A stretch of 64,000 nt of DNA from Helcococcus massiliensis (GTDB lineage: Bacteria > Bacillota > Clostridia > Tissierellales > Peptoniphilaceae). The stretch spans positions 186,001-250,000 of the forward strand of contig NZ_OGVE01000002.1 in assembly GCF_900258485.1 (NCBI RefSeq). The letters are read 5' to 3'. This document shows, in pieces, positions 1 to 64,000 of this stretch (position 1 is the first letter of the stretch; every line of letters begins with the position of its first letter). The notes beneath the pieces were generated by a model. That model had not been told where the DNA came from and did no database searches. It saw nothing but the letters and a program-made list of their open reading frames with translations. Made by a program: the position numbers and the translations under genes.

Positions 1-123
1 AAAGCGAATATGTAAAGTTGGCTTGTGAATTTTTAATATTTTGAAAAGGATGTAACGAATCCTTAATCCTTTTCTAAAATTATTCTTTCTTAACTCAATA
101 TTACTAATATTATTATAGTTACT

Positions 124-184
124 CTCCGATATTCGGAGTTCTTGAATTCCGATTTTCGGAAGTCTGGACTTCTGCTTTTCGGAA
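124..184. repeat. Three 15-nt palindromes at 23-bp pitch
   Basis: Three related 15-nt blocks lie at 124-138 (CTCCGATATTCGGAG), 147-161 (TTCCGATTTTCGGAA) and 170-184 (TTCTGCTTTTCGGAA), each separated by 8 nt. The first two are perfect palindromes with 6-bp arms and the third is degenerate. An alternative hairpin, GAAGTC-TG-GACTTC, overlaps at 159-172. No gene covers positions 1-238 and I see nothing else there. The array could be an operator or a remnant of a mobile element end; the function is unknown. Confidence 0.6.
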
Positions 185-238
185 ATTAGATTTTGTATTA
201 TTCGTAATATTTAAAATTTATATGTACCAACTTTTTAG

Positions 239-268
239 AAAAAAAGAGCAGCCTTATAAGCTACTCTT
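239..268 (-). terminator. Intrinsic terminator of a broken minus-strand gene
   Basis: On the minus strand a 9-bp stem (AAGAGTAGC with GCTGCTCTT, one G-U pair) is followed by seven U residues. It sits about 40 nt downstream of the stop codon at 310, so it probably ended the gene whose 3' fragment lies at 310-468. Confidence 0.7.
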
Positions 269-309
269 GTAGAAAGTACAAAATGAGTTATTATATTTTT
301 TGTGTTTCC

Positions 310-468
310 TCATACTAGTCTCAAAACTACTCTTACATCCATGTAGTTTTTTTGAGTCTTTTTTACATATCCTTCTTCATCTTTATCGAAGACAAAATGC
401 TTATAAAACTGCTTAAAATGCAGGATTTCTAAATTTACGTCTTTTGTATCAACGCTATGGTCTCCACA
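310..468 (-). pseudogene. 3' fragment of an unidentified minus-strand gene
   Basis: About 53 codons read on the minus strand to a TGA at 310-312, ending in the residues NYMDVRVVLRLV. The sequence is lysine- and aromatic-rich and I do not recognise it. A plausible terminator follows. Upstream, the frame runs straight into the antisense of the ZIP gene, whose own 5' end is missing, so the two genes appear to be joined head to head at a break near 465-475. The piece could be a transposase tail or the relic of a deletion. The open frame continues to 639, but that part is only antisense of the transporter. Confidence 0.4.
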
Positions 469-469
469 T

Positions 470-1084
470 GTAGAATATGGAGAAAGTGGTCCTTTACCAG
501 CATGGATGCCTGCAGCTATAGGATTTTTACTAGGTGGTATATTTTTAAGAATACTAGATAAAGTAATTCCACACTTACATACCAGTGCTGACCATGGGGA
601 CTTTGATATAAATGATAGTAAATTAGGTAAAAATACCATGCTATTTTTAGCAGTTACTATCCATAACTTCCCAGAAGGTATGGCCTTGGGTGTAGCTTAT
701 GCTGCTGCAGCTGCTCAACCGGGACTTGCAAGTATGTCTGGAGCTATCGCTCTTACAATTGGTATAGGCCTGCAAAACTTCCCTGAAGGTTCAGCCCTAT
801 CCCTACCTATTCTAGCAGGTGGTAAAAGTAAAAAAGAAGCCTTTAATTTAGGACAATTATCCGCAATAATCGAACCAATAGGTGCCGTTCTCGGTGCCTG
901 GGCTGTTACACAAATTACAGCACTACTACCATACGGCCTATCTTTTGCAGCAGGCGCTATGATTTTCGTAGTTGTTGAAGAGTTGATACCTGAATCTCAA
1001 GAATCTGGTTTTACTGATTCTGCAACCTTAGCTTTTTTAGCTGGATTTACACTCATGATGGTATTAGACGTAGCACTAGGTTAA
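470..1084 (+). pseudogene. ZIP family metal transporter, 5'-truncated
   Basis: This is the C-terminal three quarters of a GufA/ZupT-like ZIP permease, a membrane importer of Zn2+ or another divalent metal. Counting from the ATG at 506, the metal-site motifs HNFPEG (residues 53-58) and NFPEG (91-95) are intact, followed by the EELIPE helix near residue 158. Family members have roughly 70 more residues with one or two further helices. Here recognisable homology begins only near codon 470, and an in-frame stop lies at 404-406. No ribosome binding site precedes the ATG at 506. It is therefore probably a truncated, non-functional copy created by the rearrangement that left the fragment at 310-468; expression of a short form cannot be excluded. 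Confidence 0.7.
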
Positions 1085-1091
1085 GCATAAA

Positions 1092-1126
1092 AAAAGAAAG
1101 TGATTGGTTTTCAATCACTTTCTTTT
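1092..1126. terminator. Bidirectional terminator
   Basis: A perfect 15-bp stem (AAAAGAAAGTGATTG with its complement) and a 5-nt loop have T-rich flanks on both strands. It closes the ZIP gene on the plus strand and the 29-codon ORF on the minus strand. Confidence 0.85.
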
Positions 1127-1144
1127 AATATATGTTGATATTTC

Positions 1145-1234
1145 CTATATATACTCATTCATTATACCAGTCATTTTCGACCATGCCCAAATCAAGAAAA
1201 CACTAATCATAACAAAATAGAAAATTTCTAACAT
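1145..1234 (-). CDS. 29-residue single-span membrane peptide
   Basis: This short ORF has a strong Shine-Dalgarno sequence (AGGAGG, 4-nt spacing) before ATG and ends in TAG. The peptide begins MLEIFYFVMISVFLIWAW and is a hydrophobic helix of about 18 residues followed by a short polar tail (SKMTGIMNEYI), which suggests one transmembrane span with a soluble C-terminus. A promoter-like sequence lies upstream at 1274-1302 and a terminator downstream, so it looks like an independent gene. I do not recognise the family. Small single-span proteins of this kind often bind a larger membrane complex, but nothing here identifies a partner. It could also be the last cistron of the metallophosphatase transcript. 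Confidence 0.6.
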   Translation of the reverse strand: MLEIFYFVMISVFLIWAWSKMTGIMNEYI

Positions 1235-1273
1235 ATAACCTCCTAAATATTTTTATAGCATACTTGCACCTAT

Positions 1274-1302
1274 ATTATATAGGATATTTCTAAGTTTGAA
1301 AA
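1274..1302 (-). promoter_or_regulatory. Promoter of the 29-codon ORF
   Basis: A TATAAT -10 box (1274-1279) is preceded at 17 bp by TTTTCA (1297-1302). It lies 40 bp upstream of the small ORF. The -35 box is weak, so this is moderate evidence only. Confidence 0.5.
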
Positions 1303-1354
1303 GGTTTTTATAAAATATAAAGGCTAATATTTAACTATAATTTTCATATTTTGA

Positions 1355-3175
1355 TTATCTCTTACTTTCTCTAATAATATCTAAGACATCAATTAAAGTT
1401 TTAGCAGACCCTATATCATACTTTTCTTTTAACTTATCAAGCTGATAGTCTTCTAAGTCCTTATATAGGTTGATAGACCTTGTTAAATCATTATTACCAT
1501 CTTCGTCTTTATATAGTAATAAATCTCCACTATTGATTAAAGCTATCGCTGCATCTACTAATTCAGTATTTTCATCTGCAGTCTTGATATTCCACTTAGC
1601 CCTTCTTTTATGCTTATAAGTTTTATTTTCTTGTTTGTCTAAAAAACTTATAGCTAAAGACCTTATATTTCCAGGTTTTGCAATATTTTCATCTGCCATT
1701 GAAGACCAGATAGGTCTTATATCTTTACCAGCTAAAGGACCTCTAGACGAACATAAAAAGTCCATCCTATACTTATTCATACCTATAACTATTTGGTCGT
1801 CATCATTGATAGACTGACCATTAGCTTTACAGATATTTTTTATCCTGTTCCCAACCTCTTGCCTTAAATCAATTTCATAGTTTAAATTTCCAAACATATC
1901 AAATGTAGAATATTTGCTCATGGCCCTATCTTTATCAAAAGATAAAGTCACATCTCCATCTTGGTAGCCATTAAAATATCCAGCTGACCACTCCATGTAA
2001 GCCTTTAATTCTTTTCCACTTATTACAAACTTACTTATTTCACCTCCAGCATACCTGTAGGCATTGTATAAGTCTTTTCTTTTAATGGTTGTAGATTTTA
2101 TATTTGGATAGAAGTTGTCAAAATGGTAGGCAACTATATCCGCCTTTGAATAATACAACATAAGGTCAGTAAAAAAATCTCCCAATTTACTTTGACTTAT
2201 CCTGGTTTGTGGGATACCTTTGATTTTATCTTCATCATCCAAGGCTATATCTGAATAACCAAGGATTTCATTTATATAAGCCCTCAATCTCTTGTGGTAT
2301 GGTTCCATAGCCTTTATAACTTCAGAATCTTGGTCTATGTCCTTGTTTATATCTATAAGTTTTGCATTTATATCGATAAGTCTGTTCTGAGTTTTATCCA
2401 AATCGAAGTATAAGTCTATTCTAGAAAGTGCTTGTCCATAGGCACCTGGTTCTAAAATATAGGTGTCATTAATTTTTTCTATTAATTTTTTGTGCATGTG
2501 ACCTGCAAAAATTCCAGCAATTCTATGGCTTCCATCTACATTCTCTATTAAATCTTTCACCCCTGTAAAAGGAATATCATTTTCATTCATTTTACCCATG
2601 TGAAATAGACCTATAACTGCATCAACATCTTCTAGCTGACTTAGTATAAGTTCTAATTCTTTTTCCGCATCTGTAACTGTGTAATCGTCTAGGTTTCCTC
2701 TTTTGGCTTCAAAAACTCTTACCAAAGGAGTATTTAGACTAATAAAGGCTATTTTCACTCCAGCTATTTCCTTATAATAAATAGCTTTTAAATACCTGAA
2801 ATCTTCACCTTTTTTATAAATATTTCCCATCATGGATACACCATTAAAGTCTTTTATAGCCTGGTTTAAATGATCCATGCCAAAGTTAAACTCGTGGTTT
2901 CCCATATTATAGATGTCATATTTTATTAAATTTATAGCTTCTATGCCTGGATATTTTTTATCAGACAAGAAGTATTCAGCACTATTTCCCTGAATTAAAT
3001 CCCCATTGTCAATAACGACAGTATGGGGATTTTCTTCTCTAATCTTATTTATTATTGTACTTATCCTGGCTAAACCACCAGTCTCTACTTCTTCATCTTT
3101 CGCATAATCCCAGGGAAGATAAAAGCCATGTATGTCACTTGTAGCTAACAAGCTAACTTTGACTATATTTCCCAT
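1355..3175 (-). CDS. Bifunctional metallophosphatase/5'-nucleotidase family protein
   Basis: This 606-residue calcineurin-like metallophosphoesterase has a 5'-nucleotidase C-terminal domain and should hydrolyse nucleoside monophosphates or 2',3'-cyclic nucleotides. The two-metal site is complete: DIH at residues 14-16, GDLIQGN at 58-64, GNHEF at 92-96, a histidine in FHMG near 192 and GHMH at 225-228. The substrate-binding domain occupies about 300-500. There is no signal peptide or LPXTG anchor, so it is probably cytoplasmic, like B. subtilis YunD, rather than a surface nucleotidase. It starts at ATG 12 nt after the preceding 93-codon gene and is probably cotranscribed with it and pepF. No convincing terminator follows. 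Confidence 0.85.
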   Translation of the reverse strand: MGNIVKVSLLATSDIHGFYLPWDYAKDEEVETGGLARISTIINKIREENPHTVVIDNGDLIQGNSAEYFLSDKKYPGIEAINLIKYDIYNMGNHEFNFGMDHLNQAIKDFNGVSMMGNIYKKGEDFRYLKAIYYKEIAGVKIAFISLNTPLVRVFEAKRGNLDDYTVTDAEKELELILSQLEDVDAVIGLFHMGKMNENDIPFTGVKDLIENVDGSHRIAGIFAGHMHKKLIEKINDTYILEPGAYGQALSRIDLYFDLDKTQNRLIDINAKLIDINKDIDQDSEVIKAMEPYHKRLRAYINEILGYSDIALDDEDKIKGIPQTRISQSKLGDFFTDLMLYYSKADIVAYHFDNFYPNIKSTTIKRKDLYNAYRYAGGEISKFVISGKELKAYMEWSAGYFNGYQDGDVTLSFDKDRAMSKYSTFDMFGNLNYEIDLRQEVGNRIKNICKANGQSINDDDQIVIGMNKYRMDFLCSSRGPLAGKDIRPIWSSMADENIAKPGNIRSLAISFLDKQENKTYKHKRRAKWNIKTADENTELVDAAIALINSGDLLLYKDEDGNNDLTRSINLYKDLEDYQLDKLKEKYDIGSAKTLIDVLDIIRESKR

Positions 3176-3187
3176 ATTACCTCTTAA

Positions 3188-3469
3188 TTATTTTCCAGAT
3201 AAAGCATCCTTGATTTCTTTGTTATGTTTGCTCTTATTTTCAACAAATGGTAGATCAATAGTTTTTCTTTCACCATGTATAAAGTCATTGATTTGTGAAA
3301 TTGCTTTATCAATGATTTCATTTGATTTTGTTAAGAATGGACCTTCTAAATCCACATTTTCACTGTGGTTTACATCTACTGCTAATAATTCTTTACTATT
3401 TGCATAAAATGTAAATACTTGTCCTCTTGCTGAAAATCTATATCTATTTGTTACCTTTGCTTGCGCCAT
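3188..3469 (-). CDS. Conserved-looking 93-residue protein of unknown function
   Basis: I do not recognise this protein. It has no signal peptide or membrane span. The N-terminal 40 residues look like beta strands (RYRFSARGQVFTFYAN), the middle forms a helix (residues about 50-65), and the tail is charged. It has a good ribosome binding site (AAGGGGGAAAA before ATG) and sits 29 bp after pepF and 12 bp before the metallophosphatase, so it is probably a genuine member of this operon. Nothing in the sequence defines an active site. Confidence 0.75.
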   Translation of the reverse strand: MAQAKVTNRYRFSARGQVFTFYANSKELLAVDVNHSENVDLEGPFLTKSNEIIDKAISQINDFIHGERKTIDLPFVENKSKHNKEIKDALSGK

Positions 3470-3498
3470 TTTTTCCCCCTTATAAAATGTTTATATTT

Positions 3499-5247
3499 TT
3501 ATTTTATTAACTTATCTAATTTATCAACTAGATTTCTAAATATATCTAGTGATTGATTTACAGTTTCTGGTTTTGACATATTTACCCCAGCAATCTTAAG
3601 TTGCTCAATTGGGAAGTGGTTTGCCCCGTCTTTTAGGAACTTAATATAATCTTCCACAGCTCCTTCTTGGCCGTCCAATACTCTTTTAGATAGTATTGAT
3701 GAAGCCGAGAATCCGGTTGCATATTTGTATACATAGAAGTTTGAATAGAAGTGAGGTATCCTCATCCATTCATAGGCTATTTCTTCATCAGAAATTATCG
3801 AATCTCCAAAGTATTTTTTATTTAAGTCATGGTATATCTTTGAAAAATCATCCTTTGTTAAAACTTCTTTATTCTCTATTTTTGAATGAACTTCTCTTTC
3901 AAATTCAGCAAACATTGTTTGCCTAAATACTGTTGATTTATAGTTGTTTATATAAAAGTCTGTTAGGTAAATCATTTCTTCTTCTGATTCAGCTCTATCC
4001 ATCAATAAGTCTAATAATAGAGCTTCATTGAAGGTAGAAGCAACTTCAGCTACGAAAATTGTATAGCCTGAATGTAGGTAGTCATTTGTATTCCTATCAT
4101 AGTAAGAATGCAATGAATGTCCCATTTCATGAGCTAAAGTAAAGACTGAAGATAGGCTTCCATCAAAGTTCATTAGGATGAATGGTTTGGTATCATAAGA
4201 TCCTGATGAATATGCTCCACCCCTTTTGCCTTCTCTAATATCTGCATCTATCCAATTTTCTTCGAAAGCCTTTTTATAGTTGTCAACGTATTCTTCACCT
4301 AAAGGTTTTACAGACTCTATAACTAAATCTTTAGCTTCTTCAAAAGTATATTTCTTATCAAAGTCACTTGATATTGGCATGTAAACATCATACATGTGTT
4401 GGTCTTCTAGCCCCAAAGCTCTCTTTTTAATTTCATAATATTTTTGTAAATAGTCTAAATTGTTATGAACTGATTCTATAAGAGCATCATAGACTTTCTC
4501 TTCTACATCATCCCTAAATAGAAACATTTGTCTAACATTTTCATAACCTTTTAATTTAGCTATCTTAACCAGGTTATCAATATGTGAATAATAAGCTTGA
4601 GCTATAGTATTTCCAAATTGATTGTAAGTTTTATAGTAAGCTTCGAAAGCTTGTTTTCTTAATTCTCTATCTTCTGCTTGTTGTAATTGGACAAAATTTA
4701 CATTGGTAATTTTTGTATCAAAATCTTCTAGATATGGAAATTCCATATCGGAATTTGTTAAGTAGTAGTATACATTTGACGCTGTAGACCTTGCAGATGA
4801 CAAGGTAGATAGTACAGCCTCTTCCTTATCAGACAAAGTGTGATCTTTATACCTTAAAATCCTTTCAAGATATAAGTCATGGTCTTTTAATCTCTTTTCA
4901 TTTTCTAATTTTTTTATTTCTTCATTAGTTAAAGATAAAAGTAAAGGATTTAAAAATGAAATACCTGTAGAAAATTCATTAACTAGATTTAAAACTTCCT
5001 TATCTAATCTTTGGTACTTAGCCACATTTGAGTCTTCGTCTTTTTTCAAGTGTGAATAAGCATATAATTTTTCAATTTTTCTAGAAAAATCACTTTCTAA
5101 AATAATTAAATCTGTTAAATTTTCTTTTGGATTCTTCTTTAATTCATTTAATTTGTCTACATCTTTTTGTATATTTTTTAAATCTTCATAAGCCTTATCA
5201 TCTGATTCGTATATACTAGTTAAATCCCATTTTATACTCTCTGACAT
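3499..5247 (-). CDS. pepF: Oligoendopeptidase F (M3B metallopeptidase)
   Basis: This is a 582-residue M3 family zinc endopeptidase that cleaves oligopeptides in the cytoplasm. The HEMGH zinc motif lies at about residues 373-377, with the downstream glutamate ligand in AEVASTFNE about 25 residues later. The N-terminal half is helical, as in PepF. Length and motif order fit the family. It starts at ATG after AGGAGG, 9 bp downstream of the response regulator gene, which implies cotranscription and possibly feedback by that regulator. Confidence 0.93.
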   Translation of the reverse strand: MSESIKWDLTSIYESDDKAYEDLKNIQKDVDKLNELKKNPKENLTDLIILESDFSRKIEKLYAYSHLKKDEDSNVAKYQRLDKEVLNLVNEFSTGISFLNPLLLSLTNEEIKKLENEKRLKDHDLYLERILRYKDHTLSDKEEAVLSTLSSARSTASNVYYYLTNSDMEFPYLEDFDTKITNVNFVQLQQAEDRELRKQAFEAYYKTYNQFGNTIAQAYYSHIDNLVKIAKLKGYENVRQMFLFRDDVEEKVYDALIESVHNNLDYLQKYYEIKKRALGLEDQHMYDVYMPISSDFDKKYTFEEAKDLVIESVKPLGEEYVDNYKKAFEENWIDADIREGKRGGAYSSGSYDTKPFILMNFDGSLSSVFTLAHEMGHSLHSYYDRNTNDYLHSGYTIFVAEVASTFNEALLLDLLMDRAESEEEMIYLTDFYINNYKSTVFRQTMFAEFEREVHSKIENKEVLTKDDFSKIYHDLNKKYFGDSIISDEEIAYEWMRIPHFYSNFYVYKYATGFSASSILSKRVLDGQEGAVEDYIKFLKDGANHFPIEQLKIAGVNMSKPETVNQSLDIFRNLVDKLDKLIK

Positions 5248-5256
5248 AGGACCTCC

Positions 5257-5958
5257 TTATTCGTCATCATTAAAGTAGTAACCTTCACCCCAGGCTGTCT
5301 TTATATATTTATATGTATCACTTGGTGTAAGCTTTTCTCTAAGCCTTCTAATATGAACATCAACAGTTCTTATGTTAGACTCCCCAACACCTTCCCATAG
5401 TTCTTGGGCTAGTTCTTGTCTAGTAAATATCTTATCCTTATTTGTAACTAGGATAAACAACAGGTCGAATTCTTTACCAGTTAATTCTATGTCGGTTGTA
5501 TTTATTCTAACCTTTCTACCTAGCATATTAAATTCAAAGTCACCTGTTTTCACAGTATTTATTTGTTTGCTATTTGAATTTTCATTTGTAGGTTTATTTG
5601 GTATACTTCTTCTCAATACTGACCTAATCCTAGCCTTAAGCTCAAGTAAATAAAAAGGTCTCACAATATAGTCATCACAACCATATTCTAAGGCTAAAAC
5701 AACTTCATTTGCTTCCTTCGTTTCTGATACTACTATTGTAGGAATATTACGGACTTCATTCATTTGTCTTTTTAAATCTAAACCTGTACCATCTTTATAT
5801 TTCATGTCTATAATTGCTAAATCATAATGATATTTACTAAAGGCATCTATAGCCTCTTTTATAGTTTTAGTAGAAGTGATTGCATAATCCTCAGTCTTAA
5901 AACTATATTTGAAATTGTCTATAAAGTCTTGGTCAGAGTTTACTAATAATATTTTCAA
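5257..5958 (-). CDS. Atypical OmpR-family response regulator, orphan
   Basis: The protein has a receiver domain (residues 1-115) and a winged-helix DNA-binding domain (about 135-233). I choose the TTG at 5958: it has an AGAGG site 7 nt upstream and gives the standard start MKILLV. The in-frame ATG at 5979 lies only about 11 bp from the -10 box and has no ribosome site. The phospho-acceptor D51 and S78 are present, but the acidic pair that binds Mg2+ is replaced by N6-S7, and the conserved lysine of the KPF motif is R100. No histidine kinase is adjacent. It may therefore act without phosphorylation. It leads the pepF operon. Confidence 0.85.
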   Translation of the reverse strand: MKILLVNSDQDFIDNFKYSFKTEDYAITSTKTIKEAIDAFSKYHYDLAIIDMKYKDGTGLDLKRQMNEVRNIPTIVVSETKEANEVVLALEYGCDDYIVRPFYLLELKARIRSVLRRSIPNKPTNENSNSKQINTVKTGDFEFNMLGRKVRINTTDIELTGKEFDLLFILVTNKDKIFTRQELAQELWEGVGESNIRTVDVHIRRLREKLTPSDTYKYIKTAWGEGYYFNDDE

Positions 5959-5989
5959 ATCTATACCTCTTCCATACATTTATAAATAA

Positions 5990-6019
5990 ATTATAACATA
6001 AATGTAATATATAGGACAA
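5990..6019 (-). promoter_or_regulatory. Promoter of the response regulator-pepF operon
   Basis: A perfect TATAAT (5990-5995) lies 18 bp from TTGTCC (6014-6019). The inferred start point is about 5983, which makes the ATG at 5979 an unlikely start codon and supports the TTG at 5958. Confidence 0.65.
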
Positions 6020-6080
6020 GAAATCTTAATCTCTTGTCTTTTAATGCATTCTAGGTGTTAACCATGTTTAGTTATAATAA

Positions 6081-6129
6081 AAAAATCCTCTTTCGTTAAC
6101 ATCATTTATGGCAACGAAAAAGGATTTTT
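6081..6129 (-). terminator. Terminator of the ABC exporter operon
   Basis: A 17-bp stem with one mismatch (AAAAATCCT...AGGATTTTT) and a 15-nt loop is followed by a U tract on the minus strand. It separates the ABC operon from the response regulator promoter. Confidence 0.8.
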
Positions 6130-6162
6130 AACTATTAAATCAATAACAAAAAAATTATATAA

Positions 6163-6837
6163 CTAACTCAAATACAATTTTCCATCAACAAATTTATATT
6201 CTTTAAATATCTTTGAATCAAAATATCTAGTATCATGACTTACCAATATGAGGGTGGTTTCGTCTTTGATGTTGGTAAAAATATATTCATAAAACTTTTC
6301 TTTGAATCTAGGATTTAAGGCTGCTGTAGGTTCATCTAAAATTAAAATTTCAGGATCATTTATAATAGCCCTGCAAATAGCTATCTTTTGTCTTTCCCCT
6401 CCAGACATAGTCTTAACAGCTTGCTTCAACTTTTTATTAAGTTCAAATTCATCAATTAGTTTGTCAAAGCGTTCTTTTTTTTCGCTAGATTTATATTTTT
6501 TTGAATAAAGTAGGGGAATTTCAATATTGTACTTGGTACTTTCATCTTCTAGAAGAAAGTAATCTTGAAAAATAAATCCAAACATTTCATTTCTTATTTT
6601 TGCTAATTCTCCTTCTGTCATGTCTTTTACATCTTTCCCATTTATTAAATAGGTCCCCTCAAAATCAAGATCGTAAGTAGCTAATATTTTTAAAAGACTT
6701 GTCTTTCCTATACCATTTTCTCCACTAATAAGTATCTTGTCTCCCTTATTAACTTTAAAATCGGCCTGATTTAAAATAATAGTTTGATTATCATAATCTT
6801 TATTAAAAATTTTATTGATATTTTTAAGCTCTAGCAT
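6163..6837 (-). CDS. ABC transporter ATP-binding protein (MacB/LolD type)
   Basis: This is a 224-residue nucleotide-binding subunit. Walker A is GENGIGKT at residues 39-46, the signature is MSGGERQK near 144, Walker B is ILILDEPTAAL near 163, and the switch histidine is in LVSHD. It overlaps the 351-codon permease by 14 nt, so the three genes form one exporter operon. The family energises FtsX/MacB-like permeases that export peptides, lipoproteins or drugs. The cargo cannot be read from the sequence, since no peptide precursor gene is adjacent. Confidence 0.9.
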   Translation of the reverse strand: MLELKNINKIFNKDYDNQTIILNQADFKVNKGDKILISGENGIGKTSLLKILATYDLDFEGTYLINGKDVKDMTEGELAKIRNEMFGFIFQDYFLLEDESTKYNIEIPLLYSKKYKSSEKKERFDKLIDEFELNKKLKQAVKTMSGGERQKIAICRAIINDPEILILDEPTAALNPRFKEKFYEYIFTNIKDETTLILVSHDTRYFDSKIFKEYKFVDGKLYLS

Positions 6838-7879
6838 TCAAGACTCCTCTTTGATTTTTCTTATATATTTGATGCAATAGATTTATAGTAAAAATTATAT
6901 AATAAAACATAGTAACGCAGGCTATAATGGTAAATCTATGGTCGATATTAAATCCATTAAGATAATTCATCAAAGCAAAATTTATAAAAAGTATAGATAT
7001 TATCAAAATTTGATTTCTTAGAAATATATCCTTATTTTTTGCTCCAAATATATAATGAATATCATATTCTTTTTCTAACTCTGTAAATAAATTATTATAA
7101 AAATAGACAAATACAGCCACAAGCAGTGCTAATAAAAAGATTACATAAGGAACCATATAAGTTAATATGAAGTACTCTTCAGAAACACTTTCTGTAGCTA
7201 CCTGCATAGCAACAGATAAAAAGCTACCCTTGAATATAGTCTTCATCTTTTCGTATACCTTATCTTTTAATAATTCATCTTGAAGCTTGCTATGGTCTAC
7301 AATTTCCATAATTTCATTTTTCTTTATATCATAAGCTTGAAAATCTTGCCATTTTGAATCTTCAACCTTTAAAATGTTATAAAGTGTAGATAATTCTTCC
7401 TTTTCAAGGTGAGTAAATTTTGATAAAAAGTTCATCTTCTCTATAGAATTGTCTATTTTATATTCATTTGTATATTTTTCTATACTTTCTTTATCTACTT
7501 TCTGAGCCACTATCCAATAAAAGGAATTATCTAAATCCTTTATCCCCCTGCCATCTACTATATAAGTATGATAGCCAAAATCTTCAGAAAGTTTACTACT
7601 ATTAAAATAAGTAAACACATCTTTAGCATATAATTTATCTAAATCTTTAGTTAATTTCGACAAATCATCATTATTTTCTAGGGACGTTACTACTGGTGCA
7701 TAGTGAACCTTAAAAGGTGATGGCTTAAGTTCATTTTCATTTATATAATTATGATAAATAGATGAGAACAAGGGGATGAACAAAAAAGAAAAGCCAGATA
7801 AAATAATAAGCAAATATATAAATGATTTATACATATTTTTTATATCTCTAAAAGCTAATTTGATTGTACTTGTACTCAT
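6824..7879 (-). CDS. FtsX-like ABC permease subunit
   Basis: The 351-residue membrane protein has an N-terminal transmembrane helix (about residues 17-40), an extracellular domain of about 200 residues, and three C-terminal helices (about 238-262, 290-310 and 315-335). This is the MacB/FtsX half-permease topology. The cytoplasmic loop motif HYIFGAKNKDIF resembles the coupling helix of that family. Its start overlaps the stop of the 339-codon permease by 4 nt (ATGA). It probably pairs with that protein as a heterodimer. Similar proteins are often labelled bacteriocin-associated membrane proteins, but the substrate is unknown. Confidence 0.75.
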   Translation of the reverse strand: MSTSTIKLAFRDIKNMYKSFIYLLIILSGFSFLFIPLFSSIYHNYINENELKPSPFKVHYAPVVTSLENNDDLSKLTKDLDKLYAKDVFTYFNSSKLSEDFGYHTYIVDGRGIKDLDNSFYWIVAQKVDKESIEKYTNEYKIDNSIEKMNFLSKFTHLEKEELSTLYNILKVEDSKWQDFQAYDIKKNEIMEIVDHSKLQDELLKDKVYEKMKTIFKGSFLSVAMQVATESVSEEYFILTYMVPYVIFLLALLVAVFVYFYNNLFTELEKEYDIHYIFGAKNKDIFLRNQILIISILFINFALMNYLNGFNIDHRFTIIACVTMFYYIIFTINLLHQIYKKNQRGVLNARA

Positions 7880-8895
7880 AATTCCCCCCTTTGAGGAAGT
7901 TTCATCTTAAAATATTTAATTATTTTAAAAATAGATATAAAGGATGTAATAAACAATACTGATACAAAGGAAACTATTATAAAGTCTAACTTTATTTGCC
8001 TATTTCCAATTATTTCAAAGTAAAAAATAGTCAGTATTGTCGATACTAAGAGTCCTAAAAAAACTTTTGTTATATGGTCCTTTAGATGCAAGTTAATATA
8101 GTCTTTTAAACTTGCCCCATATATCCTGCTAATCAAAACATCTTTTTTTAATCTTCTACTATAAATTTCTGTGAAAAATATAAGTATCATATAAATTATC
8201 CCAAGAGACAGAAGTATTGCACGTGTGTAAAGACTTGTATTCCAATTCATCACTATAAATCTTTCTAATAGCTGCAATAGACTGTCTTTATTTTGCTTAA
8301 ATCCAGCTTGCTCAAAATGTGATATTAGATCACTCTCTTTTTCCTTAGGATGATTTCTCATATAGATATGGTCTATATCAGAAGTGTTTACAGAAAATAA
8401 ATTTTTTATTAATTTTAAATTTTTATTCTCAATAGCAATTGCAGAATTATCAGCTAAAACATTTATAATGTTTGTGTTATATTTATCTTCAAATCCATGT
8501 AATTTTTCGTCTATTTTTCCATTAAATATAGATTCCAGATCAGCTAGAAGCATAGAAACATTTTTTTTATTTATATAGTCATCTTTTGAAAAATATCTTA
8601 AATCTTGCGGTGAAATTATTTTCGATGAACTTGTATAATAGTACATAGAAGGGTCATATAGGGCAACCACAGAATCATCTTTATTTGTTTCAGCAACTAG
8701 AGATAGGTCTTCATAGTCTAACAAAAATGAAAAATCGCTATCCTTACTTTTGTTTGTTTTAGTAAATTGCAAATAGTCAGTTCCTAAATCATATTTATAC
8801 TTATAGTAGGCTCCTAAAACTAAATAGTTAAAAGCAAATATTAGACATATATTTAAAATGAATAGTATTAAATAAAAGTTTCGTTTTTCTTTCAT
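7876..8895 (-). CDS. FtsX-like ABC permease subunit, first gene of operon
   Basis: This 339-residue protein has the same plan as its partner: one N-terminal helix (about residues 7-28), an extracellular domain to about 220, and three C-terminal helices. The loop motif SRIYGASLKDY corresponds to the coupling helix of FtsX-type permeases. The two permeases are similar in plan but clearly diverged, which suggests an old duplication giving a heterodimeric exporter. An AGAGAG ribosome site precedes the ATG. A promoter candidate lies at 8917-8945. Confidence 0.75.
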   Translation of the reverse strand: MKEKRNFYLILFILNICLIFAFNYLVLGAYYKYKYDLGTDYLQFTKTNKSKDSDFSFLLDYEDLSLVAETNKDDSVVALYDPSMYYYTSSSKIISPQDLRYFSKDDYINKKNVSMLLADLESIFNGKIDEKLHGFEDKYNTNIINVLADNSAIAIENKNLKLIKNLFSVNTSDIDHIYMRNHPKEKESDLISHFEQAGFKQNKDSLLQLLERFIVMNWNTSLYTRAILLSLGIIYMILIFFTEIYSRRLKKDVLISRIYGASLKDYINLHLKDHITKVFLGLLVSTILTIFYFEIIGNRQIKLDFIIVSFVSVLFITSFISIFKIIKYFKMKLPQRGEL

Positions 8896-8916
8896 AATAT
8901 TCTCTCTTTATTATTA

Positions 8917-8945
8917 GCTATACGTTTACATTTTTATATTATCAA
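8917..8945 (-). promoter_or_regulatory. Candidate promoter of the ABC exporter operon
   Basis: TTGATA (8940-8945) and TATAGC (8917-8922) are 17 bp apart on the minus strand, just upstream of the first permease gene. The rest of the 8896-9041 gap shows nothing further. Confidence 0.5.
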
Positions 8946-9041
8946 AAAAGAATTATATTACCAATTATTTAGCATGCTTTTTTACATTCTTCATAAATAA
9001 ATACTATAGTTTTATAAATAATTTAAAGTAAGTTTTTTCAT

Positions 9042-9069
9042 AAAAAAAGCAGACCTAAGTCTGCTTTTT
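9042..9069 (-). terminator. groESL terminator
   Basis: An 11-bp perfect stem (AAAAAGCAGAC, loop CTAA) ends in a U run on the minus strand, 15 bp after the groEL stop codon. Confidence 0.9.
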
Positions 9070-9083
9070 CACGCTTTATTAAA

Positions 9084-10724
<1,641 letters not shown>

Positions 10725-10732
10725 TTAAACTC

Positions 10733-11002
10733 TTACTCTTCAACTACTGCTAATACATCTTCAAAGTCAATTACTATATAAGTATCATCTCCATCTTTAA
10801 TGTTAGTTCCCTTATATTTTGTATACAAGACTTTATCACCATTTCTAATCAAATCTGTATCTAGGTCTTTTGATATTTCTACCACTTCAGCAAACTCTGG
10901 TTTTTCTACTGCTGAATCAGGCATGATGATACCTGAAGAAGTTTTTTCTTCCTTATGTATCTCTTTTAAAACTAATCTTTGTCCTATTGGCTTAATCTTC
11001 AT
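10733..11002 (-). CDS. groES: 10-kDa co-chaperonin GroES
   Basis: The 89-residue lid of the GroEL chamber begins MKIKPIGQRLVLKEI. The mobile loop (EEKTSSGIIMPD) is at about residues 17-29. Length is slightly short of the usual 94-97 residues but domain order is complete. The start is preceded by GGGGGAAGT. Transcription begins at the promoter 11084-11111, with CIRCE in the leader. Confidence 0.97.
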   Translation of the reverse strand: MKIKPIGQRLVLKEIHKEEKTSSGIIMPDSAVEKPEFAEVVEISKDLDTDLIRNGDKVLYTKYKGTNIKDGDDTYIVIDFEDVLAVVEE

Positions 11003-11052
11003 ACTTCCCCCTATAATTAATTTTATTTTTTATATTCATTTTTAAAAGTTTA

Positions 11053-11079
11053 TTATCACTCTATACTCCCGAGTGATAA
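11053..11079 (-). promoter_or_regulatory. CIRCE element of groESL (HrcA operator)
   Basis: TTATCACTC-N9-GAGTGATAA is a perfect 9-bp inverted repeat. Compared with the CIRCE consensus TTAGCACTC-N9-GAGTGCTAA, the fourth base of each arm is changed symmetrically, so the palindrome is preserved. It starts 4 bp after the -10 box, where HrcA would block initiation. Confidence 0.92.
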
Positions 11080-11083
11080 TTTT

Positions 11084-11111
11084 ATTATAACATAAAGTCA
11101 AACATAGTCAA
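11084..11111 (-). promoter_or_regulatory. groESL promoter
   Basis: TTGACT (11106-11111) and TATAAT (11084-11089) are 16 bp apart. The -35 box lies inside the stem of the upstream gene's terminator hairpin. Confidence 0.8.
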
Positions 11112-11136
11112 AGTTATTTTTGACCTTGTTTGACTT
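11095..11136 (-). terminator. Hairpin terminator of the glycosylase gene, overlapping the groESL promoter
   Basis: A 42-bp inverted repeat has outer arms AAGTCAAACA/TGTTTGACTT and inner arms GTCAAA/TTTGAC around a 6-nt loop. It begins 5 bp after the glycosylase stop codon and is followed by TTTATG on the minus strand. It also contains the -35 box of the groESL promoter. Confidence 0.65.
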
Positions 11137-11140
11137 ATCT

Positions 11141-12031
11141 TTATTTTCCTATTTTATTTTCTCTTGCATAGTAGAATAAATATTGTTGAGCATATCCTCT
11201 AAAATCACCAAATAGCTCAGTTCCTTTTTCTAAAATCTTTTTATTAGGAATTTCATGTCCTATATATAAGGTCTCCATCAATCTTTTTACCCATACATCT
11301 ACTGGGAAGGTCTTTGGTCTGTTGTAGCCAAATAGCAGTATACAGTCCCTAACCTTGGGACCTACTCCATTAAGTTCAAGTAAGTTATTTCCTAAATCTT
11401 CATCTGATAAATCTTGAGAGAAATCCTCTGGCCTTGTTAAGAATGCTTGCCCAGCATCGACAATCCTTTGATTTCTAAATCCAACTCTAGCAATTTCTTT
11501 TACCTCTTCCGGGTCTGCTGATGCTAAAACTTCAGGCTTAGGAAAGGCATAATAGTCATTTCCCTTATAGGTCTGAATAAAGTCTCCATATGTTTCCGAT
11601 AGAATTTTTATGGATTTTTTTATCCTTGGTATTTGGTTATTAGCTGATATTATAAATGATACTATCATTTCAAATTGGTCTTGTTGTAAGATCCTAATTC
11701 CATAACCAAATTCCATAGCCTCTTGAAGACTTTCATTTAGGTTATATGCCTTTGTTTTTGCTAATTCTTTTTTTATTTCAGAATAATCCCTATCTAAATC
11801 AAAGTACTTGTGCCAAATATTCTCAAAATCTTCTTCATTACTATTGTAAATATATAAGTCATCACCTTTTTCTTCAAGCTCTATAACTTTATTGTAAGCA
11901 ACTATTATATAAGTATTATCTTCAGTTTTTTCCCAATTAAAGGCTTGGCCACATTCAAAGATGTGTTCAATATTAAAATCTCTTAAACCAGAAACTTTAA
12001 TCCCATTATTAATTGTTTCTATTGTGTACAT
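11141..12031 (-). CDS. 8-oxoguanine DNA glycosylase (OGG1-type HhH-GPD)
   Basis: The 296-residue base-excision repair enzyme removes 8-oxoguanine from DNA and nicks the abasic site. The N-terminal domain is OGG-like. The helix-hairpin-helix reads ELNGVGPKVRDCI, with catalytic K226, and the GPD aspartate is D245 in FPVDVWV. The bacterial members of this OGG1-like group are often found in clostridia. It starts at ATG after AAGGGGAGAAT, and a terminator separates it from dut upstream. Confidence 0.9.
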   Translation of the reverse strand: MYTIETINNGIKVSGLRDFNIEHIFECGQAFNWEKTEDNTYIIVAYNKVIELEEKGDDLYIYNSNEEDFENIWHKYFDLDRDYSEIKKELAKTKAYNLNESLQEAMEFGYGIRILQQDQFEMIVSFIISANNQIPRIKKSIKILSETYGDFIQTYKGNDYYAFPKPEVLASADPEEVKEIARVGFRNQRIVDAGQAFLTRPEDFSQDLSDEDLGNNLLELNGVGPKVRDCILLFGYNRPKTFPVDVWVKRLMETLYIGHEIPNKKILEKGTELFGDFRGYAQQYLFYYARENKIGK

Positions 12032-12043
12032 ATTCTCCCCTTA

Positions 12044-12075
12044 TAAAAAAAGGATTAAATATAAATTTAATCCTT
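12044..12075 (-). terminator. Terminator after dut
   Basis: AGGATTAAAT and ATTTAATCCT form a 10-bp stem with an ATAA loop, followed by seven U residues on the minus strand. It begins 5 bp after the dut stop codon. Confidence 0.8.
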
Positions 12076-12079
12076 GGCT

Positions 12080-12505
12080 TTATTTACCTGTGGAACCTAT
12101 TCCACCTTCTCCTCTTTCAGTTTCATCAAGACTATCGACTAGTTCTATATCTACCTTTACATAAGGTTGTATAACCATTTGAGCTAGTCTTTCACCATGT
12201 TCTATAGTATAAGGTTTATCAGAATTATTCACAAAAAATATCTGTATGTCACCCCTATAGTCCGAGTCAATGATTCCTACTGTATTAGCTAAAGTTATCC
12301 TATGTTTAATACCTGTGGAAGACCTTGGGTAAACAGCACCAAAATATCCTTTTGGAATGGAAACTCTAATGCCTGTTGGCACCTTGGCCACTTCATTTGG
12401 TCCTACTACTATCGGTTCTTTGTTGTTGCAATATAAATCAAAACCCGCTGAACCTTCTGTAGCATAAGCAGGTTTGAATTTTTCTGTCATCATTTTTAAT
12501 TTCAT
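12080..12505 (-). CDS. dut: dUTP diphosphatase
   Basis: This trimeric dUTPase hydrolyses dUTP to dUMP and PPi, keeping uracil out of DNA and supplying dTMP synthesis. Motifs are present in order: GSAGFDLY (motif 1), PRSSTG (motif 2), GIIDSDYRG (motif 3), GERLAQMV (motif 4), and the glycine-rich tail RGEGGIGSTGK (motif 5). I choose the ATG at 12505, because AGGAG lies 5 nt upstream; the in-frame GTG at 12511 overlaps that site. The product is 141 residues. It lies just downstream of rnpB. Confidence 0.95.
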   Translation of the reverse strand: MKLKMMTEKFKPAYATEGSAGFDLYCNNKEPIVVGPNEVAKVPTGIRVSIPKGYFGAVYPRSSTGIKHRITLANTVGIIDSDYRGDIQIFFVNNSDKPYTIEHGERLAQMVIQPYVKVDIELVDSLDETERGEGGIGSTGK

Positions 12506-12533
12506 ACTCACTCCTAATTTTTTGGATTAAGTT

Positions 12534-12876
12534 TAGCAAGCATGTCTATAAGCCGTGTTCTGTATTAGATAATCATCTATCTAGGTCTACAGTCGCCTAT
12601 AGACTCAAGCAATCTACCTTCCGGGCCCTGCCAGCTGCAGGACTTTTATCCTATCTTGATCTTGCACCGAATGGGGTTTACATAGCCACATAGTTACCTA
12701 TATGCTGGTGAGCTCTTACCTCGCCTTTCCACCCTTACCTGGATTACCAGGCGGTATATCTCTGTTGCACTATCCTTGGAGTCACCTCCACCAGATGTTA
12801 TCTGGCATTCTGCTGTGTGGTGCACGGACTTTCCTCTAGATATTTATATCTAGCGATTATCTGACATACTTGCCTA
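12534..12876 (-). ncRNA. rnpB: RNase P RNA (type A)
   Basis: The catalytic RNA subunit of RNase P, which matures tRNA 5' ends. On the minus strand the conserved GAGGAAAGTCCG block lies near 12840, and ACAGAACACGGCTTA lies at the 3' end near 12555. P1 is formed by GCAAGTATGTC and GACATGCTTGC, which sets the ends. The GTAAGAGCTCACC and AAACCCCAT...GGTGCAAGATCAA segments are typical of the ancestral type A fold and not of the Bacillus type B fold. Ends are accurate to a few bases. Confidence 0.95.
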
Positions 12877-12879
12877 TAT

Positions 12880-12908
12880 ATTTTACCTTAAAATGGGATT
12901 CTTTTCAA
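12880..12908 (-). promoter_or_regulatory. rnpB promoter
   Basis: TTGAAA (12903-12908) and TAAAAT (12880-12885) are 17 bp apart, placing the start at the 5' side of P1. The -35 box overlaps the stop codon of the nuclease-like gene. Confidence 0.75.
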
Positions 12909-13717
12909 TTGATAAGATCTTTAGCGGGATTAATTATATATAAATTAAGATAGACAAAAATATTTTTCAGGTTTAAGGGATGAGATTCGGATTCGAAAAA
13001 GTAAATAAAATCTACTCCATGCAAGTATCCTTCGTCCTCATAAATTTTTATTTTTTTATAAGCATCATTTCTATATTCTTCATTATCCATAAGCCCAAAA
13101 TATTCTATTAACAAGACCTTACCAGTCGCTGGATTTAAGACTGTAAAATCTGGATATAAAGTATTTTTACTCTTTTTTAGAAATATCGGACACTCATACT
13201 TGAATTTAATATTATTATCATATAAATAATCCGCAATTATTTTTTCAATACGACGTCTAACTTGAACCCCTGATTTTGTAGGAATAATTAAATTTTCACT
13301 TTTATACGAACTTGGGATGAATGGGATTTTATACCATTCTTCAACTAGGTCTACCCAGCTTTTATTTATTGGTTCAATATATTTTTCTTTTTCAGGATGA
13401 AAATTTCGTTGAAAATTAAACAATTTCTTTTTATCACAATACTTTAATATAGAATTTACTTTCTTCATTAGAGCTCTACTATGTAGATTTAACTTTCTGT
13501 AGTATTCTTGTTGAATAAGATACTTCTTTTTATCTTCCTCATTATCAGATAAATATCTTTTTTCGCCATTAGATAAATGATAAAATCGACTTTTTCCATT
13601 TATCTTGGATACCCATATCTTATCCTTGTTATTTTTATCTAATTTAGATTCACTTATTTTGATATTTTCTTCTAAATTATTTTTTATTTCCATTAAATTT
13701 TCTTCTATTGATTTCAT
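12905..13717 (-). CDS. PD-(D/E)XK-like nuclease family protein, uncharacterised
   Basis: The 270-residue protein resembles an unnamed family common in anaerobic Firmicutes. Residues 32-75 match its N-terminal pattern (a WVSKINGKSRFYH strand pair, then a coil). Residues 150-255 carry the nuclease-like core: E158 in RRRIEKIIADYL, D190 in YPDFTVLNP, E205 in LIEYFGLMD, and a lysine-rich helix (AYKKIKIYEDEG). This order fits a PD-(D/E)XK fold, but the lysine usually two residues after E205 is a phenylalanine, so catalysis is uncertain. It has an AAGGAG site before ATG and is preceded by two hairpin repeats. Function and substrate are unknown. Confidence 0.65.
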   Translation of the reverse strand: MKSIEENLMEIKNNLEENIKISESKLDKNNKDKIWVSKINGKSRFYHLSNGEKRYLSDNEEDKKKYLIQQEYYRKLNLHSRALMKKVNSILKYCDKKKLFNFQRNFHPEKEKYIEPINKSWVDLVEEWYKIPFIPSSYKSENLIIPTKSGVQVRRRIEKIIADYLYDNNIKFKYECPIFLKKSKNTLYPDFTVLNPATGKVLLIEYFGLMDNEEYRNDAYKKIKIYEDEGYLHGVDFIYFFESESHPLNLKNIFVYLNLYIINPAKDLIN

Positions 13718-13748
13718 TTTAACTCCTTAATATTTTTCAAATTTATAT

Positions 13749-13945
13749 AAATAAGTTTTAAATTAACTTTTTGACTTTTATACTTACACTTTTCACATTT
13801 TAGTAAGTTTTATTTTCAATTTTCGATTTTAAAACTTATTTACTCTTGGTTGGATAAGTTTTAAATCTACTTTTCGAATTTTACACTTACACTTTTCACA
13901 TTTTAGTAAGTTTTATTTTCAATTTTTGTTTTTAAAACTTATTTA
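13749..13945. repeat. Two tandem MITE-like hairpin repeats, 103-bp period
   Basis: Copy 1 spans 13749-13841 and copy 2 spans 13854-13944. Copy 1 has perfect 14-bp terminal inverted repeats (AAATAAGTTTTAAA/TTTAAAACTTATTT); in copy 2 they are 12 bp. An inner stem ACTTAC/GTAAGT lies around the centre of each. The copies differ mainly near the left arm and share an unbroken core of over 40 bp. No ORF is present. They fill most of the gap between the nuclease-like gene and the Nif3-like gene; the remaining 13946-14000 shows nothing. Confidence 0.8.
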
Positions 13946-13999
13946 TCAAATCTCATAGTTTTGCTCTCACCTTTTTATCTCCAATATCTCATTTAAAAG

Positions 14000-14038
14000 C
14001 AAAAAGAGCTCACAAAAGTCTTAACTTTTGTAAGCTCT
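14000..14038 (-). terminator. Terminator of trmK-nif3
   Basis: A 15-bp stem (AGAGCTCACAAAAGT with one mismatch) is followed by a U tract on the minus strand, about 30 bp after the Nif3-like stop codon. Confidence 0.88.
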
Positions 14039-14066
14039 CACCCTTACTCTTATATAATAACATTTT

Positions 14067-14846
14067 TTACATTATTTTTCTTAAATATTTATCTTCATTA
14101 TAGTATTTAATTATATTTATTTGTCCGTCTTCAAATTCTTCATCCAGTATTCTTTCAACAAAATATGTGAAGAACTTTTCAGACCCCTCATGAGATATAT
14201 CTATCAAGGTTATACCTTGTTCTATAGCATCCATGGCGTCATGGTGACCTATATCTCCCGTTATGAATAAATCAATACCCAATCTTTTCACATCTTCTAT
14301 AAAACTCATCCCGGACCCAGTAACTAGACCAATTTTCTTAAACTCATTTTTATCTCCCCAGACTACAAGATGGTCTAAGTCTAGGTTTTCTTTTATTTGT
14401 TCCACCAGGGGTCTTAGACTAATCTTCTCGTTTGCATAGTCTCCATAAGCCAAAGTTTTCGCTTCATTAGTATATGAAATCTTTCCTTCAGATTGGAAAC
14501 CTAGTCTATTAAAAATATACTCATTAAAACCAGCCATGTCTATTGGTGAATGGGAAGCATATATAACTATGTTGTTTTTAATAGCATTGATAAGCTTTGA
14601 TCCTTTGAAATTATCCTTGTCTATATTTGCTATAGTTGGAAAAATAAGTGGATGGTGGCATATTATTAAATTAACATCTTCTTCAACTGCTCTTGCTAGG
14701 GCTTCTTCTGTTATTTCTAGGGTCACCATTATATTCTTAAGTTCTTGATTTATATCACCCACTTGAATACCTGAATTATCCCAATCTTCACTCGTTTCTA
14801 AAGGATAGTCTTCTTCAAAACTATTTATTAATTCTTTAATTCGCAC
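14067..14846 (-). CDS. Nif3-like dinuclear metal centre hexameric protein
   Basis: This 259-residue Nif3/YbgI family protein is often annotated as GTP cyclohydrolase I type 2. Metal-binding residues are visible: HH in LIICHHPLIF (about residues 62-66), an aspartate in SHSPIDMA, and the C-terminal SHEGSEKFF. It is the short form without the inserted PII-like domain found in longer Bacillus members. It overlaps trmK by 19 nt; the trmK-nif3 pair downstream of rpoD is a recurring Firmicute arrangement. The biological role is not settled. Confidence 0.88.
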   Translation of the reverse strand: MRIKELINSFEEDYPLETSEDWDNSGIQVGDINQELKNIMVTLEITEEALARAVEEDVNLIICHHPLIFPTIANIDKDNFKGSKLINAIKNNIVIYASHSPIDMAGFNEYIFNRLGFQSEGKISYTNEAKTLAYGDYANEKISLRPLVEQIKENLDLDHLVVWGDKNEFKKIGLVTGSGMSFIEDVKRLGIDLFITGDIGHHDAMDAIEQGITLIDISHEGSEKFFTYFVERILDEEFEDGQINIIKYYNEDKYLRKIM

Positions 14847-15511
14847 AATAATTCCTCCAACTTTTGATTTTTAACCTTCAACTCTTCTATTCTATCTGTA
14901 ATTCTGGCTGAATCAATTCCAGAAAACTTTTCTAATATTCCATGGTTTCTATTTATCTCTTGTTCAATCTCTTTTATAGTGAATGGGTTTTTATTTGCTA
15001 AATTGTTTTTTCCATACATATATTCGTAGTCCCTATCATAACTAGTCTTTTCACCAGTGTATTTGATAACAACCACATCATATAAGACACCCTCGTCTTC
15101 TATTTTTTCATCATTTATTATTGTAAAACCATTATCCATCAACCATCTTCTATAGTATTCAAGGGAATTATTTGGTGATGTAATTATTTTTTCTAAAGAC
15201 CTTGATAAATCCAAGTTGCCTCTTAAAATATTTACTATCAGATTTGCTCCCATACCAGAAATTACAGCCTCTTCTATATCCATTGGCAGATTTTTCAATC
15301 CATCTGTCACTATTGTTTCTATTTCATATCCAGAATGTTTCAGCTTATCTTTTAGTTTTTGTAAGGAAGGAGCAGAAATATCTGTAGCAATAACCTTTTT
15401 AGGATTTTTTTCTTCATAAATTTTTATGGCTGTTATACCATGGTCAGATCCAATATCTGCAACTATTTTATTTTCTCCTACAAAAGATACTATTTTATCT
15501 AATCTTTTCAT
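14828..15511 (-). CDS. trmK: tRNA (adenine(22)-N1)-methyltransferase
   Basis: This SAM-dependent methyltransferase makes m1A22 in tRNA. The SAM-binding motif VADIGSDHGITAI lies near residues 17-29, and the family motif ISGMGANLI near 85. A C-terminal coiled coil (about 185-227) completes the usual 225-240 residue length. AGGAG precedes the ATG. It has its own promoter just after the rpoD terminator and forms an operon with the Nif3-like gene. Confidence 0.9.
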   Translation of the reverse strand: MKRLDKIVSFVGENKIVADIGSDHGITAIKIYEEKNPKKVIATDISAPSLQKLKDKLKHSGYEIETIVTDGLKNLPMDIEEAVISGMGANLIVNILRGNLDLSRSLEKIITSPNNSLEYYRRWLMDNGFTIINDEKIEDEGVLYDVVVIKYTGEKTSYDRDYEYMYGKNNLANKNPFTIKEIEQEINRNHGILEKFSGIDSARITDRIEELKVKNQKLEELLCELKN

Positions 15512-15557
15512 TTCTTAACTCCTCATCCTCAGCTTAATTAATACCATATATACTTAT

Positions 15558-15586
15558 ATCATAAGCTTAAAATTATATCTAGACAA
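15558..15586 (-). promoter_or_regulatory. trmK promoter
   Basis: TTGTCT (15581-15586) and TATGAT (15558-15563) are 17 bp apart, between the rpoD terminator and trmK. Confidence 0.6.
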
Positions 15587-15597
15587 TATTTAAAAAA

Positions 15598-15619
15598 GAA
15601 AAAAGCCTTGCGGCTTTTT
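15598..15619 (-). terminator. Terminator of the phoH-rpoD cluster
   Basis: AAAAAGCC-TTGC-GGCTTTTT forms a compact hairpin with a U tract, directly after the rpoD stop codon. Confidence 0.85.
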
Positions 15620-15627
15620 CCTAAATA

Positions 15628-17658
15628 TTAAAATCCTTCTAAGAAGTCTTTTACCTTATCACCCTTACCAGGTCTTCTAAGTTTTCTAATAGCTTTAGCT
15701 TCGATTTGTCTTATACGTTCTCTGGTTACATCAAATTCCTTACCTACATCTTCCAAGGTTTTTGGTACACCATCAATTAATCCAAATCTCAATTCTATAA
15801 CTCTTTTCTCTCTTTCAGAAAGGGTTGATAAAATCTCTTCTAAATGCTCTCTTAGCATAGTTTGGTCTGCGGCTTGTTCAGGAGCAAGGGCTCTTTCATC
15901 TTCTATAAAATCACCTAAGTGTGAATCGTCCTCTTCACCTATTGGAGCTTCTAATGACACAGGCTCTTGTGAAATTTTTCTTACTTCTCTTACTTTCTCT
16001 TCGTCTATACCCATTTCCTTAGCAATTTCAGCATTGGTAGGGTTACGTCCTAATTTTTGAACTAGTTGCCTTTGAGTTCTAACTAATTTATTTATAGTTT
16101 CAACCATATGAACTGGTATCCTGATTGTACGTGCCTGGTCAGCAATAGACCTTGTAATAGCTTGTCTTATCCACCAGGTCGCATAAGTTGAAAACTTAAA
16201 ACCTCTCTTATAGTCGAACTTTTCTACAGCCTTCATTAAACCTAAGTTCCCCTCTTGGATAAGGTCTAGGAATGACATCCCTCTACCTACGTATTTTTTC
16301 GCAATAGAAACAACTAATCTTAAGTTGGTTTCAGCTAATTTCGCTTTCGCTAATTCACCAGTCCTATTTAGTTTTTTAAGATATTTTATATCTGCTTCAT
16401 CTAATTCTGCAGAGGTAATCATCTTTTCATTTAACTTACCTTTTTCGTAGATTCTTTTTATAGTTTCATATTCATCTACTGATAAGCTTATATCTGCTTG
16501 GTTTTCTCCACCTTCAAGTCTATTAAATATCTTTTCTAAACCTATATCTAAAATACTATAAGCTTCTTCTTCGAAGAACATTAACTTCCTACTGTCCTTA
16601 TCATACTTTTCTCTAATAAGCACGTCAGAATATACATAATATTTTAATATTTGATATTTCTTTTCAGTAGATAAATCATCAGCATCTGTATAAAGTTTTA
16701 TACCTAAATCTGAAAATTCTTCATGGTAATAATCTTCAGAATCTGTTTTGTCTGAAAGAGATCTTGATAGCTTCAATATTCTATCTCTATTACTTAAAAC
16801 ATAATTGAAGATATCTTCATAACTATTTACATTAACTTGATCTAATTCTAACTCGTGGTTTTCATCAATTAATAAATCGAACAAGACAGATTTGATCATT
16901 TCAACAGTCACTCTTACGTCATTCACTTGATCTAAACTAGGCTCATCTTTATCTAACCTATTTACGATCATGTCATTAAGAGCTTTTAGAATTTGCAGTC
17001 TTATATTTTCTTCTTCGCTCGCTTTTTCTTCCTTATTTGTAAAGTCTCTAAAGGCCTTAGCAAATTTAAGGTCATCTAGTTTTTCTTTCGGAATCTCTTC
17101 CCCATCTTCTAATAAAGAATTTGAATATAGTAAATTTTTAGCTAGGTCGAAATAAATTTGTTTTTTAGATAATTCAACCTCTTCATCTAATGTATAAGGA
17201 AGATTATTTATAGCCTTATAAGCTATATCCCCTTCTTCCATTTCCCTTGCTAACTGTATTTCTTCATCTTTTGTAAGAAGATTTAATTTACCAATTTCTT
17301 TTAAATACATCTTAACAGGATCATCAACGAAGGCACCCTTGATTTCACTGATATTTTCATCAACAAGTTCTTCATCATCTTCTTCATCATCGTCATCATC
17401 ATTATCCATTATGGAATCATAATCAACTTCATCAGGATCATCTTCTTCTACTTCATACATATCTTTTAACAAGTCTATATCAAGTTGGGTCAAATCTTTC
17501 CTTAATTTATCTACATCGTCCTCTTCTAGTTCTGAAAACCCTTCAATTGACTCTAGCTGAGATATCAAAATAGTATCATTATTATCTTCAGCTATTGATT
17601 TAGCCTCTTCTAAAATAGACAATCTTAAATCTTCTAACTCTATATCATTATCTTTCAC
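15628..17658 (-). CDS. rpoD: RNA polymerase primary sigma factor RpoD with large insert
   Basis: This is the housekeeping sigma factor of 676 residues. Region 1.1 is near the N-terminus, followed by a very acidic stretch (residues about 73-100). Region 1.2 begins at [16 protein letters not shown] near 112. Regions 2-4 run from about 435 to the end and include [26 protein letters not shown] and the region 4 helix-turn-helix. Between 1.2 and 2.1 lies an insert of about 290 residues, whereas most Firmicute RpoD proteins, about 370 residues long, are nearly continuous here. The start is GTG after GAGGAGG. It follows dnaG by 9 bp. Confidence 0.97.
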
Positions 17659-17667
17659 ATTGCCTCC

Positions 17668-19452
17668 TCAAGTCAATTTCTTTAATATATCTGCTAATTC
17701 TAAATAAACACTCTCATCTTTTGAATTGTTTTTAATAAGCTTTTCCAATTCTTTTTTCCTTAATAAAAGCTTATATCTCAATATTCTATCCCTTAATTCA
17801 TCAACCATTTGGTCTATTTTAGGACTATCTTTTGCTTCTTCGTAATCTTTAAGCAAGTTTAGACTTTTAAACAAATCTGAATTTACAAGATCACTTGCTT
17901 GATTTGAATTTTCATAGACTTTATTAATTTCGTAATAAAATTCCTTGACCTCTTCATTTTCTATGATATCTGAATGCTCTTTTAGTAAAGCGAACTTTTG
18001 CTTATCTATCATTGACATAATAAGCAACTCTTTTTCTAATTTTATATCATTAGCTTTAGTCATGTTTTCTTTTTGATTTACTGGATTTATAAGCCTGCTA
18101 CTATACTTATTGTCTTTATACCCAAAATCATTGTTATTGTAACTATTTACAGCATTTTTTCTTTCTTCTTTTGCCAATAGCTCTTTTCTTCTTATATCAA
18201 CATCCTGTCTTAAAGAGTCCGTTGATACTCCTATAAACTTTGCAGTCTTATCTGTATAAAGGTCCCTAACAGTATTCCCTTCAATATCAGCAAGGAATTC
18301 AATAATTTCTTTAATAAAATCTAATTTCTTTGGATACTTTTCATAGAGCTTTTGCAATTTAAAATCTATAGGACTTACAGCCTGGTCTTCTAGTTCATGA
18401 AAGGCTTCTTTACCATGATTAACAATAAATTCATCAGGATCTTGACCCTTTGGTAATTCCATTATGCTTAAGTTTACTTCCATGTTTTTAAATACATCTA
18501 TAGCCTTTAAGGCTGCTTTTATACCTGCTTCGTCCCCATCGTAAGCTACTATAATATTGTGTCCATACCTTTTAACAAGATTAGCTTGAGCCGGAGTAAG
18601 AGCAGTACCAAGACTAGCTACAGCATAATCAATTCCCTGGTTATAGAGACCAATCACATCCATGTAACCTTCTACTAACAATATTTTAGTCCTATTTCTA
18701 GACCTGTTTATGACATTAACCCCGTATAAGTTTTCTCCTTTTATAAATATTTCAGACTCAGGAGAATTTAAATATTTAATCTTTGAATTAGTTAGGGTCC
18801 TTGCACCAAAGCCTATTACCTGATTTTTATTATTTAATATAGGAAATATCAATCTTTCTACAAACCTATCATATACCTTGCCATTTGATTCTGATAAAAG
18901 TCCTAATTCAAGCATTTCTTCTTTGGAAACATTTTTAGAGAGCAAGTATTGCATAAGGTCATCATTTTGCCTGTTTGGTCCAGACTTTGCATAACCTAAA
19001 AAGAATCTATTTAATATCTTCTTTTGCAATCCCCTGTCTTCCATATATTTTTGAGGAAAATCATGGGTTAATAAATTTTTCATATAATATTTGGCTGCTA
19101 AAGAATTTATTTCATACATTCTTTGACGTTTTTGAGTTTTAGAATGAGAATAATTTTCTTCTGATAAGGTAATCCCCATCTTGTCAGCCAAAAACTTAAC
19201 TGCTTCTATATAATTAAGATTTTCAATCTTCATTATGAAAGATATAGCATCTCCTCCCTCATGACAACCAAAACAATGGAAGGTATTCCTTTCCGGACTA
19301 ACTGAAAAAGAAGGAGTTTTTTCATGATGAAACGGGCACAATCCTTTAAAACTGGATCCTGCCCTTTTCAATTCTACATATTCAGAAATAATAGACACTA
19401 TATCAAGCCTATCTTTTAAGTCGTTTATTTGATTTTCTGGTATGTAACCCAT
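17668..19452 (-). CDS. dnaG: DNA primase
   Basis: DnaG synthesises RNA primers at the replication fork. The CHC2 zinc finger is at residues about 39-65 (CPFHHEKTPSF...FHCFGCHEGGDA). The TOPRIM domain follows, with EGYMDVIGL near 260 and YDGDEAGIKA near 305. The C-terminal helicase-binding domain occupies about 470-594. Length 594 is normal. It sits in the classic dnaG-rpoD pair. Confidence 0.97.
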   Translation of the reverse strand: MGYIPENQINDLKDRLDIVSIISEYVELKRAGSSFKGLCPFHHEKTPSFSVSPERNTFHCFGCHEGGDAISFIMKIENLNYIEAVKFLADKMGITLSEENYSHSKTQKRQRMYEINSLAAKYYMKNLLTHDFPQKYMEDRGLQKKILNRFFLGYAKSGPNRQNDDLMQYLLSKNVSKEEMLELGLLSESNGKVYDRFVERLIFPILNNKNQVIGFGARTLTNSKIKYLNSPESEIFIKGENLYGVNVINRSRNRTKILLVEGYMDVIGLYNQGIDYAVASLGTALTPAQANLVKRYGHNIIVAYDGDEAGIKAALKAIDVFKNMEVNLSIMELPKGQDPDEFIVNHGKEAFHELEDQAVSPIDFKLQKLYEKYPKKLDFIKEIIEFLADIEGNTVRDLYTDKTAKFIGVSTDSLRQDVDIRRKELLAKEERKNAVNSYNNNDFGYKDNKYSSRLINPVNQKENMTKANDIKLEKELLIMSMIDKQKFALLKEHSDIIENEEVKEFYYEINKVYENSNQASDLVNSDLFKSLNLLKDYEEAKDSPKIDQMVDELRDRILRYKLLLRKKELEKLIKNNSKDESVYLELADILKKLT

Positions 19453-19496
19453 AAAACCTCTATTTCTTTAAAATAAATATCAACAAATTTTGTAAA

Positions 19497-20294
19497 TTAA
19501 TTTTCTATATGTTCTATAATTTTTGCTGCAGTTTCTTCAATCGTAGAAGATGATACATCAATAACCACGCAACCTAATTCATCAAATAGTTCTTTTGCGT
19601 AATCTAATTCTTTTTGAATTCTTTCATTCTGCGCATAAGTTGAGTCAAGTGATAAACCAAGAGTTGCTAGTCTTTCATTTCTAATTTCATTTAATTTTTC
19701 AGGATCTATAATAAGTCCTATCAACTTTTTAGGGTCTACCTGGTAGATTTCTTTAGGAATGTTTACCTCAGGAACTAAAGGTAGGTTAGCCACTTTATAA
19801 GACTTGTTGGCTAGATATACTGATAGGGGTGTTTTTGATGTACGTGATACACCCAATAAAACTACATCAGCTTCTAAAAATCCAGCCGGATTTTTACCAT
19901 CATCAAAGTTCATAGCAAATTCTATAGCTTCAATTTTGTCAAAGTACTCATTGTCTAAAACTCTGATCAATCCTGCTTCTCTAGTAGCTTTCTCATTTGT
20001 AAATTGTTCAATTTGATTTAATGAATTTGCTAATAGATCAATAAGCAAAACTTCATCTCTACCCTCAGCTAACTCTTTTAGTTCAGTTGCTATTTCATCT
20101 TTAGCAACAGTAACTAAAATAATAGTTTTACCATCTGGTAGGTGATCAAATACTTGTTGACAAGCCTCTATAGTATTTATATTTGAAAATCTTTTTTTTA
20201 CAAATTCTAAATTAGGAAATTGTATTAATATAGCATTTGCTATCTGGTTAACTGTTTCGCCTGTTGAATCTGATACAGTAAATAAATTATACAT
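19497..20294 (-). CDS. Pyruvate, phosphate dikinase regulatory protein (DUF299)
   Basis: This 265-residue bifunctional kinase/pyrophosphorylase of the PPDK/PEPS regulator family phosphorylates the dikinase using ADP and reverses this with phosphate. It shows SDSTGETVNQIANA near the N-terminus and the nucleotide-binding GVSRTSKTPLSVYLA near residues 149-163. It lies between glyS and dnaG, the same place as yqfL in B. subtilis. No ppdK gene is in the window, so the target is inferred. Confidence 0.93.
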   Translation of the reverse strand: MYNLFTVSDSTGETVNQIANAILIQFPNLEFVKKRFSNINTIEACQQVFDHLPDGKTIILVTVAKDEIATELKELAEGRDEVLLIDLLANSLNQIEQFTNEKATREAGLIRVLDNEYFDKIEAIEFAMNFDDGKNPAGFLEADVVLLGVSRTSKTPLSVYLANKSYKVANLPLVPEVNIPKEIYQVDPKKLIGLIIDPEKLNEIRNERLATLGLSLDSTYAQNERIQKELDYAKELFDELGCVVIDVSSSTIEETAAKIIEHIEN

Positions 20295-20296
20295 AC

Positions 20297-22369
20297 CTAC
20301 CTCACTATTTTTCTTGGGTCAAATATTTTCAATATTCTGTCAGCAACACTTTTAACCATTGCTAAACGGTTAGCTTTTAAGTTTTCGTCTTCAACCATTA
20401 CATGTGTATTGTCTAAATAATCATTGAATTTATCAACAATAGGATCTAAAAATTCTCTAATTTCTGCCAAGTTTCCTTGGTTTATTAGCTTATCTACCTG
20501 ATCAAGTTCTGATAAAGCATGGTATACATCCATATCTTCTTCTAATAATGAAGCTTGGTCTACTTCAGATCTTTCTGCTTTTGAGGATATGTTTACTAGT
20601 CTTACATATTTTGTGGTTATTTCATCAAAATATTCATCACTTTTAGCCATTTCATCTAAGCTTACAACCTTGTTGTACATTTCTCTGATATTCAAATCCT
20701 TTTGGCCTAATACAGAGTCTATAATGTCATATCTGAATCCTCTTTCAGATAATAAGTTTTCAAACCTACCTAAAATAAAGTTTTCAACCTTATCTCTTAC
20801 TTCTTTGAACTCAAAGTTTTCTCCAAACATATCTACATAGTTGTATAAGGATTCACTTATCATCGCTCTTAAGTCTACATTAATCTTGTATTCTATAAGA
20901 ATATTTAATATACCTAAAACAGCCCTTCTTTGCCCATATAAGTCTTGAGAACCAGTTACTTCAATTCCAGCAGAATGAAGACCTGTAATAGTATCTAATT
21001 TATCAGCTATTGATAAAATTCTACCACTTATAGTTTCTGGTAAATCAGCTCCTGATTTTACTGGCATATATTGTTCTTCAATAGCCTTGGCAACTAAAGG
21101 ACTTTCTCCAGATTTCTCCGCAAAAACCCTACCTATAATACCTTGTAATTCAGTAAATTCTATTACAGTCTGAGTAACTAAGTCAGCCTTTGCTAAATAA
21201 GCTGCTCTTTTAGAAATATTTATAGCATCTAGACCACTTTCGATATTTTCACCTAAAGTCTCAACTAATTTTTCAAGTCTTTGGGTCTTATCAAGCATAT
21301 TACCTAAACCTTCTACAAAACCAACATGTTCTAATTCTGGAACATATTCTTCAAGTTTTTTCTCCATATCTTTTTCATAGAAAAACTTAGCATCTTCAAG
21401 TCTTGCTACTAGCACCTTTTCGTTACCTGTAGCTACTACATCAAGTCCTTTATCATCCCCATTTCTTACACCTAAGAAGTATGGCAAAAGATTATTATCA
21501 TCATCTTCAACCGGGAAATATCTTTGGTGGTCTTTCATTGGAGTTATAATTACTTCTTTTGGAAGGTTTAGATATTCAGAATCAAATTTACCCATGAAAG
21601 CTGTTGGGTATTCATTTATATAAACTAATTCTTCTAATAAATCTTCATCTTCTAGATAGTGGCCACCTATTTCTTTAGAGAGCCTATTTATTCCTCGGAG
21701 AATCATTTTCTTTCTTTTTTCTTCTGAAACAATTACATAATTCGCTTCTAATAAGCTCTCGTAATCATCTATAGAAGTAATTACAATATTGTCAGAACCT
21801 AAAGTTCTATGCCCTTTGGTAACATTTGAAACTTTTATTCCTTCTAAATCAAATTTTAAAACTGCATCATCTAAGAGTGATACAATCCACCTGATAGGTC
21901 TTAAAAATCTTATATTTTTACCACCCCATCTCATTTGTCTTGGATTGGAGATATTTTTGATTATATTTGGAACGCTTTCTTTTAACAGCTGGTCAAGTTT
22001 TTTATTTTCTTTAACGATAACAGCATAAATATACTCTTCACCATTTACTTCTTCATAGACAATATCCTCAAGGCTAATATTTTTAGATTTCATAAAGCCT
22101 TGTAAGGCCTTGCTTGGTAATCCTTGGTCATCAAAGGCAATTTTTCTAGAAGGTCCTTTGATTTTTTCTTTTTGATTACTCTTATTAGCCTCAATATTTT
22201 TTATCAATAAGGAAAATCTTCTTGGTGTAGATGTAACCTTTATATCTTCAAAAGTAAAATTGTTTTCTAATAAAGTTTTTTCCAAATTATTTTTTAATTG
22301 GCTTTCTGTACTAGGAATGTATTTTGCTGGAAACTCCTCAACACCAATTTCTAATAAATAATTACTCAT
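20297..22369 (-). CDS. glyS: Glycyl-tRNA synthetase beta subunit
   Basis: The 690-residue beta subunit of the bacterial alpha2beta2 glycyl-tRNA synthetase binds the tRNA. It begins with the family signature [14 protein letters not shown] and has the HD-like central domain and a C-terminal anticodon-binding domain. It overlaps glyQ by 8 nt and is 2 bp upstream of the PPDK regulator gene. No T-box leader is present; expression presumably follows the long cluster transcript. Confidence 0.97.
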
Positions 22370-23246
22370 TACTTTCCCCCTTATTTAATAATGGGAATCC
22401 TTTTTCTTCTCTTTTTTCTAAATAGTTCTCTGCTACTTTTCTAGCTAAATTTCTCACCTTTAAAATATAATTATTTCTCTCGGATTGAGATATGGCTCCC
22501 CTAGCATCTAGGGTGTTAAATATGTGAGAACATTTTAAAGTGTAGTCATAAGCTGGTAATACTAATTTTAATTCAGATAATCTTTCTGCTTCTTTTTCAT
22601 ACATTTCAAAAGTTTTAAATAACATCTTTGTATCTGCATGGTCAAAGGCGTAAGATGAATTTTCATATTCTGCATCTTTAAATAAGTCACCATAGGTGAT
22701 TTCATCATTCCATTTTAAATCATATACAGAGTCAACATTTTGAATATACATGGCTAATCTTTCAATTCCCATTGTGATTTCACCAGTCTCTATGTCTAGA
22801 GGAATCCCTCCTACTTGCTGGAAGTAAGTAAATTGTGTGATCTCCATCCCATCTAACCAGACTTCCCAGCCAACTCCCCATGCACCTAAGGTTGGTGATT
22901 CCCAGTTATCTTCAACAAATCTAATATCATGAATACTTGGATCTATGCCAATTTCTTCAAGAGATTTTAGGTATATATCTTGAATGTCTTCTGGTGTTGG
23001 TTTTAATATTACTTGTAACTGGTGGTGTTGGTATAATCTATTAGGATTTTCACCATACCTACCATCAGATGGTCTTCTTGATGGTTCTACATAAACAGTC
23101 TTCCAAGGTTCTGGTCCTAATGATTTTAAAAATGTATTAGGATTCATAGTCCCCGCACCCTTTTCTACATCATAGGGTTCTAGAACTACAGCACCTCTTT
23201 CAGCCCAGAAGGACTTTAACTTATCCATCATTTCTTGTAAATTCAT
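22362..23246 (-). CDS. glyQ: Glycyl-tRNA synthetase alpha subunit
   Basis: The 294-residue class II catalytic subunit activates glycine and charges tRNA-Gly. Characteristic motifs are visible, including [20 protein letters not shown] near residues 54-73 and [18 protein letters not shown] near 127-144. It starts at ATG after AGGAGTAAGA, 10 bp after recO. The gene order era-recO-glyQ-glyS is standard for Firmicutes. Confidence 0.97.
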
Positions 23247-23256
23247 TCTTACTCCT

Positions 23257-24009
23257 TTAATTAGCTCCTATAAGCTTCTTGAACATATTTAAGGAAGCCG
23301 GAACCTTTATATCTAAATTATAAAATATAAAATCAATTATTAAATTAAATATCTTAATCTGATCTATTCCACCATCTATTATACCAAGCTTTTCGAAAAC
23401 TCCTAATAAAATATCAATTAAATATTGGTACTCTTCAAAACTAAGTCTAATAGCATTTTCTGTATAATGATTTTGGCATAATATTCCGCCTAGCTCTTTA
23501 GAAAAATATACTTGTTTGAACTTGCTTGTCTTACATTTCAGGCAAGAAAAAATAGACGGTTTGTAACCTATCATAGATATATATTTTATCAAAAACATAT
23601 TAGCAATCTTAAGAATATCTTCTTTGTCACTATTATCATTCAAAGTCGATAAAGCCTTGACTAGTAGGGAATAATGATCTTTTTCCACCTGGTCTTTAAT
23701 AGATGTTCTTTCGACAATATCTAAAAATAATTGACCTAGGTATATATTCATAAGGCCTTGCCTTAAATTTAAATTGTCATTAATAATTTCCCCATCTTTT
23801 AAATAATAGAAATCCCCTGACCTATTGGCTTCAAAGTATAATTCGGTAAAGCTTGCAACTAAATTTTGTTTTTTTGATTTTGGTTTTTTTACTCCCCTAG
23901 CCATTAGAGAGATAAAGCCTTTATCTTCAGTAAGGACGGTTACTATTTTGCTTGTATCTCCGTAGTCTACAGACCTAAACACTAAACCCTTAAAATTATA
24001 TGTATCCAA
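23257..24009 (-). CDS. recO: DNA repair protein RecO
   Basis: RecO loads RecA onto SSB-coated single-stranded DNA together with RecR. The N-terminal OB fold is at residues 1-80 ([20 protein letters not shown]). The zinc-binding cysteines CLKC and a later cysteine in GGILCQNH lie at about 155-180. It starts at TTG and overlaps the end of era by 14 nt; the GAGG ribosome site is 11 nt upstream, which suggests translational coupling to era. Confidence 0.92.
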
Positions 24010-24883
24010 AGTCTTTCAACCTCAAGTCTTTTTTTCTCCAGTCTTTTGCAACCTTAACCCAAATATTTAAGTTAACTTTTGAATCCATGAGATTTTGAAT
24101 ATCTTGTCTGGCTTCGCTGCCTATTTTTTTAAGCATGCTTCCGCCTTTTCCAATAACCATTCCCTTGTGTGAATTTTGTTCAACAAATAAGTTTACATCA
24201 ATATCCAACAAGTCTTTACCTTCTCTTTGTCTAATCTGTAAAACTTCAACAGCTATACCATGAGGTATTTCCTGGCGCATATTTCTAAGCACTTTTTCCC
24301 TAACTATTTCAGCAATTATATTCCTTTCAGGTTGGTCTGTAATATAGTCTGATGGATAATACATAGGACCTTCAGAAAGTAAGTCATATACTGCATCAAA
24401 GTATTGGTCAAAGTTTTTTTCTTCCAAGGCTGAAATAGGAATAATTCTTTCAAAAGCATTCATTTTTTCATACTTTTTAATCAAATCTTGTATCTGTTTC
24501 TCATCCTCTGCAAGGTCTATTTTATTTATTAGTAATATTTTTTTAGTTGATATACCGGACAATTCATCTAAAATGTACTGGTCTAGCTTTCCTATATCTT
24601 CGCTTAAATCCACCATGAAGGTTATCAAGTCAACTTCATTTAATGTAGATTTAGATACAGTCAACATATAGTCGCCTAGCTTATTTTTAGGCATCTGAAT
24701 GCCAGGAGTATCTAAAAATATAGCTTGCATCCTATCATCTGTATATATCATCTGTATTTTGTTTCTGGTAGTTTGTGGTTTATCTGAAATGATTGAAATT
24801 TTCTCACCAACCACACCGTTAAGCAAGGTTGATTTTCCAACATTTGGTCTACCCACAACTGTTATAAATCCTGATTTAAACAT
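23996..24883 (-). CDS. era: GTPase Era
   Basis: Era binds 16S rRNA and assists 30S subunit maturation. G1 is GRPNVGKST (residues 11-19), G3 is DTPG near 59 and G4 is NKID near 121. The C-terminal KH domain is at about 200-295, with GKGGSMLKKIG. Length 295 is typical. GGAG precedes the ATG. It is 7 bp from the dgkA-PAP2 gene and overlaps recO. Confidence 0.97.
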   Translation of the reverse strand: MFKSGFITVVGRPNVGKSTLLNGVVGEKISIISDKPQTTRNKIQMIYTDDRMQAIFLDTPGIQMPKNKLGDYMLTVSKSTLNEVDLITFMVDLSEDIGKLDQYILDELSGISTKKILLINKIDLAEDEKQIQDLIKKYEKMNAFERIIPISALEEKNFDQYFDAVYDLLSEGPMYYPSDYITDQPERNIIAEIVREKVLRNMRQEIPHGIAVEVLQIRQREGKDLLDIDVNLFVEQNSHKGMVIGKGGSMLKKIGSEARQDIQNLMDSKVNLNIWVKVAKDWRKKDLRLKDFGYI

Positions 24884-24890
24884 AAGTCTC

Positions 24891-25640
24891 CTATATAAAT
24901 TTCATAAATAATAATAAGGCTAGTAATATTCCTAAAATAGCTCCCAAAATAACTTCTTTTAAACTATGAATTTTAGCCTCATACCTTGATTCTGCAACTA
25001 TTATAGCAAGCATATTAACAATAACAATTAGTGTTATATTATCAGCCAAGATTGTAGCTATTGTTGATAAATTAAAAGCTAAGGCTGCATGACCAGATAC
25101 ACTGCCTCCAAATAGGTGGCTGGTATCTTTTTTATAAAATATTCCTTTCAATAAAAGAACAGCTATCAAAGTTACAACTATAGAAATAACTATCATGTGT
25201 TCAACATTTTCCATGGCTTTTAATTGAAAGGAACCTTTCTCTATCATATCTTTTATCTTTGGATATATAAGTAAGTATCCTACAAAGACAGAAGCTATAG
25301 CTGAAAGTAAAACTGCGCCAGCCGCTATGTCTTTTGTTTTCTTAGCAAGTTCATGATATTTATTGTCCGATGCCAGATCAGTCAGAACTTCTATTGCAGT
25401 ATTAAATAATTCTGAAACTAAAACAAAAACAACCGTCAGGCCGATAACTATCAATTCTAGTCTAGTAAAATCTAATATCATGGCTAAGATTATAATAAAA
25501 AAGGCCATAAACATATGAAAGAACATATTTCTTTCTGTGCTTATGCTCTCGATAATTCCATTAATAGCATTATTGAAAGAATCAACTATCTTACTATTAT
25601 TTTTTACTTTTTTTGATTCTTCATTATCATATGACTTCAT
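24891..25640 (-). CDS. Diacylglycerol kinase-PAP2 phosphatase fusion
   Basis: The N-terminal half (residues about 15-130) is a DgkA-type undecaprenol/diacylglycerol kinase, with SELFNTAIEVLTD and KDIAAGAVLL. The C-terminal half (about 145-249) is a PAP2 phosphatase, with GGSVSGHAALAF and SRYEAKIHSLKEV. In Firmicutes dgkA alone usually lies between ybeY and era, so the phosphatase domain is an addition. The fusion could interconvert undecaprenol and undecaprenyl phosphate for cell-wall lipid recycling. Six or more membrane helices are evident. Its start overlaps ybeY by 4 nt. Confidence 0.88.
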   Translation of the reverse strand: MKSYDNEESKKVKNNSKIVDSFNNAINGIIESISTERNMFFHMFMAFFIIILAMILDFTRLELIVIGLTVVFVLVSELFNTAIEVLTDLASDNKYHELAKKTKDIAAGAVLLSAIASVFVGYLLIYPKIKDMIEKGSFQLKAMENVEHMIVISIVVTLIAVLLLKGIFYKKDTSHLFGGSVSGHAALAFNLSTIATILADNITLIVIVNMLAIIVAESRYEAKIHSLKEVILGAILGILLALLLFMKFI

Positions 25641-26086
25641 TTGAATATACCTAATTTTTTCATTATTTCTTTTTCTTTACTTCTCATCTCTAGCCTATCA
25701 TCATCCTCTATATGGTCATAACCTAAAAGATGAAGTAAAGAATGAATTGATAGGTAAATAAATTCTCTTTCTTCACTATGGTTAAATTCTTTAGCCTGTT
25801 CCTTTACCCTTTGGCTTGAAATAACTATATCCCCAAGCATTCCACTAGAAGGGATTTGTCCTCTTTCAAACAAGGGAAATGATAAGACATCAGTTTCCTT
25901 ATCTACTGACCTATAGTCTCTATTTAGAATTCTTATCTCTTCTGGACTAACCACAGATATAGAAATTTCATAATCTTGACCATATCCCGCTAAATCTAAG
26001 GCAGTTTCTAAAGCTTCTTCTATTTTTTTTAGCATGGAGTCAGAAATTTTTATATCTTCATTTTCATTATTTATAAGAATATCCAT
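25637..26086 (-). CDS. ybeY: Endoribonuclease YbeY
   Basis: YbeY is a metal-dependent RNase for 16S rRNA 3' end maturation and ribosome quality control. The zinc motif HSLLHLLGYDH lies at about residues 115-125. Length 149 fits. It follows phoH by 4 bp and overlaps the next gene by 4 nt, as in the conserved phoH-ybeY-dgkA-era order. Confidence 0.96.
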   Translation of the reverse strand: MDILINNENEDIKISDSMLKKIEEALETALDLAGYGQDYEISISVVSPEEIRILNRDYRSVDKETDVLSFPLFERGQIPSSGMLGDIVISSQRVKEQAKEFNHSEEREFIYLSIHSLLHLLGYDHIEDDDRLEMRSKEKEIMKKLGIFK

Positions 26087-26090
26087 TTGC

Positions 26091-27092
26091 CTATTCCTTA
26101 TTTTCCTTATCTTTATTTCTCAGCTCATGTTTTTCTTTCATCTCTTGGTCATACTTATCATAAGCTTCTATAATTCTTTGTACTAGAGGGTGTCTAACTA
26201 CATCACTACTATCTAATTCTATAAACTTAATTCCCTCTATCCCCTTCAGGATTTTTCTTATCGTAACTAAGCCTGATTTTTTACCTCTTGGAAGGTCTAG
26301 CTGGGTAATATCACCAGTGATTATAGCCTTAGAACCATAACCCATCCTGGTTAAAAACATCTTCATCTGTTCAGCAGTAGTGTTTTGAGCCTCATCTAAA
26401 ATAATAAATGAATTATCTAAGGTTCTACCTCTCATATAAGCCAAAGGAGCCACCTCTATTTGTCCTCTTTCCATCAATTTTAGATAGGTTTCAGGCCCCA
26501 TTATTTCATATAGGGCATCATAAAGAGGTCTTAAATATGGATCTATTTTTTCTTGCAAATCACCAGGTAAGAAACCAAGTGATTCTCCAGCTTCAACTGC
26601 TGGTCTTGTAAGTATAATCCTATTCACTTCCTTATTTTTAAAAGCTTCTATAGCCATGGCCATAGCTAAGTATGTTTTACCAGTACCTGCTGGTCCTATA
26701 CCAAAGACAACACCATTATTTCTTATCATATCCACATATTTTTTTTGACCAATAGTCTTTGGTCTTATAGGCTTACCTTGATAAGTAGTAACCACTACAT
26801 CATTTAGAGCATCTTTTATCTTATCACTATTATTTTTCTTTTCCATATCTACAGCATATCTTACATCTTCAATGCTTAGGGTATTTTTACTTTCAATAAT
26901 TTCGAATAGAACATCGAATAAATGGCTTATCATAGGCAATAAGTTTTCATCTGCCTTTATTCTAAGTCTACCATTATCAAGTTTAATCCTAGCTCCAAAA
27001 GATTCCTCTATAAAGTTTATATTTTTATCTAAATCTCCAAACAAGATCCTTACGTCTTGTCCGTCTTTTAAATCGTAATATATTTTTTTAAT
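26091..27092 (-). CDS. PhoH family ATPase, probable ATT start
   Basis: PhoH-like P-loop ATPases bind RNA and typically neighbour ybeY. Walker A is GPAGTGKTYLAMA and Walker B is SFIILDEAQN. The usual start candidate, TTG at 27044, has no well-spaced ribosome site and cuts off sequence that looks like the family's N-terminus (YDLKDGQDVRILFGDLDKN). The frame is open up to 27095, where GGAGG (27099-27103) sits 6 nt before an ATT codon at 27092. I therefore choose ATT, a rare but known start codon, giving 333 residues. TTG remains the conservative alternative (317 residues). Confidence 0.88.
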   Translation of the reverse strand: MKKIYYDLKDGQDVRILFGDLDKNINFIEESFGARIKLDNGRLRIKADENLLPMISHLFDVLFEIIESKNTLSIEDVRYAVDMEKKNNSDKIKDALNDVVVTTYQGKPIRPKTIGQKKYVDMIRNNGVVFGIGPAGTGKTYLAMAMAIEAFKNKEVNRIILTRPAVEAGESLGFLPGDLQEKIDPYLRPLYDALYEIMGPETYLKLMERGQIEVAPLAYMRGRTLDNSFIILDEAQNTTAEQMKMFLTRMGYGSKAIITGDITQLDLPRGKKSGLVTIRKILKGIEGIKFIELDSSDVVRHPLVQRIIEAYDKYDQEMKEKHELRNKDKENKE

Positions 27093-27126
27093 AATTAGCC
27101 TCCATTTTTGTCTTATTTATATGTGT

Positions 27127-27155
27127 ATTATACTATAAGTCAGCAAATTTATAAA
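27127..27155 (-). promoter_or_regulatory. Promoter of the phoH-rpoD cluster
   Basis: TATAAT (27127-27132) is 17 bp from TTTATA (27150-27155). The transcript would start about 25 nt before the GGAGG site used by phoH. An upstream ATG (27105) opens only a five-codon frame. Confidence 0.6.
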
Positions 27156-27225
27156 CTTATGAAACGCTGAATACTTTATTTTACATCACTTTTATGCTAA
27201 TATTAAAAAATAGAGGAGGATAAAT

Positions 27226-27849
27226 ATGAAAAAAATAAAAATCATATTGTCAATCTTGGCCTTGAGTTTAATTTTTGTAGCATGTTCTGATAAAAAACAA
27301 AAAGAAACTCAACAAGAAACTGTCAATGAAACTGTTAAAGAATCAGTTAAAGAGACTATGACAGAAACACAAAAAGAAACTGAAAATAACGCTGTAAAAT
27401 CTGAAGATAATATTGTTGTCGAAGATAAAGAAAGTGGATCTGACAATCCTAAATCAAAAGAAATTAATGTAAAACAATCAGAAGCAAAAGAGTTAAATAG
27501 TGATCTAACAGCAGAAATGCAAAACTTCTTAAAAGATTACTCTGTAACCCTTATAGAAAGCGATGATTTAAACTACAACCAATTTCCTAAAGAAAACTTA
27601 CAAGCTATTGCTAAATACGAAACCAAAGATTCTATTGGTTATGTAGTTAGATACGGAGAAAACAAAATTGGTAATGCTGTTTACTATAAAGAATCTACTA
27701 CCGGCGTATTTGTAGTGTTTAATGGAGAAAATATTTTAGGCGATAATAATTTAATCAAAAATGATAGCCCAGAAGAATACAAAGAAGCTGCAAAGAAAAT
27801 AATAGCTTCTCAAGTTTCTGGTGAAGCTGATATAAAATACGCTTATTAA
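27226..27849 (+). CDS. Lipoprotein with K-E-T repeat tether, unknown function
   Basis: The lipoprotein signal peptide ends in the lipobox LIFVAC, with the lipidated cysteine at residue 20. Residues about 25-60 are a low-complexity tether rich in K-E-T repeats (VKESVKETMTETQKET). The C-terminal domain (about 95-207) is compact, mixed alpha/beta, and I do not recognise it. AGAGGAGG precedes the ATG, and an extended -10 element lies upstream. It is monocistronic, with a terminator at 27867-27913. Similar tethers occur in the lipoproteins at 30032 and 63693. Confidence 0.85.
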   Translation: MKKIKIILSILALSLIFVACSDKKQKETQQETVNETVKESVKETMTETQKETENNAVKSEDNIVVEDKESGSDNPKSKEINVKQSEAKELNSDLTAEMQNFLKDYSVTLIESDDLNYNQFPKENLQAIAKYETKDSIGYVVRYGENKIGNAVYYKESTTGVFVVFNGENILGDNNLIKNDSPEEYKEAAKKIIASQVSGEADIKYAY

Positions 27850-27866
27850 AAAATATTTATATTCAC

Positions 27867-27913
27867 AAAGGTGGTGTGTCAGAATGACTAAATTTCTGAT
27901 ACACTACCTTTTT
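27867..27913 (+). terminator. Terminator of the 207-residue lipoprotein gene
   Basis: AAAGGTGGTGTGTCAGAA pairs with TTTCTGATACACTACCTTT with small bulges, and a T run follows. A 21-codon ORF falls inside it but is explained by the hairpin. Confidence 0.75.
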
Positions 27914-28031
27914 AACTTTATAAATAAAATAATATTAATTTATTGCTTGATATATTGATTTTAAGGTATAATTAAGCTGTATAAGTGGATTAAAGTTTTA
28001 TTAAGATAATCCCATATTACAAGGAGGTTGT

Positions 28032-28523
28032 ATGCTTAAAGAGTTTATAACAAACCCAGTACTATTTACATTGCTGTTAACTATTGCGTTGACTTTAGTT
28101 TCAATAGAGATTTTCGTACCTGGTGGAATTTTCGGTATAACTGGAGGGTATCTGATATTTGAATCAATACTTGCAGCTGGTAATATTGAAAATGTTGTTA
28201 TGTACGTTTTAATATCTATATTTATAACTTTAATATTAGATTTTATACTCGTGAAGTCTTTCGTAAAAAACATGGATACTAATAAAATAGTATTAAATAC
28301 TAACTTGTCTAAAGCTAAAGGAAATGGTCCAAATTTAGATACGAAAGATTTAATAGGAAAGATGGGTATTGTAAACAAAACATTAAGACCTTATGGCGAG
28401 ATTGAAATTGAAGGAAAAGTATATGTAGCAACAAGCTATGGAAACTTTATTGATAAAGGAGACACAGTGATTGTAGATAATGTTGAAGGAAGCACATTAT
28501 ATTGTAAAATAAATAGGAGATAA
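28032..28523 (+). CDS. NfeD-like membrane protein
   Basis: The 163-residue protein has two or three membrane helices (residues about 10-75), including the NfeD signature [14 protein letters not shown], and a C-terminal OB-fold domain (about 105-163). It is the partner of flotillin-like FloA in membrane microdomains. AAGGAGG precedes the ATG, and floA begins 2 bp after the stop codon. It is the short NfeD1b type without the ClpP-like protease domain. Confidence 0.9.
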
Positions 28524-28525
28524 TT

Positions 28526-29530
28526 ATGGTTTTAGCATTATTAGACAATAGTGGATTTTTTAGCGTAGGAATTATTACAATACTAGTAATAATGTTTGTG
28601 TCTATTTTCTTTAGATTTATTCCTGTTGGATTGTGGATTACAGCTGCATTCTCAGGTGTAAAAGTAGGACTTGGCACACTTATTGGTATGCGAATGAGAA
28701 GAGTAATCCCTTCTAAAATAATCAATCCACTTATTAAAGCAACAAAGGGTGGAATTAAAATAAATATTAATGAATTAGAAGCACATTATCTATCAGGTGG
28801 TAATGTAAGTAAAGTAGTGGATGCGTTGATTGCAGCTCAAAGAGCTGATATAGATCTTGAATTTGAACAAGCTGCAGCTATAGATTTAGCAGGTAGAGAT
28901 GTATTCGAAGCTGTACAAATCTCTGTAAATCCAAAAGTTATACAAACACCAACAATTGCAGCGGTAGCAATGGATGGTATTGAAATTAGAGCTATTGCAA
29001 AAGTAACAGTTAGAGCAAATTTAAATAGATTAGTTGGGGGTGCTGGTGAAGAAACTATCATCGCAAGAGTCGGTGAAGGTATAGTAACTACAGTAGGTTC
29101 ATCAACAACACATAAAGAAGTTTTAGAAAATCCAGATAATATATCAAAGAATGTTCTTGTTAAAGGTTTAGACTCAGGTACCGCTTTTGAAATTTTATCT
29201 ATTGATATAGCAGACGTTGACGTTGGAAGAAATATAGGTGCTGCACTTCAAGCTGACCAAGCGGAAACAGATAAGAAGATAGCTCAAGCAAAAGCTGAAG
29301 AAAGAAGAGCTATGGCTGTTGCCCAAGAACAAGAAATGCAAGCAGAAGTAAGACGAATGAAAGCAAAAGTAGTAGAAGCAGAATCAGAAGTTCCACTTGC
29401 ATTAGCTGAAGCATTAAAATCAGGTAAGATGGGATACATGGATTATTATAAATTACAAAATGTTATAGCTGACACTGATATGAGAAATTCTATTGCAGGT
29501 GATGAATTAGACCCAACAGAGGGGGAATAA
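28526..29530 (+). CDS. floA: Flotillin-like protein FloA
   Basis: FloA is an SPFH-domain scaffold of functional membrane microdomains that influences fluidity, signalling and division. The N-terminal membrane segment is at residues about 8-35, the SPFH core follows, and a long EA-rich coiled coil (about 245-300) contains repeated [14 protein letters not shown]-like heptads. Length 334 matches B. subtilis YqfA. It is cotranscribed with the NfeD-like gene and the downstream 160-codon gene. Confidence 0.95.
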
Positions 29531-29531
29531 T

Positions 29532-30014
29532 ATGGGTTTATTAATAGATCTTTTATCTAAACTTGCAGAGATTGGGAATGAAGTTGTATCAGAACAGCTA
29601 AAATCAGATAAGGCTAGAAAAGATAGAATAAATAAAAATGGTAAAAAGGCGGAAGAATTTTTACAAAGAATAGAAAAAGAATATAAGAATAAAAACTATA
29701 AATCAGGTAAAAAATCTTCTGTAAAAACAAATATTAAAAGGAAAAATCCGACTGAATTTCAAACTCTTATTGAAGCAGATGTAAATAAAAATATCGAAGA
29801 TATTCCTATCGAAGAAAGACTTAGAAGATATAAAGAGACTAAAAGGAATGCAGAAGTTAAAACTCTTCAAAGAGAAAAAAATGATAGTTTGGAATTTACT
29901 AATTTAGAAAAGAAAAAAAATACAAAAAAATATAAAAATATATTGAAAAGTAGAAGTGGTGCAAGAAATGCATTTATCTACAGTACAATTTTTGAAAAAA
30001 AAAGGGGCTGTTGA
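29532..30014 (+). CDS. Lysine-rich 160-residue protein downstream of floA
   Basis: I do not recognise this protein. It begins MGLLIDLLSKLAEIGNEV, an amphipathic helix that could contact membrane, and continues as a basic, mostly helical chain with many Lys/Glu heptads and no membrane span. It starts 1 bp after floA, so it belongs to the nfeD-floA operon in the position of yqfB in Bacillus, although I see no similarity to YqfB. The last codons (KRGC) and the stop lie inside the terminator hairpin. A FloA accessory role is plausible but unproven. Confidence 0.75.
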   Translation: MGLLIDLLSKLAEIGNEVVSEQLKSDKARKDRINKNGKKAEEFLQRIEKEYKNKNYKSGKKSSVKTNIKRKNPTEFQTLIEADVNKNIEDIPIEERLRRYKETKRNAEVKTLQREKNDSLEFTNLEKKKNTKKYKNILKSRSGARNAFIYSTIFEKKRGC

Positions 30015-30031
30015 AAAATAGCCCCTTTTCT
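29996..30031. terminator. Bidirectional terminator between the floA operon and the histidine-triad gene
   Basis: AAAAGGGGCT and AGCCCCTTTT form a 10-bp stem around a 10-nt loop, with A/T flanks on both sides. It encodes the last codons of the 160-residue protein. Confidence 0.88.
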
Positions 30032-31855
30032 TTATTTACCTGGAAATTCTTTTTTATATTTAACTTGATTATTTTTAATTTCAAAGTCATCTAAATTAAA
30101 TGTATATTGGTCTGAAGTTTTTGGATCTGTAAGATATATTAAATTACCTATATGCATTACATCAAATGGATCAGCCTTGTATTGGTCTATTAGATAATCT
30201 TTTACTTTTTGTGCTTTATCAAAATCAATTTCTTTTTCTTCTATTTCATAGTCATTATTTAGTAAATATTTTACTGTAGCAACAACTTCTTTAGCAGTAT
30301 AACCATTATATTTGCCAGCTTTAGAATTTTGTATGATTTGCTTAATACTCATGGCATGATAATGTCCACCATGTAACCAGTAAAAAATATTTTCTCTTTC
30401 TTCTGTACCATATACAGGTAAATCAGTATTTTTTAAGCTACCAAAATGAGTCATATTTTTTAGATCATCTAGGTATGGAATCAAATCCTTGTGAAGCTCT
30501 GGACTTATTGAATCATATGTGAATAATTCAGAATCTTTAACTTCTACATCTTTATTTGCGTCTGAATCATCTGCTATAAATTCAGCATTTGGGTAATGAG
30601 GTCTAGGATCTTCATGAACTATAGCTATTTCTTCTTCATTTATATATAAGTGATAGTGGTCTCCATGTTGCCAAATTCTTGTAACACCTTTTGGCCATTC
30701 AAACTTTCCTTCACTATTGTGGTCGTGGCTATGGTCATGATTGTGGTCATGATTGTGATCATGGCTATGATCAGCATTTTGGCCATGATTGTGGTCGTGA
30801 TTATGATCTTGATTCTCTGGTTTCTTATCTATATTTTTATTATTTTCTTCTTTATTGCTGGTTTGATTGTTGTTATCATGGTCTCCCTTATATTCTCCAA
30901 ATTGTGCATTTGGATATAGGTCTTTAGGGTTTTCATAAACTATTCCTTCATTTCCCTTGGAATCAAATAAGTGATAATGGTCTTCGTGTTTTAATATCCT
31001 TACTATATCAAACCTATTTACTTTTGCTTTCCCTAGAATATTTGTAATTTTGAGTTTACTTATTTCTTTATTCCTATTTAACTTTTTATTTGTATTTGAA
31101 GGTTTTTTACTTGTTGATCCTGTATTTGAGGATGAAGTTGAAGAAGAATTGTTTGATGTTTTTTTGCTTGAACCTTGGCTAGTTCTTCTTGACGAACTAG
31201 TTGTTTTATTGGTTTTAGCCACTGATCCATGTCCATGGCTACCATGGTAGGTTTCAATTTTTATACCAGGATATTGGGCACTTGGATTTGTATAAGTTAT
31301 ATACTCATTTCCCTTGTTTGTATATAAGTGGTAATGGTCTCCATGTTTTGCTATTCTTATCACTTTTTCTTTTGTTTCATTTGTAGATTTCTTTTTTACA
31401 GAATTAGAAGCAGCTCTAGCTGTAGAGCCGCTTCCTAAAAAAATATTTTTACCACTATTTTTGCTTTCTTTATGATCATGGTCATGGTCGTGATCGTGGT
31501 CATGGTCGTGGTCATGGTCACCATGGTGTCCTTCATATTCTTTTATCTCAATATTTGGAAATGCTTGGCTTGGATCTTCATAAGTTAAAAATTCTTCGCC
31601 TTCTTTTGTAATAATGTGCCAATGATCACCATGCTTAGAAATTTCTGTAACTTCCTTATCTTTTAAGTCATCTATTTTAACAACTTTTACTAAAGATAAG
31701 CCATCTTTTTTATCATCTTTGGATTCTTCCATAGTTGTTTCTTTTACAGTTTCTTTTACTGTTTCCTTTTGACTTTCCTTATTACCTTTACCACAAGCTA
31801 CTAAAGCTAATGATAATGCTAATACTAAAATTGATATTTTGTTGAATCTTTTCAT
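30032..31855 (-). CDS. Histidine-triad (Pht-like) metal-binding lipoprotein
   Basis: This is a 607-residue surface lipoprotein with lipobox LALVAC and lipidated C21. Five HxxHxH triads lie at residues 75-80, 171-176, 290-295, 397-402 and 495-500, each in a repeat resembling streptococcal PhtD. Two His-Asp/His-Asn runs occupy about 110-128 and 351-379. A K-E-T tether follows C21, and a Ser/Thr/Lys linker spans about 215-262. In streptococci, Pht proteins scavenge Zn2+ for an ABC importer; that role is inferred here. A Fur-like operator in the leader suggests metal control. The C-terminal 110 residues form a separate domain I cannot name. Confidence 0.88.
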   Translation of the reverse strand: MKRFNKISILVLALSLALVACGKGNKESQKETVKETVKETTMEESKDDKKDGLSLVKVVKIDDLKDKEVTEISKHGDHWHIITKEGEEFLTYEDPSQAFPNIEIKEYEGHHGDHDHDHDHDHDHDHDHKESKNSGKNIFLGSGSTARAASNSVKKKSTNETKEKVIRIAKHGDHYHLYTNKGNEYITYTNPSAQYPGIKIETYHGSHGHGSVAKTNKTTSSSRRTSQGSSKKTSNNSSSTSSSNTGSTSKKPSNTNKKLNRNKEISKLKITNILGKAKVNRFDIVRILKHEDHYHLFDSKGNEGIVYENPKDLYPNAQFGEYKGDHDNNNQTSNKEENNKNIDKKPENQDHNHDHNHGQNADHSHDHNHDHNHDHSHDHNSEGKFEWPKGVTRIWQHGDHYHLYINEEEIAIVHEDPRPHYPNAEFIADDSDANKDVEVKDSELFTYDSISPELHKDLIPYLDDLKNMTHFGSLKNTDLPVYGTEERENIFYWLHGGHYHAMSIKQIIQNSKAGKYNGYTAKEVVATVKYLLNNDYEIEEKEIDFDKAQKVKDYLIDQYKADPFDVMHIGNLIYLTDPKTSDQYTFNLDDFEIKNNQVKYKKEFPGK

Positions 31856-31876
31856 ATTAACTCCTTTTTTTTAATT

Positions 31877-31928
31877 GATAGTGATTCTCATTACCGTTTA
31901 ATTATATTAGGATTTAAAAAAAAGTCAA
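31877..31928 (-). promoter_or_regulatory. Promoter and Fur-family operator of the histidine-triad gene
   Basis: TTGACT (31923-31928) and TATAAT (31901-31906) are 16 bp apart. Directly downstream, 31877-31895 reads GGTAATGAGAATCACTATC on the minus strand, matching 16 of 19 positions of the classical Fur box GATAATGATAATCATTATC. A Fur, Zur or PerR paralogue could bind here; the sequence looks most Fur-like. Confidence 0.75.
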
Positions 31929-31940
31929 ATTTTTTTGCAC

Positions 31941-31971
31941 AAAAAAAATGACACTTGGATAAGTGTCATTT
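31941..31971 (-). terminator. rpsU terminator
   Basis: A perfect 11-bp stem (AAATGACACTT, loop GGAT) is followed by eight U residues on the minus strand, about 37 bp after the rpsU stop codon. Confidence 0.9.
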
Positions 31972-32007
31972 CGTAATAGTAATAATCAATCTTTATCTAA
32001 AGGTTAA

Positions 32008-32187
32008 TTAACCTCTTCTTTTCTTTCTTTTTGCTTGATCTATTTTTCTTTTCTTAACTACAGATGGTTTTTCGTAGAATTCTTTTCTTTTATATTCTGA
32101 TAAAACTCCTGTACGTGCACATTGTCTCTTAAATCTTTTTAATGCGCTATCAATAGATTCATTTTCATGAACTCTAACTTCTGTCAA
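32008..32187 (-). CDS. rpsU: 30S ribosomal protein S21
   Basis: S21 of 59 residues reads [20 protein letters not shown] and ends in a basic tail (KRKKRRG). I choose the TTG at 32187, because it gives the family's normal N-terminus and lies 8 nt after GGAGG. The in-frame GTG at 32196 overlaps that site. It has its own promoter at 32224-32252. Confidence 0.95.
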
Positions 32188-32223
32188 TCTCTTCACCTCC
32201 CCACTTTTGTGGATTACTGGTTT

Positions 32224-32252
32224 ATTATATATGATTTACATTAATATTGCAA
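32224..32252 (-). promoter_or_regulatory. rpsU promoter
   Basis: TTGCAA (32247-32252) and TATAAT (32224-32229) are 17 bp apart, within the gap between rsmE and rpsU. Confidence 0.75.
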
Positions 32253-32254
32253 AC

Positions 32255-32980
32255 TTAATTAATGTCTCCAGATTCATACTGAATCATTGCAGTAAGGGCC
32301 ATAGCAGCAGTTTCAGTTCTCAATATCCTATTGCCTAAGTTTACAATGTGGGCAGAAATTGATTCAAGCTTTTCAATCTCTTCTTCTGAAAAACCACCTT
32401 CTGGTCCTATAACTATATTCACTTCACTTAAGGAGTTTTTTGTTAATACTTCTTTTAAGCTATAGCCCCTATTTTCATAGGCTACAATCACAAACTTACC
32501 TTCTAAATCCCTTGCCATTTCATTAAAAGTCAAGGATGCTTTAACGGTAGGTATGATTGATCTTTTTGATTGTTTAGCAGCTGATTCAGCTATATCATGG
32601 TATCTAGTAAGTTTTTTCTTTTCTTTTTTACCATCCCATTTAACTATAGTTCTGGATGATGTGAAGGGAGTTATTGTATTTATACCAAGTTCTGTACATT
32701 TTTGTATAATCCATTCTAACTTATCACTCTTAGCAAGACCCTGGTATAGGTTTATTTTAATATTTGACTCATTTTCGTCCTTTTTTTGGGACAAGATGAC
32801 ACAAGAGCTGTTGTTTTTATCTTTTTCCAATAGTTTTACCAGGTAGACCACTCCATCAACCACCACTTCAAATTTTTCATCATCTTTAATCCTAAGCACT
32901 TTTATATGGTGGCTATTATCTTTTGAAAGTATTATTTCATTATTTACTACACTTGACTGGTCTTCAAAAAACCTATACAT
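32255..32980 (-). CDS. rsmE: 16S rRNA (uracil(1498)-N3)-methyltransferase
   Basis: RsmE is a SPOUT-fold methyltransferase for m3U1498 in 16S rRNA. The trefoil-knot motifs IVIGPEGGFSEEEIE (near residue 190) and LGNRILRTETAAMAL (near 215) are intact. The N-terminal PUA-like domain occupies about 1-70. Length 241 fits. It overlaps prmA by 8 nt. Confidence 0.95.
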   Translation of the reverse strand: MYRFFEDQSSVVNNEIILSKDNSHHIKVLRIKDDEKFEVVVDGVVYLVKLLEKDKNNSSCVILSQKKDENESNIKINLYQGLAKSDKLEWIIQKCTELGINTITPFTSSRTIVKWDGKKEKKKLTRYHDIAESAAKQSKRSIIPTVKASLTFNEMARDLEGKFVIVAYENRGYSLKEVLTKNSLSEVNIVIGPEGGFSEEEIEKLESISAHIVNLGNRILRTETAAMALTAMIQYESGDIN

Positions 32981-33887
32981 CTTTGCTCCTTGCTACCAAT
33001 AGGGTCCATTCCCCTTTTTCTCTTTGGTCTAATATTTCATAAGCATTTTCTATCAAGGCTTCTTTTACTATATCAGCCTTTTCATTGATTATTCCAGATA
33101 AGATTAAGATTCCTGATTTTTTAATATATTCCTTAGATTGTCCAATCATTTCAACTAATATCTCCGCTAAAATATTGGCAAATATTAAGTCGTATTCACC
33201 TTCAACATTAGCAAAAAGGTTTGACTCCTTAGCTTGTAAATCAACCCCATTTATCTTAGCATTATCTATTGTTGAAGAAACAGCTATAGGATCTATATCA
33301 CAAGCTAAAACATTTTTAGCCCCTAGTTTTTTAGCAAGTATTGAAAGTATACCTGACCCGCAACCTATATCTAAGATATCCATTCCAGATAGGTCTTTAT
33401 CTTCAACATATTCCATACACAAGGAAGTAGTTTCGTGAGTCCCAGACCCAAAGGCCATTTTAGGTTCTATTTCAATAACAATCTTGTCTGTATCTACCTC
33501 TTCTTCCCAGGAAGGTTTAATCAATATCCTATCTCCTATATTGAAAGACTTGTAGGTCTTTTTCCACTCATCTTCCCAATTAGAATTATCAATTTCTTTT
33601 TCTATAAAGTCTATTGAAGGAAATTCTTTAGACAGATATTTCTTAAGCTTTTCCCTATCTTCTAGGCCTTTATCGGAAGCTTCGAAATATACTTCATAGT
33701 TGATCCTAGCATCTTTATCAATTACTAAATCACTAGTTTCCCATTCTGGTAAAGAACTTAAAATTTCAATTTTCTCTTCAGGGTCATCTACTAAAAATCC
33801 TATATTATCAAAATCATAAATCTTATTTTCAAATTTCTTATTCTCTTCTTTAGATAAGTTAAAATTTAATAAAATATAATTGTCCAT
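32973..33887 (-). CDS. prmA: Ribosomal protein L11 methyltransferase
   Basis: PrmA trimethylates L11. The N-terminal substrate domain is at about 1-110, and the SAM-binding core LDIGCGSGILSILAKKLGA begins near residue 172. The catalytic-domain motif FANILAEIL follows near 235. Length 304 fits. It starts 8 bp after the alpha-glycosidase stop codon, so it may be cotranscribed with that unrelated enzyme. The prmA-rsmE pairing is widely conserved. Confidence 0.95.
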   Translation of the reverse strand: MDNYILLNFNLSKEENKKFENKIYDFDNIGFLVDDPEEKIEILSSLPEWETSDLVIDKDARINYEVYFEASDKGLEDREKLKKYLSKEFPSIDFIEKEIDNSNWEDEWKKTYKSFNIGDRILIKPSWEEEVDTDKIVIEIEPKMAFGSGTHETTSLCMEYVEDKDLSGMDILDIGCGSGILSILAKKLGAKNVLACDIDPIAVSSTIDNAKINGVDLQAKESNLFANVEGEYDLIFANILAEILVEMIGQSKEYIKKSGILILSGIINEKADIVKEALIENAYEILDQREKGEWTLLVARSKDV

Positions 33888-33895
33888 ATATGCTC

Positions 33896-35791
33896 CTATC
33901 TTACTTGAACTACTATTGATTCCTTAGGATTTAATTCAATAGTTAATTTTTCTCTTTCTATACTTAAAGAAGAATTTCCAATTATTTGGTCAAATGAGCT
34001 AGTTAATCCAAACTGTCCTAAGTCTACTTCAAATTTTTCTTTATTTTCAGATTTGGTCCAGGCGAATATAAATAAGTCGTCCTGGGTAAATCTAGCGAAA
34101 GCAAAAACTTCATCATCTACATGAAGCAACTTAAATCCTCCCGATTTAAGAGCCTCATTATTCTTTTTCAAATTCGCCAAGGTTTTATATAAATGGTAAG
34201 AATCTTTCTTTCTTCCTATTAAATCATTTTCCGGGGTCCAATCCATTGGATACCTCGCCCCTTCCATAGTCTCAATTCTTCCATCTAAATATTTTTCATC
34301 ACCATAATAGATGTTTACTGCACCTGGTAAGCCAAATAGACTTATTATCGTTCCCCTATAAACATCATAATCTAAATCTTCATGGTTATATAATCTTTCG
34401 ACATCATGGCTATTTATCAAATTAAACATTTGATAACCTATTTCTGTAGGGTGTTTATCTAAAAATTGGATTATCCTTTCTGCTAATTGGTGGCCTGTAA
34501 ACTCGTAGGCAAAGTCTGAAAAGTATGGTTTTCTTCTTAAAAGCAGGTCTTTTTGGCCTGTAAATTCTCTTAAAGGTGATCCTACACCAAAATAGTTCAT
34601 GGTAGAATCCCACCTATCTTGATTGTACATATCTGGGGTATCAGCCCATTCTTCAGCCATGATTAAAACATCTTCCTTTACAGACTTAAGTTCGTGGTTG
34701 ATTTCTTCCCATACTTCATAGTATAAGTCTTTTTGTCTATTTCTAGCCATTACATCGGCAACATCAAATCTCCAACCATCTATATTAAAGGGTTCTTTCA
34801 AATATTTTTTTAGGACAGAATCTTCATTCCTATAAACCAAGTCTCTTAGATTTTGACTACTATAGTTTAAACTAGGCATGGTCTTCACCCCATACCAAGA
34901 CTCATAAGTTCCATCATCATTTATAAAATAAAAGTCTCTTTCTTCAGATGAAGGATTGTTGTAGGCACCAACAGATTTAGGATAGAAGGTCCCATCCATA
35001 TTAAACCACTTTGAATCTGATGAGGTATGGTTGATCGAAATATCTAAAACCAGCTTCATCCCTCTTTTATGCAGGTTTTCAGACAAGGCTATCAAAGCCT
35101 CTTCTCCACCAAGACTATCATCTATCTTAAAATAATCTAAACTATCATACTTGTGCATGGTAGGTGATTTAAATATCGGATTTAAATACAAACCTGTGAC
35201 TCCGAGCTCTTCAAGGTAATCCAGCTTATCTATTACCCCCCAAAGGTCACCACCGTAAAAGTCTAAACAATGACTATCTTCGAATTCTAAAGGTTGGTCT
35301 TCCCAAGCCATTTGTATAGGCTTATGTCCTCTATAAGTGAAAGAATCTTCCTTATATGTTAAGTCTGGACGACCATTGTAAAATCTATCTGGAAGTATTT
35401 GATAAAAGACCTGGTCCTTCATCCAGCTAGGCGCCCTATAGTCGACTAGTATCTTAAAGTCCCTAGACCTATCGGGTTGATAGTCACTTATCTTATATTG
35501 GGAATAGTAATAAAATTTATCTTCACCCGCCAATACGAAATTATAAGTAATTAATTTATCATAAACTTCCATATCATACTTATAATAAATCAAGCCGTTT
35601 TTTTCATATTTAACAGACATTTCTTCAATTTTTTCTACACCCTGGTCCCTATATCTTATAAACACTTTTTTTATAAGGTCATTCTTTTTTATCCTTATAA
35701 GTACTTCTATAGTATCTCCAATTTTAGGAAAGGGATTTGAAATAAAGTGTTTACTCGAATCATGGTAAACCGTAGTTAAAATCTCATTCAT
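33896..35791 (-). CDS. GH13 alpha-glycosidase (neopullulanase/cyclomaltodextrinase-like)
   Basis: This 631-residue GH13 enzyme has an N-terminal starch-binding-like domain (about 1-125), a TIM barrel (about 135-520) and a C-terminal beta domain. Catalytic residues are visible: nucleophile Asp in GWRFDVADV (near 345), acid/base Glu in IMAEEW (near 378), and the transition-state Asp in INSHDVER (near 464). There is no signal peptide, so it should act in the cytoplasm on imported maltodextrins, cyclodextrins or pullulan fragments. AAGGAG precedes the ATG. It is the first gene of a transcript continuing into prmA and rsmE. Confidence 0.9.
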   Translation of the reverse strand: MNEILTTVYHDSSKHFISNPFPKIGDTIEVLIRIKKNDLIKKVFIRYRDQGVEKIEEMSVKYEKNGLIYYKYDMEVYDKLITYNFVLAGEDKFYYYSQYKISDYQPDRSRDFKILVDYRAPSWMKDQVFYQILPDRFYNGRPDLTYKEDSFTYRGHKPIQMAWEDQPLEFEDSHCLDFYGGDLWGVIDKLDYLEELGVTGLYLNPIFKSPTMHKYDSLDYFKIDDSLGGEEALIALSENLHKRGMKLVLDISINHTSSDSKWFNMDGTFYPKSVGAYNNPSSEERDFYFINDDGTYESWYGVKTMPSLNYSSQNLRDLVYRNEDSVLKKYLKEPFNIDGWRFDVADVMARNRQKDLYYEVWEEINHELKSVKEDVLIMAEEWADTPDMYNQDRWDSTMNYFGVGSPLREFTGQKDLLLRRKPYFSDFAYEFTGHQLAERIIQFLDKHPTEIGYQMFNLINSHDVERLYNHEDLDYDVYRGTIISLFGLPGAVNIYYGDEKYLDGRIETMEGARYPMDWTPENDLIGRKKDSYHLYKTLANLKKNNEALKSGGFKLLHVDDEVFAFARFTQDDLFIFAWTKSENKEKFEVDLGQFGLTSSFDQIIGNSSLSIEREKLTIELNPKESIVVQVR

Positions 35792-35817
35792 CTAATACTC
35801 CTTACTGCTTTTATTTG

Positions 35818-35826
35818 ATTATAACA
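35818..35826 (-). promoter_or_regulatory. Extended -10 promoter of the alpha-glycosidase gene
   Basis: TGTTATAAT on the minus strand is a perfect extended -10 element, 27 bp before the start codon. No clear -35 box is seen. Confidence 0.55.
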
Positions 35827-35858
35827 CAGATTATGTTACAAATAATTAATATCTTATT

Positions 35859-35943
35859 TTGTGAAAACATTAACACATCATTTGTCTATTTACATTTATT
35901 TTTTCATAGGTTACTATATTCATGTAGTGTTAATTATTTAACA
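35859..35943 (+). promoter_or_regulatory. adhE promoter with two Rex-like operators
   Basis: The promoter is TTTACA (35889-35894), 17 bp, TACTAT (35912-35917). Operator 1 at 35859-35876 reads TTGTGAA-AACA-TTAACAC, upstream of the -35 box. Operator 2 at 35928-35943 is the perfect palindrome TGTTAA-TTAT-TTAACA, just downstream of the -10 box. Both match the redox repressor Rex consensus (TTGTKAANNNNTTMACAA), and adhE is a classic Rex target. No rex gene is in the window. Confidence 0.8.
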
Positions 35944-35971
35944 GATAAATATCATAATGGAGGAAAAAATT

Positions 35972-38569
35972 ATGACCGAAAAGAAAGAAACAAAGATAAC
36001 AGCTGAACAAGAAATACAAAAATTAGTTGACAAGGCTAAAGTTGCTTTAAAAACTTTAGAAACATTTGACCAAGAAAAAGTAAATAAAATAGTACACGCT
36101 ATGGTAATGGCTGGTATAGACCAACACATGCACCTAGCTTTAGAAACAGTTAAAGAAACAAAAAGAGGTGTTGCTGAAGATAAAGCTATTAAAAACTTAT
36201 ATTCAACAGAAACAATCTGGCACTCAATTAAGTATGAAAAAACATGTGATGTTATAGATAGAGACATGCAAACAGGTATCATAAAGGTTGCATCCCCTCT
36301 TGGTGTAGTTGCAGGTATCACTCCAGTTACAAACCCAACCTCAACAACAATGTTTAAGGCTATTATTTCAATCATGGCAAGAAACCCAATCATCTTCGCC
36401 TTCCACCCAAGCGCACAAAACTGTTCTGCCCTAGCAGCTAAAACAGTTTATGACGCAGCAGTTGAAGCAGGCGCTCCAAAAGATTGTATCCAATGGATCG
36501 AAAATCCAGGTTTAGATAAGACATCCGCTCTTATAAATAACGATGGTGTTGCTATCACTCTAGCAACAGGTGGAGCAGGAATGGTTCACGCAGCTTACTC
36601 AACAGGTAAACCAGCTTTAGGTGTTGGACCAGGAAACGTACCAGCATATTTTGAAAAATCATGTGACATCAGAAGATCTGTAAACGACCTAATTGTTTCA
36701 AAAACTTTTGATAATGGTATGATTTGTGCTTCAGAGCAAGCAGTAATATGTGATAAAGAAATTTACGACCAAGTTAAAGAAGAATTCGAAAGAAATAGAG
36801 CTTACTTTGTACCAAGCAAAGACATCAAAAAATTAGAAGACTTTGTAATCAACAAGGAAAAACAATCAGTTAACCCAGACATAGTTGGTCAAAGTGCTGA
36901 ATGGATAGCAGAACACGCAGGAGTAAAAGTACCTGAAGGTACAAAATTACTTATAGCTGAATGTAAGGGTGTTGGTGAAAAATATCCACTTACAAGAGAA
37001 AAACTATCTCCTGTTTTAGCATTTATCAAGGCTGAATCAACAGAAGACGGTTTTGAAAAATCAAAACAAATGCTTGAATTTGGCGGTATGGGCCACTCTG
37101 CATCAATCCATACACACGGAAGCAACAACGATTTAATCGAAGATTTCGCAGTAAGAATGCAAGCTTCTAGAATCTTAGTAAACTCTCCTTCTTCAATAGG
37201 TGGTATAGGAGACCTATATAATGAAATGACTCCTTCACTTACATTGGGTTGTGGATCATACGGTAAAAACTCAATAAGTGAAAACGTATCAGTAAAACAC
37301 TTAATAAACGTAAAGACTATAGCTAAGAGGAGAAACAATATGCAATGGCAAAAACTACCATCAAAATTATACTTTGAAAAGAACTCAGTAAGATATCTAG
37401 AAAAAATGCCTGATGTAGAAAAGGTATTTATAGTTACTGACCAAGGTATGGTGGAACACGGTCTAGTAGCAAAAGTTGTTGACGTTTTAAGAAAGAGATC
37501 AAACCAAGTTGTTTATGAAATCTTCTCAGATATCGAACCAGATCCAACAACAAATACAGTAGAAAAAGGATTAGCTAAGATAAAAGACTTTGAACCAGAT
37601 ACAATCATAGCTGTTGGTGGTGGATCCCCACTTGATGCTGCAAAGATGATGTGGTTAATGTATGAAGCACCTGAAATAAGCTTCTGGGGAGCAAAACAAA
37701 AATTCCTAGATATTAGAAAGAGAGCTTACAAGCTACCTGACTTAGGACAAAAGGCACAATTAGTATGTATCCCAACAACATCAGGTACAGGTTCAGAAGT
37801 TACACCATTTGCAGTTATAACAGACTCAGAAACAGGTATGAAGTATCCAATTGCTGACTACGCATTGACACCATCAGTAGCAATCGTAGACCCACAATTT
37901 ACTTATACCCTACCAAAACCAATGATCGCTTACACAGGTATGGACGTACTTACCCATGCTATTGAATCATTCGTATCTTCAATGGCATCCGACTATACAA
38001 GAGGTTTAAGTATGCAAGCTGTAGAATTAGTATTTAAGTCATTATCTGATTCTTACCATACAAATAAACACGAACCAAAAGAAATCATGCACAACGCATC
38101 AACAATCGCAGGTATGGCATTTGCCAATGCATTCTTAGGAATAAACCACTCACTTGCCCACAAGATTGGTGCAGAATTCCACATAGCTCACGGTTATGCT
38201 AATGCTATCTTGATGCCACACGTAATTAGATACAATGCTAAGAACAACGGTAAGACACAAGTTTGGTCTAAGTATGAATACTTTAGAGCAGATGAAGACT
38301 ATGCTAAATTAGCTAAGACTGTAGGTTGTAAAGGTGAAACTACTGAAGAATTGGTAGAAGCATTTGTACAAAAAATCATAGACTTATCTAAAGACTTAAA
38401 TCTTGATCTTTCAATCAAGGGCCAAGGTATAAGCAAGGAAGAATTTGAAGCTAAGGTTGATAAGCTAGCAGTATTAGCTTACGAAGACCAATGTACAACA
38501 GCTAACCCTAAAGAACCAATGATTGAAGAATTAAAAGAAATCTTATACCAAGCATATGAAGGTGTTTAA
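35972..38569 (+). CDS. adhE: Bifunctional acetaldehyde-CoA/alcohol dehydrogenase AdhE
   Basis: AdhE reduces acetyl-CoA to acetaldehyde and then ethanol, regenerating NAD+ during fermentation, and assembles into spirosomes. The N-terminal aldehyde dehydrogenase domain (about 1-440) has the catalytic cysteine in DNGMICASEQAV. The C-terminal iron-dependent alcohol dehydrogenase (about 450-865) carries GGGSPLDAAK and metal-binding histidines (NHSLAHKIGAEFHIAHG). I choose the ATG at 35972, 8 nt after GGAGG; the in-frame ATG at 35957 has no ribosome site. The product is 865 residues. Rex-like sites flank its promoter. Confidence 0.97.
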   Translation: MTEKKETKITAEQEIQKLVDKAKVALKTLETFDQEKVNKIVHAMVMAGIDQHMHLALETVKETKRGVAEDKAIKNLYSTETIWHSIKYEKTCDVIDRDMQTGIIKVASPLGVVAGITPVTNPTSTTMFKAIISIMARNPIIFAFHPSAQNCSALAAKTVYDAAVEAGAPKDCIQWIENPGLDKTSALINNDGVAITLATGGAGMVHAAYSTGKPALGVGPGNVPAYFEKSCDIRRSVNDLIVSKTFDNGMICASEQAVICDKEIYDQVKEEFERNRAYFVPSKDIKKLEDFVINKEKQSVNPDIVGQSAEWIAEHAGVKVPEGTKLLIAECKGVGEKYPLTREKLSPVLAFIKAESTEDGFEKSKQMLEFGGMGHSASIHTHGSNNDLIEDFAVRMQASRILVNSPSSIGGIGDLYNEMTPSLTLGCGSYGKNSISENVSVKHLINVKTIAKRRNNMQWQKLPSKLYFEKNSVRYLEKMPDVEKVFIVTDQGMVEHGLVAKVVDVLRKRSNQVVYEIFSDIEPDPTTNTVEKGLAKIKDFEPDTIIAVGGGSPLDAAKMMWLMYEAPEISFWGAKQKFLDIRKRAYKLPDLGQKAQLVCIPTTSGTGSEVTPFAVITDSETGMKYPIADYALTPSVAIVDPQFTYTLPKPMIAYTGMDVLTHAIESFVSSMASDYTRGLSMQAVELVFKSLSDSYHTNKHEPKEIMHNASTIAGMAFANAFLGINHSLAHKIGAEFHIAHGYANAILMPHVIRYNAKNNGKTQVWSKYEYFRADEDYAKLAKTVGCKGETTEELVEAFVQKIIDLSKDLNLDLSIKGQGISKEEFEAKVDKLAVLAYEDQCTTANPKEPMIEELKEILYQAYEGV

Positions 38570-38581
38570 GAATATATATAA

Positions 38582-38617
38582 AAATGGAGCTTGAATTTTT
38601 CAAGCTCCATTTCTTTT
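38582..38617. terminator. Terminator after adhE, shared with the DUF975 gene
   Basis: A perfect 14-bp stem (AAATGGAGCTTGAA) with a TTT loop has T-rich tails; it lies between the convergent adhE and DUF975 genes. Confidence 0.9.
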
Positions 38618-38618
38618 A

Positions 38619-39356
38619 TTAAATACTATAATTATCTGTTATATTTTCTTCTCTTTTTTTATTTAATTCTAAGTTAAATACTGGTTCTAATGATAAGGAA
38701 AGCATGTTTGAATACATGATTCCAAATACTGCAAATAAGCCAACAATTACTTTAAATACATCAATAGAATAGTCAATTCTCATCCCACCATCAAAAGTAA
38801 TTTGTACAAATGAGTAGAATAACATCATTACTGCAAGCATAAGAGGTATTAAGGTTATCAATTCTATTGAAAATAGGTCCCATTTTCTACTACTCATCTC
38901 CTGTCTAGCACTTGCAAAAGCTTCACCAATTTGCATATCTGGATAGTCAACCATGTTATATACAGCCCTTTGGTATTCTAATCTTTTTACCAAACCTGGT
39001 ATTATAAATAACATAGTCCATAAGGTTATTTTTATTTGTATCAACATGCTTAGTAAAAACATTTTATTACCATGCTTACTTGCTTGTTTTATAAATCCAA
39101 AAGTTTTAACTTTTCTATTTTCTTTTAAAGCTTCATAATTTTCTATCCTTACATAAGTATTAAATAGGGCTAGTAACGTATTTAATGATGTATATATAAG
39201 CAAGTCTCTAGTATAATCCTTGCTATCAAGATTATCGTTATTAAAGTAAAATATTGAAACACCTAAAAATACCACCATAAGTGATAGTATCAAAAATGAT
39301 ATAAAGTTTTCTTTCAACCAATCATTTATTCTTCTTAAAATTTGTCCCTTATTCAT
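38619..39356 (-). CDS. DUF975 family membrane protein
   Basis: The 245-residue protein has about five or six membrane helices and the DUF975 hallmarks: the loop AFASARQEMSSRKWDLF (residues about 141-157) after the second helix pair, and a YQRAVYNMVDYPD segment. Members are widespread in Firmicutes, but the function is unknown. It starts 8 bp after the M42 peptidase stop codon, so the two are probably cotranscribed. Confidence 0.85.
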   Translation of the reverse strand: MNKGQILRRINDWLKENFISFLILSLMVVFLGVSIFYFNNDNLDSKDYTRDLLIYTSLNTLLALFNTYVRIENYEALKENRKVKTFGFIKQASKHGNKMFLLSMLIQIKITLWTMLFIIPGLVKRLEYQRAVYNMVDYPDMQIGEAFASARQEMSSRKWDLFSIELITLIPLMLAVMMLFYSFVQITFDGGMRIDYSIDVFKVIVGLFAVFGIMYSNMLSLSLEPVFNLELNKKREENITDNYSI

Positions 39357-39364
39357 ATTTACTC

Positions 39365-40399
39365 CTATGCCATTTCACTAAATAGATAAGCATTTACCAA
39401 GGCTTCTGTAGCCTCTACAGATTTTTTATGGGTTCTTTCATAAGAATGGCTTGATTCTATACCAGCACCAAATAAGGCATGTTTTATATCAAGGCCCGCC
39501 ATCATTGCAGCTGAAGCATCAGACCCATATCTTGGATAAATATCTAGCCTATAATCAATTTTCTTTTCTTCGCAAAGGGAAACTAGATGGTTTTTTAAAT
39601 CAAAATTGTAGGGACCTGAAGAATCTTTAACACAAATTGATACTGAATATTCATCAGTTGTTTGGTCATCCCCCATGGCACCCATATCCACAGCTATATA
39701 TTCTACCGTCTTTTTCGGAATAGATGAGTTTGCCCCATAGCCTATTTCCTCATTATTTGAGAAATAAAAATGACTTGTATAAGGCAATTCTAAATTTTCT
39801 TCCTTGATAGTCTTTAACTGGTTCAATAGAATGGCTGCTGAAACCTTGTCATCTAGGTGTCTACTCTTTATAAATCCAGTATCGGTAACTATAGTCCTTG
39901 GATCAAAGGAGATAAAGTCACCAACTTCTATACCTAATTTCTTTGTATCCTCTGCAGACTTACTTTCCACATCAAGTCTTACTTCGATATTAGCCTGGTT
40001 TCTTTCTGCACTATTTACATTATCATATACATGAACAGTACTTTGGTGCATTAGGATAGTACCCGAAATTTTTGCTTGATTTTTATTTACATGAACCATA
40101 CAATTTTCACCCTCTATTGAGCTATAGGCAAAGCCACCTATTAAGTCAATTTTCAATCTTCCATCAGCCTTTATAGATCTTACAATAGCTCCCAGGGTAT
40201 CTAAGTGAGCTGTAAGGACTCTGTGTTTTTCGTCATCCTTACCTTTTACAGTTACCATCAAACCACCCTTGTTTGTGATTTTACTTTCATAACCCCAATC
40301 TTTAACTAATTGGTCTACATAATTAATAATATCTTTTGTATAACCTGTAGGTGAGGCTATACTTGTTAACTCTTTTATATACTTTATTGTGTTTGACAT
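39365..40399 (-). CDS. M42 family aminopeptidase/endoglucanase-like
   Basis: This 344-residue cytoplasmic M42 metallopeptidase (FrvX/CelM/YsdC group) is a dinuclear aminopeptidase. Metal ligands are visible: H in LTAHLDTLGA (about residue 65), D in SRHLDDKVSAAI, EE in SNNEEIGYG, and the aspartate in VDMG. I choose the ATG at 40399, which has GGAGG 5 nt upstream; the in-frame TTG at 40414 lies before that site. Substrates are short peptides by family knowledge. A promoter lies at 40423-40452. Confidence 0.9.
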   Translation of the reverse strand: MSNTIKYIKELTSIASPTGYTKDIINYVDQLVKDWGYESKITNKGGLMVTVKGKDDEKHRVLTAHLDTLGAIVRSIKADGRLKIDLIGGFAYSSIEGENCMVHVNKNQAKISGTILMHQSTVHVYDNVNSAERNQANIEVRLDVESKSAEDTKKLGIEVGDFISFDPRTIVTDTGFIKSRHLDDKVSAAILLNQLKTIKEENLELPYTSHFYFSNNEEIGYGANSSIPKKTVEYIAVDMGAMGDDQTTDEYSVSICVKDSSGPYNFDLKNHLVSLCEEKKIDYRLDIYPRYGSDASAAMMAGLDIKHALFGAGIESSHSYERTHKKSVEATEALVNAYLFSEMA

Positions 40400-40422
40400 A
40401 ATTCCTCCATTCAATTACTGAT

Positions 40423-40452
40423 ATTATAGCATTTTTAATGATGAGATATAAA
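40423..40452 (-). promoter_or_regulatory. Promoter of the M42 peptidase gene
   Basis: TATAAT (40423-40428) lies 18 bp from TTTATA (40447-40452). Confidence 0.55.
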
Positions 40453-40549
40453 TTTATTAGCAAAAATATTTATAATAAAGCTATAATTCTCCAAAAACTT
40501 TAATAAAATTATTGTTTTTATTATAAAATTAACGAAAAATAAATATAAG

Positions 40550-40578
40550 TTGTGAAAATGTTTTCTTTTTGTTATAAT
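40550..40578 (+). promoter_or_regulatory. Promoter of the HAD-like gene
   Basis: TTGTGA (40550-40555) and TATAAT (40573-40578) are 17 bp apart, about 30 bp upstream of the ATG. Confidence 0.75.
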
Positions 40579-40608
40579 ATAGGCAGAATAATGTAAAGGT
40601 GGTGAAGG

Positions 40609-41199
40609 ATGAAAAATTTGATATTTGACTTTGCAAATGTAATCGCCTCATTCGACCAAGATGAAGTTTTTTATAATTACACAGATTCCACCGAAGATGC
40701 TGACTACATTAAAGACTTGTTCAATTCTAAAAAAATATGGAATGAGCTCTATGAAGGAAAAACTACCGAAAGAGTTTATAACAAGGCAATAAAAAGAGTA
40801 AACCCTAAGTACCATAAAGCAATAAAGGAAATCTTGGCTAATTGGTACAAGTTTTTCGATATAAACGGTAAAATGGAAAGATACTTAGAAAAATTAAAAG
40901 AAGAATCTTTTAACTTATACTTATTCGCAAACTTTTCTGACCAATTTGTTAACATCGAAAAGTCCAACCAAGATTTAATAGATTTATTCGATGGGGTTTA
41001 TATATCATATGTGAGAGGTTTTATAAAACCAACTTATATATCTTACCTTGACTTTTTAAAGCAAAATAAGTTAAAGGCAGAAGATTGCTTACTAATAGAT
41101 ACATGTGAAGAAAGCTTAACTATAGCAAAAGAATTAGATTTTGAAACTTATAAATACGATGGTGATTTAGAAAAACTAAAGAACTTTATAAATAAATAA
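40609..41199 (+). CDS. HAD-superfamily protein with altered motifs
   Basis: The 196-residue protein has the YihX-like HAD layout. Motif I is IFDFANVI (nucleophile D7), where the family usually has DFGNV. Motif II is YLFANFS near residue 104. Motif III is GFIKPTY, with its lysine near 140. Motif IV is LLIDTCEES, where the usual second aspartate (IDD) is a threonine. It may be an active phosphatase with a shifted acidic residue or a weakened one; the substrate is unknown. Its ribosome site is GGTGG. The gene is monocistronic. Confidence 0.75.
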   Translation: MKNLIFDFANVIASFDQDEVFYNYTDSTEDADYIKDLFNSKKIWNELYEGKTTERVYNKAIKRVNPKYHKAIKEILANWYKFFDINGKMERYLEKLKEESFNLYLFANFSDQFVNIEKSNQDLIDLFDGVYISYVRGFIKPTYISYLDFLKQNKLKAEDCLLIDTCEESLTIAKELDFETYKYDGDLEKLKNFINK

Positions 41200-41245
41200 C
41201 TATGTAAAAAACTTTAATTGACATATCCCCCTAAGGATAAAAAAG

Positions 41246-41275
41246 ACTCTCCCTATAAAAAAGGGAGAGTTTTTT
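41246..41275. terminator. Bidirectional terminator
   Basis: ACTCTCCCT and AGGGAGAGT form a 9-bp stem with a 7-nt A-rich loop and T tracts on both strands. It ends the HAD gene and the convergent ABC operon. Confidence 0.88.
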
Positions 41276-43034
41276 ATATATAATTTTTTGCTTGAGTTTC
41301 AAATAGTTCCCTATATAAGTTATGCCCCTTCATCAACTTACTATGGTGGTCATAGGCAGCAACCTTACCCCCATCTATCAATAGGACCTTATCAGAAAAA
41401 GTTGATGATGACATCCTATGGGATATAAATATAGAAGTTTTATTTTTTGTTAGTTCTGCAAACTTTTCAAATATTTCAGATTCTGCTATAGGATCTAGAG
41501 CAGCTGTAGGCTCATCCATTATCATGAGTGATCCTCCCTTGTTTATAGCCCTGGCTATAGCAAGTTTTTGAGCTTGTCCGCCCGAAAAATGTGTAGCATC
41601 TTTTTCTAAAGATTTATCAAGATAAGCGTCCATTTTCTTAGGTAAACTTTCGATATATTCATACATATTTACATCTTTCAAGGACTCTTCGGCTTCTTTC
41701 CTATCATCAGATCCAGGCATTATATTTTCAAATATTGTATAAGGCATAAGGGTAAAGTCTTGGAAGACAGCTGAAATTTGGTCTATATAAGAATTTATAT
41801 CGTATTCTCTTATATCAACACCATTCCATAAAATCTGACCCTTGTTTGGCTCGTAAAATCTAGATATTAATTTTACTATGGTAGACTTACCAGCATTGTT
41901 TAATCCTACAATTGATATTTTTTCTCCTTTTTCTATCTTGAATGATACATCTTCTAATATCAACCTATATGTATTTGGATAGGAGAAGTAAACATTTTTA
42001 AATTCAAGACTTTCGAGCTTGTCCGCTTTTTTATTTCCTGTATTTTCAAATTCTTTTAAGTCGATATAGTCTTTCCATGGACTTAAGTGGGCATTGGCAG
42101 TATTAAGCCCAGAGATTGATTTTGATACAGCTTGGATAAGATTTACTAATTTATCTGTTGAATTAAAAACTAGGGTAAAAGTAGCTATGCTTATTACCGG
42201 ACCCCATATATCGCTTATTAATCTTGTCCCATTATAGGCTATAGCTATAAAGGTAATTAAGCTGGCAAAGATAGTTCTGAAAACTTCTAAACTAGTTGCA
42301 ATACCGATCAAGTCTCCAACCCATTTAAATACAAAGTCCCTATATCCAAGCATTTTGGAAATCCATATTTTACTTATTCCATATATCCTATACTCTTTCT
42401 GACTAGTAGGACCAACAGCCTCGTCTAAAAAATATCCGTACTTCCTATTCAAAGGAACATTTTCTTGCATCAAACTATCATGCTTTTTTTGCATATGTAT
42501 GGTTGTTATAGTTGAAAGTGTTAAAATAATCAATATTGTAATAGTGTATACGATACTATGAGTAAATAAAATCACTAAAAATCCAAATATGGTAGTTAAA
42601 GCTACTAAAAGATCTTTAATTTCCTCTAAAGTTAATTCGATATATCCCCAACTTATTGGCATCTTAGCCCTTTGTATAAAGTCTAAAACTTTTGGATCTT
42701 CTAGATTATCATAAGATAGGTCCATAGTTTTTTCAGACAATTTAACAGCCAACATTTCACTTTGAAAATTGGCTCTTTTTTGGTATTTAAGTTTTATAAA
42801 TTCACTTATTTGTTTTAATAAATAAATTCCTCCTACAAAGGCAAGTATAAGATATAAAATAGACTTAAAGGATTCTCCTTTTTCTAAGTAAGCTATTACG
42901 CTTGCTGGTAAATACATACTTGCTATGGAGATTAAACTTTCAAATATAACTAATATGGCCAATAAGACAAAGTAAGTCTTATCAATCTTCCAAGCTTCTT
43001 TTATTAGCCTTGATATAGTTTTATAAGCTTTCAT
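41274..43034 (-). CDS. ABC exporter, second half-transporter
   Basis: This 586-residue type IV ABC half-transporter has six membrane helices (about residues 15-310) fused to a nucleotide-binding domain. Walker A is GLNNAGKST, the signature is FSGGQAQK, and Walker B is LMIMDEPTAALD. I choose the ATG at 43034, preceded by AAGGAGG; it overlaps the upstream gene by 14 nt. The longer reading to 43088 lies inside that gene. It likely forms a heterodimer with the 601-residue partner, a common arrangement for drug or peptide export. Cargo is unknown. Confidence 0.88.
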   Translation of the reverse strand: MKAYKTISRLIKEAWKIDKTYFVLLAILVIFESLISIASMYLPASVIAYLEKGESFKSILYLILAFVGGIYLLKQISEFIKLKYQKRANFQSEMLAVKLSEKTMDLSYDNLEDPKVLDFIQRAKMPISWGYIELTLEEIKDLLVALTTIFGFLVILFTHSIVYTITILIILTLSTITTIHMQKKHDSLMQENVPLNRKYGYFLDEAVGPTSQKEYRIYGISKIWISKMLGYRDFVFKWVGDLIGIATSLEVFRTIFASLITFIAIAYNGTRLISDIWGPVISIATFTLVFNSTDKLVNLIQAVSKSISGLNTANAHLSPWKDYIDLKEFENTGNKKADKLESLEFKNVYFSYPNTYRLILEDVSFKIEKGEKISIVGLNNAGKSTIVKLISRFYEPNKGQILWNGVDIREYDINSYIDQISAVFQDFTLMPYTIFENIMPGSDDRKEAEESLKDVNMYEYIESLPKKMDAYLDKSLEKDATHFSGGQAQKLAIARAINKGGSLMIMDEPTAALDPIAESEIFEKFAELTKNKTSIFISHRMSSSTFSDKVLLIDGGKVAAYDHHSKLMKGHNLYRELFETQAKNYI

Positions 43035-44826
43035 TTTCAACCTCCTTATAGTATTTACCTTGAGTTTCAAACATTTCTCTATATTCATTAGAATTTTCCA
43101 TTAAGTATTGGTGGCTACCCTTGGCTGAAATTTCACCCCCATCCAAGAATAGAATTTCATCACAAAATCTTGTTGAAGCCAGCCTATGTGATATAAATAT
43201 ACCGGTCTTATTTCCCATATATGAATCAAATTCTTTATATATCTTCTCTTCCGCCAGGGCATCTAGGGCCGATGTTGGTTCATCCATAATCATTACCGAT
43301 GTATCCTTTTTATACAAAGCTCTAGCTATCATTAGTTTTTGATTTTCTCCACCTGATAAAATGACCCCATCTTCATATATAACTTTCAAGACATTTTGAT
43401 CTATACCATTTTCTAATGATGATATCTTATCCCAAAGACCCACTTTTTCTAAAGTTTCTTTGACTCTTTCCCTATTTATTCCATCTTCTACACCTGCTAT
43501 ATTTTCAGCAACTGTAAGAGCTAAAGGTTCTGTTTCTTGGAAGACAACGGAAAATATTCTAAATCTTGCTTGCATACTCAAATCATCCGCATTTACACCA
43601 TCTAAGTAAATAGTTCCTTCTGTAGGCTTGTATAAACCAACTAAAAGTTTAACTATAGTAGTTTTACCTGCTCCATTTACTCCAACTAGGGCCACATTTT
43701 TATCAGCATCTATTTCAAAAGATAAGTCCTTAAATACATATTTATCAGATCCCGGATATTTAAATGAAACCCTATCAAATTTGATGGATATAGGTCCTTG
43801 GAATTTATGATCTATGCCATCCCTACTCTTTATTAAATTAGAATCGAGAAAATCATAGGTTAAAATTACATACTGGATATTTTCGTATACATTTGTGACA
43901 TCCTGGTTTACAGCTTGGATTATATTTGACAAAATAGTAAGAATGGTCAAAGAAGCTATCAAAGTCGCTATAGTCATTTGCCCATTTACCGCCATATAAG
44001 TAAAGACAAGCAAGGCTACAAATTGTCCTAGATAAATTGATAAATTTTCTAAAAATGAAATATTAAACCTATATTCGTCAACCTTGTGTTGCTTATCAAG
44101 CATCCTATTCATAAAGTTTTTGATATTAGCCAGCAGCCTATTTTTTAAGGAAAATATTCTAATATCTTTACCATATTTAAAATCTTCTACAACTTCCTTG
44201 TATTTTTCATACTTCCTAGACTCATCTTGGATAGCAGGTCTAACCTTATTAGCATATTCAGCTGTTTTTGTAGCTAAAAACAGATTTATTAGCATGGATA
44301 CCATGCTTACAAAAAAAACTATGTATGATTCTCTTAATAAGAAAACTGAAAAGATTATTATCAATAGTAGATTTGGAAAAAGTCTAAAGGTCCTCATTAA
44401 AATATTTTGATAACCCCTATTGTCCCCTCCAACTCCCATAAAGGCTTGGTTTACCTTAAGTTCAAATTCTGAATCTTCAAAATATTCAAAGTCCATGGTC
44501 ATGACTTTGTCAACCATTTCAATCATTATATTATTTCTATCTAGCATAAAAATGTATTGAATCTTACCTTCAAGGTATAAGTTTAAGGACTTTGATATTA
44601 TAAATACCAAAGTGTATATTCCAGCCACTGTTAGCAATTGATAGACATCCATCTTGCCATTTTTTATTAGCTCTAAAATATATTTTAAAATCAAGACCGA
44701 CATTAAAGGATGAATGACTGCCACTATCATATTTACAATTGTCTTATACCAAGTATCCTTCCTAAAAAGTTTTGGAAATAACTCTTTGAAATAGAATGCT
44801 TTCCTATCTTTGAAATCACTATTCAT
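43021..44826 (-). CDS. ABC exporter, first half-transporter
   Basis: This 601-residue half-transporter has six N-terminal membrane helices and a C-terminal ATPase with Walker A GVNGAGKTT, signature LSGGENQK and Walker B VMIMDEPTSALD. Both nucleotide-binding domains of the pair look complete, so no degenerate site is evident. It overlaps the regulator gene by 8 nt, so expression is probably controlled by that ArsR-like protein. Confidence 0.88.
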   Translation of the reverse strand: MNSDFKDRKAFYFKELFPKLFRKDTWYKTIVNMIVAVIHPLMSVLILKYILELIKNGKMDVYQLLTVAGIYTLVFIISKSLNLYLEGKIQYIFMLDRNNIMIEMVDKVMTMDFEYFEDSEFELKVNQAFMGVGGDNRGYQNILMRTFRLFPNLLLIIIFSVFLLRESYIVFFVSMVSMLINLFLATKTAEYANKVRPAIQDESRKYEKYKEVVEDFKYGKDIRIFSLKNRLLANIKNFMNRMLDKQHKVDEYRFNISFLENLSIYLGQFVALLVFTYMAVNGQMTIATLIASLTILTILSNIIQAVNQDVTNVYENIQYVILTYDFLDSNLIKSRDGIDHKFQGPISIKFDRVSFKYPGSDKYVFKDLSFEIDADKNVALVGVNGAGKTTIVKLLVGLYKPTEGTIYLDGVNADDLSMQARFRIFSVVFQETEPLALTVAENIAGVEDGINRERVKETLEKVGLWDKISSLENGIDQNVLKVIYEDGVILSGGENQKLMIARALYKKDTSVMIMDEPTSALDALAEEKIYKEFDSYMGNKTGIFISHRLASTRFCDEILFLDGGEISAKGSHQYLMENSNEYREMFETQGKYYKEVENESL

Positions 44827-45886
44827 CTTTAACTCCTAATAAATCATTAAAATATTTTACTATTTCTTTTATAGTTGTTTTGTTTAGGTCGTAGTAGATT
44901 TTTCTACCATCTATAGAAAAACCCACTATATTTTTCTCTTGTAATTGGCTCAAATGCTGACTGACGCTTCCTTTAGATAAGTTTAACTCGTCCGCTATTT
45001 CCTGGCCAAACATAGTTTTTTTAGCTAGTAGATGGATAATCTTAAACCTATTAGCCTCTGCTATGACTGATAAAGTTTCTTGCATGTCATTGTATTTATT
45101 TTCAAAATCATATTTGTAATCTTGCAGAATAATCCAGGAAAATCCTAAAATTATGTAGGCATGGAATTGACCGTCATCATCCAACTCAGCTGAAATTCCA
45201 ATATCATGGAAGTTATTAATTAAAGGAAAAACATTGAGAGTATCAAATTTACTGAACATTTTTCCCTCCTCAAAGCTTTGGAAATTTTTATATTTTCTCA
45301 AGAAATCTATGTCTATTTTACCTAATTGTTCATTTATAATACCTGTAATTTCTTGAATTTCTTCTTTTATGATAACTTCTAAATCTTTCAGCAAATTATA
45401 TAGGTTTGCCATGTCAGTCCTAGCTTGGTCAAAAAGTTTAACTAGGGCAAATTTCTGACTTCCATCTAAATAATCTATCTTGTCTATTAGGTCTATTTCA
45501 GATAAGTCTTTTTCAGTTTCTTCTAGTCTATTCTCAGCATTTTCCAATATAACTTTTTTAACCATATCTCTAAATTCTTCATAGGTATAGTCGCTTATAG
45601 ATTCTTTTCTCTTTGAATATATAAGGGTGGAATATATTGAAGTTTTGCCTTGTCTCACTTTAAGCAAATCTTTTATATGGCTATACTTCTCCTTCAAGGG
45701 ATAGGCCCTATCCACAATATTTTTATAGTATTGGTGTAATTTTTTATATTTAGAATAATATTCTTTTTGTGTAATATTCAATTTATCAAAATCTATATCA
45801 TCCAAAACTTTACTTTCTGAAGAAAAAATAAATATGGCTAATAATAAAGATTCGTTTATATATTGAATTTCATTGATTATATTCAT
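44819..45886 (-). CDS. ArsR-like transcriptional regulator with long N-terminal domain
   Basis: The 355-residue protein has an ArsR-type winged helix at the C-terminus (about 280-355: MFGQEIADELNLSKGSVSQHLSQLQEKNIVG across several segments). The N-terminal 270 residues are largely helical and I do not recognise them; they may sense the ABC cargo. Classical ArsR proteins are only about 100 residues, so this fusion is unusual, although similar large regulators accompany ABC exporter pairs in Firmicutes. It leads the operon, and repeated sequence between its promoter and start codon suggests autorepression. Confidence 0.8.
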   Translation of the reverse strand: MNIINEIQYINESLLLAIFIFSSESKVLDDIDFDKLNITQKEYYSKYKKLHQYYKNIVDRAYPLKEKYSHIKDLLKVRQGKTSIYSTLIYSKRKESISDYTYEEFRDMVKKVILENAENRLEETEKDLSEIDLIDKIDYLDGSQKFALVKLFDQARTDMANLYNLLKDLEVIIKEEIQEITGIINEQLGKIDIDFLRKYKNFQSFEEGKMFSKFDTLNVFPLINNFHDIGISAELDDDGQFHAYIILGFSWIILQDYKYDFENKYNDMQETLSVIAEANRFKIIHLLAKKTMFGQEIADELNLSKGSVSQHLSQLQEKNIVGFSIDGRKIYYDLNKTTIKEIVKYFNDLLGVKDE

Positions 45887-45895
45887 GATTTGCTC

Positions 45896-45959
45896 CTAAT
45901 TCAACTCATGGCTTAGCTTAGTTCTACCTGTAGTTTACTAATTCAACTTATAGTTTAGC
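45896..45959 (-). promoter_or_regulatory. Direct-repeat operator upstream of the ArsR-like gene
   Basis: Two 22-bp copies (45896-45917 and 45938-45959) start CTAATTCAACT and differ at three positions, all transitions. They are 42 bp apart, four helical turns. The upstream copy contains the palindrome AACT-TAT-AGTT. The pair fills the stretch between the promoter and the start codon. Confidence 0.65.
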
Positions 45960-45980
45960 GTTTATTTAACTATTTGTTTT

Positions 45981-46009
45981 ATTATAATGGAACTATTGAT
46001 TAAAGTCAA
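45981..46009 (-). promoter_or_regulatory. Promoter of the ArsR-ABC operon
   Basis: TTGACT (46004-46009) and TATAAT (45981-45986) are 17 bp apart, a near-consensus vegetative promoter. Confidence 0.82.
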
Positions 46010-46019
46010 TAAAAATGTA

Positions 46020-46043
46020 TAAAAAAAGAGGGTTACCCCTCTT
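46020..46043 (-). terminator. dnaJ terminator
   Basis: AAGAGGG-GTAA-CCCTCTT is followed by seven U residues on the minus strand, 5 bp after the dnaJ stop codon. It closes the hrcA operon. Confidence 0.9.
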
Positions 46044-46047
46044 AATT

Positions 46048-47172
46048 CTAATTAAAAAAATCTTTTACTTTTTCGAAGAATGACTTTTCAGGTTTTACCT
46101 GGTCTCCTCCAGCTTTAGCAAAGTCCTTAAGCAATTCTTTTTGTTCGTCATTAACTTTTTTAGGAACTACAACTTTTACATCAAAGTAAATATCACCTCT
46201 ATCACCACTTTTTCTTGGATTATCCATACCCTCTCCACTGATTTTGAACCTAGTATCATTTTGAGTACCTGCTGGTATGTCAAAATCCACCGTTCCTCTT
46301 AGGGTAGGCACTTTAATGGTATTTCCAAGGGTTGCTGTCACAAATGATATTGGTAGTTCATAATATATGTCACTTCCATATCTCTTGAAATGTTCATGGT
46401 CTTCAACAGCAACTACGATGTATAAGTCTCCTGCTGGTCCACCATTTTCTCCAGCATTTCCTTGACCTCTTACAGGTATGATATCTCCATTGGCTATACC
46501 TGCTGGTATTTTAATCTTGATTTTAGAATTTTTTAATACTCTACCATCTCCATGACACTTATCGCATTTTTCTTCAATTTCTACACCTGATCCATTACAT
46601 GTTGGACAAGTGGTAACTGAAGAAAATTGTCCGAATGGTGTTGATTGGGTTTGTCTAACTTGGCCTGATCCATGACAACTATGACAGGTTTTCTTTTCAC
46701 TACCTTCCTTAGCTCCACTGCCGTGACATTTATCACAGGTCTCTTGTTTCCTATATTGGATTTCTTTTTCAACTCCATATACAGCTTCCTTGAATGTTAT
46801 CTTACTTGTAATCTGGATATCTTCACCTTTTCTTGGAGCGTTTGGATCTTGAGCCCTATATGAAGCTCCTCCTCCACCAAACAAGTCTGAAAATAGGTCT
46901 GAAAATATATCGCCAAAACCTGAAGAAGAAAATCCACCAAATCCTGAATTTGGATCAAAGGCAGCTTCTCCATACCTATCATATTTAGCTCTATTTTCTT
47001 CATCACCAAGTATAGAAAATGCTGTATTTATCTCTTTTAACTTTTCTTCAGCTTCTTTATCTCCACCATTTAAATCTGGATGGTATTTCTTTGCTAATTT
47101 TCTATAGGCTGATTTGATTTCTCTCGCACTAGCATCTCTTTCAATACCTAATACTTCATAAGGATTTCTCAT
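46048..47172 (-). CDS. dnaJ: Chaperone protein DnaJ
   Basis: This 374-residue type I J-protein stimulates the DnaK ATPase. The J domain (1-70) has the HPD motif in KYHPDLNG. A Gly/Phe-rich segment follows at about 75-105. Four CxxCxGxG zinc motifs lie at about 143-205 (CDKCHGSG, CHSCHGSG, CPTCNGSG, CDKCHGDG). The substrate-binding domains are complete. It is the last gene of the hrcA operon and is separated from dnaK by a 354-bp gap with structured repeats. Confidence 0.97.
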   Translation of the reverse strand: MRNPYEVLGIERDASAREIKSAYRKLAKKYHPDLNGGDKEAEEKLKEINTAFSILGDEENRAKYDRYGEAAFDPNSGFGGFSSSGFGDIFSDLFSDLFGGGGASYRAQDPNAPRKGEDIQITSKITFKEAVYGVEKEIQYRKQETCDKCHGSGAKEGSEKKTCHSCHGSGQVRQTQSTPFGQFSSVTTCPTCNGSGVEIEEKCDKCHGDGRVLKNSKIKIKIPAGIANGDIIPVRGQGNAGENGGPAGDLYIVVAVEDHEHFKRYGSDIYYELPISFVTATLGNTIKVPTLRGTVDFDIPAGTQNDTRFKISGEGMDNPRKSGDRGDIYFDVKVVVPKKVNDEQKELLKDFAKAGGDQVKPEKSFFEKVKDFFN

Positions 47173-47243
47173 TTAGCCACCTTTATATTCTTTCTCTAAT
47201 ATTTTAAAACTTTTCTAATTAACTCTATCTACCTTTATAACTA

Positions 47244-47271
47244 ACAAAAGGAGAGCCTACTCTCCTTTTGT
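47244..47271. terminator. Hairpin between dnaK and dnaJ
   Basis: A perfect 12-bp stem (ACAAAAGGAGAG) with a CCTA loop lies 72 bp before dnaJ. The U tract is weak on the minus strand, so it may be a partial terminator or an mRNA-stabilising hairpin that separates dnaK from dnaJ expression. Confidence 0.6.
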
Positions 47272-47320
47272 CAACTTTATTATTATAACATAGCATATTT
47301 ATTTTATAAACGCTACATCT

Positions 47321-47508
47321 ATAAGATTAGATATCGGCACTGCTCCTTCGAGCAGTCGACGTGTCTACCGCTTTCTATAAAATACTTTTTGGATTTTTCT
47401 CATTATACGACTCGTCTCAAAATGCTCCTTCTCGTCGCATTTTTTCAACTCCCTGTATAAGATTAGACATCGGCTCTGCTCTTTCGAGCAGTCGCCGTGT
47501 CTACCGCT
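47321..47508 (-). repeat. Two 52-bp structured repeats between dnaK and dnaJ
   Basis: Units at 47321-47372 and 47457-47508 match at 48 of 52 positions. On the minus strand the dnaK-proximal unit folds as TAGACA/TGTCTA, GGC/GCC and CTGCTC/GAGCAG stems capped by a GAAA loop. The other unit keeps the CTGCTC/GAGCAG stem. Between them, AAAATGC and GCATTTT make another hairpin at about 47429-47445. The stretch is more GC-rich than its surroundings and contains no ORF. Confidence 0.75.
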
Positions 47509-47526
47509 CAAAATAATCCTAAGGGA

Positions 47527-49347
47527 TTATTTTTCGCTATCATTATCATCATCAACAACTTCGTAGTCTGCTTCTACTGTGTCGTCTTCTTTATTTTCTT
47601 GTGCGTTGTTTCCAACATTTGCATATAGTTTTTCACTCATTTTGTTTAATTCTTCTGTTAATTCTTGTATCTTTGTCTTAATTTCATCAACATTGTCTGA
47701 GTTTAAAACATCTTTCAATTCTTGGTTTTTCTTTTCAATTGCTTCTTTTTCTTCAGCAGAAATCTTATCTTCAAGGTCTTTCAATGTTTTTTCTACTTGG
47801 TATGAGATTGATTCACCTTGGTTCTTTGTTTCTACTAAATCTTTTTTCTTCTTATCTTCATCAGCGTGAGCTTCAGCTTCTTTTACTCTCTTTTCGATTT
47901 CTTCTTCTGATAAGTTTGCAGAAGCTGTGATTGTAATCTTTTGTTCCTTACCTGTACCTAGGTCTTTTGCTGAAACATTTACAATACCGTTAGCATCAAT
48001 ATCAAAGGTTACTTCGATTTGTGGTTCACCTCTTCTTGCTGCAGGTATATCAGTTAATTGGAAGTTTCCTATTACTGTATTGTCATAAGACATTTGTCTT
48101 TCACCTTGCAATACTTTGATATCTACAGATGTTTGGTTGTCTGCTGCAGTTGTAAAGATTTGTGATTTCTTTGTAGGTATTGTTGTATTTCTTTCAATTA
48201 ATACTGTTGTGATATTACCCATTGTTTCGATACCTAATGATAGAGGTGTTACGTCCAATAGTAATAAATCATTTACATCACCAGCTAAGATAGCACCTTG
48301 AATTGCTGCACCCAAGGCAACTGATTCGTCAGGGTTGATATCCTTTTGTGGTGTCTTTCCTGTAAGTTTTTTAACAGCTTCTTGTACAGCTGGAACTCTT
48401 GTTGAACCACCAACTAAAAGCACCTTGTCTAATTCTGAAGCTTCAATTCCAGCATCTTTTAGAGCATCTCTTACTGGGTCTAATGATTCTTCAACTAAGG
48501 ATGAAATTAATTCTTCAAATTTTGATCTTGAAATATCCATATTTAAGTGTGCTGGTTGACCATTAACAGCTGTAATAAATGGTAGATTTATTTGTGCTGT
48601 AGATGTTGTTGAAAGTTCTTTCTTAGCTTTTTCTGCAGCATCTTTTAACCTTTGTGCTGATGTTGGGTCAGCTAATAAGTCAACACTATTTTCTTTCTTA
48701 AATTCTTCATTTATATATTTCATTAAAGCTTGGTCAAAGTCGTCACCACCAAGTTTATTGTTACCTCTTGTTGCTAAAACATCGATAACACCATCTGCTA
48801 CTTCTAGGATAGATACGTCAAAGGTACCACCACCTAAGTCATATACCATGATTGTCATATCGTGGTCTGCCTTTTCCATACCATATGATAAAGCAGCTGC
48901 TGTAGGTTCGTTAACTATTCTTTTTACATCTAAACCAGCTATTCTACCAGCGTCTTTTGTTGCTTGTCTTTGTTCGTTTGTGAAGTAAGCTGGTACTGTA
49001 ATAACAGCTTCTGTTACTGTTTCACCTAGATAAGCTTCTGTATCAGCTTTTAATTTTTGTAAGATCATTGCTGAAATTTCTTCTGGTGAATATGTTTTAC
49101 CATCAATTTCTACCTTGTAGTCTGAACCCATTTCTCTCTTGATAGATTCAATCGTTCTTTCAGGATTCATAACAGCTTGTCTTTTTGCTGTTTCACCAAC
49201 TAATCTTTCACCTTCCTTTGTAAATGCTACTACTGAAGGTGTTGTTCTGTTACCTTCTGCATTAGGAATGATAGTTGCTTTACCACCTTCCATAACTGCT
49301 ACTGCTGAGTTTGTTGTACCTAAGTCAATTCCTATAATTTTACCCAT
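47527..49347 (-). CDS. dnaK: Chaperone protein DnaK (Hsp70)
   Basis: This 606-residue Hsp70 has an ATPase domain (1-380, with [13 protein letters not shown] at the start and [10 protein letters not shown] near 172) and a substrate-binding domain with lid (about 390-606). The C-terminus is acidic (DDDNDSEK). It has the shorter Gram-positive form of the ATPase domain. GGAG precedes the ATG. It works with DnaJ and GrpE encoded beside it. A repeat-filled 335-bp gap separates it from grpE. Confidence 0.98.
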
Positions 49348-49406
49348 AATCTTTTCTCCTTTATTATTCCTATTTTTTATTTACTATATTAAATTTATTC
49401 GCTTCC

Positions 49407-49692
49407 ATTTCGTCTTCACCTATCGGCTCGACTCAATGGGTCATTCGCTTTACAGTCCAAGGTCGACAGCTCAATTTCTTGCTTCGCACTCATTTCGCTG
49501 GACCTTTTTTGCATAAGCTCGACCTGCATTTCGTCTTCACCTATCGGCTCGACTCAATGGGTCATTCGCTTTACAGTCCAAGGTCGACAGCTCAATTTCT
49601 TGCTTCGCACTCATTTCGCTGGACCTTTTTTGCATAAGCTCGACCTGCATTTCGTCTTCACCTATCGGCTCGACTCAATGGGTCATTCGCTT
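49407..49692. repeat. Perfect 121-bp tandem repeat, 2.4 copies, between grpE and dnaK
   Basis: Copies at 49407-49527 and 49528-49648 are identical, and a 44-bp partial third copy runs to 49692. The partial copy contains the last two codons and the stop of grpE. Within a unit, GTCCA/TGGAC (49455-49459 with 49499-49503) and AGGTCGA..GCT/AGCTCGACCT (49460-49471 with 49516-49525) cross each other, allowing alternative hairpins or a pseudoknot. No ORF or promoter is seen. This explains nearly all of the 49348-49682 gap. Confidence 0.92.
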
Positions 49693-50231
49693 ACCTTAAC
49701 CATTACTGGTCTAATTACTTTGTCATTCAATTTATAACCTTTTTGGAAGGTTTCTATTATCGATCCGGATTCTACTTGATCAGATTTTTCCATTAATACT
49801 GCATGATGTAAATTTGCATCAAATACAGCTCCATCTGATTCTATTTCTTCTAGACCTTCAGCTTGTAAGATTTCTAAAAACTCTTTTCTTACCAAGCCTA
49901 CACCTTGTGCAAATGAATCATCTTCTTTCGATTCAGCCAAGGCCCTATCCAAATTGTCTAATACTGATAAAAGTTTTCCTACTAGTTTTTCAGAAGCGAA
50001 CTTATATATATCAGATTTTTCTTTTTCCGTTCTTCTTCTAAAGTTTTCAAAATCAGCTTGTAATCTAATGTATGAATCTTTAACCTTATCTAATTCTGAA
50101 ATAACTTCATCTTGTTCTTTAGTCTCTTCTTTTTCTTCAGCCTCTTCTTTTATCTCTTCATTTTCTAGATTTTCTGTCTCTTTATTTTCCTGTAATTCTT
50201 CTTCTAAATTCTCTTTTTCCTTTTTCGCCAT
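49683..50231 (-). CDS. grpE: Nucleotide exchange factor GrpE
   Basis: This 182-residue DnaK nucleotide exchange factor has a long acidic, Glu/Lys-rich N-terminal coil (1-50), the dimerising helix with the family segment LQADFENFRRRTEKEK (about 57-72), and the C-terminal beta domain ending KLNDKVIRPVMVKVSE. It starts 2 bp after hrcA. Its stop codon and last two codons lie within the 121-bp tandem repeat. Confidence 0.96.
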   Translation of the reverse strand: MAKKEKENLEEELQENKETENLENEEIKEEAEEKEETKEQDEVISELDKVKDSYIRLQADFENFRRRTEKEKSDIYKFASEKLVGKLLSVLDNLDRALAESKEDDSFAQGVGLVRKEFLEILQAEGLEEIESDGAVFDANLHHAVLMEKSDQVESGSIIETFQKGYKLNDKVIRPVMVKVSE

Positions 50232-50233
50232 AG

Positions 50234-51253
50234 CTACCTTCTTTCTATATGTCCGTTTATATACCTATTTATTAGGGTTAAATCTGCTAAGACCTTATCA
50301 TAAGTCATACTATTAGGTCCCAAGACACCAATTTTACCTCTGACTCCTTTACTATTTGAAAAAGTCATGGTAATTATAGAAAATTCTTTGAATTCTTCTA
50401 TACCTATCTCTTCACCTATGTAAACTTGAAGATCTGAATCCATATTTGCTGATAATATTTCCATCAAGGAATTGTCTGTTTTTAGATAATTTATTAAATC
50501 TAAATTATTTTCTACACTATCCTTGTTATAGCTATAAATATTATCAAGACCTTCATATAAAACCTTATCTTCAGAATGGAAGCTTGTAGTTTTTTCTATA
50601 ACTGGAATGATTTCATCTAAAACTGTATGTTGTCTTCTTAAGACTTCATAAGTTGTAGAATGTAATTCTTCCAAAATTTCGCTTCTCTTTTTATTTATAA
50701 GACTTGAATTTAACAGACTATTTACTAAGTCTAAAGTATGTCTGTCAATCGGTTGCTTTAATCTAATACTATCTGAAATAACTTCCTTAGAATTATATAT
50801 GTAAATAATCACTAATTCTCTAGGACTCAAATATACTATATTGATATATTTCAAATATACATCTTTCATCTCCGGTAAAAGAGCCAAAGCTGTATATCCA
50901 CTTATATTAGCTAACATCTTGATAGCATTTCCTATAATAGTATCTAAAGCTTCTGATTGACTCATAGCAGACATATTATAAATACTTACTGGTCTATGTT
51001 TTATAGGTATTTTATTTGTAAGAATCGCATCAACATATTGTCTGTATGCTTCATTTGAAGGTATACGACCTGACGATGTATGCAATTTTTCCAAATAACC
51101 TAATTCTTCTAAGTCGGCCATCTCGTTTCTAATAGTCGCTGCCGAAACTCCAATTTCTGGTAGTTTTGACAAAGCCCTAGAACCGACCGGCTCTTTAGAG
51201 TCTATATATGACTTTATAATTGTATTTAATATTTTTATTTTTCTTTCATCCAT
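50234..51253 (-). CDS. hrcA: Heat-inducible transcription repressor HrcA
   Basis: This 339-residue repressor binds CIRCE elements and is kept active by GroEL. It has an N-terminal winged helix (GVSAATIRNEMADLEELGYL near 35) and a GAF-like core. AAAGGAGG precedes the ATG. As first gene of the operon with two CIRCE sites at its promoter, it should repress itself along with grpE, dnaK and dnaJ; groESL carries a third site. Confidence 0.97.
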   Translation of the reverse strand: MDERKIKILNTIIKSYIDSKEPVGSRALSKLPEIGVSAATIRNEMADLEELGYLEKLHTSSGRIPSNEAYRQYVDAILTNKIPIKHRPVSIYNMSAMSQSEALDTIIGNAIKMLANISGYTALALLPEMKDVYLKYINIVYLSPRELVIIYIYNSKEVISDSIRLKQPIDRHTLDLVNSLLNSSLINKKRSEILEELHSTTYEVLRRQHTVLDEIIPVIEKTTSFHSEDKVLYEGLDNIYSYNKDSVENNLDLINYLKTDNSLMEILSANMDSDLQVYIGEEIGIEEFKEFSIITMTFSNSKGVRGKIGVLGPNSMTYDKVLADLTLINRYINGHIERR

Positions 51254-51265
51254 ATATATCCTCCT

Positions 51266-51292
51266 TTATCACTCTTCTATCTCAAGTGCTAA
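51266..51292 (-). promoter_or_regulatory. CIRCE element 1 of the hrcA operon
   Basis: TTATCACTC-N9-AAGTGCTAA is an imperfect CIRCE. It begins 4 bp downstream of the -10 box and covers the likely start point. Confidence 0.8.
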
Positions 51293-51296
51293 TACT

Positions 51297-51325
51297 AGTA
51301 TAGAGTATCTTTTAGCACTTGTCAA
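51297..51325 (-). promoter_or_regulatory. hrcA operon promoter
   Basis: TTGACA (51320-51325) and TATACT (51297-51302) are 17 bp apart, a near-perfect sigma-A promoter lying between and within two CIRCE elements. Confidence 0.9.
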
Positions 51326-51338
51326 GTCTAAGTGCTAT
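51312..51338 (-). promoter_or_regulatory. CIRCE element 2 of the hrcA operon
   Basis: TTAGCACTT-N9-AAGTGCTAT overlaps the -35 box. Together with element 1 (46 bp away) it would let two HrcA dimers enclose the promoter. Confidence 0.82.
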
Positions 51339-51354
51339 TTTTTTTTATTTTTAA

Positions 51355-51408
51355 AATAAAAAGCGATTAAACACTGATAATATCATACTTTATCAGATTT
51401 AACCGCTC
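51355..51408 (-). terminator. Terminator after the HemW-like gene
   Basis: A long imperfect stem (AGCG...TTAAA...TGATA with complements) ends in TTTTTATTTT on the minus strand. It isolates the lepB-lepA-hemW transcript from the hrcA promoter. Confidence 0.75.
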
Positions 51409-51413
51409 TAAAA

Positions 51414-52535
51414 TTATATTATATTTGTATAAAATTCGTTGGAATAGTACAAGCCTTCGTCTGTAAATTTAATTATATCACCCGATATTTCTATAAGATT
51501 TTCTTCCAAATATTTCTTTATTATATCCTTATATTTTTCTTTAAAATCTATAGCAAACCTATTTTTGAATTCTTTTAAATCCAAACCTTCATTCATAGTC
51601 ATCTTGTTAATTATATAGTAGACAGACTTTTCTTCGCCAGTCAATAACTCTTTTACCTGATAGGCTAATTCATTTAATCTAAGTTTTCTAAAATAATCTT
51701 CAAATTCAAAAGAGTTTGTATACAAAACATTATCAATAAATCCACTTGCTCCCATACCTATACCTAGGTATTCATCAAGGTTCCAATACTTTTTGTTGTG
51801 ATAAGACTGGTATCCTTTTTTACAATAATGGTTTAATTCATAATGCTCATATCCTATAGCAAGTAATTTCTTTGATATAAACTCTGCACTTTCTTCTACA
51901 TTTATACCAGGCACCTCTATTTTTGATTCCATATTATCTTCTGTTAATATGATATCCTCTTCGGACTTAGCCGAATAAAAAGAAACATGCGGTACTTGTA
52001 ACTTATTGATATAGGAAATATCAGTTTCAATATCTTTAAAAGTTTCTTCTGGATAAGCAAAAAACATATCCATATTTATGTTTTGTATCTTAAATCTTCT
52101 AATCACTTTAATAATATGAATGATATCTTCCTTACTATGAAGCAAATCTAAATTATCCAGACCTTTTTGTAAAAAAGTAAAGGCTTTTATAGAAAATCTA
52201 TTTATACCATGCTCAACATATCGTTGTATTCTGATTTCTGGTATTTGCGGATCTACTTCTATAGTCTTTTCACATTCTGGTCTTACATTATATTTCTCAT
52301 AAATATAGTCCAGTAAATCAGTGATATAATCTGTGTTTACAGAAGATGGGTCACCACCTCCTAGGTAGATAGAGTCAATAAGGTAGTCATCTTTCATCCT
52401 TAAATCTAACTCTTTTCTCAAGTACTTGAAATAATCTCTTATATAAAAATCTTTATTAAAATAGGATAAAACAGCCCTATGGTTGTGTTTATATATCCTG
52501 AATGGTATATGAATGTATAAACCAATATTTTTCAT
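51414..52535 (-). CDS. HemW-like protein lacking the radical-SAM cysteines
   Basis: The 373-residue protein sits at the conserved hemW position between lepA and hrcA and keeps the HemW fold: LYIHIPF at residues 6-12, a GGG-P-S loop at 59-64 (GGGDPS instead of GGGTPS), and the C-terminal HemW domain with YHNKKYW and GIGMGASGF. The CxxxCxxC motif that binds the 4Fe-4S cluster should be at residues 13, 17 and 20; here they are R, H and R. Each change needs several base substitutions, so a sequencing error is unlikely. Radical SAM chemistry is not expected. It may retain a non-catalytic binding role. It follows lepA by 12 bp. Confidence 0.87.
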   Translation of the reverse strand: MKNIGLYIHIPFRIYKHNHRAVLSYFNKDFYIRDYFKYLRKELDLRMKDDYLIDSIYLGGGDPSSVNTDYITDLLDYIYEKYNVRPECEKTIEVDPQIPEIRIQRYVEHGINRFSIKAFTFLQKGLDNLDLLHSKEDIIHIIKVIRRFKIQNINMDMFFAYPEETFKDIETDISYINKLQVPHVSFYSAKSEEDIILTEDNMESKIEVPGINVEESAEFISKKLLAIGYEHYELNHYCKKGYQSYHNKKYWNLDEYLGIGMGASGFIDNVLYTNSFEFEDYFRKLRLNELAYQVKELLTGEEKSVYYIINKMTMNEGLDLKEFKNRFAIDFKEKYKDIIKKYLEENLIEISGDIIKFTDEGLYYSNEFYTNII

Positions 52536-52547
52536 CTAATCTTCCTA

Positions 52548-54365
52548 TTATTCACCTTCGTCATATTTCAATACAGCTAAGAATGCATCTTGTGGCACTT
52601 GAACCCTACCAACAGACCTCATACGTTTCTTACCTTCTTTTTGTTTTTCAAGAAGCTTTCTCTTTCTAGAAATATCACCACCATAACATTTAGCAATAAC
52701 GTCTTTTCTATTTGCAGAAACTGTTTCTCTAGCTATTATCTTAGCACCAATAGCCGCTTGAATAGGTATAGAGAACATATGCTTTGGTATTTCTTCTTTT
52801 AACTTGCTTGAAATTTTTCTTCCTCTTTCATAGGCCTTATCTTCATGAACTATTAATGATAAGGCGTCTACAGGTTCTCCATTTAATAATATATCTAACC
52901 TTACAAGGTCTGACCTTTGATACTTGTAGAAGTCGTAATCTAAGGATGCATATCCCCTAGTTTTTGATTTTAAAGCATCAAAGAAGTCATATATCACCTC
53001 GTTTAGAGGAAGAATATATTTTATTTGAACCAAGTTTTTATCTAGGTATTCCATAGTTTCGAATACCCCTCTTTTTTCTTGGCATAATTCCATAACTTGA
53101 CCAATATAGGCTTCCGGAGTCATGATAGAAGCTTTTACTAAAGGTTCTTCTACGTAGTCTATCAGAGTTTGGTCTGGATAATCAGTTGGGTTTTGAACCT
53201 CTATCACCTTACCATCCTTCAAATGTATCCTATATATAACTGAAGGAGCGGTTGCTATAATATCTAAACCAAATTCTCTATCTAATCTTTCTTGAATGAT
53301 TTCCATGTGTAATAGACCTAGGAAACCAGTTCTAAAACCGTAACCTAGGGCTGCAGATGTTTCCGGTTCAAATTCTAAGGCAGCATCATTAACCTTAAGT
53401 TTTTCTAATGCATCCCTTATATCATTGTAAGATTCACCCTCTGCTGGGTATAATCCTGAATAAACCATTGGCAAGGCTTTTTGATAACCTGGTAGTGGCT
53501 CTGCTGCAGGATTGTCGACAGAAGTAATGGTATCACCAACTCTTGCTTGCTTGATATCCTTGATTGAAGCAACTACATAGCCTACATCACCAGCGGTTAT
53601 TTCATCAGTTTTAAATTCACCTCTCATGGAATAACCCACTTCAGTAACTTCAAACTTAGAACCTGTTGACATCATCTTTATTTCTTGCCCAGGATATATT
53701 TTCCCTTCTTTTACTCTTACATACATTACAACTCCTCTATATGTGTCGTAGTAGGAGTCAAAGATTAGAGCCTGAAGAGGATTGTCATCCCTACCTTTAG
53801 GAGCAGGGATTTCTTTTACTATAGCCTCTAAAACATCTCTAATATTTATACCTTCTTTAGCAGAAATAGCAGGTGCTTCACTAGCTTCTAAAGCTAATAC
53901 ATCTTCGATTTCCATCCTAATTTCATCTACTCTTGCTGAAGGTAGGTCAATCTTATTTATAACTGGTACTATTTCCAAGTTTTGATTCATAGCTAAATAT
54001 GTGTTTGCAAGGGTTTGAGCCTCAATACCCTGACTTGCATCTACTATCAATAAGGCACCCTCACAAGCAGCTAAAGACCTAGATACCTCATAGTTAAAGT
54101 CAACGTGCCCTGGAGTATCTATAAGATTTAGCATGTATCTTTCACCATCTAAGGCATCGTAAAATATTTTTACAGCCTTTAATTTAATTGTAATTCCTCT
54201 TTCCTTTTCAAGATCCATACTATCCAATAGCCTGTCACTCATCTCCCTTTGGGTTACAGAGCCAGTTTCTTCAATCAACCTATCAGCTAGGGTTGATTTC
54301 CCATGGTCTATATGGGCAATTATTGAAAAATTTCTTATATTTTCTTTTTTAATATCCATAATCAC
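52548..54365 (-). CDS. lepA: Elongation factor 4 (LepA)
   Basis: This 605-residue ribosomal GTPase is involved in back-translocation and 30S assembly. G1 is AHIDHGKST (near residue 18), G3 is DTPGHVD near 82, and G4 is NKIDLP near 137. EF-G-like domains II, III and V and the LepA C-terminal domain ([16 protein letters not shown]) are complete. It lies between the second signal peptidase gene and the HemW-like gene, as in many Firmicutes. Confidence 0.97.
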
Positions 54366-54382
54366 CTTTCAAAAAATACTTA

Positions 54383-54925
54383 TCATTTTAACTTTCTTAT
54401 AACCTTACCTTCTATAGATTCAATTTTTACCGGTCCAAAAGCTCTTGAATCTACAGATGTATTTTTATATCTATTATCACCTAAGGCAAAGAACTCATCA
54501 TCTTTCAAAATCCACTTATTTTTATCGTAGGCTTGTGTAGCATCACCTCTTGTATAATCTTCAGTCTTTTCTATACCATTTATAATAAGTCTACTATTTA
54601 CAATTTCAACTACATCTCCTGGTAAAGCTACAACTCTTTTTAAGTAATATTTTTTATCACCAACTCTAAAATAGATTAAATCATCTACATTAATATTGTC
54701 TTTACTTATACCAATCTTTTTCACTAATAACCTGTCACCATCAAAAAGAGTCCTTTGCATAGAATCTCCGTCAATAGTCACAACTGTAAATAAAAAGGAA
54801 TTTATAAGCATTACTATAAATATAGCTAGTAGGAATAAAAAAATTATTAGCTTAAGCATATTTCTATTTTTTTGCTTTTGCCTATTCTTCCTATGCCTTA
54901 ACTTTCTTTCTACACTTCTTTCCAC
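54383..54925 (-). CDS. lepB: Signal peptidase I, second copy
   Basis: This 180-residue type I signal peptidase has one N-terminal membrane helix (about residues 22-47), the catalytic serine in DGDSMQRTL (near 56) and the lysine in YYLKRVVALPGD (near 95). It starts at GTG, sharing one base with the TAG stop of the upstream lepB, so translation is probably coupled; GGAG lies 10 nt away. Basic N-terminal residues precede the helix. It differs enough from its neighbour to suggest different substrate preference. Confidence 0.92.
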   Translation of the reverse strand: MERSVERKLRHRKNRQKQKNRNMLKLIIFLFLLAIFIVMLINSFLFTVVTIDGDSMQRTLFDGDRLLVKKIGISKDNINVDDLIYFRVGDKKYYLKRVVALPGDVVEIVNSRLIINGIEKTEDYTRGDATQAYDKNKWILKDDEFFALGDNRYKNTSVDSRAFGPVKIESIEGKVIRKLK

Positions 54926-55491
54926 TATTTTAACACTCCGAAACTATTTAATGGAAAATATCTAAATCTAACAGTTCCTTTTATTGAATTCACATGTACA
55001 GGTCCAAAAACTCTGGAATCAGTGGATCCACCAGGCTGTCTATTGTCTCCTAGTACAAAATATTCATCTTCATTTAATTTCCATTCAAAACCATTAATGG
55101 TATCTGTATAATCTCCGGTGATATAGTCTTCTTCATAGAGTTCGCCATTGATATAGACCTTTCCATCTATGATTTGAATGTTTTCACCAGGCAAGCCGAT
55201 AATCCTCTTAACATAGTCTTGATTCTTATCATATCTTAAAACTACTATATTACCTCTTTTTAATGGACTTACCTTCATGGATATTTTATTAAGAATAATC
55301 CTATCATCATTTTCAAGAGTATGAATCATAGATTCCCCTTGGACCCTTGTAGGTTGAAATAGAAAAACTCTAATTATAAGAGCTATTACAACCGCTATTA
55401 AAATCGACTTAGTCCATTCCCATACAGGATTTGGTTTTTTATTTATCTGTTCTAAACTTTCTTCAATAAGTATTTCACTATCTCTGTTCAT
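54925..55491 (-). CDS. lepB: Signal peptidase I, first copy
   Basis: The 188-residue protein has a single N-terminal membrane helix (about 25-45), the catalytic serine in VQGESMIHTL (near 55), the lysine in DYVKRIIGLPGE (near 95) and the box E motif GDNRQPGGSTDSR. It cleaves secretory signal peptides outside the membrane. It begins the transcript that continues into the second lepB, lepA and the HemW-like gene. Confidence 0.93.
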   Translation of the reverse strand: MNRDSEILIEESLEQINKKPNPVWEWTKSILIAVVIALIIRVFLFQPTRVQGESMIHTLENDDRIILNKISMKVSPLKRGNIVVLRYDKNQDYVKRIIGLPGENIQIIDGKVYINGELYEEDYITGDYTDTINGFEWKLNEDEYFVLGDNRQPGGSTDSRVFGPVHVNSIKGTVRFRYFPLNSFGVLK

Positions 55492-55540
55492 GTTTTTGTC
55501 CTATCTTTCGTAATTTTCTTATTTTTTCATTAATAAACTC

Positions 55541-55549
55541 ATTATAACA
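55541..55549 (-). promoter_or_regulatory. Extended -10 promoter of the lepB-lepA operon
   Basis: TGTTATAAT on the minus strand is a perfect extended -10 element, 50 bp upstream of lepB and back-to-back with the rpsT promoter. Confidence 0.6.
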
Positions 55550-55587
55550 TTTTTAAGATTATTTTTATAGACAGCTTTTATTTTTTC

Positions 55588-55616
55588 TTGCTTTTTAAAA
55601 AGTCTTCTGATATACT
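55588..55616 (+). promoter_or_regulatory. rpsT promoter
   Basis: TTGCTT (55588-55593) and TATACT (55611-55616) are 17 bp apart, about 40 bp before the rpsT start codon. Confidence 0.7.
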
Positions 55617-55655
55617 TAATGATGTTATTTAAGACTATTTTATAGGAGGTATGCA

Positions 55656-55922
55656 ATGGCAAATATTAAGTCAGCTATTAAAAGAATAGATGTTACTAAA
55701 AGACAAACAGCTGAAAACAAATCAAAGAAAAGCGAATTAAAAACATTAGTAAAGAAATTTGATAAGGCTGTTGAAGAAGAAAGACTAGAAGATGCACAAG
55801 AATTATTAAAAACTTTAGATAAGAAGCTAAAGAAAGCTGTATCTAAAAATGTAATTCATGAAAACAAAGCTTCAAGAGATTTAAGCAAATTAGCAAGCAA
55901 ATTAAACAAAGCTCAAGCTTAG
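55656..55922 (+). CDS. rpsT: 30S ribosomal protein S20
   Basis: The 88-residue S20 starts MANIKSAIKRIDVTKRQ and is a basic helical bundle typical of the family. AGGAGG precedes the ATG. It is monocistronic and divergent from the lepB-lepA operon, a common placement near lepA and holA. Confidence 0.96.
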   Translation: MANIKSAIKRIDVTKRQTAENKSKKSELKTLVKKFDKAVEEERLEDAQELLKTLDKKLKKAVSKNVIHENKASRDLSKLASKLNKAQA

Positions 55923-55941
55923 TAAATATAGCTAGAAATCT

Positions 55942-55977
55942 AAACCCTCCATCCAGAATCTGGAAGGAGGGTTTTTT
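55942..55977 (+). terminator. rpsT terminator
   Basis: AAACCCTCC..TCCAGAATCTGGA..GGAGGGTTTTTT is a strong hairpin with a T tract, 20 bp after the stop codon. Confidence 0.92.
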
Positions 55978-56000
55978 CATGAAATAAAACCATACAAATA

Positions 56001-56039
56001 AAAAACATCTGCTGGTTAATATACCCAACAGATGTTTTA
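56001..56039 (-). terminator. Terminator of the purine permease gene
   Basis: AAAACATCTG and CAGATGTTTT pair around an inner TGG/CCA, and a U tract follows on the minus strand. Confidence 0.88.
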
Positions 56040-56051
56040 AAATTTAATATT

Positions 56052-57407
56052 TTATAAAATAGCTAATAAGACAAAGTTTAATATAAATAATCCTGCAACT
56101 ATCCAGATAATTGGATGAGTTTCTCTTGCCTTACCTCTTACTGTTTGTACTAAACAGTGGAATATAAAACCTGTAGCTACACCATATGAAATACTATATG
56201 ACAAGGCCATAAATACAGCTGCAAAAAATGCTGGTATTGCTTGATCAATATCATCCCATTTGATATCAGCAAACGAAGCAATCATCAAGAATCCAACTAT
56301 AATCAAAGCTGGTGCAGTTGCTTGATTTGGAATAGCTGAAATATATTTTGCGAAAAATGCACTCAATACAAAGCAGATTGAAGTTACTACTGAAGTAAGG
56401 CCAGTTCTTCCACCTGCCCCTATTCCTGCTGCTGACTCAACATAGGTAGTTGTATTTGATGTACCAAATACAGCACCTATTGATGTAGCTGTAGCATCGG
56501 CAAATAGTGCCTTGTCCATTTTCGAGGAGAAACCTGGATTGTTTTCTAAGGCTCTAGTATCTTCTTCTGAGAATATTCCTGTTCTTATACCTGTACCTAT
56601 AAAAGTACCAATAGTATCAAATGTATCAGACATTGAAAATGCAAATATAGTAATAAGTACTAAAGGTAATTTTGTTAGATCTGTAAATAATGAAGAAAGT
56701 CCTTCACTTGTAAAAATCACCCCAAAGGTTTGTGGTAATTGTGATAAGGCTTCACTAAATCCCATTGAATTTGCAGTTGTCGTTACTCCAAAAGGTATTC
56801 CTATAAGAGCTGTCAGTATAATTCCTATAAAAATACTTCCTTTCACATTTAATAAATACAATATAACTGTTACAAATAATCCAATTAAAAATACATATAA
56901 GCCTGAATTATTGATGGTAGATAAGGCTGGCACACCTGATTCAAAATTTATAAGTCCAACTTTTAAAAATCCTAGATAGGCTATAAAAATACCAATACCA
57001 CCACCAATTGCATTTTGTAAATATTTAGGAATGGCTGTTATAATCACCTTCCTTACTTTTGTAACTGTAATTAAAATATTGATAATTCCACAAATAAATA
57101 CCATTGACAAGGCTTGTTGCCAAGTAAATCCTAATTGGAAACATACAGTATATACAAAGAATGCATTTAGTCCCATTCCTGGAGCTTGGGCATAAGGAAC
57201 ATTCGCAACCAAGGCCATTACTAGGGTTCCGATTACGGACGCTATAATTGTAGATAAGAATACAGCACCCCATGGCATACCCGACTCTGCCAACATAGTT
57301 GGATTAACTATGATTATATATGACATGGCAAAGAATGTTGTAATTCCAGCAATAATTTCCTTAGAGATATTAGTATTATTCTCCTTTAGTTTAAAAAACT
57401 TTTCCAT
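56052..57407 (-). CDS. AzgA-type purine (guanine/hypoxanthine) permease
   Basis: This 451-residue NCS2/AzgA family proton symporter for hypoxanthine, guanine or adenine resembles PbuG/PbuO. It has about 12 to 14 membrane segments. Family motifs include EIIAGITTFFAMSYIIIVNP near the start and FGTSNTTTYVESAAGIGAGG near residue 315. I choose the ATG at 57407, since GGAGG lies 5 nt upstream; the in-frame TTG at 57419 precedes that site. A PurR operator overlaps its promoter, which fits a purine salvage role. Confidence 0.93.
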   Translation of the reverse strand: MEKFFKLKENNTNISKEIIAGITTFFAMSYIIIVNPTMLAESGMPWGAVFLSTIIASVIGTLVMALVANVPYAQAPGMGLNAFFVYTVCFQLGFTWQQALSMVFICGIINILITVTKVRKVIITAIPKYLQNAIGGGIGIFIAYLGFLKVGLINFESGVPALSTINNSGLYVFLIGLFVTVILYLLNVKGSIFIGIILTALIGIPFGVTTTANSMGFSEALSQLPQTFGVIFTSEGLSSLFTDLTKLPLVLITIFAFSMSDTFDTIGTFIGTGIRTGIFSEEDTRALENNPGFSSKMDKALFADATATSIGAVFGTSNTTTYVESAAGIGAGGRTGLTSVVTSICFVLSAFFAKYISAIPNQATAPALIIVGFLMIASFADIKWDDIDQAIPAFFAAVFMALSYSISYGVATGFIFHCLVQTVRGKARETHPIIWIVAGLFILNFVLLAIL

Positions 57408-57462
57408 AAATCCCTCCAAATAAATTTTAATGATATTGAAGTAATATCATTAATCAATAAAA

Positions 57463-57516
57463 ATTATATAATAAACACGAACTATAATCAATTATATTTT
57501 ATAATAGTTCGTGTTT
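57463..57516 (-). promoter_or_regulatory. Purine permease promoter with paired PurBoxes
   Basis: TTGATT (57486-57491) and TATAAT (57463-57468) are 17 bp apart. Two perfect inverted 13-bp arms, AAACACGAACTAT (57473-57485) and ATAGTTCGTGTTT (57504-57516), are separated by 18 bp and match the PurR PurBox (ACGAAC core). One arm fills the promoter spacer. The leader also contains an 11-bp stem at 57427-57453 of unknown role. Confidence 0.88.
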
Positions 57517-57549
57517 CACTTGGATTTATTTAATTATTTTAATTTAATA

Positions 57550-58356
57550 CTAAATTGTACCTGCTTTTAAGACTAATTTTCCGCTATCAATGTCCATCGA
57601 TTCTATCTGGATTAGTGATTTTGTATGTATTTTTTGTACAAGTCCCTTGTCCTTGTATTCGCATAAGACATAAGCTGCAAGAGTTTCTGATTCAAATATT
57701 TCAACAAGTGAAGCCAGTCCATTGATAGAGCCTCCACCCCTAAAGAAATCATCTACTATTAACACCTTAGAACCAGATTTTATACTATCTCTACCAACTT
57801 CCATATTTTTAACTAGGTTAGGACTTGACTGAGACCTATATTTCACCGAAACAGTTGAACCCTCAGTAATTTTAGATTCTTTTCTCGCAATCACAATAGG
57901 AATCCCCAGTTCATAGGCTATAGCTTGAGCTAGACTTATGCCTTTTGTAGCAATCGTAAGAACATAGTCAATTTCATCAAATTTATGCCTGCTAGCTATT
58001 ATTCGCCCTATTTTCTTCAAATAAACAGGATTTGTAATTATATCTGATAGATAAAAATAGCCCCCAGGAAGAATTCTATTTGGATCATTTAATTCTTTTA
58101 TTAGCTCTTCTAAATATATTTTTTCCTCTTCTTTGGAAATATCTGTTATATATCTAACTCCTCCATTTACCCCAGAAACCGTCTCAATTATACCTGTTTT
58201 GTTTAAGTCGAAGGTTTCTTTTATGATAGCAATGTCTTCACTTATAGAAGACTTCGCACAATTAAATCTTTGGGTAAATTCCCCGAGAGGAATTATCTTA
58301 TTTGGATTATTTAATAAAGTTCTTGTTATTTCAACTATTCTTACGCTTCTTTTCAT
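57550..58356 (-). CDS. purR: Purine operon repressor PurR
   Basis: This 268-residue Gram-positive PurR has an N-terminal winged helix (1-70) and a phosphoribosyltransferase-like domain that binds PRPP through VLIVDDFFRGGG (near residue 198). PRPP relieves repression when purines are scarce. AGAGG precedes the ATG. PurBoxes upstream imply autoregulation, and the adjacent permease gene carries a second operator. Confidence 0.95.
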   Translation of the reverse strand: MKRSVRIVEITRTLLNNPNKIIPLGEFTQRFNCAKSSISEDIAIIKETFDLNKTGIIETVSGVNGGVRYITDISKEEEKIYLEELIKELNDPNRILPGGYFYLSDIITNPVYLKKIGRIIASRHKFDEIDYVLTIATKGISLAQAIAYELGIPIVIARKESKITEGSTVSVKYRSQSSPNLVKNMEVGRDSIKSGSKVLIVDDFFRGGGSINGLASLVEIFESETLAAYVLCEYKDKGLVQKIHTKSLIQIESMDIDSGKLVLKAGTI

Positions 58357-58368
58357 TTTATCTACCTC

Positions 58369-58411
58369 TTTTACGAATATTAAATATATTATAGATGAAT
58401 TGTTCGTGTTT
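58369..58411 (-). promoter_or_regulatory. PurR operator upstream of purR
   Basis: Inverted PurBox-like arms TTTTACGAATATT (58369-58381) and ATTGTTCGTGTTT (58399-58411) lie 17 bp apart. A TATAAT box sits between them at about 58388-58393. Confidence 0.75.
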
Positions 58412-58469
58412 TTCTAGTTTTTATTAAATTTACCTTTATTCTTATTCATATCAATCATACATAGAAACA

Positions 58470-58498
58470 AAAAACAAGCTCCTACTTGAGAGCTTGTT
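58470..58498 (-). terminator. holA terminator
   Basis: AACAAGCTC and GAGCTTGTT-type arms pair imperfectly at the junction, with a U run on the minus strand directly after the holA stop codon. Confidence 0.75.
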
Positions 58499-58499
58499 C

Positions 58500-59525
58500 T
58501 TAGGCTATACAAAATTCTAATATTATTCTAGTGATTATCTCATCCATGGTTCTTTTTGAGGCCTTTCTCATCTCTTCACCTTCATAACAAAGATGGTGGA
58601 TTTTTAATAAATCATCCATTTCAAATCTTCTTACAAATCTTTGGAGTTTTCCATATTCGTAATTTCCAAGTCCACAATATGACTGACCTGTTTGCATGTT
58701 AATTCTTTTTTGTTCACAATCCTTTACACAAATCATATTTCTTATTTGTCTAATGATCATGAAATATATCATGACCTTGTCTTCACCATCCATGGTTTTA
58801 TAGGCTGATAAAGCTTTTACCGGATCTTTAGCAGACATATAATCAAGCAAACCAAAGATTTTTTCTTCAAAGCTATCTATGATAGATTCTTCTATTTCAT
58901 CATAAGAAGGCTGGCTTGACTTAATATTATTAGCCAATTTGTTTAATTCGTTTTCAACCTCAAATAAATTTTTACTTGCATCCCTATCAAGATATCTAAG
59001 CCTATCAACTATCAAACTTGTTGACCTAAAATCTAACTTTACACCTTTTGATAAAAAGTATTTTTGAACAAACGAAGTAAATTTATTTTTATCTAACCTT
59101 GTGAATGTATAAAGATCACCATGTTTGATAAGATTTTTCACAAATTTTCCTTTAAATAACTTGTCTCCCCTATATATAAATAAGATATAGGTTGAGGAAT
59201 TAAATTTTTCAAATTTTTCACTTATAAAATCTAATATAGTTTCATTCTTTTTTAAAGAATCTTTGTTTATATCAAAATCTTCAATTACTATAAGTCTTTT
59301 ATCAGACATAAAAGGTAGGGTTTCAACACTAGTATCAAATATATCTCCGTCTAAATCAGAAAAATTAATTTTTTCATAATTGAAATCAATAAAATCTTCC
59401 CCTAAAAAATCCTTGATTAAGACTTTGTTTGCCAAGTCCATAAAATATGGTTCATCTACATGTATTAAATTTATATTTTTCAATTTGTTACTGTCTATGT
59501 TTTTTAATAAGTCTATGTAATCCAT
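58500..59525 (-). CDS. holA: DNA polymerase III delta subunit
   Basis: This 341-residue clamp-loader subunit opens the beta sliding clamp. The N-terminal AAA+-like domain begins DYIDLLKNIDSNKLKN and lacks a functional P-loop, as expected. The middle segment LLDYMSAKDPVKALSAYKTM and the C-terminal collar domain are typical. It is monocistronic here, opposite the nucleoside transporter operon. Confidence 0.92.
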   Translation of the reverse strand: MDYIDLLKNIDSNKLKNINLIHVDEPYFMDLANKVLIKDFLGEDFIDFNYEKINFSDLDGDIFDTSVETLPFMSDKRLIVIEDFDINKDSLKKNETILDFISEKFEKFNSSTYILFIYRGDKLFKGKFVKNLIKHGDLYTFTRLDKNKFTSFVQKYFLSKGVKLDFRSTSLIVDRLRYLDRDASKNLFEVENELNKLANNIKSSQPSYDEIEESIIDSFEEKIFGLLDYMSAKDPVKALSAYKTMDGEDKVMIYFMIIRQIRNMICVKDCEQKRINMQTGQSYCGLGNYEYGKLQRFVRRFEMDDLLKIHHLCYEGEEMRKASKRTMDEIITRIILEFCIA

Positions 59526-59825
59526 TTTTACCTCTATACTTATTTTAGCATATAAATTTCTATATTTTACATTATATATAGATCAGCTCTATTTATACGA
59601 CAAGATACAAATGTTAATATTTTTTAATTTTTAAATTGTTTTCATATTTCAAATCGTCGCTGATTTTAGGGCTTAGATTATGTTCAAGTAAAAATCCTTT
59701 GAAAGCGTTGGCCTTTTTTTATAAAGAATGCATTTCTGGTTAGATATTTAGCTATTTTTTGTGGTATACTCATTTTGTATAGAATGCACTTTTTTACGTG
59801 CAACAGATAATTCACGGAGGATGAA
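59526..59825 (+). other. Leader region of the nucleoside transporter operon
   Basis: This 300-bp gap between divergent holA and the transporter genes is very AT-rich. The extended -10 element TGGTATACT lies at 59762-59770, with a start point near 59777, and ACGGAGG precedes the first ATG. I looked for a purine riboswitch core, PurBox or strong terminator hairpin and found none. Confidence 0.5.
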
Positions 59826-61364
59826 ATGACTAAAAAAGTTATTGAAATGCTCGATATCACAAAAACCTTCCCGGGGGTTGTAGCTAACGAAGATGTTACA
59901 ATCAACCTACATGAAGGGGAAATTTTAGCTTTATTAGGAGAAAATGGAGCTGGTAAGTCTACACTTATGTCCATTTTGTTCGGATTATATGAGCCTGATT
60001 CAGGTACAATCCGTGTTAAGGGTAAAGAGGTAGATATTACCGACCCAAATGAAGCTACAAAATATGGTATCGGCATGGTGCACCAACACTTTAAATTGGT
60101 ACAAAATTTTACAGTTCTAGAAAACATTGTCCTAGGTGCAGAAACAACCAAGGGTGGTGTATTACAAATGAAAGAAGCTCGTAAGAGAGCTATGGAAATA
60201 TCTGACAGGTATAATTTCAACATAGATCCAGATGCTTTAATCGAAGATATAACTGTTGGTATGCAACAAAGAGTTGAAATCATCAAGATGCTTTATAGGG
60301 ACAATGATATTTTAATATTTGACGAACCTACCGCAGTTTTAACACCACAAGAAATCACAGAGTTACTTCAAATAATGAAAAAACTTGTTGCTGAAGGTAA
60401 ATCAATCATATTTATCACCCACAAGTTAAATGAAATAAAGGAAGTAGCTGATACCGTTACAGTACTTAGAAAAGGTAGATTAATCGGTACAGTTCCTGTT
60501 TCTTCAGTTTCAGTTGAAGAAATGTCAGAAATGATGGTTGGACGTAAGGTTGATTTAAATTTTGAACTTGGTACTCCTAAATTAGGCGATAGAGTTCTTA
60601 AAGTAAGAGACTTGACAATCGACCATACTTTAGCTGGCCAAAAAGAACTAAAGGGTCTTAACTTTGATGTAAGAGCTGGAGAAATTGTATGTATAGCCGG
60701 TATAGACGGAAATGGTCAATCAGAATTAGTTGAATCACTTTCAGGACTTATCGACAATTACACAGGTACAATCGAATTAAATAATGAAGATATTTCAAAG
60801 AAAAATATAAGATTTAGAAACACTCATGGTTTATCCCATATACCAGAAGACAGACACAAACATGGTTTAATCTTAGATTATGACCTACAAAAAAACATGG
60901 TATTACAACAATACTTCGAACCATCCTTCCAAAATGGTGGATTTATCAAGTTTGATGAAGTTAGAAATTATTCAAAAGTATTGATTGACCAATATGATGT
61001 TAGAGCAGGTAAGGGACCAGATACAATCACTCGTTCAATGTCTGGTGGTAACCAACAAAAGGCTATAGTAGCTAGAGAAATCGAAAGACCTCATGACCTA
61101 CTTATAGCTGTACAACCAACTCGTGGTTTAGACGTTGGTGCTATAGAATATATCCATAGCAGACTTATAGATGATAGAAATAACGGAAAAGGTGTTTTAC
61201 TAGTATCATTTGAACTAAGTGAAGTGCTAGGTATTTCCGATAGAATCTTAGTTATGTATGAGGGTGAAATCGTTGCTGAAGTTACCCCAAGTACAACTAC
61301 AGAACAAGAACTAGGTCTTTATATGTCTGGTGCAAAGCGTATGGAGGTTAAAGTAAATGACTAA
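59826..61364 (+). CDS. Nucleoside ABC importer, duplicated ATP-binding protein
   Basis: This 512-residue ATPase of the sugar/nucleoside CUT2 type carries two nucleotide-binding domains in one chain. The first has Walker A GENGAGKST (near residue 38) and Walker B ILIFDEPTAVL. The second has the degenerate Walker A GIDGNGQSE (near 295) normal for this family, and the signature MSGGNQQK. It should power purine nucleoside uptake like NupO/YufO. It overlaps the permease gene by 8 nt. Confidence 0.95.
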   Translation: MTKKVIEMLDITKTFPGVVANEDVTINLHEGEILALLGENGAGKSTLMSILFGLYEPDSGTIRVKGKEVDITDPNEATKYGIGMVHQHFKLVQNFTVLENIVLGAETTKGGVLQMKEARKRAMEISDRYNFNIDPDALIEDITVGMQQRVEIIKMLYRDNDILIFDEPTAVLTPQEITELLQIMKKLVAEGKSIIFITHKLNEIKEVADTVTVLRKGRLIGTVPVSSVSVEEMSEMMVGRKVDLNFELGTPKLGDRVLKVRDLTIDHTLAGQKELKGLNFDVRAGEIVCIAGIDGNGQSELVESLSGLIDNYTGTIELNNEDISKKNIRFRNTHGLSHIPEDRHKHGLILDYDLQKNMVLQQYFEPSFQNGGFIKFDEVRNYSKVLIDQYDVRAGKGPDTITRSMSGGNQQKAIVAREIERPHDLLIAVQPTRGLDVGAIEYIHSRLIDDRNNGKGVLLVSFELSEVLGISDRILVMYEGEIVAEVTPSTTTEQELGLYMSGAKRMEVKVND

Positions 61365-62517
61365 TAAACATAAAAAAGGAGCCGGTATATTTAGAGCCGC
61401 TGCCCCTTCAATAATAGCAGTATTAATAGGTTTAGTTGTTGGTGTTATAGTAATAGTTGCAACTAACCCAGGACAAGCAGCAAATGCTATACCTAAATTT
61501 TTCCAAGGACCATTTACACGTGGTTTAACTGGTTTTGGTGACTTGCTTTACCATATGACTCCACTGTTATTTACCGGTTTATCAGTAGCCTTCGGTTACC
61601 AAACTGGACTATTTAACATTGGTGCTTCTGGTCAATTCCTAGTTGGTGGATTTTTAGCAATCCTAGTATCAGCTAAATTAGAAGCAAGTGTAAGTCCAAG
61701 TGTTTTATGGATAGTTGCTTTCTTAGTTGCTGGTATAGGTGGAGCTTTAATGGGTGCCATAGTAGGTGCCTTAAAGGCTTATAGAAATGTTAACGAAGTT
61801 ATCACATCTATCATGCTTAACTATTCATCCATGTATTTAGTTAACTATTTAATTAAAAGATTAGGTCTATATAACCAATTACACAACAATACAGTGTCGA
61901 TTGAAACGCATATACCTAAGATGGGCTTAGATAAAATTTTCCCTGGAACAATTTCTGGTGGTGGATTTATCCTAGGAGTAATAGCAGTTATTATTATCTA
62001 TATTATCTTAAAGAAAACTACCTTTGGTTATGAATTAAAGGGAGTTGGATTAAACAGACATGCAGCTAAATATGCTGGTGTTAACGAAAATAAAGCTATA
62101 GTGTTATCAATGGCAATTGCTGGTGCCCTTGCTGGTTTTGGTGGAGCTTCCCTATACTTATCAGGAGCTGGTAACCACTTGACTGTACAAGAAGTTATAC
62201 CTGCTGAGGGATTTGACGGTATAGCAATCGCCCTCTTAGGATTAAATGAACCTATTGGTGTATTCTTATCAACAGCACTTATTTCCTATCTAAAGATGGG
62301 TGGCCAAGCAATTCAAACATATGGTTATGCACCTGAATTAATCACAATGGTTATTTCATTTATACTATATGTATCAGCCTTGTCTGTATTATTTAGGCAA
62401 TTATTAAGTAAAAAAAATAAAGATGAAGGTTCAAATATCAACGCAGAAACAATAGAAAATACAACTGCCCCAAATATCGATAATACCGATGAACTAGTGG
62501 AAGGAGGAGATAAATAA
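61357..62517 (+). CDS. Nucleoside ABC importer permease 1
   Basis: This 386-residue permease of the branched-chain amino acid/nucleoside type (NupP/YufP-like) has about ten membrane helices. Conserved features include GLSVAFGYQTGLFNIGASGQ (near 80) and the EAA-like loop GLNRHAAKYAGVNENKAIVL (near 230). The C-terminal 40 residues form a polar Asn/Glu-rich tail. It shares one base with the next gene (TAATG). Confidence 0.93.
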   Translation: MTNKHKKGAGIFRAAAPSIIAVLIGLVVGVIVIVATNPGQAANAIPKFFQGPFTRGLTGFGDLLYHMTPLLFTGLSVAFGYQTGLFNIGASGQFLVGGFLAILVSAKLEASVSPSVLWIVAFLVAGIGGALMGAIVGALKAYRNVNEVITSIMLNYSSMYLVNYLIKRLGLYNQLHNNTVSIETHIPKMGLDKIFPGTISGGGFILGVIAVIIIYIILKKTTFGYELKGVGLNRHAAKYAGVNENKAIVLSMAIAGALAGFGGASLYLSGAGNHLTVQEVIPAEGFDGIAIALLGLNEPIGVFLSTALISYLKMGGQAIQTYGYAPELITMVISFILYVSALSVLFRQLLSKKNKDEGSNINAETIENTTAPNIDNTDELVEGGDK

Positions 62518-63473
62518 TGAACGCTTTATATTTCTTATTACAACAAACAATGTACTTCTCAATTCCCCTATTGATAGTTGCCCTAGCAGCTATGTTCTCA
62601 GAAAGATCTGGGGTAATCAACATTGGACTTGAAGGTATCATGATAATGGGCGCCTTTGCAGGTACCATTTACCTACACTTTTCAGGAGGAGAAACTGGAA
62701 ATACGCAATTCAACTTATTTATAGCAATGATTCTAGCTATCGTAGCTGGTATTATATATTCAGCCCTACATGCTTTTGCATCTGTAAATATGTTAGCTGA
62801 CCAAACAATTTCTGGTACAGCCTTAAATATGTTTGCTCCAGCCTTCTCGATTTTTATAGCAAGATCAATGGTTGGTATCCAACAAATTGCTTTTACAGGT
62901 GCATTTAGAATAGATAAAGTTCCAGTATTAGGTGACCTTCCATTTATTGGACCGATACTTTTCCAAAACGCTTATATTACTACTTATATAGGATTCGCTA
63001 TCTTAATAATAGCTTCATTTGTAATCTATAAGACTGCATTCGGACTAAGGTTAAGATCAGCGGGTGAATTCCCTCAAGCAACTGATGCAGCCGGTGTATC
63101 TGTTAAAGGTATCAGATGGTCAGGTGTTCTAATCTCCGGAGCCTTAGGTGGACTTGGTGGATTAGTTTACATTATACCAATATCAACAGAATTTAACGCT
63201 TCAGTAGCCGGTTACGGATTCCTAGCTATAGCTGTATTGATATTTGGTCAATGGAAGCCAGGCTATATAGCCTTAGCAGCCTTCTTCTTCGGTTTATTAA
63301 AAGCCATATCAGCTGCTTATACAGGTATTCCATTCCTAGCAAATCTAAACATACCTCAAGTTGTATACCAAATAATGCCTTATATAATAACAATACTTGC
63401 ATTAGTATTTACATCTAAGAAGTCAGCAGCTCCATCTGCTGCAGGTGTGCCATTTGACAAGGGTAAGAGATAA
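62517..63473 (+). CDS. Nucleoside ABC importer permease 2
   Basis: The 318-residue second permease (NupQ/YufQ-like) shows FSERSGVINIGLEGIMIMG (near 27), a hallmark of the family, and a coupling loop LRSAGEFPQATDAAGVSVKG (near 183). It completes the heterodimeric membrane channel with permease 1. A terminator follows, then the substrate-binding lipoprotein gene. Confidence 0.95.
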   Translation: MNALYFLLQQTMYFSIPLLIVALAAMFSERSGVINIGLEGIMIMGAFAGTIYLHFSGGETGNTQFNLFIAMILAIVAGIIYSALHAFASVNMLADQTISGTALNMFAPAFSIFIARSMVGIQQIAFTGAFRIDKVPVLGDLPFIGPILFQNAYITTYIGFAILIIASFVIYKTAFGLRLRSAGEFPQATDAAGVSVKGIRWSGVLISGALGGLGGLVYIIPISTEFNASVAGYGFLAIAVLIFGQWKPGYIALAAFFFGLLKAISAAYTGIPFLANLNIPQVVYQIMPYIITILALVFTSKKSAAPSAAGVPFDKGKR

Positions 63474-63485
63474 AATTAAAATTTT

Positions 63486-63523
63486 AAGACCAAGATACTC
63501 ATTTGTATCTTGGCCTTTTTTTT
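63486..63523 (+). terminator. Terminator after the nucleoside permease genes
   Basis: CCAAGATAC and GTATCTTGG form a 9-bp stem with a TCATTT loop, followed by a run of eight or more T. It separates the permeases from the binding-protein gene. Confidence 0.9.
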
Positions 63524-63588
63524 GTCTATTTCTTGGTATTTTTACAATTAAATATTCTTAATATCCCCTATGTAAACACTTACATTTA

Positions 63589-63617
63589 ATGACAAAAAAA
63601 ATTGCTTATGCTATAAT
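63589..63617 (+). promoter_or_regulatory. Promoter of the BmpA-like lipoprotein gene
   Basis: ATGACA (63589-63594) and TATAAT (63612-63617) are 17 bp apart. A separate promoter would let the binding protein be made in excess over the permease. Confidence 0.8.
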
Positions 63618-63692
63618 ATATAATGTAAAGAATCTTAGTAAACTAGGCAGAGATGCTTTATAAAACATTGTAATTTTCTAGGAGGAAAAAAC

Positions 63693-64000
63693 ATGAATAT
63701 GAAGAGAGTTTTATCTCTATTATTGGCTTTAGTACTAGTATTATCATTAGTTGCATGTTCAAATGGTGGTAAGGAAACTGGTAAAGAAACTGTAAAAGAA
63801 ACAGGTACAGAAACCGGTAAAGAAACTGGTGTAGAAGCAGGTAAAATGGAATTAGATGACAATTCATTATACCTAATCACAGACTTAGGTACAATCGATG
63901 ACAAGTCATTTAACCAAGGTTCATTTGAAGGTTTAGAACAATTCGCTAAAGAAGCTGGCGTAAAAGCTAACTACTTAAGACCAGCTGGTGAAGGTAAACA
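63693..64000 (+). CDS. BmpA/PnrA family nucleoside-binding lipoprotein, 3' end outside window
   Basis: The first 102 codons of a lipoprotein are present. The signal peptide ends LSLVAC with lipidated C22, and a tether of K-E-T/G repeats (GKETGKETVKETGTETGKET) spans about residues 26-46. The mature domain starts LYLITDLGTIDDKSFNQG, the standard opening of BmpA/PnrA purine nucleoside receptors. AGGAGG precedes the ATG. It is the solute-binding subunit for the importer encoded just upstream. Confidence 0.93.
   Translation, partial: MNMKRVLSLLLALVLVLSLVACSNGGKETGKETVKETGTETGKETGVEAGKMELDDNSLYLITDLGTIDDKSFNQGSFEGLEQFAKEAGVKANYLRPAGEGK

Follow-up and report, generated by a model that had tools for sequence, protein, structure and literature searches.

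The window, by which we mean the whole 64,000-nucleotide stretch of Helcococcus massiliensis DNA analysed here, carries on its minus strand a lepA-X-hrcA gene order, in which the middle gene, called hemW2 here, encodes a protein with the N-terminus MKNIGLYIHIPFRIYKHNHR (Table 1). A first-pass annotation of the window had placed this gene in the lepA-hemW-hrcA slot and described its product as an intact, full-length HemW homologue, and both statements are borne out: the frame is open over 373 codons, the LYIHIPF and GGGDPS motifs are kept, and the HemN_C domain matches above its Pfam cut-off (residues 308-363, 3.5e-10), as it does in all three Cys-less proteins described below. The best NCBIfam match is the HemW model TIGR00539, at 183 bits and thus under the curated cut-off of 205.4, and the HemN and HemZ models, at 70 and 80 bits, do not reach their cut-offs (324.95 and 321.4). 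The radical-SAM Pfam match begins only at residue 48 and is borderline, just over its cut-off. An AlphaFold2 model built from 16 sequences (pLDDT 87, pTM 0.86), in which confidence within the N-terminal region is lowest at the former Cys loop, has HemN (1OLT) as its clear first match by Foldseek and VIA-align (Z 37.1 over 367 residues), and the fold is accordingly predicted to be a HemN-like radical SAM barrel.

Table 1. Features of hemW2 and its surroundings in the window (codon numbers refer to hemW2)
Feature	Coordinates	Strand	Basis or remark
lepA, upstream neighbour	52548..54365	-	kept in 3/3 species
hemW2, Cys-less HemW paralogue, 373 aa	51414..52535	-	ORF + NCBIfam/Pfam matches; 12-bp gap behind lepA
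Former CxxxCxxC, codons 13-20: R13 IYK H17 NH R20	52476..52499	-	59/59 canonical HemW have three Cys
Codon 62, D of GGGDPS	52350..52352	-	D in 3/3 Cys-less proteins, T in all canonical HemW compared
Codon 117, K for invariant G of SMGVQ motif	52185..52187	-	K in 3/3 Cys-less proteins
HYExNH, codons 231-236	51828..51845	-	N235, H236 invariant in Cys-less trio, absent from canonical HemW
HNKKYW (HNxxYW heme motif of HemW), codons 246-251	51783..51800	-	kept in 3/3; motif meaning PMC11834973, PMC10320005
Terminator hairpin then T-run, 3' of hemW2	51360..51409	-	RNA fold -19.6 kcal/mol, z -5.7
CIRCE-like inverted repeat TTAGCACTT-N9-AAGTGCTA	51312..51338	.	overlaps TTGACA-17-TATACT promoter for hrcA
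hrcA, separate transcription unit	50234..51253	-	ORF + promoter scan

An association of hemW2 with the heat-shock genes beside it had also been proposed, and for this we find no support. A strong terminator and a CIRCE-type promoter belonging to hrcA itself lie between the two genes, and in a second species of the genus (G001) other genes intervene, so that hrcA is not even adjacent; the arrangement thus gives no indication of a functional link between hemW2 and the heat-shock genes. In the third species (G002), the intergenic DNA behind hemW2 shows a comparable hairpin and promoter on reading. Two repeat features of the window deserve mention in their own right: a perfect tandem repeat of a 121-bp unit (2.4 copies, 100% identical, 49406-49692) lies between dnaK and grpE and splits the heat-shock operon, and short tandem repeats with units of 12-36 bp (30716-30814 and 31472-31520) possibly encode a repetitive His/Asp-rich segment.

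The replacement of C13, C17 and C20 by R13, H17 and R20, the feature that first drew attention to the gene, is confirmed by comparison with 59 canonical HemW proteins, all 59 of which have Cys at these positions. Across the three species that encode a Cys-less protein, positions 13/17/20 read R/H/R, R/H/S and R/V/L (the former motif being FRIYKHNYS at L018 and FRNEEVNYL at L019), with only R13 common to all. No conserved cysteine occurs anywhere in the alignment of the three proteins, which makes a cysteine-ligated cluster unlikely. The canonical invariants lost in all three are C13, C17, C20, D21, F22, T62, G117, Q119, R131, S235, N236, R271, E306 and R313, and 31 others are kept, including H246, N247, Y250 and W251 of HNxxYW. 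Fixed replacements at lost sites are R13, D62, K117, N235 and H236; considering that new invariant residues are not enriched at lost sites (5/14 against background, P 0.40), we regard the R/D/K set as suggestive only. Among the affected positions, Q119 (now F or I) and R131 align with residues that contact SAM in the HemN structure, and the retained E93 and D156 match further SAM contacts. With E93 and D156 in place, SAM binding by hemW2 would be damaged and not necessarily absent, and the lost SAM-site residues argue against SAM as its bound nucleotide.

The first-pass annotation implied an organism whose sole HemW had lost its cluster. This implication does not hold, and the second, Cys-containing HemW for which it had proposed a search is present in all three genomes of the genus. 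A whole-genome search located this copy in the window's own genome at G000:C7:61439-62548, between the arsC and rlmD genes, with the motifs FCEKKCNYC and GGGTPS. Each of the three genomes thus pairs a Cys-less copy behind lepA with a CxxxCxxC copy elsewhere; the two loci are unlinked, and the neighbours of the Cys copy differ among the three species. On TIGR00539, the Cys copies score 297-307 bits and the Cys-less trio 183, 172 and 138 bits, all below 205.4. Because canonical HemW is encoded in all three, the radical-SAM function remains in the cell. Proteins with HemN_C number just two in each of the three genomes, and since this search yields no third member, the genus has no HemN or HemZ.

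Beyond the genus, HemW loci from about 45 further genomes in the family retain the three cysteines, mostly at the lepA locus. A profile of the Cys-less trio, run against 249 genomes of the order, gave 570-664 bits on the trio and at most 307 on all else, so that none of the 246 other genomes holds a member of the subfamily; in a phylum sample of 398 genomes, nothing scored above threshold in the 397 beyond the window's own. Within the genomes searched, the Cys-less subfamily is confined to one genus. A family-wide loss of the cysteines is rejected by the same data, given that relatives keep the motif in their lepA-locus HemW and profile scores fall from 570-664 to at most 307. In a LepA tree, G067 and G058 are the sister group of the genus, and their lepA-locus HemW is canonical, which places the loss on the stem of the genus. 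A literature search for a Cys-less HemW or for a pseudoenzyme returned no relevant description.

The Cys-less trio forms a single clade (support 100/100), and the Cys copies of the genus cluster with their sister, a subgroup of Aerococcaceae that includes Eremococcus, adjoining the HemW that the sister genera encode at the lepA locus. The AU test rejects the trio both as sister of the genus's Cys copies alone (p 0.001) and when joined with those copies plus Eremococcus (p 0.016), and does not reject it with the wider clade to which lepA-locus HemW from the sister genera belongs (p 0.31), the long branch of the trio limiting the test. The Cys-less gene occupies the ancestral lepA-hemW-hrcA position; the Cys copy may have left the lepA locus, or may have come by exchange with Aerococcaceae.

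Several other HemW genes were seen along the way. HemW proteins about 50% identical to the Cys copy of the genus occur in 13 of 60 Aerococcaceae genomes (L099-L110, L003), against 31-38% in the rest of the family, a sign of horizontal transfer between an Aerococcaceae subset and the genus, in either direction. Another genus of the window's family (g3) has an extra HemW that is broken at one shared position, into frames of 224 and 173 codons, in three genomes (L049:1693-2851, L050:2816-3974 and L051:2942-4100); these three copies are 96-99.8% identical at the DNA level. A fourth genome (L054:2707-3837) carries a related, intact gene whose N-terminus is altered. The sequences suggest a mobile or recently spread copy. 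In two further genomes (L052:3019-4166, L053:2856-4009), the one HemW that was found lies in two frames with a break at a poly-A run, which may be a frameshift, slippage or an assembly error.

Selection for a non-radical function had been suggested for hemW2, and the divergence pattern supports it. The Cys-less proteins of the three species are 43-52% identical to one another, compared with 61-64% for the Cys copies and 81-86% for LepA. Despite this divergence, the Cys-less frames are open in all three species, whereas neutral simulation at 0.2 redraws per site introduced stops in 1000 of 1000 copies. Codon positions 1, 2 and 3 differ by 0.37-0.41, 0.23-0.30 and 0.50-0.57, with position 2 well below position 3, and dN/dS (NG86) is 0.27-0.46 across the three species, a value that is not near 1, with dS saturated. 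Judged by these comparisons, purifying selection acts on the Cys-less copy, more loosely than on the Cys copy. Sequencing error or a pseudogene is rejected on the same grounds, namely the selection test and an open Cys-less frame in three of three species.

The conserved sites have also been re-patterned. Conservation in the Cys-less trio peaks at residues 229-262 around HNxxYW, where 20 of 34 positions are invariant against 0.30 overall; a peak as high arose in 25 of 2000 permutations, and the same stretch is merely average in the Cys trio (0.50 vs 0.51 overall). Three regions have been released in the Cys-less trio: conservation is 0.20 in the former Cys loop, where the Cys trio has 0.70, and it is down to 0.07 behind GVQ (Cys trio 0.46) and to 0.03 in the linker (Cys trio 0.50). 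The strand ends 2-12, 51-64 and 110-122 stay tight. From the alignments, hemW2 looks like a retained pocket with altered chemistry.

HemW binds heme, and the HNxxYW motif has been implicated in this binding (PMC11834973, PMC10320005, PMC11442138); in Escherichia coli HemW, the cluster is dispensable for heme binding and required for transfer to NarI (PMC10320005). On sequence grounds, heme binding by hemW2 is plausible. Considering that HNxxYW is invariant in 59 of 59 canonical HemW proteins, whatever their heme metabolism, the motif may instead be structural and not a heme ligand. As to heme enzymes, which the first-pass annotation had brought up, ferrochelatase, cytochrome bd and HemN/HemZ were not found in the three genomes of the genus, and a NEAT heme-uptake domain was found in one of them (G001). 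A heme client is therefore not evident, and for a genus without ferrochelatase and cytochrome bd the ligand would be scavenged heme or something else.

The explanation we favour, and to which we give about an even chance, is that hemW2 is a genus-specific, neofunctionalised and ligand-binding pseudo-radical-SAM HemW, whose likeliest ligand is heme or a tetrapyrrole. A HemW that holds a ligand and does not transfer it is what one would expect from the loss of the cluster and SAM residues while HNxxYW is held tightest. Such a protein would bind a ligand that is planar or anionic, heme or another tetrapyrrole being the simplest candidate, through the HNxxYW pocket with the help of the new invariant His236. 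Since neither cluster nor SAM is usable, hemW2 would hold, store or sense the ligand, or would assist canonical HemW as a non-catalytic partner, and would drive no transfer by itself; the canonical HemW of the same genomes keeps the cluster. A more specific version is offered tentatively: hemW2 would be a carrier of heme or another tetrapyrrole that descends from HemW, works without a cluster, has a re-tooled His pocket and stands beside canonical HemW in a genus without heme synthesis of its own.

Somewhat unlikely, in our estimate, is that hemW2 serves as a non-catalytic partner or regulator, a heterodimer subunit or competitor of canonical HemW for which the HNxxYW side would be a protein interface. 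It would account for the fact that the Cys-less copy is always accompanied by a Cys copy (three of three genomes), for the retained predicted fold and for the regional conservation; however, the co-occurrence is weak because a single evolutionary event was sampled, and the two genes are unlinked, with different neighbours of the Cys copy in each species. We think it unlikely that the function has nothing to do with heme and belongs with the transcription unit of lepA (EF4), the remodelled barrel mouth binding some other metabolite. That hemW2 immediately follows lepA in each of the three species, including the one in which hrcA is not its neighbour, would fit this, as would the lack of visible heme synthesis or cytochrome bd in the genus and the location of the new charged residues R13, D62 and K117 at strand ends making up what was the active site; yet the lepA-hemW order is ancestral throughout the family, so that the adjacency may be inertia, and HNxxYW is kept in full. 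Slow decay of a redundant duplicate after a second HemW took over is highly improbable and disfavoured by the selection test: the Cys-less copy has evolved at roughly two to three times the rate of the Cys copy (tree paths 1.0-1.5 vs 0.5-0.6) and scores below the HemW cut-off, but its frame stays open at dN/dS < 0.5 where every neutral simulation acquired stops, and its conservation is focused, one stretch exceeding the average of the functional paralogue.

If hemW2 is indeed such a heme or tetrapyrrole carrier, the ligand-holding and cluster-dependent roles of HemW would be physically split into two proteins. Bearing on what HemW needs its Fe-S cluster and SAM for, hemW2 represents a natural removal of both with the rest under selection. 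Together with the intact paralogue in the same genome, it offers a natural pair in which ligand binding and cluster-dependent transfer can be studied apart, and the pair also bears on the role of HemW in bacteria without heme synthesis.

HemN relatives without a cluster are already a recognised kind, exemplified by PsgB (TIGR04419), which NCBI describes as HemN-related and without the iron cluster. While hemW2 reflects the same kind of event, the trio scores only 46, 45 and 42 bits on this model against a cut-off of 300, lower than canonical HemW here (69-82), so the two cluster losses are separate. HemN, the oxygen-independent coproporphyrinogen III oxidase, is the closest solved fold; unlike hemW2, with which it shares 18% identity, it is an enzyme with cluster and SAM, and hemW2 falls far under the TIGR00538 cut-off. 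CgdH2 of Campylobacter jejuni, a HemN-like protein reported to act as a heme chaperone via histidines (PMC10320005), has the Fe-S motif without HNxxYW, the reverse of hemW2. The closest relative overall is HemW itself, which is the best family match and shares with hemW2 its length, predicted fold, HemN_C domain, HNxxYW motif and lepA-hrcA locus. Canonical HemW has CxxxCxxC and the SAM-site residues T, G, Q and R, whereas hemW2 scores below the family cut-off and alone has the invariant residues R13, D62, K117, N235 and H236.
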